In this document: positions 1 to 35,258 of the stretch, piece after piece
Numbering within the stretch: position 1 is the stretch's first letter
Layout: the number at the start of each line of letters is the position of its first letter
DNA from: Planctomycetia bacterium
Lineage (GTDB): Bacteria > Planctomycetota > Planctomycetia > Gemmatales > Gemmataceae
Length of the DNA: 35,258 nt
Direction of reading: 5' to 3'
Assembly (NCBI GenBank): GCA_005808665.1
Contig: SYLG01000066.1
Location: 1 to 35,258, forward strand
The notes under the pieces: generated by a model
The model's input: only the letters and a program-made list of their open reading frames with translations
Told to the model about the DNA's origin: nothing
Databases searched by the model: none
Position numbers and translations under genes: made by a program

Positions 1-11
1 AATAGGGCCTA

Positions 12-146
12 ATGAATTCCCCTCCATGGAGGGGTGGTCGCGCAAAACACAAACGCTTACTTTTGATTTTTTGCATGATTTGGATGGAGTGGGAGTCACT
101 TTACGAACCACCCCGCCCTGACGGGCACCCCTCCCAAGGAGGGGAC
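12..146. mobile_element. MITE-like palindromic element, copy 1
   Basis: The left arm begins aattcccctcc and the right arm ends in a near reverse complement, with ccctgacgggcacccctcc followed by aaggagggg. Between the arms is a core of about 70 bases including tgcatgatttggatggagtg. No protein is encoded, so any movement would need an enzyme from elsewhere. The left arm is shortened by 22 bases relative to copy 2. Related copies lie at 245-402, 16422-16533 and 16654-16811. Confidence 0.6.
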
Positions 147-244
147 TTTGGATCTTTGTTCGGTCAGATACCTGGGGCGTTGCCCCAGGTACCCATTTGC
201 AAAACCAACAAGGGATGAAATCCCGACCTGCGTAATAGGGCCTA

Positions 245-402
245 ATGAATTCCCCTCTTTGGAGGGGTGGCAGGCGAAGCCTGACGGGGTGGTCCCGCAA
301 AACACAAACGCCTACTTTTGATTTTTTGCATGATTTGGATGGAGTGGGAGTCACTTGCAGAACCACCCCGCCCTGACGGGCACCCCTCCCAAGGAGGGGA
401 AT
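245..402. mobile_element. MITE-like palindromic element, copy 2 (fullest)
   Basis: This copy has full arms. The left arm reads aattcccctctttggagggg followed by a short hairpin, gcaggcgaagcctg, and cggggtggt. The right arm reads accaccccgccctgacgggc followed by acccctccc and aaggaggggaat. The arms are imperfect inverted repeats of about 40 bases around a core of about 70 bases. The core matches copy 1 closely and the 16.4-16.8 kb copies more loosely. No convincing target-site duplication was seen. Confidence 0.6.
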
Positions 403-425
403 TTGGATCTTTGTCCGGTCACATT

Positions 426-625
426 CCTGGGGCGTTGCCCCAGGCTGGTATGAATCGGGCCTTTGGCCCGCAAAATCACCAACGGCAAAGAATTGATTCA
501 ACGCATCCGTGGCACATTGCAAAGGACAACGCCATGATTTGACCCAATCGTAATAGCCCGGCCATCGAATGAATTGCCATGCCACCGCATGATTTCAACG
601 CCAACGGCGTGGCACCCTACCAGAA
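426..625. repeat. REP-like palindrome cluster, left edge
   Basis: Short hairpins are clustered here: cctggggcgttgccccagg at 426-444, cgggcctttggcccg at 456-470, and a palindromic stretch around 594-625 that includes acgccaacggcgt and ends ggcaccctaccag. The last part matches, as its reverse complement, the sequence at about 34935-34985, so the same repeat type sits at both ends of the window in opposite orientation. Such hairpins resemble REP-type intergenic repeats. They lie just beyond the stop of the GIDE-LemA gene, and no gene is seen in 1-653. Confidence 0.6.
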
Positions 626-653
626 GGCTTTTGTAGGGTTTTTCCTAAGCCTG

Positions 654-2012
654 CTATTGAGTTGGCCCCGGCGATGGTTTCGCCGGTTTTTTCGCCCCGT
701 TTTCTTCCAGATGAACCTCGGTCAGGGATCGTTCCAACTGGGTTGCAGACCAAAGGGATCGTGGTTTGAACCCCGCAAGCATGGCGAGCCAACCCTCCGG
801 AAACCTTTCCAGCCTGGTGTTTTGCCAGGTTGCCTGGTCGTTGAAATAGCCCCGGGCCAAGGCGATCCGATCCTCGGTGTTGGAAAGCTCCCTGTTCATT
901 TTGGCAAAGTTATCCACCGATTGGAGATTGGGATAGGCTTCGACCAATAGTTTTATGGGACCAGCCAAACCAACCACGCCCGAGCCCGAGCCGGTTTTGG
1001 CCTGTTGACGCAAGGCACCAAGCGTTTTTTGAACCAGCATCTCGTGTCCTTTGATGGCCTCGACCGTGCGAATGAGCTGGGGGATCAGATCTGCCCTTCG
1101 TTTGAGTTCAATATCGACAAGGGACCAGGCCCGGTTGGTCCGATTGCGAAGGTCAACAAGGCTGTTGTACACCTGCAGGAACCAGGCGAGGAAAAGCCCC
1201 ACGCCAAAGATTCCCACCGGGACGAACCAGCCTGGCCAGGCCTGGCCGGCGGGTGTTTGACGCAGTCCCAAGTCCCGGATGACCCAGCCCAGGACGATAA
1301 ATACGAGACCAAAGAAGGCCCAAAAGAAAAGGCTCCAACTCCGGCCACGGAGAATCTGGGCTTCTGACCGGGTGGAGATCAAAAACATCGGGGCGTTTTT
1401 GTCGGCGGCAATTTCCGGAGCGACGATGTCTTGCCTTTCCCGGGCCTGTCCCACGACAAACAGGGGGGCGTGCAAGACAATCGCCTCCTCAAAAAACCGT
1501 CTGCTGAAAGTGGAATCGGGCACATGGAAGACCGGGCCTACCCCATAGTACAGGGGATCGGCAATGCCACAGGTGTGATCGTATACAGAGGTCATTTCCA
1601 ACCTGGCGCCCTGGGGGTCTATCCTTAAAACGCCGGTCTCATCTTGCAGGTAGAATTTTTGCAGGTCGCTCCCCCCTGCGACCCTGGTCCAACCCGACTC
1701 GGTACGAGTGCGTGTTTGGGATTTCCCTTCGGAATCGGTGTAGTTTTCGGTGACGGTACGCAACCAATGTTCATCGACTCCCCAATCGAAGCCGACACAC
1801 CTTTCCCTTGCGAGATGACTTTCGAGGGGGCCTTCCGACTCCGCTGTTCCCTTGACCTCTACCAAACCGATGAAGACTCCCCGGATTTTTGAGGTGGGAA
1901 GGTCCTCCAGAAGCCGGCGCTGTTTGAGCGAGCGCATCCAACCCAGGAGCATCAACCCCGCCAGGAGAATGCCTCCAAAAGGGACCCAAAATTCGGCAGG
2001 ATGGTCCATCAT
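654..2012 (-). CDS. GIDE-domain and LemA-domain fusion membrane protein
   Basis: A 452-residue membrane protein. It begins with a membrane segment (about residues 8-25), followed by a GIDE-type domain with a DETGVLRIDP strand and a second hydrophobic segment (PLFVVGQARE to VFIVLGWVI). Next comes a further transmembrane segment (GIFGVGLFLAWFLQVYNSLV) that opens a LemA domain carrying the usual RRADLIPQLIRTVEAIKGHE helix and a later NTEDRIALARGYFND helix. GIDE is related to a mitochondrial E3-ligase-associated domain; what it does in bacteria is not settled. The start was chosen at the ATG at 2012 because it overlaps the stop of the upstream gene as ATGATGA, indicating translational coupling; the same frame stays open upstream only as a shadow. 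The C-terminus is Pro/Lys-rich. The fold assignment is fairly firm; the function is unknown. Confidence 0.85.
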   Translation of the reverse strand: MMDHPAEFWVPFGGILLAGLMLLGWMRSLKQRRLLEDLPTSKIRGVFIGLVEVKGTAESEGPLESHLARERCVGFDWGVDEHWLRTVTENYTDSEGKSQTRTRTESGWTRVAGGSDLQKFYLQDETGVLRIDPQGARLEMTSVYDHTCGIADPLYYGVGPVFHVPDSTFSRRFFEEAIVLHAPLFVVGQARERQDIVAPEIAADKNAPMFLISTRSEAQILRGRSWSLFFWAFFGLVFIVLGWVIRDLGLRQTPAGQAWPGWFVPVGIFGVGLFLAWFLQVYNSLVDLRNRTNRAWSLVDIELKRRADLIPQLIRTVEAIKGHEMLVQKTLGALRQQAKTGSGSGVVGLAGPIKLLVEAYPNLQSVDNFAKMNRELSNTEDRIALARGYFNDQATWQNTRLERFPEGWLAMLAGFKPRSLWSATQLERSLTEVHLEENGAKKPAKPSPGPTQ

Positions 2013-3394
2013 GAACTCCCTGGGGCATCCGCTTTCCAACCGGTGATGCCGGCCAGGCCCACACCACCCAGACACGCGGTGGCCATATGGCCATCGGAAA
2101 TGCGGAAGATCCCGGGGTAATCGTCGGCCCAGGGGAGGTTGGCCGCGGGCATATATTGCCTGGCATTGGATTCGATGGCACTGATTCCCTTGACCCAGGC
2201 GGCAAGCGAAGCGGAATGAAGGAGTGAGGCGCCGGGACAAGTAAGGTCCTGGACACACAGGAACATTCCGTGCTTGCGGGCGGCGGCGGCCATCAAGAGC
2301 GATTGGCTTTGGCCCTTGCACGCCTTAAGGGCAGCCCCGGTGTACCCCATTTCCCTGGCCAGCAGAAGCGTCTCAAGGTCCAATAGCGATTCGTCTATGA
2401 CGACCGGAATCTGGGCCGAGGCACGGTGCATGGTATTGGCCTGGTCGCTTTTGAGGTCTCTTTTGGTGGGTTGTTCGATGTAGGCAATGCGGTTAAAAGC
2501 ACTGGGGGAATTTTCCCCGAGTTTGGCCAGGAATTCGAGCAAACTGTCCTCATGGGGAACCCGTTCATTGAAATCGAGGGAATAGCGCCAATGACTTACC
2601 TTTTTCATGGGCATGACCCGTTGGGCAATCTCCTCAATGCGTAAGACCCTTTTTACATCCCAGGCAATATCATCGCCATTGAGTTTGATTTTCAGATGGC
2701 TAAGGCCGTCACGGGGAATCCATTCCTCAAGGGTTTCGGGCCACCCATCGCCCACGGGTTTTTGCAAATCGGAGGCATCGAGGGGATCCAGGGCCCCGAC
2801 CAGGTGATACATGGGAAGGCGGGGTTCCGGGAGGGGTTTCAACTGTTCGTCGAGGCGAATCCCCGAGTATTCCGCTCCCAAAAAGGCGCCAAGATCCTCT
2901 CCCAGAAACTCCGGCCCGTAACAGGACCAGACAGGCTTGTCAAACAGCTTGCCATAGGCATCGTGCAATGCCGCATCAAAAGGACTGGCGGCCACGAGCG
3001 AGGCAAGGTGGGGGACTGGCTCTCCCAGCTGGAGATCCTTTCCTATGGCATCGCCGGCGGCGAAAAGCAGGGGTTCAAGGTCCATGGTGAGCCGGATGGG
3101 ATGGGCCGCACATTGCGAGGTGCGATAGATTTCCGCGGCATGGTCCGCAATGGACAACATGGCCTTCATGGTCTGATCGTAGGAGAGTCGCCTGGAAGGA
3201 AAGCTCCAGACATTTCCCAGAGGCATCGAGCCAAGGCCCCGGGCCCTTCGCCCATCAGGCCCCTCAATGGTCACCTCGGCGTTCAAAAGGGTGGCACGGT
3301 CCAGGGCCACCCCGCCAAACTTGATCGGGGTGCGGTAGGCAAAATCCATGGTATGGTGATGGACATCAACAATTTTGACCGCCTTGCCAACCAT
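2009..3394 (-). CDS. Enolase-superfamily enzyme (mandelate racemase/muconate lactonizing-like)
   Basis: A 461-residue protein. An N-terminal capping domain is followed by a TIM barrel with the expected ligands: a KxK motif at K235/K237 (LKIKLNG), metal ligands D274 (SLDFNE), E307 (YIEQP) and D334 (VVIDES), and a further lysine-bearing strand ALKACKGQS around 357-360. These enzymes abstract a proton alpha to a carboxylate and need magnesium. The sequence does not reveal the substrate. The gene is about 30 bases downstream of the thioredoxin-like gene and overlaps the GIDE-LemA start by four bases, so the three probably form one operon. No signal peptide is visible, so it is likely cytoplasmic. 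It is slightly longer than typical members, with an insertion around residues 170-220. The set of catalytic residues looks intact. Confidence 0.88.
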   Translation of the reverse strand: MVGKAVKIVDVHHHTMDFAYRTPIKFGGVALDRATLLNAEVTIEGPDGRRARGLGSMPLGNVWSFPSRRLSYDQTMKAMLSIADHAAEIYRTSQCAAHPIRLTMDLEPLLFAAGDAIGKDLQLGEPVPHLASLVAASPFDAALHDAYGKLFDKPVWSCYGPEFLGEDLGAFLGAEYSGIRLDEQLKPLPEPRLPMYHLVGALDPLDASDLQKPVGDGWPETLEEWIPRDGLSHLKIKLNGDDIAWDVKRVLRIEEIAQRVMPMKKVSHWRYSLDFNERVPHEDSLLEFLAKLGENSPSAFNRIAYIEQPTKRDLKSDQANTMHRASAQIPVVIDESLLDLETLLLAREMGYTGAALKACKGQSQSLLMAAAARKHGMFLCVQDLTCPGASLLHSASLAAWVKGISAIESNARQYMPAANLPWADDYPGIFRISDGHMATACLGGVGLAGITGWKADAPGSS

Positions 3395-3424
3395 GAATGG
3401 ACCACCTTTTTGCCAGGGTGATTG

Positions 3425-4042
3425 TTATTTTTTGGGGGAATCTTTACCTGGTTTGGGCTCGGGAGGAGTGGTCGAATTGGGTCCCGCCTTTGGGATGGGA
3501 GCGATGCGATCCAGTTCAGCGGCCAGGGAAGATTGAAATGCCTTTCCGTCCAAAGGGTCCTTGAGCGTAAGGACCTTTTCCACTTTTCCATCCTTTGCAA
3601 GGACGGCAAAAAGGTCTGCCTTGCCACTTAGCCGAAACGCGGGTGGTCCCAACTGGTCTTCAAAAGTGCCCACCGGAAGCTTGCGAATGCCGGTCGCATC
3701 GGCCCAACGGAGAATCGGGGCATCCAGTTCTTCCTGATGGGGGTAGCAAAAGGTCATCCAGGCAGCCAATTGGGTTCGTTTTGCCAATTCAGAGTCCAGG
3801 AATTTGGCAAGCTGGCTGACTTCGGGGGAGACCCATTTTTCGTTGTTTTTTGGATCTTTGGCGGGGACGAAGAAGATCACCACCGGCTTTTCGAGGGATT
3901 CGCAGACATAGCAATGGGAACGGCCCCGTTGTTCTCCCAGGGAGAGGAGAAAGGAGTAAGGAGGGAGTTTGGTACCCACCGGAATGCCGGGGTTTTGCGA
4001 AAGACAGGGGATCAGGGCAATAAAGGCCAACATGGCAATCAT
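3425..4042 (-). CDS. Secreted thioredoxin-like protein with a CxxC motif
   Basis: About 205 residues. A short hydrophobic leader (IAMLAFIALIPCLS) suggests export. The motif HCYVCES gives a CxxC pair at about C44/C47, just before the strand PVVIFFV, the layout of thioredoxin or peroxiredoxin-like folds. A later strand (AAWMTFCYPHQEE) and a Pro/Lys-rich tail follow. The start at 4042 was preferred over the Met two codons upstream (4048) because AAAGGA then stands five bases from the ATG. It is first in the minus-strand operon with the enolase-superfamily and GIDE-LemA genes and is divergent from kdsD. Function is inferred only as periplasmic disulfide or redox chemistry; a role linked to the neighbouring enzyme is not shown. 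Confidence 0.7.
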   Translation of the reverse strand: MIAMLAFIALIPCLSQNPGIPVGTKLPPYSFLLSLGEQRGRSHCYVCESLEKPVVIFFVPAKDPKNNEKWVSPEVSQLAKFLDSELAKRTQLAAWMTFCYPHQEELDAPILRWADATGIRKLPVGTFEDQLGPPAFRLSGKADLFAVLAKDGKVEKVLTLKDPLDGKAFQSSLAAELDRIAPIPKAGPNSTTPPEPKPGKDSPKK

Positions 4043-4191
4043 TTGCATCCTTTGGCCGTTTAGGCAACCTGGGTGCCGGATTCGTCGGCCAACCCCACCT
4101 TGTTTCCTTTACCCTTGGCAGGGTATTGTCCCGACTGAATCAACACCCTCCTGTCCTATGTGGTTAGGGGGCAATACTCAAGGAGGCAAGG

Positions 4192-5247
4192 ATGCCTCGA
4201 ATCCTGAGTCCATGGACTTCGGACTCCGCGGGCGGCCGTGGTGGGCCGGAGATTCTTCGTTTTGGCAAAGAAATCCTTCTTGCCGAGGCCAATGCCTTGC
4301 GATTGGTGGCGGACCGGTTGGATGACCGGTTTGAATTTGCCGTGGAAATGGTTTTGGGAACGATCCAAATGGGCACGGGCCGGGTCCTTACCAGTGGGGT
4401 GGGAAAGTCGGCCGATGTTGCCCGAAAAATCACAGGCACTCTCAATTCCACTGGCACCCGCTCGACTTTTCTCGACCCGGTACAGGCTCTTCATGGCGAT
4501 TTGGGCCTGGTTCACCCCCATGATATTGCGATGCTTTTTTCCCACAGCGGGGAAACCGAGGAGATTGTCAGGCTATTGAGCCCCCTTTCAGACCTCTGCT
4601 CCGCCATCCTTGCGATCACGGGAAATGGGGGTTCCACCCTGGCGGTGCGATCGGAATTGGCCTTGGTGTATGGACCGCTTGACGAGGTTTGCCCTTTGGG
4701 TTTGGCCCCTAGTGCCAGTACGACCGCGATGTTGGCCCTTGGGGATGCGGTTGCGTTTTCGGTGAGTCGGGCCCGGGGTTTTGGCCCGGAAGATTTCGCA
4801 CGGTACCACCCGGCCGGGTCGCTTGGAAAAAAACTGGCCCGGGTCGAGCAGATGATGCGCCAAGGGCCGGATTGCCGGATTGCCCCGGAAACAAGCACCA
4901 TCCGCGAAGTCATGGTCCAGGGGAAAGCCAAAGGACGCCGTACCGGTGCGGTGATATTGACGGATTCCAGCGGGGTTCTTTGTGGCATCTTCACCGACAG
5001 TGATTTTGCCCGGCTGATCGCCAGGCAAGGGGAAGAATGGCTCGACCGGCCTGTTCATGAGGCGATGACAAAAACGCCGCTTGTAGCCAAGGCTGGAAGC
5101 CGGGTGGGTGAGGCGATGCAGCTCATGTCGGACCGGAAAATCAGTGAACTTCCGGTGGTCGATGCCAACCACAGGCCACTGGGAATCCTGGATATTACGG
5201 ACCTGATCGACATTGCCGGGGCCGCAGCCAAGTCCAGGGCAGCATAA
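4192..5247 (+). CDS. kdsD: Arabinose-5-phosphate isomerase (KpsF/GutQ family)
   Basis: A 351-residue cytoplasmic enzyme that converts ribulose 5-phosphate to arabinose 5-phosphate, the first committed precursor of KDO for lipopolysaccharide. An N-terminal SIS domain (about residues 40-195) has GVGKSADVARKI, the serine-rich FSHSGETEEI loop and PSASTTAMLALGDA. Two CBS repeats follow (about 215-345), including VLCGIFTDSDFARLI and LGILDITDLIDIA. This is the normal domain order and length. A strong AGGAGG at 4181-4186 stands five bases before the ATG and decides the start. It leads an operon with kdsC and the giant LptC/LptA-like protein, a synteny also known from the E. coli kdsD-kdsC-lptC-lptA-lptB cluster. 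Confidence 0.95.
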   Translation: MPRILSPWTSDSAGGRGGPEILRFGKEILLAEANALRLVADRLDDRFEFAVEMVLGTIQMGTGRVLTSGVGKSADVARKITGTLNSTGTRSTFLDPVQALHGDLGLVHPHDIAMLFSHSGETEEIVRLLSPLSDLCSAILAITGNGGSTLAVRSELALVYGPLDEVCPLGLAPSASTTAMLALGDAVAFSVSRARGFGPEDFARYHPAGSLGKKLARVEQMMRQGPDCRIAPETSTIREVMVQGKAKGRRTGAVILTDSSGVLCGIFTDSDFARLIARQGEEWLDRPVHEAMTKTPLVAKAGSRVGEAMQLMSDRKISELPVVDANHRPLGILDITDLIDIAGAAAKSRAA

Positions 5248-5266
5248 AGGAAAAACAAGATCTTTC

Positions 5267-5779
5267 ATGACTCCCTTGGCAACCCTGTGCCGGAAGATCC
5301 GGCTGCTGGTCCTCGATGTGGATGGCGTCCTTACCCAGGGACACCTGATGCCGGCCGTAGGCACCCTCCACCATGAAACCAAGTGGTTTCATGTCCGGGA
5401 TGGTTTGGCCCTCAGGGTCTGGCAGGATGCTGGTGGGGAAGTGGCGGTCATTACGGGACGCGGCGGAGATTTGGTGGTGGCACGGTGCAGGGAACTTGGG
5501 ATAACCCGGCTCATTCAGGGTGCCAACCCCAAAACACCGGCGTTTTTGCAACTCCTGGCCGAGACCAACACGCCCCCCGAGGCTGTGTGTGCCATGGGCG
5601 ACGATTTGGCCGATTTGCCCCTTTTGCGGTGCGCCGGGCTGGGTGTGGCGGTGGCAGATGCCTGTCTCGATGCCAGGCTGGCGGCCAAAATCACCACCCG
5701 GCTGGGAGGCGGAATGGGGGCGGTGCGCGAGGTCGTGGAATTGATCATGAGGGAAAGGGGAACCTGGCCTACCGCTTAG
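5267..5779 (+). CDS. kdsC: KDO-8-phosphate phosphatase (KdsC-type HAD hydrolase)
   Basis: A 170-residue haloacid-dehalogenase phosphatase that releases KDO from KDO 8-phosphate. Motif I is DVDGVLTQG with the nucleophile and acid/base aspartates, motif II is VAVITGRGG, and motif IV is MGDDLADLPLL. The protein has the short, capless size of the family, which works as a tetramer. The ATG at 5267 was chosen because homologous sequence begins near TPLATLCRKI and a longer frame would run back into the kdsD stop. The gene starts 19 bases after kdsD ends; an AAGGA lies at the overlap, rather far from the ATG. The pairing with kdsD makes the pathway assignment strong. Confidence 0.93.
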   Translation: MTPLATLCRKIRLLVLDVDGVLTQGHLMPAVGTLHHETKWFHVRDGLALRVWQDAGGEVAVITGRGGDLVVARCRELGITRLIQGANPKTPAFLQLLAETNTPPEAVCAMGDDLADLPLLRCAGLGVAVADACLDARLAAKITTRLGGGMGAVREVVELIMRERGTWPTA

Positions 5780-5834
5780 CCCTTTTTGGCTTGGCAAACA
5801 GGACCGATTCCTTTTTAGGAGGACTGGATACGCC

Positions 5835-8800
5835 GTGTGGACTCCGCGCAGGATAGCGATGCTCTTTGTACTGTTCGTCATGGCTTCGACGGCGTACACG
5901 GGCTATGCCATGATCCTTGGCCAGATCGACGGCTTGCCTCCCCTGCCCACCGCACTTTTGCCCCGGGACAAAGAGACGCTTCCTCCCTTGCCTCCCCGCC
6001 CCGCATCCAGGGTGGTTGCCAAGTTGCAACAAGCCTTTGGACAAGAATGCCCGGAAGCCCATCGCCAATTCAAAATTGAACTTTCCAGCCGCAACATGGT
6101 TTTGGCCTGGGACCACTTCCAGATCGAGCCCGATGGCAGGGTTTGCCTTACTCCCATCAGCGTCGCCATCCTCGAAAAGGACAAAGGAGATGGCCGAGGT
6201 CCTGAAATCAACAGCATCCGGGGTCAGGCGGCCTATTTGCGTTTCGACCGGCCGGTAACCCAAATTGCCGACATTGGTTCCCGGAAGATTCTGGGGGGGG
6301 AAATCCTGGGAAATGTCGAGGTAGTCAACAACCGGAGAACCGCGGCGAGGGACGATGATATTGTGTTGTATGTGCCCCAGGGGCCGGTCCACTATAGCGA
6401 ACCCAAAAAACTTATCTGGACAGACGATTCGATTCACCTTTCCGACCACCAGAGCAAACCCAAGCCCACAGAGGTTCGTGGCAAGGGCCTTCAAATTGAG
6501 CTGTTGGCCGAATCCAAGCCGGTGGCCAAGGGGGGACAAGCCACCACCAAACCCAGGCAGGATGTGGTAACCGGGGTCAGGCGCATCAAACTCAACTCGG
6601 CGGTTTCCATGCACATCCATGTTGCCGACGATGCGGGATTCATGGCGAAAGGCCCATCGGCAGGCAAGAAACCGGGAACCGGCTCCAAGGCTCATGTAGC
6701 CATCAAAACCCATGGCACCTTTGATTATGTTTTTGGACCCGATTCGGACATCGCCACTTTTCTTGCGCCCAAACTTGGTCCCAATTCCCTTACCCCCGCC
6801 GATGTCACCCTTACCAAACTTCATGATGATGTTGGTGCCGTCGATCAGCTCGTTTGTGAAAAACTCGTCCTTACCTTGCGGAAGCGGGGGCCACGAACCG
6901 CCCTTCCCGAAAAACTCCCTACCGGTCCGGACCAAGCCATCGAGATCACCACTGCCCTTGCCACCGGCAAGGAGATCATCATTACTTCGGATGCGGAAAA
7001 ACTCGAGGCCCACGCCAATGAACTGACCTTTGACAACCGCACGGGCAAAACCACCCTCAAGGGCGAACCCAACATGGTTGCCCTCATAGACGGCAATACG
7101 ATCTCCACCAAAACCCTTGAAATCACCCATCCCCGTGAGGCCCAACCGGTGGGAAAACCCCAACCGGGACCAACCATCCATGCACCCGGCCCGGGCACCA
7201 TTGAACTTCGGGTCGATAACAAAGTGGGTGAAAAAGGCGGGGACAAGCAAAAAAACGATAAAAAAGACCCCATTCAGGCAAAAGGGAAGACCCGTGCCGA
7301 GTGGAGCAAAAACCTATCTACCTCAACCGATGCGGAAAACGGCATGGACCTGCTTACCTTCCAGGGGAAGGCCAGGTTCTTTGATGAGGGTCAAAGCCTT
7401 CAGGCAGATACCCTCAAACTTTGGATCGGCGATGCCAAGGCGCCCTTAACTCCCGGAACACCCAAACCAAAGGCCGATGGTCCTGGTCCCGCTCTTGCCA
7501 CTTCGAATAAAACCAACCCGGAAGTTTCCCCCGCAAACAAACCAAAAGGCAAAAAAGAGATCCAGCGACTCGAAGCCATCGGTTCGGTCATTGCCAAAAG
7601 CCGTGAACTGCTTATTCAGGACACAGGAAGGCTTCTGATCTGGTTCCTCGATCCGCCACCAAATCCCCAAAAGGGCGAAGCCGTACCGTTGCCCGGGGCA
7701 GGGAAAGCCTTGCCTGGCGTCGCCAACCAAGGGGCCCTTGCCCCGAAAAATCCAGCCTCTAACCGGGGACCAGCCCTTGCTCCCGAGTCCAGGAATGACA
7801 AGCCTATCGAGATCTCGGCCAGGTCCATTGAGACTTGGGTCAATCGCCTCGATAACAAGGTGCAACTGGATCGCATCCGTACCGAAGGTCAGGTGGTCGT
7901 CCGTCAGGAATCCCCCAAACCCGGGGACAAGGGTGTCGATATTCGCGGGGAAACGCTGCAATTGTTCTGGTCCGAATGGGGAAGCAAACTCATTGTCGGA
8001 GGCGACCTTGCCCAACTCCGGATGGACCGGATTTTGATCGTGGGACCCGAAATTACCATTGATCAACTCACCAACAAGGTTTGGGTGGATGGCATCGGGG
8101 CGATGCAGATGGACAGTGCTACCACGCTTCAGGGGGTAAAACTCGCCAAAGCGATCCCTTTTGAGGTCCATTGGTCCAAGTCGATGCTTTTTTCCGGCAA
8201 ACACGCCGAGTTTACCGGCGACATCCAGGCCGAACAGGAAGAATCCAGACTAGCCAGCCAGGGGCTTCAGGTCTTTTTTGATACCCCCATTTCCCTGAAG
8301 GAAGGGACCAAACGGGACGCCTCCCCCAAGGTCGAGCATATCGTTTGCGATCGCCAGGTCCGGGTCGAGGAAACCATTCGCGAAAAGGACAAGTTGGTCC
8401 GCTTCCAAAGGATCGTGGCGGTAACCCTTTCGATGAATCGTCTGGAAAGGGAGGACCAGATTGGGTCCCCGCGCCCGCCTCCAACACCCACCCATCCGGC
8501 CCCCACCCGTGAAGCCAACGAGGTTAGGGCCACAGGCCCGGGCGAGGTCCGCATCCTTCAGAGGGGGGGAAACGATCCGTTCGAAACAAAACCCCCCGCC
8601 CCTGGGCAACCCGTTTCGGCAAATGGCCCCAAACCTGCCTCACAAAAACCTGGGGAGGAGGCCCAACTCAAGATGACCCACATCAGCTTCCTGAGGAGTA
8701 TGTATGCCAACAACCGCTCCAACACGGCGACCTTCCTGGAGGAGGTTCGGGTCCTCCATTTTCCTTGTGAAGATCCCAATGTGGAGGTGGAGCTTGAAAA

Positions 8801-9140
8801 TGTGTTGGACCGACTTCCCCCGGGGGCGATCTTTTTGCGTTGCGACCGGCTGGATGCTTTGAGCCGTGGTGAGGGGAAATCGGCTCGTCAGGATATGCGG
8901 GCCCGGGGTCGGGTCACAGTCCAGGCAAGGGAGTTTTCTGGCCGGGCCGAAATGGTCACCTATGAAGATGCCAAGGAGCAAGTGATTTTTCACGGTTCCG
9001 AAGGGGCCCCGGCCGTTTTGCTTCGCCAAGTCCGGGTAGGCGCACCCCCGGAAGAGATCCGGGCCCGCAAAATCACCTATTCCCGGGGAACCGGTCAATT
9101 CAAGATCGATGATGGGCAATGGCTTGGAGGGGGCACCTAA
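5835..9140 (+). CDS. Giant single-anchor LptC/LptA (OstA)-like envelope protein
   Basis: A 1101-residue protein with one N-terminal membrane segment (about residues 6-28) and a very long periplasmic part. The body alternates beta-rich stretches that read like OstA/LptA repeats with Pro/Lys/Gly-rich linkers (about 440-480, 540-570, 610-660 and 880-950). Examples are FQGKARFFDEGQSLQADTLK near 507, MRARGRVTVQAREFSGRAEM near the C-terminus, and the closing IRARKITYSRGTGQFKIDDG. LptC has one anchor and one such jelly-roll domain, and LptA has none and one. The start is GTG at 5835, with AGGAGGA at 5817-5823; an ATG eight codons later is the alternative. It follows kdsC by 55 bases in the place occupied by lptC-lptA in E. 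coli. A role as a lipopolysaccharide bridge is inferred; no lptB follows. Confidence 0.75.
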   Translation: MWTPRRIAMLFVLFVMASTAYTGYAMILGQIDGLPPLPTALLPRDKETLPPLPPRPASRVVAKLQQAFGQECPEAHRQFKIELSSRNMVLAWDHFQIEPDGRVCLTPISVAILEKDKGDGRGPEINSIRGQAAYLRFDRPVTQIADIGSRKILGGEILGNVEVVNNRRTAARDDDIVLYVPQGPVHYSEPKKLIWTDDSIHLSDHQSKPKPTEVRGKGLQIELLAESKPVAKGGQATTKPRQDVVTGVRRIKLNSAVSMHIHVADDAGFMAKGPSAGKKPGTGSKAHVAIKTHGTFDYVFGPDSDIATFLAPKLGPNSLTPADVTLTKLHDDVGAVDQLVCEKLVLTLRKRGPRTALPEKLPTGPDQAIEITTALATGKEIIITSDAEKLEAHANELTFDNRTGKTTLKGEPNMVALIDGNTISTKTLEITHPREAQPVGKPQPGPTIHAPGPGTIELRVDNKVGEKGGDKQKNDKKDPIQAKGKTRAEWSKNLSTSTDAENGMDLLTFQGKARFFDEGQSLQADTLKLWIGDAKAPLTPGTPKPKADGPGPALATSNKTNPEVSPANKPKGKKEIQRLEAIGSVIAKSRELLIQDTGRLLIWFLDPPPNPQKGEAVPLPGAGKALPGVANQGALAPKNPASNRGPALAPESRNDKPIEISARSIETWVNRLDNKVQLDRIRTEGQVVVRQESPKPGDKGVDIRGETLQLFWSEWGSKLIVGGDLAQLRMDRILIVGPEITIDQLTNKVWVDGIGAMQMDSATTLQGVKLAKAIPFEVHWSKSMLFSGKHAEFTGDIQAEQEESRLASQGLQVFFDTPISLKEGTKRDASPKVEHIVCDRQVRVEETIREKDKLVRFQRIVAVTLSMNRLEREDQIGSPRPPPTPTHPAPTREANEVRATGPGEVRILQRGGNDPFETKPPAPGQPVSANGPKPASQKPGEEAQLKMTHISFLRSMYANNRSNTATFLEEVRVLHFPCEDPNVEVELENVLDRLPPGAIFLRCDRLDALSRGEGKSARQDMRARGRVTVQAREFSGRAEMVTYEDAKEQVIFHGSEGAPAVLLRQVRVGAPPEEIRARKITYSRGTGQFKIDDGQWLGGGT

Positions 9141-9323
9141 CCCCCTTATTAGGTTACAGCTGGGGCATTTACCACCCCGTCTCCCAACCCGGAAAGATCG
9201 CCCCCAAATCTGTTTATTGGGCACATTTGGCGCTAAATCCTGGTTTTGGCCTATTTCCTGGCCCGTTACCGCCCGTAACCCAGCCATCCAAGGATAAATG
9301 GACTGGGCAAGGGACAAAAAGGG

Positions 9324-9332
9324 TGCTATAAT
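9324..9332 (+). promoter_or_regulatory. Extended -10 promoter of the small basic gene
   Basis: TGCTATAAT is a perfect TATAAT box with the upstream TG of an extended -10. No good -35 box stands at 16-18 bases, which is common for extended -10 promoters. Transcription would start near 9340, giving a leader of about 40 bases to the ATG at 9379. Confidence 0.6.
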
Positions 9333-9352
9333 TTTCCTCTTAAGCAGCATTG

Positions 9353-9370
9353 AGCCTTTTTAGGCTGGAG
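9353..9370 (+). promoter_or_regulatory. Leader hairpin abutting the ribosome binding site
   Basis: AGCCT-TTTT-AGGCT is a perfect five-base-pair stem with a four-base loop, immediately followed by the GGAG ribosome site (9367-9370) of the small basic gene. It may modulate ribosome access, but the stem is short and this is inference. Confidence 0.35.
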
Positions 9371-9378
9371 ATTTGATT

Positions 9379-9504
9379 ATGCCTCGTAAGCGTTCCTTGA
9401 CCAAAGCGTCCAAAAAGGCCCGATTAGCCATTAAAGTGGCCCGCCGGAATGGCAATAAACCCAAGCTGGGCATTCCTCAACTCAAAAAACCAAACGCCCT
9501 TTAA
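9379..9504 (+). CDS. Small, very basic 41-residue protein
   Basis: The frame encodes 41 residues, starting MPRKRSLTKASKKARLA and ending KKPNAL, with about a third Lys/Arg and almost no acidic residues. GGAG at 9367-9370 stands eight bases before the ATG, a strong extended -10 promoter lies at 9324-9332, and a terminator-like hairpin follows at 9521-9539, so it appears to be a complete single-gene transcription unit. The composition resembles ribosome- or nucleic-acid-binding small proteins, but I do not recognise the family. It is not one of the standard small ribosomal proteins (L34, L36 or S21) by sequence. A nucleic-acid-binding role is inference from charge alone. Confidence 0.7.
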   Translation: MPRKRSLTKASKKARLAIKVARRNGNKPKLGIPQLKKPNAL

Positions 9505-9520
9505 CGACCGCCTTTTCTCC

Positions 9521-9539
9521 TGGGGCCATTCTGGCCCCA
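9521..9539 (+). terminator. Terminator-like hairpin after the small basic gene
   Basis: TGGGGCCA-TTC-TGGCCCCA is a perfect eight-base-pair GC-rich stem with a three-base loop, 17 bases after the stop codon. The downstream T-tract is poor, so intrinsic termination is plausible but not certain. Confidence 0.45.
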
Positions 9540-9646
9540 TTCCATGCCCTTTTGTCGATTGGCATCCTGCCCCCCCTTTGGGCTTGGCATCAGGTGCTGT
9601 TCTCTCGTAGGTTGGCTGGGGTATTTCCTGCCCTGGAGGCCCGTTC

Positions 9647-10624
9647 ATGAATCGTTTTTTGCCTTATTTTCGCCCTTTTCAGGGCCTGATCCTGTTTGGG
9701 TTGGTCCTTGGTCCGATCGGTTTCACCCTGGCGGTGAACGGACAGGAGGATCCCGCCCAAAAAGCCAAAACCGCCACCAACGGGTTTACCCTTCCCAAAC
9801 TCTTTTCCTTTGCCAAAGAGGGAGAGAAAAAAACCACCCCCTTTCCCGGGGTCGAACATATCGAACGGACCACGAACACCCCAAGGCAACTCACCCAACA
9901 TCTGATTTTCCTCGATCCCAAAACCCCAAACCTCCGCATCCTTTCCACCCGCCCGGAACGGGAAGGAAATCATCCGCCTGGGACCACCAAATTGGAGACC
10001 ACCCGGGCTTTCCTGGAGCGGACCAAGGCCCACATTGCCATCAATGCCAACTTTTTTGATAACGGCACTGAAGCGAAAAAAAAGGGCATCACCCGATTGT
10101 TGGGTTTGGCCATGTCCGAGGGGAACTTTGTCTCCCCATGGAGTGCCGATAATTCCCAATTCATGGATGCCATTCACTTTTCCCCACAGGGGGACATTCG
10201 TTTTCTGGAACGCCCGACAGACATTGGCGATGGCTATGCCACGCTACCTGCCACGGACCTGTATACGGCGGTAACGGGTCATGCCCGGTTGCTCCGGGCC
10301 GGAGTGATTGCCGTAAAACCTGGGGCCGATCCCAACAAGGACCTCAACCCCCGAACCGCCATTGGCCAGCACCGTGACGGGCGCCTTGTTCTTTTTGTGG
10401 TGGATGGACGAAGGCCTGGAGGCAGCCTGGGAATGGCCACCCACGAAGTGGCCCAATTCCTCCGGGATAGGGATGTGGTGGATGCCATCCAACTCGATGG
10501 AGGCGGCAGTACCACCCTGGCCCTGGGAGATGGCAAAGGCAAAGGGCGGGTGATCAACAAACCCTCGGACTTTACTGAACGAAAGGTCGGGAACAATTTA
10601 GCCTTCTCCTTTGGGAAGGAGTAA
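9647..10624 (+). CDS. Secreted phosphodiester glycosidase family protein (NAGPA/DUF2233)
   Basis: A 325-residue protein with an N-terminal signal segment (FQGLILFGLVLGPIGFTLAV) and then a linker of about 40 residues. The NAGPA-type domain covers about 85-325: AHIAINANFFDNG, NPRTAIGQ, a catalytic-region stretch VVDGRRPGGSLGM, and QLDGGGSTTLAL (D284 to S288), closing with VGNNLAFSF. Members cleave phosphodiester-linked sugars, such as the uncovering enzyme acting on mannose 6-phosphate; the bacterial substrates are mostly unknown cell-surface glycans. GGAGG at 9635-9639 stands seven bases before the ATG. The gene is alone on its strand and converges on the SMR gene. Confidence 0.88.
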   Translation: MNRFLPYFRPFQGLILFGLVLGPIGFTLAVNGQEDPAQKAKTATNGFTLPKLFSFAKEGEKKTTPFPGVEHIERTTNTPRQLTQHLIFLDPKTPNLRILSTRPEREGNHPPGTTKLETTRAFLERTKAHIAINANFFDNGTEAKKKGITRLLGLAMSEGNFVSPWSADNSQFMDAIHFSPQGDIRFLERPTDIGDGYATLPATDLYTAVTGHARLLRAGVIAVKPGADPNKDLNPRTAIGQHRDGRLVLFVVDGRRPGGSLGMATHEVAQFLRDRDVVDAIQLDGGGSTTLALGDGKGKGRVINKPSDFTERKVGNNLAFSFGKE

Positions 10625-10627
10625 CCC

Positions 10628-10678
10628 AATCCCGGGCCCATTTTCCCGATCCAAATGCGGTTCAGGTCCCCCGGGATT
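10628..10678. terminator. Inverted repeat between convergent genes
   Basis: AATCCCGGG (10628-10636) and CCCGGGATT (10670-10678) are perfect nine-base inverted repeats separated by 33 bases, between the glycosidase stop (10624) and running into the end of the convergent SMR gene (10662). A bidirectional terminator is possible; the long loop and missing T-tracts keep confidence low. Confidence 0.25.
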
Positions 10679-11042
10679 CTTCGCTGACAGGAACCACCGG
10701 GTCGGCGGTTTCGCCATGTCCTGAGTTTTTGGATAGCAAATTGAGCACAAGCACACCAGCAACAATCAGGGCAAACCCAACCCAGCCCCAGGCGTCCACC
10801 CGTTCTCCGTTAAAGACCCAAGCCAACACGACGATAAAAACCAAACCCAGTCCCGACCAAAGAGCATAGGCCACCCCGGTGGGAATCTTCTGTACTGTAA
10901 GTGTAAGAAAAAAAATCGCAGAGCCGTAGCCTGCGATTACCAGCAAAGTAGGACCAAGGCGGGTGAAACCGGTACTGGCTTTAAGGGCCGTGGTTCCAAT
11001 CACCTCGGACAGGATGGCAAGAAAGAGCCAAAGGTAGTGCAT
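10662..11042 (-). CDS. Small multidrug resistance (SMR/EmrE-type) transporter
   Basis: A 126-residue protein with four hydrophobic helices. The essential membrane glutamate is present at E13 ([12 protein letters not shown]). Later conserved blocks are [15 protein letters not shown] and [17 protein letters not shown]. The family exchanges protons for cationic drugs, guanidinium or polyamines, usually as a dual-topology dimer. A hydrophilic tail of about 20 residues ([11 protein letters not shown] onward) is longer than in EmrE. The ATG is 14 bases after the M48 protease stop and has AGGGA before it, so the two genes are probably cotranscribed. Substrate class cannot be told from the sequence. 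Confidence 0.9.
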
Positions 11043-11056
11043 GAGGGTCCCTGCGA

Positions 11057-12847
11057 TCAGGCAGCAAGGGCCTCCCTTGGGGCAGGAATGTCAAGTGCTG
11101 CCGAAAGGCAAAGAAGAATGACCCTTTCCGATTCTGTCCAGACCTGATCCTGGCGGATGAGAACAGAACAGGCATCGACCAACCGGTGCCGCAATCCTTC
11201 GGGCGCCAAGGCCAGGACACTCAGGTATTTCCTGTCGGGAACGGAAGTCAAAACGGCGGGCAGGGGTTCCGCTGGATGCACCTTGGTCAATTGTTGAATG
11301 GCCTTTTTCCAACCTGTTTCAAGGGCCATGCCAGACATCCCCCCGGCTTTGGCCACCGAGCCCAAAACATGAATGGCAGCCGCATACCGGGGGGCTCCTT
11401 TCCCCATGGCCATTTTTTGCCTGGGGTCCAAAAGCCAAAGGGAAAGAACCTGCCGGAAACAGGCATTGAAAAGGTCGGTTGGCGGGGAACTTTGCTCAAG
11501 CTTTTGGAACATGGCATTTTTTTGCCCAAGGGAAAATTGCCTGATCCAGGGGGCCAGCAGGGCCATTTGCCTGGCCTTTTCCAAGGGTGTCCAATGGATG
11601 GATGCTCCTGCCAAAGGGGAAACGCCCGCCACGGAAGCCAAGGGGACCCCCGCCAGGGATTGCGCAAGGACAGCAGCATCCAGGGCCGATTCTATCCTGG
11701 CATTTTCCCTTTTTGGCTTGGGAACGGGTGGTGGGTTATCCCCATTTCCCGCCAAACCTTTTATCAATTCACTTGAAATGGCTCCCTCCCCGCGGGCCAA
11801 ATCCTGAGCATTATCCTGATTGGCCCTGAGAAACTGACCATCCCAATGGGGATCAATGCGGCGAATTCGCTCCCTTAGGGGTGGGTGGGAATCCAGCGAC
11901 AAAAAACTTGACCGTTTGAGGCCACAGGCAAAAAACATATGGTTCACCTCGGTCGCCTCGGCGGACCGGATCACCCCGTGATCGGCAAAGCCCCCGATCT
12001 TTTTGAGGGCTCCGGCGATGCCATCAGGATTTCGGGTGAATTGGACCGCACTGGCATCGGCCAGAAATTCCCGCTGGCGGCTGATGGCAGCCTGAATCAG
12101 CCGGGCGAAAAATGTCCCCACGAGTCCCAGGATCCACAACGCAATTCCAAAAAGGAAAAGCCCAAAAACAAGACCGGCGGCACCATCTTTGCCCTTTCCA
12201 GAGCTGCTATTGGACCCTGAGGACATCCGGACATTGCCCAACAGCCGCACCAGGATTTCGCCAAAAAAACTCAACACCACCAGACCAAATATCAGCCCCA
12301 TCAGCCGGATGTTCAATCGCATGTCCCCATTCAGGATGTGACTGTATTCGTGGGCTATGACCCCTTGCAGTTCATCGCGACTCAAAGTTTCAATACAACC
12401 CCGGGTGACTCCGATCACGGCATCACTGGGCGAATATCCCGCCGCAAAGGCATTGATCCCCGATTCCTCAAGGAGATACACAGGGGGTACGGAGATGCCC
12501 GCAGCAAGGGCGATCTCCTCGACTATGTTGAGCAACCTCCTTTGGGTGGGGTCAAGGTCTCCTCCGGGATGAAGCAAAACTCCCCCCAGTGATTCCGCAA
12601 CGCTTTTGCCTCCACCAAACGAGAGCTGAACCGTTCGCACCAGCGATCCACCGCCAATGACAAGGACAAAAAAGAGGGCTATTCCGACAGATGATACCCA
12701 ATAGGCAGGGTCCTGATGGCGGTCCTTGAAGCCTAACCAAAGGGCCACCTCGAACAGGCCGACAATCACCACCATGGCCGAAGCCAAAAGGACAAGCAGC
12801 CATGCTGTTCGCCCCCGGGCCTGGTCTTGATGGTGAAAGAAATTCAT
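11057..12847 (-). CDS. HtpX-like M48 zinc metalloprotease with long C-terminal extension
   Basis: A 596-residue membrane protease. Two N-terminal membrane segments (about 15-35 and 50-72) are followed by the catalytic domain with HEYSH at 166-170 and the third zinc ligand at E260 ([12 protein letters not shown]). Two more hydrophobic segments lie at about 182-200 and 225-250. HtpX itself is about 290 residues; here about 260 extra residues follow the catalytic domain (after [18 protein letters not shown]), ending in a helical stretch ([20 protein letters not shown]) that resembles TerB-like domains seen in some M48 proteins. The upstream neighbour is a lemA gene, a frequent partner of htpX. 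The role is inferred as membrane-protein quality control. Confidence 0.9.
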
Positions 12848-12898
12848 GGGAGGGAATTCCCTGTGGCCGGGATTAACGACTAACGCAAAGCGATAGGG

Positions 12899-13522
12899 TT
12901 AAAACTTGACCTGGACGGCCTCGCGATCCGATGGGTTTTCAAGCTCGAACAGGCTGGCGGGATAGAAGCCAAACATCCCGGCAAACACCAAAGCGGGAAA
13001 ACCCTCACGGTAGGTGTTGTAATCCGTGACTTGGTCGTTGAAGCCCTGGCGGGCAAAGGCGATACGGTTTTCCGTGGAAGAAAGTTCCTCTTGCAGAGTG
13101 GCCATGTTCTGGTTGGCTTTGAGGTCGGGATAGGCTTCCGCCAGGGCAAACAATTTGTCAAGGCCCGCCATGAGTTGGCCCTCGGCTACGGCCAATTGCT
13201 TCATGGATTCTGGCTGGCCTGGATTGGCGGCAACTTTGCTGGTAAGGTTCGCCGCAGTGTTTCTTGCAGAAATCACCGCCTCAAGGGTTCCCCTTTCATG
13301 GGCCATGTAACCCTTCACGGTTTCGACAAGATTGGGAATCAGGTCATGACGGCGTTTGAGTTGAACATCGATTTGGCTAAAGCCGTTCTTGTAACGATTT
13401 CGTTTGGTAACCAGATTATTGTAAACGGCGATCGAATAAAGGATCAGGATACCAACAAAAACGGCCAATCCAATGAGGACGATCATCCATGGGGATAGAT
13501 CAGGGCCCGCTTGTCCGAGCAT
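12899..13522 (-). CDS. lemA: LemA family membrane protein
   Basis: A 207-residue protein with one membrane segment (about 12-34, MIVLIGLAVFVGILILYSIA) and then the LemA four-helix domain: YNNLVTKRNRYKNGFSQIDV, the RRHDLIPNLVETVKGYMAHE helix, and the closing STENRIAFARQGFNDQV. The start was set at the ATG at 13522, preceded by AAAGGAG at nine bases; a longer frame back to 13615 would add a tail with no leader character. The gene lies 51 bases upstream of the M48 protease, a common LemA-HtpX arrangement. LemA function is not settled; a scaffold or envelope-stress role is suggested by context. Confidence 0.92.
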   Translation of the reverse strand: MLGQAGPDLSPWMIVLIGLAVFVGILILYSIAVYNNLVTKRNRYKNGFSQIDVQLKRRHDLIPNLVETVKGYMAHERGTLEAVISARNTAANLTSKVAANPGQPESMKQLAVAEGQLMAGLDKLFALAEAYPDLKANQNMATLQEELSSTENRIAFARQGFNDQVTDYNTYREGFPALVFAGMFGFYPASLFELENPSDREAVQVKF

Positions 13523-13787
13523 GGAAACAGACTCCTTTGGGTAAATGGGTCCAGGGGATGCGGACCAAATGGCCATAGTCCCTGGGAAACCCAACGACCA
13601 TGGGCTTCTGTTCACAGTTTACCATGTTTGCCCAAAAGTGGGTAATTTCTCCTCCCCTGCCATGCCAAAACGGGTACGGTTGCACGAACCCAAAAGGTCA
13701 ACTAAAATGCAAGGAACCCGTGATCGGGTCCCGAAGGCCTTCTTTTCTTTGGCCTTTTTGCAATCTCCATTTTCAGGGAGTATTTCC

Positions 13788-14192
13788 ATGTTACGAATCG
13801 GAATTTTGGCACTGATTTTGTCTACCTTGTCGGTCTCCCTTTTGGGTTCCGCGGAAACCAACACCAAAAACCTCCAGGGTGCCTGGGTCAGGGAAGTGGA
13901 CGACTTCAAAATAGAACTGGATTTCAAAGGCAACAAACTCAACATCACCCTGGCCAGGGGTGAAAACAAGGTCCAATTGGACACCGACTATTCCGCCGGC
14001 CGGGACAAAACGGTTTTTGGCCGCATTGTTAACATCAAGGAGGATGGCCTTCAACCCGCAACCGAAAAGGGGGACCTCTTTTCCCTCGCCATCGAGGTTG
14101 AGGAAGGCAAAATTGTCGTGAAAGAACTCAAAGGGAGCAAAACGAGCGATGATGCCAAGAAACTGATCGAAGGCGATTACAAGAAGAAATAG
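13788..14192 (+). CDS. Small secreted protein, lipocalin-like, unknown function
   Basis: A 134-residue protein with a signal peptide (LRIGILALILSTLSVSLLGSA) and then a mainly beta domain opening NLQGAWVREVDDFKIELDF and ending in a Lys-rich tail (KKLIEGDYKKK). The LQGxW opening resembles the planctomycete lipocalin-like TIGR03067 group, but the rest is too divergent to be sure. AGGGAG at 13775-13780 stands seven bases before the ATG. It is divergent from lemA and about 230 bases upstream of the kinase-WD40 gene. The function is unknown. Confidence 0.75.
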   Translation: MLRIGILALILSTLSVSLLGSAETNTKNLQGAWVREVDDFKIELDFKGNKLNITLARGENKVQLDTDYSAGRDKTVFGRIVNIKEDGLQPATEKGDLFSLAIEVEEGKIVVKELKGSKTSDDAKKLIEGDYKKK

Positions 14193-14343
14193 CTTTTTCA
14201 GGAAGGGCCAAGGCTTTGGGAGGAGCTGACCCTGTTGGCCGGACACTTGGCTTGAAGCCTCCTGCCTCTGGACAAGCGTCCTTGTTTTATCGGGTTTTCA
14301 AAGAGTATTGGGAATAAGGGATTGCTTTTAACGATAGAATAAG

Positions 14344-14373
14344 GCTGCCCTTAGGCATTTTCCAAAGGGCAGC
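14344..14373 (+). promoter_or_regulatory. Hairpin in the leader of the kinase-WD40 gene
   Basis: GCTGCCCTT and AAGGGCAGC form a perfect nine-base-pair stem around a 12-base loop. It ends 49 bases before the ATG at 14423 and has no T-tract on either strand, so it looks more like an RNA structure or operator than an intrinsic terminator. Apart from this I see nothing in 14193-14422. Confidence 0.4.
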
Positions 14374-14422
14374 AAAAGAGAACCGGATCCGATTTCCCTT
14401 TTGCCCGATTCGGGAATCCACC

Positions 14423-16348
14423 ATGAACGAAACCGCAGGGCAATGGCCGCAAATCGAAGATTGGCAGGCGGCACTCCAGGAGCCTCACAAGCACTTCCTC
14501 GACCACGATTTGTCCGGTTGTGCCTTGGAGCGGGAATCCGAAAAAGAGGATAGCCCGGCTCTGCCTCCCCTATTGGGGGATAATTCTGTTGTGTTCCGGA
14601 TGCGGGCCCGGTTCCAGAAACGCCATGCCGTCAAATTTTGGTTACGCCAAGTCCACAGTCGCATTTCCCGCTATGGGGCCCTTGAACCGGTTTGGCCTGC
14701 TGCCCCCTTTCTGGCGGGGTGGCGCATTTTACCCGAAGGCATTCGCCTCATCCGCCCCTATCCCGTGTTGGACATGGATTTCCTTGGCGGCGTTCGATTG
14801 GACGAATTCCTCGCCAAAAAATACCTCGATCCTGCCGCCATGGATGAACTGCTCAAAGCGTGGTTCGCCCTTTCCCAAGCGATGGAAGGCCCCGGATGGT
14901 CCCATGGGGATTTGCGCCCGGATAACATCCTCGTCCTGCAGCGTCCTGATGAATCGATGCGTCTCAGGCTTGTCGATTATGACGGTTTCTTTGTCAAGGA
15001 TGCAGAGCTTCCCCCTTCGGGTTCGTTCGGAAGGCCTGATTTTCAACATCCCCTTCGCCGTGCCCTTAAATACGAAGGAGCCTTGGCCGACCGGTTTCCC
15101 TTTTTGTTACATGCGACGGCCTTTGCCGCGATCCGGGCCAAAGGGGGCAAAATTTGGGCCCGCCATGGAGGGGGAGCCGGAACCCTGTTTTCCAATCTGG
15201 ACCTGGTCAAACCCGGCCGTTCCGAACTTCTTGGCGAATGTATCGATTCGCAAGACCCCGACCTTCGGGTTTTGGCGGAACATCTTGTCCGTGCTTTATC
15301 CAATCCGATTGAGGAAACGCCCCCCCTTGATGCCATTGGGGTGTCGTGGCTAAAAAAAATGGCTCCCAAAAAAGGATCAAACACTCCTTTGGTTGCCGGG
15401 GCAAAAGACTCCTCCCAGGCCGCCGAAAAATCGACAGTCGCTCCCATTACCTCTTTGGCGTTTTCTCCCGATCAAAAGCAAATTGCGGTAGGAAATCAGG
15501 ATGGCTTGGTCAGGATCATGGACCGATCCGGCAAGCGGACGGTGGCCAGGTTTTCCGATCACCGTTCCCAAATAAACGCCTTGGCGTTTTCGGCCAACGG
15601 ACAAATGGTTTATAGTGCCGGTATGGACCGCCTCGTCTGTGCGTTTCAGTGGGTCCAGCAAGAATCACCCTGGCACCATTTCGCCCATAACCACTCCACC
15701 ACCTGCCTTGCTGTCGACCGGATGGGCGAGTTTCTCCTTACCGGGGGAGGCGATGGAACCATTGTCCTTCGGACCCTGGAAACGCTCAAAGATTCCGAAC
15801 CCTTAAAAGCCCATAGGGGCCGGGTGAGCGGTTGCACCTTCCTGGGCAACCTGGTCGTGACGACAGGCCTTGATGATGGCAAGGTGGCGACTTGGCAAAC
15901 AAGGGGCTTGACCCCCTTGGCCAAAGCCGATTTTCATGGCGATTGCATCCTTGACATGGATGCCAATGCCCATGTCAAGCTCATTGCCCTTTCGGTTTCC
16001 TCCCGTCGCATCGGTTTCTTCGAGCCAAATACCCTGAAGCGTTGTTCCCTGAAAATCGAAACCATGGTCACCGTCCATACCTTGCGATTTTCCCCCAAGG
16101 GCACCTACCTGGCCGGGGGCTGTGCGGATGGTTCGGTTCGGGTTTGGCATACCCAAAGTGGCAAATTGGTAGGCCATTTGATGGTTCATGCCAAAAAACC
16201 CATCCTCGCGGTAATCTGGCTGGCCGGAGGCGGTGGACTTTTGGTGGGAACAGCCGATGGTCAGGTCAGGAAATACAGCCTGGGGTGGCTTCGTTTCCAT
16301 GCCTTCTTCCGGCCAAAAGAGGTGGACAAACCGGAATCCCGCCATTAA
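14423..16348 (+). CDS. YegI-like protein kinase fused to WD40 repeats
   Basis: A 641-residue protein without an obvious signal peptide or membrane helix. The first 310 residues match the YegI-type kinase pattern: a GDNSVVFRM loop, the VAIK-like lysine K71 (HAVKFW), YPVLDMDFLGGVRL, the catalytic loop HGDLRPDNIL (H161-N168, with D163 and N168), the metal-binding LVDYDG (D185 and D187), and RPDFQHPLR. All key kinase residues seem present, so it could be active. From about 336 to 625 it has WD40-type repeats (ITSLAFSPDQKQIAVGNQDG, HTLRFSPKGTYLAGGCADG) that probably form a propeller for protein binding. The start follows a gap with a hairpin; no strong ribosome site is seen. The partner and the signal are unknown. 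Confidence 0.85.
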   Translation: MNETAGQWPQIEDWQAALQEPHKHFLDHDLSGCALERESEKEDSPALPPLLGDNSVVFRMRARFQKRHAVKFWLRQVHSRISRYGALEPVWPAAPFLAGWRILPEGIRLIRPYPVLDMDFLGGVRLDEFLAKKYLDPAAMDELLKAWFALSQAMEGPGWSHGDLRPDNILVLQRPDESMRLRLVDYDGFFVKDAELPPSGSFGRPDFQHPLRRALKYEGALADRFPFLLHATAFAAIRAKGGKIWARHGGGAGTLFSNLDLVKPGRSELLGECIDSQDPDLRVLAEHLVRALSNPIEETPPLDAIGVSWLKKMAPKKGSNTPLVAGAKDSSQAAEKSTVAPITSLAFSPDQKQIAVGNQDGLVRIMDRSGKRTVARFSDHRSQINALAFSANGQMVYSAGMDRLVCAFQWVQQESPWHHFAHNHSTTCLAVDRMGEFLLTGGGDGTIVLRTLETLKDSEPLKAHRGRVSGCTFLGNLVVTTGLDDGKVATWQTRGLTPLAKADFHGDCILDMDANAHVKLIALSVSSRRIGFFEPNTLKRCSLKIETMVTVHTLRFSPKGTYLAGGCADGSVRVWHTQSGKLVGHLMVHAKKPILAVIWLAGGGGLLVGTADGQVRKYSLGWLRFHAFFRPKEVDKPESRH

Positions 16349-16421
16349 CCCTCTGGCAAGGTTTTTTCCCAAAAAGGAAACAGGACCTAATGCTTTTGTG
16401 TTTGGATTCGTTCCTGCACTG

Positions 16422-16533
16422 CCTCTGATTAGAGGGGGGGTTGACGATTTTTGTCCCAATTTGGATCTCTGAGCGTGGGTGAAACACTTTACGAACCACC
16501 CCGCCCTGACGGGCACCCCTCCATAGAGGGGAA
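16422..16533. mobile_element. MITE-like palindromic element, copy 4 (degenerate left arm)
   Basis: The left arm is decayed (cctctgattagaggggg). The right arm is intact: accaccccgccctgacgggc followed by acccctcc and atagaggggaat. The core keeps aatttggat and cactttacga from copy 1. It begins 74 bases after the kinase-WD40 stop. Confidence 0.5.
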
Positions 16534-16926
16534 TCAAGGTGCGATACGATTTTGAATTTTCTCCGGGGAAAAACCGGGTTATCATTCGTCCTGACCGAAA
16601 AACTTGGGCTAAAAGGCGATGGCGAAACCGGCTTGGCCGAAGCTTGGGTAATTGAATTCCCCTCTTGGGAGGGTGGCAGGCGGAGCCTGACGGGGTGGTG
16701 CTTGGAGAAACACCAAAGGCTACTTAGGGCTATTTTGCATGATTTGGAAGGAGGGATGGCCCGAGATGAAAACCACCCCGCCCTGACGGGCACCCCTCCC
16801 TAGAGGGGAATCAAGGCACTATTGGATTTTGAATTTTCCCTGGGAAAAAACCGGGTTATCATTCGTCCTGACCGAAAAACTTGGGCTAAAAGGCGATGGC
16901 GAAACCGGCTTGGCCGAAGCTTGGGT
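16494..16926. repeat. Direct repeat that copies the 3' end of the barrel gene
   Basis: Bases 16494-16649 are repeated at 16771-16926 with a period of 277. The unit is the right arm of a MITE-like element plus about 110 bases. The last 41 bases (16609-16649 and 16886-16926) are identical and contain, on the minus strand, the last codons and stop of the outer-membrane barrel gene. The true gene uses the second copy; the first is a non-coding duplicate. A full MITE-like copy lies between the repeats. No gene is seen in 16349-16885. Confidence 0.85.
16654..16811. mobile_element. MITE-like palindromic element, copy 3
   Basis: Left arm aattcccctcttgggagggt, then ggcaggcggagcctgacggg and gtggt; right arm accaccccgccctgacgggc, then acccctccctagaggggaat. 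The arms are near-complementary over about 40 bases. The core keeps tttgcatgatttggaaggag in common with copies 1 and 2. No coding capacity. Confidence 0.6.
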
Positions 16927-17842
16927 TACCCATGTTGTCAAGGGTCCAGTTCCAGCTTCCAAACATGCTGGTCCGATTGGTGAGATTCCACTGAATCCCC
17001 ACGCCACTGGCAAGGTCCGAGTTAAAAAAGGGCAAATCGGCAGTGTTGTAAAACCCTTGGTAGAAAACGGCAAACTTGTCGGTGATTTGTTTTTGCAGAG
17101 CCCATTGGACCCCAATATAGAGCAAGCTTTTGTCGTTTTCCCCGGGCAGGTTCTGGCCAAATACCCCCACATTCCACTCAAACAGCATATCCCATGGCAG
17201 GTTATGGTCCACCAAGAGGGTAATTCCCGGCTGAAGGCCCGTACGAAATCCCTGCGAGCCAAGGTCCGTCAAAAGGAAAACCTCCAAGCCGACAATGGGA
17301 GTCCATTGCCACTCTTTCTCTCCCCAAAGGTGGATTTTCAGGTCAAAGCCCAATGGTGCCATCCCTTGGTAACCAGGTTGACCGGGCATGGAGGAAACAA
17401 CCGTGGGGCCGTTACTGAATAGGCGGAGTTCCACATCATCCGTGAGGCCCACCCGGAAGAGGAACGACCAGTTCCAGGATTGGGCCGTGTTATTGCCTTG
17501 TTGGGAATAGGAAAAAGGAGAGTTCTCCAAATAGGCCCGGCCTTTGGGAAGGGTGAAAGGACTATTGGGGAAATTGGCGGTATCGGGGCCTGGCATATTG
17601 ATGTCGGGGGCGGGCGAGGGATCGCTATCAGGAGAGGGAATCAAACGATGGATCAAGCGGTAAAGAAAGGTGTTCCCCTCTCCACTTGGGGTGCCTGCGT
17701 CATAATCGGGCGCAAGATGGGTGTTTGTGGGAAGGGTTAACGAGGGCGTACCCTCGGCTGGGGGCAGCGCATTTTGAGCCAAAAGCGGCCAAACCATCCC
17801 AAAACCAACGATGAGGGCCCCAACCCTGTTCCTTATTGACAT
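16886..17842 (-). CDS. Outer-membrane beta-barrel (transporter-like) protein
   Basis: A 318-residue protein with a signal peptide (RVGALIVGFGMVWPLLAQ) followed by a Pro-rich stretch to about residue 100. The rest is amphipathic beta strands (SWNWSFLFRVGLTDDVELRL, DLKIHLWGEKEWQWTPIVGL) and ends GFAIAF, with the C-terminal phenylalanine typical of proteins inserted by BamA. It looks like the uncharacterised outer-membrane transporter family often found in planctomycetes. The start was set at the ATG at 17842 with GAGAGG six bases before. The stop and last codons lie inside a duplicated repeat (16886-16926). It is divergent from the polysaccharide deacetylase. The substrate is unknown. Confidence 0.8.
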   Translation of the reverse strand: MSIRNRVGALIVGFGMVWPLLAQNALPPAEGTPSLTLPTNTHLAPDYDAGTPSGEGNTFLYRLIHRLIPSPDSDPSPAPDINMPGPDTANFPNSPFTLPKGRAYLENSPFSYSQQGNNTAQSWNWSFLFRVGLTDDVELRLFSNGPTVVSSMPGQPGYQGMAPLGFDLKIHLWGEKEWQWTPIVGLEVFLLTDLGSQGFRTGLQPGITLLVDHNLPWDMLFEWNVGVFGQNLPGENDKSLLYIGVQWALQKQITDKFAVFYQGFYNTADLPFFNSDLASGVGIQWNLTNRTSMFGSWNWTLDNMGNPSFGQAGFAIAF

Positions 17843-18019
17843 AGAAACCTCTCTCCATCCCGCACCAGGTAAACCCCTTCGCAAGAGGTTGGTCCACCCA
17901 AACGATCCCGTAGCCAAAAGCCAAAAAGGAATGCAAGCTCAATTTTTCGTTTTTCCTCGAAAACCGCAGGGCAAAGAGCTACGATCTTCTTCACCCGCCT
18001 TTTTTGTGGAGATTTTCGA

Positions 18020-19687
18020 ATGTTTGCCGTTTTGTTCCTGGTCCCTTTGCTTGTTCTGGCCCAAGTGCCCGTTGCCGATCCTCCCGGGAAACTCCCCGTT
18101 CCGGAAAAACTGGTGGTCCTGACCTTTGATGATGCGTCGAAATCCCATTTCACCAAGGCAGGCCCCTTGCTCAAGAAACTGGGTCATGGGGCGACCTTTT
18201 TTGTCACGGAAGGATTTGATTTTCCCACCAACAAGAAAGACTACATGTCCTGGGAGGAGATCCGCGGCCTTTCCCGAATGGGGTTTGAAATCGGCAACCA
18301 CACGATGGATCATGGTGCCGTCACGGGCCCCGACCTTGCGGGTCGAATTCGTGCCCTGAATCAAAGGTTTGCGGCATACAACATTCCCAAGCCTGTCAGT
18401 TTTGCCTATCCGGGCAATGCCATTTCCCCAACGGCTTTGCCCATCCTCAAGGCAGAAGGAATCCGCTTTGCCAGGCGGGGCGGGGCCCCGGAGTATGCCT
18501 ACACCACGGGAAAAGGGGTTGGGTATGAACCCTATCTGGACCACCCCCTGCTGATTCCCTCGGCGGGGGATTCACGACCCACCTGGACGCTTGCAGATTT
18601 TCAAAGTGCCGTGGCCAAGGCCCAGTCAGGCAACATTGCGGTCATCCAGTTTCATGGGGTTCCTGACACGGCCCACAACTGGGTCAACACCAACTACGAA
18701 ACCTTTGAGGAAATGATGCGTTGGTTGAAATCGTCCGGCCATACCGGCATCTCCCTGGGGGACCTTGAAAAGTATGTGGATCCAACCATCACGCCCTCGG
18801 ATTGGCAGTTTCCGATTCAGGACCGGCAAAAGCGAATCGCTGGAGGAAAGGGTTTGGAAAACGCCCGACCAGCCAAAACGGAGGAGGAAAAAACGGGTTG
18901 GTTACGGATCATGGCCCGGCATGGATTCACCCCTGCCGAGGTTCGAGGGGTGACCGGAGAGGTTCAAACACTCCCAGAGGTGGGCCCCAGTTCGTGGATC
19001 CTCCCGTATCCGGGGGGGCGCCATTCCCGGACGGGTTTTCGGGATGGGGCGATAAGGCCCCAGCGCGAAACCAAGCTCAGTTTCTTTGCCCCTTTTGCAA
19101 AAGGGGGTTATGCCGTTTTGGACCTTCCTGAAGCCCTTTGGTTGACGCGTGGCAAGGGGAGGGAGCTAGGCTACCTGGCCCACACGCATGTAGAAACCAT
19201 TTGGGATCGCAAAAAGGTGGAACTTGAGCCACTCGAATGGAAAGCCATGGAGGGAGGATTTGAAATCGAACGCAAATTGCCCGATGGGGTGGCCTTTCGG
19301 GCCAAGGCCCTTGCCCTTGGGCCAAATGCCGCCTCCTTGACCTTAACCCTTGTCAATGGATCCACTGAAACCATCCAGGAGTCCTCGGCCCAGGTGTGCC
19401 TCATGCTTGCCAACCTGGAAGGCTTTCGTGCCCAATCCAACGAGAACAAACGGTTTGACAATCCGGAGGCCTTGGCGGTGGATGCAACCGGCAAGAGATT
19501 TGCCCTGCTTGCGTTTGAAAATTGCCAGCGGGCGTGGGGCAATGCTCCGTGTCCGTGCCTTCATAGTGATCCGGGGTTTGGAAGGCTCCTGCCTGGGGAA
19601 TCCAGAACCCTCAAGGGATTCCTGGGCTTTGGCGAAGACGCAAAGGCTTTGAAAGCGTTGGCACAAAAAACAATCGGTTCCCAGTAG
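18020..19687 (+). CDS. Secreted polysaccharide deacetylase family protein
   Basis: A 555-residue protein with a signal peptide (FAVLFLVPLLVLAQV). The NodB-type domain covers about 30-255: LTFDDASKSH holds the catalytic and metal-binding aspartates D37 and D38, and GNHTMDH holds metal-binding H94 and H98; FAYPGN and VIQFHGVPD match later family motifs. The domain removes acetyl groups from surface polysaccharides. About 300 C-terminal residues form a beta-rich domain (for example TGFRDGAIRPQRETKLSFFA) that I do not recognise and that may bind glycan. GGAG at 18008-18011 stands eight bases before the ATG. No downstream gene on the same strand. Confidence 0.88.
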   Translation: MFAVLFLVPLLVLAQVPVADPPGKLPVPEKLVVLTFDDASKSHFTKAGPLLKKLGHGATFFVTEGFDFPTNKKDYMSWEEIRGLSRMGFEIGNHTMDHGAVTGPDLAGRIRALNQRFAAYNIPKPVSFAYPGNAISPTALPILKAEGIRFARRGGAPEYAYTTGKGVGYEPYLDHPLLIPSAGDSRPTWTLADFQSAVAKAQSGNIAVIQFHGVPDTAHNWVNTNYETFEEMMRWLKSSGHTGISLGDLEKYVDPTITPSDWQFPIQDRQKRIAGGKGLENARPAKTEEEKTGWLRIMARHGFTPAEVRGVTGEVQTLPEVGPSSWILPYPGGRHSRTGFRDGAIRPQRETKLSFFAPFAKGGYAVLDLPEALWLTRGKGRELGYLAHTHVETIWDRKKVELEPLEWKAMEGGFEIERKLPDGVAFRAKALALGPNAASLTLTLVNGSTETIQESSAQVCLMLANLEGFRAQSNENKRFDNPEALAVDATGKRFALLAFENCQRAWGNAPCPCLHSDPGFGRLLPGESRTLKGFLGFGEDAKALKALAQKTIGSQ

Positions 19688-19885
19688 GAAAATGGTGCCA
19701 GGTTGGAATAAACGGTACCTTCAAGAATAACAGGGAGGAGCCAAAGGGTTCAGGAGGGTCCCTGAAGGTTCCGCTTTGATCCGCACATTTTTGTTGAATG
19801 CGTAAAAGGGATTGCAAGGATTTGGTTGCCCCGGTGGATTTTTCCCGTTGACCTCCCTCTGAACCCAATCCGCAGCCTCTCTTTA

Positions 19886-21766
19886 CTATTGGGAATCGTT
19901 ATTGATTTCGCCTCCGTTTTTGGTGGCAAGATTATTGAGGAGAGCCTGGTTTGCCGTATCCATAAATCGGACCGAAGAATCGCCAAAAAGAAAATTTTCT
20001 CCCTTGGAATGAAGAGACCAGAATTCAAAAACCGAACAAGGGTTGTTAAAGGAAGGAGAACCCAAGTGCCTTTTGACCGGTAAACAGTCGGAGGTGTATT
20101 GCAGGTTTGCGAGAATCAAATCGGAACCAAGGTGAAGATCACCAAGGCCGCCAAAATTGAATCCGGATCCGGCATACCACCATCCAAACCGATAATCCTG
20201 GCTTGGAGGTCTTTCACCAATAATAATCGTATTGGAAAGGCCATCCGTGATTTCCGAAAAAGAAACCGAGGAATTGGGAAAAAAGACTCCCGCATTATCC
20301 GACCCTGAAATCCCGGAAACGCCAAGATAACTGGTCAAGGCGATTTCCAGCCCCTCTGGTTTACACCATTGTTTTTGATGGGTCCGAGGATCCGAAGGGC
20401 AACCGAATTGTTTGATGGGAGTGGATAAGGGAGTATGGGGTGGGGCAAGAAACGGATTTTGCATTTCGGCAAAAGCGGAGCGGGAAGCTTTGTATACATT
20501 GTCCTCTCCTATTTCGGGAAGGATGGAAAGTGTCCAACCCGAGTAAGGCATCTGTTCCTTCGGGTTAAAAGACCTATGACCGGAAGGTAAAGAGTTATGG
20601 GTGCTGTGGTAGGCGTTTATTCCCAATCCGATTTGGCGAAGATTGTTGACACATTCAAGTTTTGCGGCGACGGTTCTGGTTTTTTGAATTGCTGAAAAAC
20701 CAAGGCCAAGTAAGATATAGCATATACCCATAGCAATGAGAAGTTCCAATAGGCTGAAACCTTTGCGCGTGCCGACTGTCTTTATCACCTTGTTAACATT
20801 ATATTTTTTTTGGATAAAGAATTTAAAAATCAAACATAAAGATAATATAATCGCCAATGATGTCAACAAATAAATATAAAAATTTGAATTTGGCAAACTG
20901 GATGGCTCAGGGATTCCATAGAAGGTGGTATTTAATTTATCAGGATCCAAGGCTCGTTTTTGAAAGTTTGAAAATGATATTTTTTCAAACTGTTCAGGGC
21001 GTGTCTGAATTTCCTGGCGTTTTTGAAATTCATTCAACACCCAAGGCCCGGAATTGCCATCGAATTGAGAGTATTTAAATTCCGATGAACCATTTGCTAC
21101 AAGGTTTGGATTTAGTGATGTCCAAATTTCATTAATAACCTTAAAATCTTTATTTGAATCAATTTTCAATATTCCTTTTTTCCAAGATCCTTTTTCGCCA
21201 TATTGTTTAGTGCTATTTTCCGTGTAAACCAATTGTATTAACCCTTTACTGTCCGTATCAACGCTTTCAATTTCGATAAATGGAGACTTTTCGAGCCAGG
21301 TCCAGGATGTCATAAAGGATCGGGACAAAAGGTTGAAATAATCGGGAACCTCAATGGGAAAAATCTGGGTAAGTATTGGCCCAAATTTGCCCTGCAAACC
21401 AATCATCTGCTTTGCGAAATCAATTTTGGCTTCTTTGCCCTTGTCATAATCATTTGAAAACAATTGGACCAAAGAAAACCCATTTGCCCTTTTTTTTACC
21501 GCAAACACATATTTATTGGAATAAACAAACACACCATCCTTTGTCTCGGCATGAAGATAGTCGGTTCCCATGTGAACCTTGCATGTTCCTTCCGATGGTG
21601 AGATTACCTCAAAATAGAATCCTTCCCGAAGAAGCTCGAGGGGAGGCTTTTGCATTTTCCATTCGTTGAATACTTTTGCTTTTAAATCTTTGACTCCCTG
21701 GGCCCAAAGGGAGGGGATCCCGAAAAAAATTACAACAATCATTGCCAGAAACAGTGTATTTATCAT
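19886..21766 (-). CDS. Secreted domain fused to a DUF1559 prepilin-like protein
   Basis: A 626-residue protein. A signal peptide (LFLAMIVVIFFGIPSLWAQ) is followed by an exported domain of about 270 residues of unrecognised type, then FYGIPEP and a membrane helix (about 296-317). A short Lys-rich cytoplasmic loop leads to RKGFSLLELLIAMGI, a complete prepilin signal: G336 before the cut, F337 after it, E341 at +5, and a hydrophobic helix. The remaining 290 residues match DUF1559: ECVNNLRQIGLGINAYHSTH, FGCPSDP, ITDGLSNTIIIGERP and FLFGDSSVRFMD. DUF1559 proteins normally start at the prepilin leader. AAGGAGG stands five bases before the ATG at 21766. A GTG at 20788 could restart translation just before the prepilin. 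Codon use is AT-rich. Confidence 0.8.
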   Translation of the reverse strand: MINTLFLAMIVVIFFGIPSLWAQGVKDLKAKVFNEWKMQKPPLELLREGFYFEVISPSEGTCKVHMGTDYLHAETKDGVFVYSNKYVFAVKKRANGFSLVQLFSNDYDKGKEAKIDFAKQMIGLQGKFGPILTQIFPIEVPDYFNLLSRSFMTSWTWLEKSPFIEIESVDTDSKGLIQLVYTENSTKQYGEKGSWKKGILKIDSNKDFKVINEIWTSLNPNLVANGSSEFKYSQFDGNSGPWVLNEFQKRQEIQTRPEQFEKISFSNFQKRALDPDKLNTTFYGIPEPSSLPNSNFYIYLLTSLAIILSLCLIFKFFIQKKYNVNKVIKTVGTRKGFSLLELLIAMGICYILLGLGFSAIQKTRTVAAKLECVNNLRQIGLGINAYHSTHNSLPSGHRSFNPKEQMPYSGWTLSILPEIGEDNVYKASRSAFAEMQNPFLAPPHTPLSTPIKQFGCPSDPRTHQKQWCKPEGLEIALTSYLGVSGISGSDNAGVFFPNSSVSFSEITDGLSNTIIIGERPPSQDYRFGWWYAGSGFNFGGLGDLHLGSDLILANLQYTSDCLPVKRHLGSPSFNNPCSVFEFWSLHSKGENFLFGDSSVRFMDTANQALLNNLATKNGGEINNDSQ

Positions 21767-21806
21767 GGCATCCTCCTTGACATATTTGTTCTTTGAAAAA
21801 CCAATT

Positions 21807-22100
21807 CTAAGGCACAGGGTTGGCAATCAATTTGGTACAAGTGCAATGCCACATCGTTCCCCAAAAGCCAAAGTTTGGGTCGAAACCCCAATAAGATTCC
21901 CAGGTGCAACTCCCAAGCCACAAAAAACCACACCCTTGTCCAGTACATTGAGCAAGGTTAACATCCGGGCAACTTCCCGAATAGGGTTGAGTGGCTCCTT
22001 CTGATAAGGGTGTTTTTAACAAAGTGAATCCAAAAAACAATGTAACAATAACAAAGCTAATCATAACCCTTTTTGATAAATCATTCGCCAAATTACCCAT
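21807..22100 (-). CDS. Small secreted six-cysteine protein
   Basis: A 97-residue protein with an N-terminal hydrophobic signal or anchor (MISFVIVTLFFGFTLL) after a short positive start. The mature part has six cysteines, in the pattern SCPDVNLAQCTGQGC, then GSC, and the final HCTC, with many Trp and Gly residues. This suggests three disulfides or metal binding. AAAGGAG stands six bases before the ATG. It lies 40 bases upstream of the pilin fusion and 25 bases downstream of the DUF1573-like gene, so it is in the same operon. I do not recognise the family. Confidence 0.7.
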   Translation of the reverse strand: MGNLANDLSKRVMISFVIVTLFFGFTLLKTPLSEGATQPYSGSCPDVNLAQCTGQGCGFLWLGSCTWESYWGFDPNFGFWGTMWHCTCTKLIANPVP

Positions 22101-22125
22101 CTCTCACTCCTTTAAAAAAAGTCAA

Positions 22126-22584
22126 TTATATGACCCGAACCCTTCCAAGTATTTCAATTTTTTGTTTATACGTAGCTGTAGTCCAGATTTCAAATGGGAT
22201 GTAAATTAGTCCTTGTCGGACATTTGGTATTTTTACTGCCACAGAAACCGGTGTTCTTTTTCCTGATTCTAATTTAATTGGCAAATCTGGATAATAAATG
22301 CTACAATTTTCTTTGCCTCCAATCAGTACAATTTGATGTTTACTTGTATTTATAATATAAATGTTAAAATTCGAATAAGAATCCGGAGGAAGAAACCCTA
22401 AATCAACTACTGGTGATTCTGGATAAACACAGCCTCCAATAAATGCACTCCTTATTCGTGCTAATAAACCAAATTCATTCAATGTAATAGCACATGAAAT
22501 TAAGAATAATTGGAAAAAAGAGGACAATAAATATAACTTATCGATTTGGTCAAAAACGATTTTACTTGACAGCACCAGCAGCAA
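22126..22584 (-). CDS. DUF1573-like exported protein
   Basis: Up to 152 residues. A hydrophobic N-terminal segment (LYLLSSFFQLFLISCAITL) precedes one immunoglobulin-like domain with VDLGFLPPDSYSNFNIYIIN, ENCSIYYPDLPIKLESGKR and PFEIWTTAT. The spacing follows DUF1573 domains, but their usual SCGC motif is reduced to NCSI, and a second cysteine lies at GGCVYPESP. The start is uncertain: the longest frame begins at a TTG at 22584 and overlaps the MauE-like gene by 85 bases with no ribosome site; a TTG at 22527 would cut the overlap to 28. Very AT-rich. The family call is moderate. Confidence 0.6.
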   Translation of the reverse strand: MLLVLSSKIVFDQIDKLYLLSSFFQLFLISCAITLNEFGLLARIRSAFIGGCVYPESPVVDLGFLPPDSYSNFNIYIINTSKHQIVLIGGKENCSIYYPDLPIKLESGKRTPVSVAVKIPNVRQGLIYIPFEIWTTATYKQKIEILGRVRVI

Positions 22585-22967
22585 TTTAGCAAAATAAAAA
22601 TAGAATTAAGAAAAAACATGCAAGAATGATTTAAATCTATATTTCCAAAACAATTGCAGATTTCCGAATTATTGATCCAAGAAATTAAATGGTATGAAAA
22701 AAAAATGAAAAAGGTTAGCAATGTTAAAACCAAATTTTCATTTGGCCAAACACCCATTATTAGCATTGCACCTAAGCACAATTCCCATGTTAGGATTGCA
22801 ACTGAAAGATCGTCTGAAATAAAAAGGTTCGTTTTCGTTAAGGCATTGATATCTTGTGCTTTCACTATCCCTGACAAAACAAAAAGGATTCCAAACACCA
22901 AAGAGAGGTTATTTGTTTTACACAAATATAAAACATTTTTTGAAATAATACGCATAACCCTGCCCAT
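22500..22967 (-). CDS. MauE/DoxX-like redox-associated membrane protein
   Basis: A 155-residue protein with about four hydrophobic helices (LVFGILFVLSGIVKA, WELCLGAMLIMGVW, VLTLLTFFIFFSYHLISW, MFFLNSIFILLNCCWCC). The loop EICNCFGNIDLNHSC carries the C-x-C-F-G motif typical of MauE-like proteins, which help form or transfer disulfides in periplasmic proteins. An extra CCWCC cluster ends the last helix. It is first in the AT-rich minus-strand operon. The start is not certain: the ATG at 22967 has no clear ribosome site, and a second in-frame ATG lies four codons later. Confidence 0.75.
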   Translation of the reverse strand: MGRVMRIISKNVLYLCKTNNLSLVFGILFVLSGIVKAQDINALTKTNLFISDDLSVAILTWELCLGAMLIMGVWPNENLVLTLLTFFIFFSYHLISWINNSEICNCFGNIDLNHSCMFFLNSIFILLNCCWCCQVKSFLTKSISYIYCPLFSNYS

Positions 22968-23003
22968 GAGGATGCAGCCGGGATAAGCCTATGCTATCCT
23001 TGT

Positions 23004-23032
23004 ATCTTACTTTTTTATATTTGTTTGTCCAA
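23004..23032 (-). promoter_or_regulatory. Possible promoter of the AT-rich operon
   Basis: On the minus strand TTGGAC (23032-23027) and TAAGAT (23009-23004) are separated by 17 bases, upstream of the MauE-like start at 22967. Both boxes are imperfect matches to the sigma-70 consensus. Confidence 0.3.
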
Positions 23033-23040
23033 CAAAAATT

Positions 23041-23735
23041 CTAATTTTTTGGGCCTTGTCCAGTTGAGGGCCTTGGTGTTTGAAACCAGGGATTCGTTTT
23101 GAATGCTCTTACCGCTCTCTGAACGATCCTTCCTTTGCTGGCGACCCAATTGTGTCCGGTATTGAAGCACTATTTTTCAAATACCAGAAATATTCTCAAA
23201 TCCAAACCGTTGTGGCCCAGCCAGGCTTACCCTTTTCGGCGTTGGCATCCTTCCCTTTTCGTTACCTGGTTGATCCCACGGTGATACACCTCGATCTTCC
23301 AACACGCATCGGCTAGCCTCACCATTTCCAGATCATCCAATTCATTTGTTTTAGGTCATTCAGTATTCCGCCATTGCGCCCATGGCAATACTTCGGAACA
23401 GTACCACCATGCAGTAATTCCCGAGGGTAACCAATAATCCTTTTGCTGAAATAGCGCAATCAATAAATAGCTAATTGCCTCTCCCGCCCTGGTTAACCCT
23501 TCTGTTTTTTGCCATGTCAGCTACTGCCATCCAAGCCCACCATTTTTCTTGAGATTATCCAACATACTATACCACCCATCAAAAAGAAATAGTTCCCCCT
23601 TTTCGTTTGTCTCCTGAGGCATTCCAATGATTGCGTTTACCAAAGTTTGATCCCAAAGGCTGGTTGTTTTCTTTACATGGCCAGGATTTTTCCAAGGTGG
23701 CCTTGTTCAAAGTATTCCGATTTGGAATAATATCG
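23041..23735 (-). pseudogene. Decayed IS4/IS701-type transposase
   Basis: The minus strand carries transposase fragments in the right order but in different frames and broken by stops. They are LFLFDGWYSMLDNLKK (about 23592-23545), KNRRVNQGGRGN (about 23515-23470), ELDDLEMVRLADACWKIEVY followed by HRGINQVTK (about 23340-23250), LGHNGLDLRIFLVFEK (about 23220-23170), and RAVRAFKTNPWFQTP near the end. The W-x-I-E-x-YHRG block is a hallmark of this DDE group. At least three frameshifts and several nonsense codons show that it is long dead. The upstream limit is uncertain and no terminal inverted repeats were identified. It separates the AT-rich operon from the toxin-antitoxin pair. Confidence 0.75.
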
Positions 23736-23784
23736 TTGGTTGACACCGGAAAAACATGGAAAAAATTCCAAAAATTGGGAAGGT

Positions 23785-24156
23785 ATGTGGTCCCTAGCTT
23801 ACCATGAAGGGTTCCAGACCACTGCCAAGGGGTTTTTAAAAAGACACCGGAATCCTTTTACCCAAGCCATTGCGAATGTGCAGGACCTTGTTGAATTTTT
23901 AAGTCTTGAGGCTTCCATGACGATTCAGCAGGCAACGCAGCCAAAATGCTATCACAATGAAAAACAGGGTTTGTATGCCGCTGACCAATCGCCTTCCCGC
24001 CGTGGGGTGGCGGAAATCAGGCTTTATTTTTACCCCGATGAAGTGACAAGGACCGTTCATTTAATCCGGATCGGCGACAAAGATTCCCAGCAAAAGGACA
24101 TTGCTTTGTGCCGCCCAATCGTGGAGCAAATCAGGAACAGTTCCAGACAAGCCTAA
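23785..24156 (+). CDS. RelE/HigB-like toxin
   Basis: About 123 residues when started at the ATG at 23785; a TTG at 23740 would add 15 residues. The C-terminal half has the RelE-superfamily pattern: GVAEIRLYFYPDEVTRTVHL, then IRIGDKDSQQKDIALCRPIV, the K-x-x-Q-x-x-DI signature of HigB/RelE-like ribosome-dependent mRNA interferases. The first half (PFTQAIANVQDLVEFLSLEA) fits the helical start. It lies 46 bases upstream of an XRE-type regulator, giving the toxin-first HigBA order. Basic residues needed for activity cannot be judged with certainty. Confidence 0.72.
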   Translation: MWSLAYHEGFQTTAKGFLKRHRNPFTQAIANVQDLVEFLSLEASMTIQQATQPKCYHNEKQGLYAADQSPSRRGVAEIRLYFYPDEVTRTVHLIRIGDKDSQQKDIALCRPIVEQIRNSSRQA

Positions 24157-24202
24157 CGGGGCGGTGAAATTCAGCCCTAACCAGGAATCAGGAGTGAATA
24201 AT

Positions 24203-24796
24203 ATGACAGGGAAAAAATTTGCGACCATGGGGGAAATGCTGCGCGCCACGAACCTGGGAGATGAGGGCCTTATTGCCGGTCATGAGAAGCACATGGCCGG
24301 GCGTAGGCTAATCCAGCGCCTTATGGCACAGCGACTCAAAAGGGATGTTTCCCAAAAGGACATGGCATCAAAGATGGGATGCACCCAGAGCCGAGTTTCC
24401 AAATTGGAAATTGGGGCCGACGACGATTTGCACTTGGGTGAAATCCGGCAATATTTGGAGGCCCTTGATCTTGGCATAAGGGTTTCGATTGTCCCAAAAG
24501 AATTCAAGCTGGTAGACCAGATCAAGTACCATGCGATTGCCATTCAATCCCTGCTTGGCCGGGTAGTGGAGTTTGCCAATGGGCCGGATCATGATATTGC
24601 CATGGAAGCTGCCAAGTTCGCCGCCATAGAAGTGCCAATGAACTTGGCAAAAACAATTGTTACCGCCCTTGCGGCAATTCCGGAAGATGTGATTCGCTCG
24701 CTGGGTAACAAGGAGGATGAATGCGCCTTGAATTCTGAAGACATCAAGGAAGTTGGCAAGGATGGGCCCGCTGGTCAAAAACTTCAGTTGGCCTAA
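24203..24796 (+). CDS. XRE-family antitoxin/regulator (HigA-like)
   Basis: A 197-residue protein. A helix-turn-helix of XRE type covers about 45-95: MAQRLKRDVSQKDMASKMGC, then TQSRVSKLEIGADDDL. The C-terminal 95 residues (from QIKYHAIAIQSLLGRVVEF) form a helical extension, longer than the usual HigA of about 100 residues. GGAG at 24191-24194 stands eight bases before the ATG. It follows the RelE/HigB-like toxin and would neutralise it and repress the pair. The extension could be the toxin-binding part or an additional sensor. Confidence 0.78.
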   Translation: MTGKKFATMGEMLRATNLGDEGLIAGHEKHMAGRRLIQRLMAQRLKRDVSQKDMASKMGCTQSRVSKLEIGADDDLHLGEIRQYLEALDLGIRVSIVPKEFKLVDQIKYHAIAIQSLLGRVVEFANGPDHDIAMEAAKFAAIEVPMNLAKTIVTALAAIPEDVIRSLGNKEDECALNSEDIKEVGKDGPAGQKLQLA

Positions 24797-25079
24797 TCGC
24801 CCGCTTCCGGTTTATAAAAAATTCCCACCTTTTGGCAGCCAAGGTGAAACCCGTTTAACCTGGGGCGAGGGGAGCCATGGTCTCCTCATTGCCGACAGGG
24901 TCAAAAAACGACATCTACCACGGTATCCGGGGCCATTACTCTGGCTGGTGCGGCATAAGCGGAGGCGGCCCGGCGTGTCGGCCGTTTCCGGCCGTGATGG
25001 CAATATCCTTTGTGTCAACAGGATGGGTTACCAAACTGGCCAATTTAGCAAAATCCTATTTCGACCTAATGGGAAAATC

Positions 25080-25919
25080 CTAGGCAAGCATTTTGCTCAC
25101 CCGTTCGAAAGCGGTTGTCGCCGCCTCGTTGGGATTATCCGCATAGGGATACAACTCGACGGTGATCCAATCGTCATAACCAATGGCATGGATGGCTTGG
25201 ATCACCGGGCCAAAGTCGATCGCACCATCGCCGGGGACAAGGTGATGATGGATTCGTGTGGCCGAGATGTCTTCCAGATGAAAATGCCTGATCTCTGAGG
25301 CGGCTTTCTGGATCGCCTCGGCCGGATCCTCACTCACACAGTAGCTGTGGCCAATATCAAAGTTGAGTCCCATGGCCGGGGACCGAAGGAGTTTTCTCAA
25401 TTCAAGGTATTGATCGACGGTCTCCAAAAGGAGGCCTGGTTCGGGTTCCACCAACAAGAGGATTCCCTCGCGCTCGGCATGTTCAAGAACCGGGGCAAGT
25501 TCGCGGGCAAAGATTTCAAGACCATCGGAAAACGATTGACCCGGAGCCAGGGGACCTCCCGGTTCGGTCGTGATGCACCTTGCCCCGAGTTCTTTGGCCA
25601 TGGTGATTGCTTTTTTGGTATGTTCCACCCGAATGCGGCGATAGTGGGGATCGGGTTCGATCCAGGAGGGATGCCAATATTTTTGGCGGGGATCATCGAT
25701 GGCGTGCATCATGAAGGCATTGATGTTCGAGATCGCCAGCCGGTTTTCCCGGAGTGCGTTCCGGATCCCCTGTTTCTGGCTGGGCAAAAGATACGCTGGC
25801 CAGGCATGCGGGACATCTGCCATGATTTCCACGCCTGCATAGCCGATTTTGGCGAGGGAGGAGGCAGCTTCAGCAAAAGGATATCTAAGATAGGCATTGG
25901 TGCTGAATGCGAGTTTCAC
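25080..25919 (-). CDS. Sugar-phosphate isomerase/epimerase (xylose isomerase-like TIM barrel)
   Basis: A 279-residue TIM-barrel protein. Its metal-ligand strands are LLLVEPEPG, GLNFDIGHSYC, HFHLEDISATRIHHH and a final WITVELYPY, the pattern of the AP endonuclease 2/xylose isomerase-like superfamily. The GTG start at 25919 overlaps the stop of the inositol-phosphate synthase gene as GTGA, so the two are translationally coupled. That context suggests an inositol- or sugar-related reaction such as inosose or hydroxypyruvate isomerisation, but the exact substrate cannot be told. No export signal, so probably cytoplasmic. Confidence 0.85.
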   Translation of the reverse strand: MKLAFSTNAYLRYPFAEAASSLAKIGYAGVEIMADVPHAWPAYLLPSQKQGIRNALRENRLAISNINAFMMHAIDDPRQKYWHPSWIEPDPHYRRIRVEHTKKAITMAKELGARCITTEPGGPLAPGQSFSDGLEIFARELAPVLEHAEREGILLLVEPEPGLLLETVDQYLELRKLLRSPAMGLNFDIGHSYCVSEDPAEAIQKAASEIRHFHLEDISATRIHHHLVPGDGAIDFGPVIQAIHAIGYDDWITVELYPYADNPNEAATTAFERVSKMLA

Positions 25920-27169
25920 TTGGAGGTTTCCCCCATGGCGGAGCCTTTTTCTGTCCCGGCCGTTCCCAGCCCATGAATGTGTTCTTCAAGCAGGTTCCAT
26001 TGGCGAAAGAAATCGTGCTCGCTGGAGCCCTCCGGGTGTTTGAAGAACGCCGCAAACTGGGACTGAATTCCGGTATGGCCACGCCCCTTGGCGTCGAGAA
26101 TGAGCCGGGCCAGGTCGATGACCAATGGGGCCGCAAGCAAACTGTCACATCCTTGCCAAATGAACTGGAGAATCATCTTGGTGCCAAGGAAGCCTTCAAA
26201 GTGGATGTGGTCCCAGGCGGTTTTCCAATCGTCAAGGCTCTGGATGTATTCGATCGAGACGAGCGTTTGGGGTTTGTACCCGACGATGCCGGAAACGACC
26301 TGCTCTTTGGTGCCGACTTTTGAGGCCTTGTGGCGCGGGTCGTCCAGGACGACTCCGTCCCGGTTGCCAAAGATGTTGTGCCCGACCCAGCTGAGGATTT
26401 TCCAGTTACGGCGGAGGAACATGGGGGCCAGAACCGTCTTCATGAGGGTTTCGCCTGTCTTTCCGTCTTTGCCTGCAATGGGGGTTCCGTTGGCTTTGGC
26501 CAGCCGTTCGAGGACGGGAATGGAGGCACCAAGAGAAGGGGTAAAGTTGACATAGGGGCAGCCCAATTCGATCGCTGCCGTGGCATAAAGTGTGCTTGAG
26601 GGGATCGTTGTGGGCCCCACGGTGGATTTTTCCAGAGCGCGGGCAAACCGGGCGTCCTCCTCATGGTCGGCATCGAGGTGGATGGGGGGCTCGGTGGAGG
26701 CGACATGGATCACCACCACTTCATCCAGATCATGGTTCTTTTTGAACTCTAAAATATCTGCTTTGATAAACTCCACACCTTCGCGGCCGGTGGCGGCACT
26801 ACGGACCGCACCCGATTCCGCCAATCTTTCGATGGCGGGGCCGGAACCAACCACCGTGCCTGGCCGAATGTTTGCACTCCAGGATACGAGAAGGTCATCG
26901 GTTCCCACGAGGACATTACGGGAAAAGACCCCGGCCCGTTCGTGCATTTCCTGGGCGGTTTGACTGAAGCGGGCGGCCCGGATTTCATGCCCACCCACCA
27001 CAAATTGTCCCGGTTCGATCAATCCAAGGGGGGAAAAGAGGTCGAGTTCGGTAACCAGGCTCGTGCCGGAGGTAAGTCCCCTGGACAGCGCAGCCAGCCC
27101 CAAGGTTGCAGTAGTGCCTACGCCCCCGCAAGCCCCGATCATCCACAACCCCGTCTTTTTCTTGCTCAT
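25916..27169 (-). CDS. Inositol-1-phosphate synthase family protein
   Basis: A 417-residue cytoplasmic enzyme that would convert glucose 6-phosphate to inositol 1-phosphate using NAD. The Rossmann motif GACGGVGTTATLGL is at about 12-25. Family blocks follow: VVVIHVASTEPP, VNFTPSLGASIPVL, GKDGKTGETLMKTVLAPMFL with the active-site lysines, GHNIFGNRDG, and DHIHFEGFLG. The length is normal. The start was set at the ATG at 27169 (SKKKTGLWMIG), since an 18-residue upstream extension has no family character. It is coupled to the downstream isomerase gene by a GTGA overlap and divergent from ribBA. In planctomycetes the product may feed inositol phospholipids or compatible solutes; this is inference. 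Confidence 0.93.
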   Translation of the reverse strand: MSKKKTGLWMIGACGGVGTTATLGLAALSRGLTSGTSLVTELDLFSPLGLIEPGQFVVGGHEIRAARFSQTAQEMHERAGVFSRNVLVGTDDLLVSWSANIRPGTVVGSGPAIERLAESGAVRSAATGREGVEFIKADILEFKKNHDLDEVVVIHVASTEPPIHLDADHEEDARFARALEKSTVGPTTIPSSTLYATAAIELGCPYVNFTPSLGASIPVLERLAKANGTPIAGKDGKTGETLMKTVLAPMFLRRNWKILSWVGHNIFGNRDGVVLDDPRHKASKVGTKEQVVSGIVGYKPQTLVSIEYIQSLDDWKTAWDHIHFEGFLGTKMILQFIWQGCDSLLAAPLVIDLARLILDAKGRGHTGIQSQFAAFFKHPEGSSEHDFFRQWNLLEEHIHGLGTAGTEKGSAMGETSK

Positions 27170-27357
27170 TGCTTTCCGCCCGGGAGAGGATCCCATGCCC
27201 CCGGGGAGGTTTCCCCGGTACAAATCGAACTAAAAATGGAAAAACCCACCCAGTATCTTGGGAAAACGGGCCCATTCCGGGCGAGTTGCCCCTAAAATAG
27301 TCTACAGATTTCCGCCAAACCGCCACCAAGGTGGGTGGACCTTTTGGAGCAAGAACC

Positions 27358-28644
27358 TTGAGCGACCCCGGAATAATCGAACCGGCCGATTCCCCAATCC
27401 ATCGGTTTTCCCCGATTGAGGAAGTCCTGGCGGAAATTGCCCTTGGCAAAATGATCATCCTTGTCGACGATCCCAATCGGGAAAATGAGGGGGATATTGT
27501 TGTCCCAGCCGAGTTTGCTACCCCGGAAGCCATCAACTTTCTCATGCGAAACGCCTGCGGGTTGGTTTGCCTATCGATGGAAGATGCCATTTGTGACCGT
27601 TTGGGTCTTGACCCGGTTAGCAACAATCAACAGGGGGGAATCAACACCCCGTTCACCCCTTGCATTGATGCCCGAACTGGCATCACCACAGGGGTTAGCG
27701 CCTACGATCGTGCCCGGACCGTGGCAGTAGCCATTGATGATCGGTCCACTCCCCAGGACATCATTCGTGGCAAAGGGCATATTCCCGGTCTTCGGGCGAG
27801 AGAGGGAGGCGTCTTGGTTCGGGCCGGACATACCGAAGGCTCGGTGGATCTCGCCCGCTTGGCGGGCTTGAAAGGCGCTGCTGTCATTTGCGAAATCTGC
27901 AACCCGGATGGTACGATGGCCCGGGTTCCCCAGCTGTTTGACTTTGCCCGGAAGCACAACCTCAAAATTTGTACCATTGAGGACCTGATCAAGTTTCGCC
28001 GGGATCGGGAACGACTCATTACCCGCGAGATCCAGTTGCAACTGCCAACCCGGTTTGGCGTATTTGACCTATTTGCGTACACATCGCTTGTGGATACCGA
28101 GCCCCATTTGGCCCTCTGCATGGGGAATATCGGAACTGTGAAAAACGGGACCGTTGTTTCCCAAACCGATCCGGTATTGGTGCGCATTCATAGCCAATGC
28201 CTGACCGGCGACATCTTCGAAAGCCTGATGTGCGATTGTGGGCCCCAGCTGCACCATGCCCTTTCCCAGATAGCCCAAGCAGGAAAAGGTTGCCTCGTCT
28301 ATATGCGTCAGGAAGGGCGGGGCATTGGTCTCCTTTCGAAGCTCAAAGCCTACAAACTGCAGCAGGAACAGGGACTGGACACCGTGGAGGCCAATCTTGC
28401 CTTGGGATTTGGGCCCGACTTGAGGCACTATGGCATTGGTGCCCAGATCCTCCGCGATTTGGGGATCAACCAGATTCGGCTGCTCACGAACAACCCCAAA
28501 AAGGTGGTGGGGCTGGATGGCTATGGGCTCAAGATCACGGAAAGGGTACCCATTCAGATGCCCGCCAACGAGCTCAATGAAGGCTATTTGGACACCAAAA
28601 GGATCAAATTAGGTCACCTGTTAGGTCAGGGAATTCGCGAGTAA
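27358..28644 (+). CDS. ribBA: Bifunctional 3,4-dihydroxy-2-butanone-4-phosphate synthase/GTP cyclohydrolase II
   Basis: A 428-residue bifunctional enzyme supplying both precursors of riboflavin. The RibB half (about 20-225) has DDPNRENEGDIVVPAEF and RAGHTEGSVDLARLAG. The RibA half (about 230-428) has RIHSQCLTGDIFESLMCDCG with the three zinc cysteines, RQEGRGIGLLSKLKAY and LLTNNPKK. Both active sites look complete. The start is uncertain: a TTG at 27358 has GGAG eight bases before it and is preferred; a GTG at 27331 has no ribosome site. No FMN riboswitch was recognised in the 180-base leader region. Confidence 0.95.
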   Translation: MSDPGIIEPADSPIHRFSPIEEVLAEIALGKMIILVDDPNRENEGDIVVPAEFATPEAINFLMRNACGLVCLSMEDAICDRLGLDPVSNNQQGGINTPFTPCIDARTGITTGVSAYDRARTVAVAIDDRSTPQDIIRGKGHIPGLRAREGGVLVRAGHTEGSVDLARLAGLKGAAVICEICNPDGTMARVPQLFDFARKHNLKICTIEDLIKFRRDRERLITREIQLQLPTRFGVFDLFAYTSLVDTEPHLALCMGNIGTVKNGTVVSQTDPVLVRIHSQCLTGDIFESLMCDCGPQLHHALSQIAQAGKGCLVYMRQEGRGIGLLSKLKAYKLQQEQGLDTVEANLALGFGPDLRHYGIGAQILRDLGINQIRLLTNNPKKVVGLDGYGLKITERVPIQMPANELNEGYLDTKRIKLGHLLGQGIRE

Positions 28645-28731
28645 GGAGCGAGCTCCCCATCCCTCAGGTAGGTGCGAGGACCTCTTGGTGACACAAATAA
28701 GACGGACAACCGTATTCGCAACCGCCGGTGA

Positions 28732-28762
28732 TCAGGTCATTCAAAACATCGGAATGACCTGA
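28732..28762 (+). terminator. Hairpin downstream of ribBA
   Basis: TCAGGTCATTC and GAATGACCTGA form a perfect 11-base-pair stem around a nine-base loop, 87 bases after the ribBA stop. Only a weak T-run follows, so termination is possible but unproven. Confidence 0.4.
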
Positions 28763-29109
28763 CTTTGCAAAAGTCCGGCTAATTCTGAATTGTGGTAAAT
28801 TGCGGAAGGAAGCCGTGAGGAGACAGCTGGTAGGCCTCATTGGATCTCAAAAGCCTCTCCATGCCCTATAGGATCAAATTGAGAATCATCTCACGATCTG
28901 TGCTTGGGCTGTGCCCAATATTCATTCCCATGGGGGGGAGTCATAAGAGGGGAATTCGGTAGGGTTAGACACAAACATTTCGTGTTTTCCGGGGTTATCC
29001 CCGGATACAGGGCCCTATTAAATAATCATGGTTTCAAACAAAGCGGATGCCTAAAGTCAACCCGTGGGTTCCGTAGTGTTTCGCCTGGTTTTTCCCTCAT
29101 TCGATTTGC

Positions 29110-29138
29110 CTGAAACAGGGCTTGAATTACCGTATAAT
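29110..29138 (+). promoter_or_regulatory. Possible promoter of the DUF1549/DUF1501 operon
   Basis: A perfect TATAAT at 29133-29138 stands 17 bases after ctgaaa (29110-29115), a weak -35. The DUF1549 gene starts about 85 bases downstream. Confidence 0.35.
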
Positions 29139-29223
29139 TGCCTACTCAGGGTGGTCATCGAATGGTACAATTACCCTGTGTCTACCTGCCTTTACGATTT
29201 AGCTCCCTCACCCAGTAAACTGC

Positions 29224-32139
29224 ATGATTTACAATCAAAACATCCCATGCTTTGATGTCCTTGCCAACCCAAATCCAATCAATGGTATTCCTGGTGATGG
29301 CCTGGATCGGACTCGCCCACCATGGCGGCAACATTTCCAAGGCCTGACAATCACTTTCCTTTGGGTTTTTGTTTTATCTTGTTTTTGTGGCAAGGACTTA
29401 GCTCGTGGTAATGACTCGGATGATTTTTTTGAACGCCAGGTCCGCCCCCTGTTGACCGCCCAATGTGCCCAATGCCATGGAGAGGAAGATCCCGAAGGGG
29501 GGCTCCGCCTGACAACCTTGGCCAATGTCCTGAAAGGCGGCAAATCAGGACCCGCAGCGATTGCAAAAAACCCATCGGGAAGTTTGCTGATTCGGGCCCT
29601 TGAACAAACCGGCAAATTGAAAATGCCGCCGGATGAGAAACTCGGTCTTGCCGAAATTGAGGTGATGAAAAAATGGGTCGCATTGGGAATGCCTTGGCCC
29701 ATCAACAAAATGGAAACCGGAGGGCTTCGAAGAAAAGCCGGGGATCCGTTTGCCATCACCGACAAAGACCGGTTGCATTGGTCCTTTCGTCCGGTTGCCT
29801 CTACCCCAGTACCCAAGGTGAATTTGAAGAATTGGCCCCAAAATGGCCTGGATGCCCATGCGCTTTTTCAACTTGAATCGAAAGGACTTCCTCCTCACGA
29901 AAAAGCAGATAGACCCACGCTTCTCAGGCGAGTCTATTTCGACCTCATCGGTCTGCCTCCCACCTGGGCCGAGGTGAGCGATTTTGTCAAAGATCCCGCA
30001 CCAACATCCGTCGCCTTCCAAGCCGTCCTGGATCGCTTGTTGGCCTCACCCCGTTATGGGGAACGATGGGGGAGACACTGGCTCGATGTTGCACGGTTCG
30101 CCGACACCAAGGATGGTGTGCTCATGTTTGGCGATGAACGGGTGCGGCCTTTTGCCTATACCTACCGCGACTATGTAATCCGTGCTTTTAACGAGGATAT
30201 GCGATTCGATCAATTTGTGCAGGACCAGATTGCTGCCGATTTGATCGAACCCAAGGTGGAGCCCTGGCGGTTGGCGGCGATGGGGTTTCTTACTCTTGGC
30301 CGGATGTTTGATAACAACATTCACGATATCATTGACGATCAGATTGACACGGTTTCCCGGGGTTTCCTTGGCCTGACCGTTGCCTGTGCAAGGTGTCATG
30401 ATCACAAATACGATCCCATTTCCACCGCCGATTATTATTCCCTCTACGGGATTTTTGCCAGCAGCGAAGAACGGATTGACTTGCCTCCTACCGGAGTGAA
30501 ACAGGCCCCTGAATCCGCAGAGTTTGAAAAGCAATATGGTGCCAAACGGGAAGAGGCCATGCGCTTCCAACAGGAACAGTTCAAAGCCCTTACCGAAGTT
30601 TCAAGGCAACGCATCGGCGATTACCTTGTCCATGTAGCCACCACAAAACCCGATCCTCTCGAAACGGCGATCTTTTTTCTCTCTCTTTCCCCGGACCAAC
30701 TGAGACCGCCCACCATCGCCCGCTGGCGGCGTTATCTGGATCAACCCGGAATGGACCAAAATCCCGTATTTGGGCCTTGGCATCAATTGCTCAAGGGCGA
30801 TGGATCGTTAGCGGATCTGGACCCCCGGCGGGTGGCAGAGGCCAGGAAACTATGGGAAAAAACACCAGTAGGAACCGGAACGGGACAAATCAATCCGGTG
30901 GTGCGGTCCGCTTTGGCCAAGGCCACCCTGAAAAGTCGTCAGGATGTGGCCCAGGTGTATGGCAGGTTGTTCAAGGAGGCTTACGAGCAATCCAAAAAAA
31001 CTCCGCCAAGCCAAGGGACCAAAGCGGAAACAAAGGCATGGGGGCAATTGCTGGAAATTGTGATCTCCCCAAACAGTCCGCCTTATTTCCCCAAGGGCCA
31101 GGTAAGGCGGTATATGTCCCGGGAGCAAACGGATCAATATGGTGGAAAGCTCAAAGACCTGGATGTCATGGCGGTCAAGTCGCCCCATGCAAGGCCCCGG
31201 GCCATGGTACTCAATGATTCTGAAACCCCCTATGATCCACACATCTTTGTCCGGGGAAACCCAACCCAACCGGGCCGCAAGGTTCCTCGCCAATTCCTCG
31301 AACTTTTTGGCGACTCCAACCGAAAACCCTTCGGTCCGGGAAGTGGCAGGTTGGATTTGGCACGGGCCATCACCGACCCGAAAAATCCATTAACCGCAAG
31401 GGTTCTGGTCAATCGTGTCTGGATGCACCACTTCGGGGAACCGCTGGTTTCCTCCCCGAGCGACTTCGGCAACCGCAGCACCGCCCCCCAGCAGGGTGAC
31501 CTCCTTGACTATTTAACGATCCAATTTGTCCAGGGGGGTTGGTCCATCAAAAACCTTCATCGCCTGATTCTCCAATCGGCAACCTGGCAGCAAGCTTCCT
31601 CCCACCCCGATGGCATGCCTAACGACTTGAACCTGGCTCCACGACGACAAAGGCTCAGTTTCGAAACCATGCGCGATTCCCTTTTGTTGGTTTCGGGGCG
31701 ATTGGAATACAAAAACGCCGGGCGACCGGTCGACCTTGGCGATCCCAAAAGTCGATGCCAAACCATCTTTGGCCTGGTAGATCGCCAAAGTCTGCCGGGA
31801 ATGTTTCGCGCTTTTGACTTTGCATCACCCGATCAATCTGTAGAGCGCCGTTCCCGCACGATGGTTCCCCAACAAACCCTGTTTGCCCTGAATTCCCCGT
31901 TTGTCATGGAGCAAACCAAAGCCTTGATGTTGCGTTTGGATTTAACCTCGTTAGCCAATCCTTCCGACCGGATGAACCAGCTCTACCGAATCATTCTCTC
32001 CCGGATGCCGACCATCCAGGAGTCCCAATGGTGCCTGGAATTCGTTGGGCTTAAACCCGATTCCGGATCTGTGCTGACCCGATGGGAGCAACTCGCCCAG
32101 GTACTGCTTTGTTCCAATGAATTCATGTATGTGGATTAA
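29224..32139 (+). CDS. PSCyt1/DUF1549/DUF1553 cytochrome-like protein
   Basis: A 971-residue exported protein. After a hydrophobic signal (LTITFLWVFVLSCF, about 41-55) comes a PSCyt1 domain with the haem c motif CAQCH (C81, C84, H85). DUF1549 follows with RVYFDLIGLPPTWAEV, SPRYGERWGRHWLDVARFAD and a second CxxCH at CARCHDHKYDP. DUF1553 forms the C-terminal part (LTARVLVNRVWMHHFGEPLV, and MVPQQTLFALNSPF). This is the typical planctomycete architecture and size. Its function is not known; a role in sulfatase-rich polysaccharide use is often suggested. It precedes a DUF1501 gene by 11 bases. About 40 residues before the signal are unusual, so the true start may lie further downstream; the ATG at 29224 has no clear ribosome site. 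Confidence 0.92.
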   Translation: MIYNQNIPCFDVLANPNPINGIPGDGLDRTRPPWRQHFQGLTITFLWVFVLSCFCGKDLARGNDSDDFFERQVRPLLTAQCAQCHGEEDPEGGLRLTTLANVLKGGKSGPAAIAKNPSGSLLIRALEQTGKLKMPPDEKLGLAEIEVMKKWVALGMPWPINKMETGGLRRKAGDPFAITDKDRLHWSFRPVASTPVPKVNLKNWPQNGLDAHALFQLESKGLPPHEKADRPTLLRRVYFDLIGLPPTWAEVSDFVKDPAPTSVAFQAVLDRLLASPRYGERWGRHWLDVARFADTKDGVLMFGDERVRPFAYTYRDYVIRAFNEDMRFDQFVQDQIAADLIEPKVEPWRLAAMGFLTLGRMFDNNIHDIIDDQIDTVSRGFLGLTVACARCHDHKYDPISTADYYSLYGIFASSEERIDLPPTGVKQAPESAEFEKQYGAKREEAMRFQQEQFKALTEVSRQRIGDYLVHVATTKPDPLETAIFFLSLSPDQLRPPTIARWRRYLDQPGMDQNPVFGPWHQLLKGDGSLADLDPRRVAEARKLWEKTPVGTGTGQINPVVRSALAKATLKSRQDVAQVYGRLFKEAYEQSKKTPPSQGTKAETKAWGQLLEIVISPNSPPYFPKGQVRRYMSREQTDQYGGKLKDLDVMAVKSPHARPRAMVLNDSETPYDPHIFVRGNPTQPGRKVPRQFLELFGDSNRKPFGPGSGRLDLARAITDPKNPLTARVLVNRVWMHHFGEPLVSSPSDFGNRSTAPQQGDLLDYLTIQFVQGGWSIKNLHRLILQSATWQQASSHPDGMPNDLNLAPRRQRLSFETMRDSLLLVSGRLEYKNAGRPVDLGDPKSRCQTIFGLVDRQSLPGMFRAFDFASPDQSVERRSRTMVPQQTLFALNSPFVMEQTKALMLRLDLTSLANPSDRMNQLYRIILSRMPTIQESQWCLEFVGLKPDSGSVLTRWEQLAQVLLCSNEFMYVD

Positions 32140-32150
32140 GGAGATATTTT

Positions 32151-33632
32151 ATGGACTTTTTCCCATCCACAAAGAGCCCTTTAGCCGGACAGCATGGGGC
32201 TTCCCTAAGGTTGTTGGAAAAAAACCTCTCTTCCCGGCGCAAAATGTTGGCCCAAATGGGAACGGGTTTGGGAATGCTCGGAATGGCTGGGTTACTGAGT
32301 GATGAGGGGAGGCTTTGGGCCGGTCCCCAGGAATCGTCCCCCCTTGCGCCAAGGCAGCCTCAATTTCCCGCCAAAGCCAAACATGTCGTCCATATTTACC
32401 TGAATGGCGGCCCCTCCCAGGTCGATACCTTTGATCCCAAACCAATGCTGGCAAAATATGATGGGAAACCCCTTCCAAGTGATTCCAAACTGACCACCGA
32501 ACGACACACCGGGGCAGCCATGGGCTCGCCGTTCAGGTTTCATAAATATGGCAAATGCGGGATTGAAATAAGCGAGATTTTTGCCAAAACCGCCCAGCAT
32601 ATTGATGATATTTGTTTCATCCGGTCCATGCACGCCAACACTCCCAACCATGAACAGTCGATGCGCCTGATGAACTGTGGCGATGAGCGGCTTTCCCGCC
32701 CCAGTCTGGGTTCCTGGGTGAACTATGGCCTTGGGTCCGAAAATGCCAACCTTCCCGGTTACATTGCCATGTGCCCGGGGTTTCCTGTGGCCGATGTTTC
32801 CAATTGGCGATCCGCTTTTTTGCCTGGAATCTTTCAGGGGACCCACATTGATACAAGGAAAACCAGGGTCGAGGAACTGATCGAAAATGTGAAAAACCAG
32901 AGCGTCACCAGGAAGGATCAGCGACTTCAACTGGACCTTTTGCAACGATTTAACCGGCAGCACCAAATCACCCGTTCCCAGGAACCCGAATTGGAGGCAA
33001 GGATTCAAGCCTTTGAACTGGCTTACCGGATGCAAATGGAGGCGACAGATGCCTTTGACCTTTCCCGGGAACCCAAACACATTCTGGATGCCTATGGCAG
33101 CGACAGTAATGTTCAAAGCCGCCAATTGCTCCTGGCAAGGCGCCTGATTGAAAGGGGCGTTCGATTCGTCCAGCTTTATTTCGGCGATGTCCAACCTTGG
33201 GACTCCCACACCGACCTTGCCAACTCCCACCGCAATATGGCAAAGGATTTGGATGGCCCCATCGCGGCATTCCTGACCGACCTGAAACAGCGGGGATTGT
33301 TCGAGGAAACACTTGTTATCTGTGGGGGTGAGTTTGGCCGAACCCCTGCGGTGGAGTTGGTCAACGGAAAACCGGGCGGGGGGCGGGATCACAACCATTG
33401 GGGTTTCACGGTTTGGCTGGCGGGGGGCGGGGTCAAGGGAGGCATGACCTACGGAGCAACCGATGATTTTGGCTTCCGGGCGGTTGAAAACCCCGTTCAT
33501 GTCCACGATCTCCATGCCACCATTCTTCATTTATTGGGATTCGACCATACCCGGTTGACCTATCGCCATGCAGGGAGGGACTTTCGCCTGACCGATGTCC
33601 GTGGCAAGGTGGTTAGGGCAATCCTCGGTTAG
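32151..33632 (+). CDS. DUF1501 domain protein
   Basis: A 493-residue protein. The N-terminus has a twin-arginine-like SSRRKMLAQMGTGLGMLGMA segment, so export by Tat is likely. The DUF1501 domain follows: VVHIYLNGGPSQVDTFDPKP, FIRSMHANTPNHEQSM, GEFGRTPAVE, and GRDHNHWGFTVWLAGGGVKG. It resembles alkaline-phosphatase/sulfatase-fold enzymes and is nearly always paired with DUF1549/DUF1553 genes in planctomycetes. AAGGAG stands eight bases before the ATG, which is 11 bases after the previous stop. The reaction is unknown. Confidence 0.93.
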   Translation: MDFFPSTKSPLAGQHGASLRLLEKNLSSRRKMLAQMGTGLGMLGMAGLLSDEGRLWAGPQESSPLAPRQPQFPAKAKHVVHIYLNGGPSQVDTFDPKPMLAKYDGKPLPSDSKLTTERHTGAAMGSPFRFHKYGKCGIEISEIFAKTAQHIDDICFIRSMHANTPNHEQSMRLMNCGDERLSRPSLGSWVNYGLGSENANLPGYIAMCPGFPVADVSNWRSAFLPGIFQGTHIDTRKTRVEELIENVKNQSVTRKDQRLQLDLLQRFNRQHQITRSQEPELEARIQAFELAYRMQMEATDAFDLSREPKHILDAYGSDSNVQSRQLLLARRLIERGVRFVQLYFGDVQPWDSHTDLANSHRNMAKDLDGPIAAFLTDLKQRGLFEETLVICGGEFGRTPAVELVNGKPGGGRDHNHWGFTVWLAGGGVKGGMTYGATDDFGFRAVENPVHVHDLHATILHLLGFDHTRLTYRHAGRDFRLTDVRGKVVRAILG

Positions 33633-33675
33633 CCATTCCGGTCAATAGGGATAATTCAGACCTCTGGAATAGATC

Positions 33676-34659
33676 ATGAAACAAATCACTCCTTGTTTGC
33701 TGGCGTTCCTTTTTGTCCCCCTGAACCAGGGAATGGGCCAAACGGGTCCACTGAAAGGAACCACTCTTGGCGACAAGACCCTTCCCTTCACCGTGCTTCG
33801 GTCCATGCCCGTTGCCATTCAGGCGGGAAACCTCTCTGCCTTGCTTGTGGATAATCAGGGGGTGGGGGCCATTCATCGGCCCGGTTACAACGGCCTTTCG
33901 CAATTAAGGAATGGTAATACCCCAAGTCCGTTTGTGGAGTCTTATGCCGGTTTGAACCTTGAACATGTGAACAACGGCATAAGGTATCAGGACAAAGCAT
34001 TGCAGTTTGAACCAAGAAACCACCCGATGGAGGTCCGGAAAATTGCTGAAAATGTTTATGAACTCTATCAGAAACCGCTCCCTAACACGGGCCTGGAAAG
34101 CTGTACCCGGTTTCAATTCCAAAACGATGGCGTGGTGGATGTGACCTTTGAATGCATCCCCAGGAAGGAACATTTTCCCTTTGGCTATTTGAACCTGTTT
34201 TGGGCCAGCTACATCCAGGCCCCCGCCGACAATGCCCTCTATTTTTTGGGCAGGAAAAAAGGAACAACCGGCGAAGGATGGATCAAGGGCATCACCCCCA
34301 AACATGGCGTCCTTTCCACCCACCGGCAAGCAACCGATAGCCGCAACTTTCGCCGGGAGGAACCCTTCCCCTTGACCCTTGTGTTTAACGAATCCGATTG
34401 GGAATACACCCAGGCATTTTATTATGGGCGCTACAAGGATCATTACCTTGCCATGCTGTTTCACCCCAGGGACAATATCCGTTTTACCCAATCCCCTTCT
34501 GGCGGGGGGAACGGCAACCCGGCGTGGGACTTTCAGTGGTTTATTGAATCCCCCAAAAAGGATACCCTCTACTCCATGCGCTTTCGTGCCCTTTGGAAAC
34601 CTTGGACCAATAGGGAGGACATTCAAACCCGGTATCAAACATTCCTTTCGGCACCTTGA
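33676..34659 (+). CDS. Secreted protein of unknown function
   Basis: A 327-residue protein with a short signal peptide (CLLAFLFVPLNQGMGQ). The rest is beta-rich with many aromatic residues (YLNLFWASYIQAPADNALYF, DWEYTQAFYYGRYKDHYLAM, AWDFQWFIESP). I do not recognise the family; the strand pattern could be a galactose-mutarotase-like sandwich, but that is a guess. It starts 43 bases after the DUF1501 gene and is probably in the same operon, which suggests an extracytoplasmic role in the same pathway. No clear ribosome site precedes the ATG. No downstream gene in the window. Confidence 0.75.
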   Translation: MKQITPCLLAFLFVPLNQGMGQTGPLKGTTLGDKTLPFTVLRSMPVAIQAGNLSALLVDNQGVGAIHRPGYNGLSQLRNGNTPSPFVESYAGLNLEHVNNGIRYQDKALQFEPRNHPMEVRKIAENVYELYQKPLPNTGLESCTRFQFQNDGVVDVTFECIPRKEHFPFGYLNLFWASYIQAPADNALYFLGRKKGTTGEGWIKGITPKHGVLSTHRQATDSRNFRREEPFPLTLVFNESDWEYTQAFYYGRYKDHYLAMLFHPRDNIRFTQSPSGGGNGNPAWDFQWFIESPKKDTLYSMRFRALWKPWTNREDIQTRYQTFLSAP

Positions 34660-35258
34660 TTTCAAATCCCGGTTTGGCAAAATCCCATCCCACAACATTC
34701 CAACCGCTAAACCCCGTGGTTGCTCTAACCCAAGGTACGCGGTTGGGACCATGAAAACCGTGTTTTCCCTGGAAAAAGTTAAATCCGCCTTAAAAGGTCG
34801 GGACTATAAAACCCCCTTTACAGGTTCTGTTTCAAGGCGTTTGATCCTGATTGGCGAGAGACTGAGGAATGGGATAGCTCGGGCTTTCAGCCCTTTGTGA
34901 ATTTGGGAATGGGTCCCTGGGGCGTTGCCCCAGGCTGGTAGGGTGCCACGCCGTTGGCGTTAAAAACATTCGCCGGTGAAAATAGGAAGGTGGCATGCCA
35001 ATCCATGTCTGGGGCCTGACAAATACGATCCGGTCGAATCCTACCCTTGCCGTTTTGGTTCTGCGGGCCAAAGGCCCGATCTAAACCAGCCTGGGCCTAC
35101 GGCCCAGGTTTCGGACCCTCCCATATATTTGAGGGCTGAAAGCCCAATCCATTGGACCACGAACCAAATGGTGGCGAGAGATTGAAACATGGACCTCTTG
35201 TTCCCCACCGAAATTCAACCCCTCAAACCAAGGCAAATGGTTTAAATCCGTTCAGAGG
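34660..35258. other. Non-coding right edge with repeats
   Basis: About 600 bases after the last gene. A short frame at 34751-34900 (49 residues, MKTVFSLEKVKSALKG) has no ribosome site and runs into a repeat, so it is not called. The rest is the REP-like cluster listed separately. Confidence 0.55.
34881..35145. repeat. REP-like palindrome cluster, right edge
   Basis: Five hairpins lie in 265 bases: gggctttcagccc (34881-34893), cctggggcgttgccccagg (34916-34934), cgggccaaaggcccg (35064-35078), ctgggcctacggcccag (35091-35107) and gggctgaaagccc (35133-35145). The block at about 34935-34985, which includes acgccgttggcgt, is the reverse complement of the left-edge block around 573-625. This is an intergenic palindromic repeat family, not a gene. 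Confidence 0.65.

Follow-up and report, generated by a model that had tools for sequence, protein, structure and literature searches.

The window, by which we mean the whole 35,258-nt stretch of DNA that was analysed, contains a giant open reading frame at 5835-9140 on the forward strand, which begins with a GTG codon and encodes 1101 amino acids. Pfam, profile and predicted-structure evidence point to a fused LptC-LptA-like bridge protein. Immediately upstream lie kdsD (4192-5247, +), encoding arabinose-5-phosphate isomerase with a SIS and two CBS domains, and kdsC (5267-5779, +), encoding KDO-8-phosphate phosphatase. KdsD matches the KpsF/GutQ model TIGR00393 above its cut-off and is the first gene of the conserved neighbourhood, and KdsC matches the YrbI model TIGR01670, also above cut-off. 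The list of open reading frames started kdsC at a TTG at 5213; starting it at the ATG at 5267 removes its overlap with kdsD. The sequence-only reading had placed a single 1101-residue protein after kdsD-kdsC, and this was borne out, since the frame is present and both upstream genes match their TIGR models. A protein with a NAGPA (phosphodiester glycosidase) domain is encoded directly 3' of the fused gene (9647-10624, +). On the reverse strand of the window, genes for an M48 peptidase (11057-12847) and LemA (12899-13615) neighbour each other, and at 654-2321 there is a second LemA, accompanied by a GIDE (E3 ligase-like) domain.

The gene order kdsD-kdsC-fused gene is kept across the class and the phylum in the neighbourhoods that were compared, with giant and short fused forms alike sitting after kdsD-kdsC. 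In one genome the slot after kdsD-kdsC is taken by a stand-alone LptC of 178 aa. None of the neighbourhoods examined has lptB beside the fused gene, which is the arrangement in E. coli.

Homologues of the giant protein occur across the class, and most are approximately 1000-1400 aa long. A single-sequence search of relatives found orthologues in 39 of 41 genomes, counting the window's own. In a 199-genome sample of the phylum, a profile matched all 12 class members, including one that the single-sequence search had overlooked. The named relatives of the locus are for the most part metagenome-assembled genomes of Gemmataceae/Planctomycetota, which identifies the window as planctomycete DNA. The gene is under strong purifying selection, with dN/dS values of 0.085 and 0.067 relative to two congeners. 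Together, the class-wide homologues and the dN/dS values indicate that the giant frame is a real gene.

Domains and predicted fold of the giant protein

Residues 4-31 (5844-5927, +) form a predicted membrane-anchor helix that is hydrophobic and conserved, with the motif MWTPRR... LGxIDGLPPLP recognizable in the orthologue alignment. The whole-chain predicted model has no other helix of membrane-spanning length, in agreement with the single anchor that had been proposed from the sequence. In the same model, pLDDT falls below 50 at residues 43-56, 228-242, 271-282, 353-367, 436-441, 462-484, 536-572, 609-654, 874-891 and 912-942. By sequence composition and the model, three of these regions are predicted to be disordered linkers: a Pro/Lys-rich one at 536-572 (7440-7550, +), a Pro/Ala-rich one at 609-654 (7659-7796, +) and a Pro-rich one at 912-942 (8568-8660, +). 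The sequence-only reading had described many OstA-like stretches separated by disordered linkers. Both elements are present, but they are not arranged as well-separated beads; the strands are nearly continuous, and Pro/Lys-rich stretches are inserted between them.

PF03968 (LptD_N, the LptA fold) scores 29.5 bits in the giant protein (cut-off 20.4; E 9.7e-7), with its best stretch at residues 1013-1084. The same family is matched in 20 of the 21 members of the orthologue alignment, so the OstA-like content noted from the sequence exceeds chance. PF06835 (LptC) has no Pfam match in the giant itself; it is found in 2 of the 21 orthologues, and one of these two matches corresponds to residues ~185-225 of the giant. 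Searching NCBIfam with the giant protein gave no match, and sequence searches of solved structures, with either the giant protein or a diverse orthologue profile, gave nothing useful. No AsmA, DUF748 or YhdP family was found in the giant at E <= 10 with a Pfam library that does detect one such frame beside lptF/G.

A whole-chain AlphaFold model built on 20 sequences consists of the anchor helix followed by ~62 beta strands and low-confidence Pro/Lys-rich insertions. Its mean pLDDT is 73 and its pTM 0.52, a value that does not fix the overall shape or the continuity and length of a groove. A separate model of residues 56-460 reached a pLDDT of 83 and a pTM of 0.82. When aligned by profile with the LptC domain of short fused relatives, the first jelly-roll segment (residues 79-225; 6069-6509, +) emerges as the LptC-like unit, and the PF06835 matches in orthologues and the predicted strands point the same way. 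It is followed by a predicted LptA-like jelly-roll segment at residues 245-458 (6567-7208, +), assigned from the separate model and its fold matches, and by a linker-broken middle beta segment at residues 486-800 (7290-8234, +), for which a jelly-roll is suggested by the whole-chain model only. The last segment, residues 801-1096 (8235-9122, +), is an LptA/LptD-N-like jelly-roll according to PF03968 and fold matches.

Residues 801-1096 matched the solved structures of LptD-N (Z 14.6), LptH (Z 13.4), LptA (Z 13.4, rmsd 2.2 over 117 residues) and LptC (Z 10.7), and unrelated rows in that search scored Z 8.4 and lower. In the separate model, residues ~265-460 matched the LptD N-domain (Z 13.1-13.3), LptA 2r1a (Z 12.7), LptH 4uu4 (Z 12.1) and LptC (Z 10.3). 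The jelly-roll structure anticipated by the sequence-only reading is thus recovered in two predicted models, in which the LptA/LptC-type fold is present at two independent places of the giant, 801-1096 (Z 13-14.6) and ~265-460 (Z 12-13). LptA has 16 strands. By strand count, a modelled chain of ~62 would come close to four LptA/LptC-sized units. Porin rows in the fold searches were set aside as general beta similarity, and chorein-domain proteins among the top rows from the viral library were taken to have a bridge-like shape in common with the giant, not kinship.

Fused relatives, partner genes and the search for separate lptC and lptA

PF06835 has matches in 41 of the 199 sampled phylum genomes, and 34 of the 41 lie in open frames of at least 500 codons, a count that is approximate because the frames run from stop to stop and need not coincide with annotated genes. 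The clearest fusions are short forms of 642-667 aa with a hydrophobic N-terminus, which combine PF06835 (E as low as 5.6e-19) and up to three PF03968 stretches in one frame. In the frames of family f49 (eight genomes), which are 652-669 codons long, LptC scores between E 1e-16 and 7e-20 and LptD_N occurs in as many as three stretches, and a relative of 1134 aa carries LptC (E 1.5e-16) and PF03968 together. An hhalign comparison of the giant with a short fused form gave 98.7% probability and E 1.5e-16 over 468 columns, and from the LptC domain on the two are collinear. Against solved structures, the profile of the short forms found LptA at E 7.5e-7 and, weakly, LptC at E 0.26. From these comparisons, the LptC-LptA fusion does not look peculiar to the window locus and appears to be widespread in Planctomycetota. 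Two of the short-form genomes have a frame of 610-648 codons after the fused gene (L147:6039-7982 and L148:6073-7902); the one in L147 has GDPD and HEAT-repeat domains.

The fused form is not universal. Small LptA-like frames of 169-248 codons occur in other planctomycete lineages, and in one of these (G182) a 522-codon frame that carries LptC coexists with a separate LptA-like frame of 225 codons. Since some lineages have small frames of LptA and LptC size, the phylum is mixed.

The window's own genome also encodes LptB, two LptF/G proteins and a relative of LptD, which are the partners that a bridge protein had been expected to have. All of them lie at loci other than that of the fused gene. 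LptB (L077:4706-5863, G000:C167; 386 codons) was found above cut-off, and LptF/G proteins are present in 41 of 41 genomes. Pfam is blind to the LptD relative (L078:5969-9730, G000:C52; 1254 codons) at E 0.01. PF04453 detects LptD in 8 of 41 genomes, and a profile made from six of those detects it in 40 of 41, the window's own genome included. The LptB frame apparently has a C-terminal extension of ~100 residues past the usual 240. The LptD relative seemingly has two OstA-like stretches ahead of the barrel, with a Pro-rich region of ~200 residues between them. Directly upstream of one LptF/G frame (L079:7819-9138), and overlapping it, is an AsmA/DUF748/YhdP-like frame of 1092 codons (L079:4670-7945, G000:C93). 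It is a possible second lipid bridge beside the LPS transporter.

Separate lptC and lptA genes elsewhere in the genome would have spoken against a fusion. At E <= 0.001, PF06835 found no separate lptC in the window's own genome, and its sole match among the 41 relatives is inside the giant protein. At E <= 10, PF03968 found in the own genome the giant (E 0.2), LptD and one chance-level match in a 2851-codon frame. At the default threshold, the genome-scale search overlooks even the giant because E is calculated per genome. Since the giant itself scores E 0.2, a diverged small lptA could escape PF03968 in this genome. The picture is clearer in f49, where every PF06835 or PF03968 match falls in a fused or LptD-sized frame; separate lptC and lptA are therefore lacking in a family for which the search has proved sensitive. 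Separate genes were thus detected neither in the own genome, with limited sensitivity, nor in f49, with sensitivity shown.

A proposed single-chain bridge and its alternatives

In E. coli, LptC and LptA are small proteins that join to carry lipopolysaccharide between the two membranes. We consider it very probable that in the giant LptC and several LptA units have been naturally fused in frame, and that this one chain would make up the LPS bridge of the periplasm. Computation gives the fusion reading good support: there is one frame and it is conserved, the fold is seen in two parts of the chain, clear fusions are homologous to it, the gene follows kdsD-kdsC and the partner genes are present. 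In the proposed mechanism, the one N-terminal helix would anchor the giant in the inner membrane, and the first jelly-roll would stand in for LptC on LptB2FG. The later jelly-roll segments, approximately three LptA-equivalents, may line up into an uninterrupted hydrophobic groove that spans the periplasm. At the C-terminus, the jelly-roll that most resembles LptA and LptD-N could then dock edge-to-edge on the N-domain of the planctomycete LptD, and ATP-driven loading would push LPS, the presumed cargo, along the groove. We infer the continuous groove, the docking at both ends, the LPS cargo and a stoichiometry of one chain per bridge. A further proposal, that Planctomycetota have largely shifted to a covalent bridge of LptC plus a fixed set of approximately three LptA units, its stoichiometry being genetically set, seems to us slightly favoured.

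The main rival is that the giant replaces LptC only, as a lengthened LptC carrying additional jelly-rolls, and that diverged separate LptA proteins or extra copies complete the bridge, or that the chain oligomerises. Other planctomycete lineages do have separate LptA-like frames, G182 has one in addition to its LptC-bearing frame, and Pfam could overlook a small lptA in the own genome. However, the f49 matches are all accounted for by fused or LptD-sized frames, and in the own genome the search at E <= 10 adds just LptD and one chance-level frame, so we regard a long LptC with an unseen LptA as rather unlikely.

Less likely again is that the single-chain bridge is built of jelly-rolls for another lipid or glycolipid, such as a phospholipid or hopanoid, in an AsmA/TamB-like role. 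The whole chain has a weak likeness to bridge-like lipid transfer proteins of eukaryotes and viruses (LPD-3 and chorein-domain proteins), and an AsmA/DUF748-like gene does adjoin one LptF/G gene in the own genome. In the giant itself, though, Pfam gives LptD_N and no AsmA-type family, and LptA, LptD and LptC head the fold matches. Another cargo is made less likely by the KDO-gene neighbourhood, as the gene comes after two KDO-synthesis genes throughout the phylum. We find it scarcely credible that the giant is an unrelated large beta protein of the surface or periplasm, an adhesin or Rhs-like, that follows kdsC by chance. Teneurin and Rhs-type shells were the top Foldseek rows by E-value, but their TM of ~0.05 and rmsd of ~40 mean that general beta content alone is in common, and the conserved synteny and the Pfam, profile and fold evidence contradict such an origin.

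The Lpt system and each of the domain families are already known, and we found no description of a single-chain LptC-LptA fusion in the open-access full texts searched. How many LptA copies make up the bridge of E. coli has yet to be established (PMC10094684). If the preferred reading of an LptC-LptA fusion is true, a natural one-chain bridge would fix the number, and a construct that cannot come apart or slip register would be useful for structural work. A broad survey with E. coli-anchored profiles found the planctomycete Lpt system to be largely reduced (PMC8871954). In Planctopirus limnophila, however, the genes for lipid A are essential (PMC10632474), and LptD was present in all planctomycete genomes published by the time of an earlier study (PMC3422733). 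The discrepancy may arise because lptC and lptA are fused and diverged rather than lost, which, if true, would explain the "largely reduced" result.

Comparison with known systems

The giant resembles LptC (PF06835), as known from the LptB2FGC complexes of E. coli, Vibrio and Enterobacter, in having a single predicted N-terminal membrane helix followed by a jelly-roll and in being encoded right after kdsD-kdsC. It differs in running on, in one chain, into several more jelly-roll segments, and Pfam sees LptC only in its relatives. With LptA/LptH (YhbN; PF03968) it has in common the jelly-roll fold, the Pfam LptD_N family and the place after lptC. LptA/LptH is free, oligomerising and periplasmic, whereas the giant would be several fused, anchored units with Pro/Lys-rich insertions. 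The N-terminal domain of LptD is the top structural match of the giant's predicted C-terminal segment; unlike LptD, the giant has no outer-membrane barrel, and LptD has a gene of its own elsewhere in the genome. By analogy, a single long beta groove with its anchor in one of the membranes, as proposed for the giant, would also liken it to VPS13/LPD-3 and AsmA/TamB/YhdP, although the domain families differ and the giant's matches to those proteins are weak.
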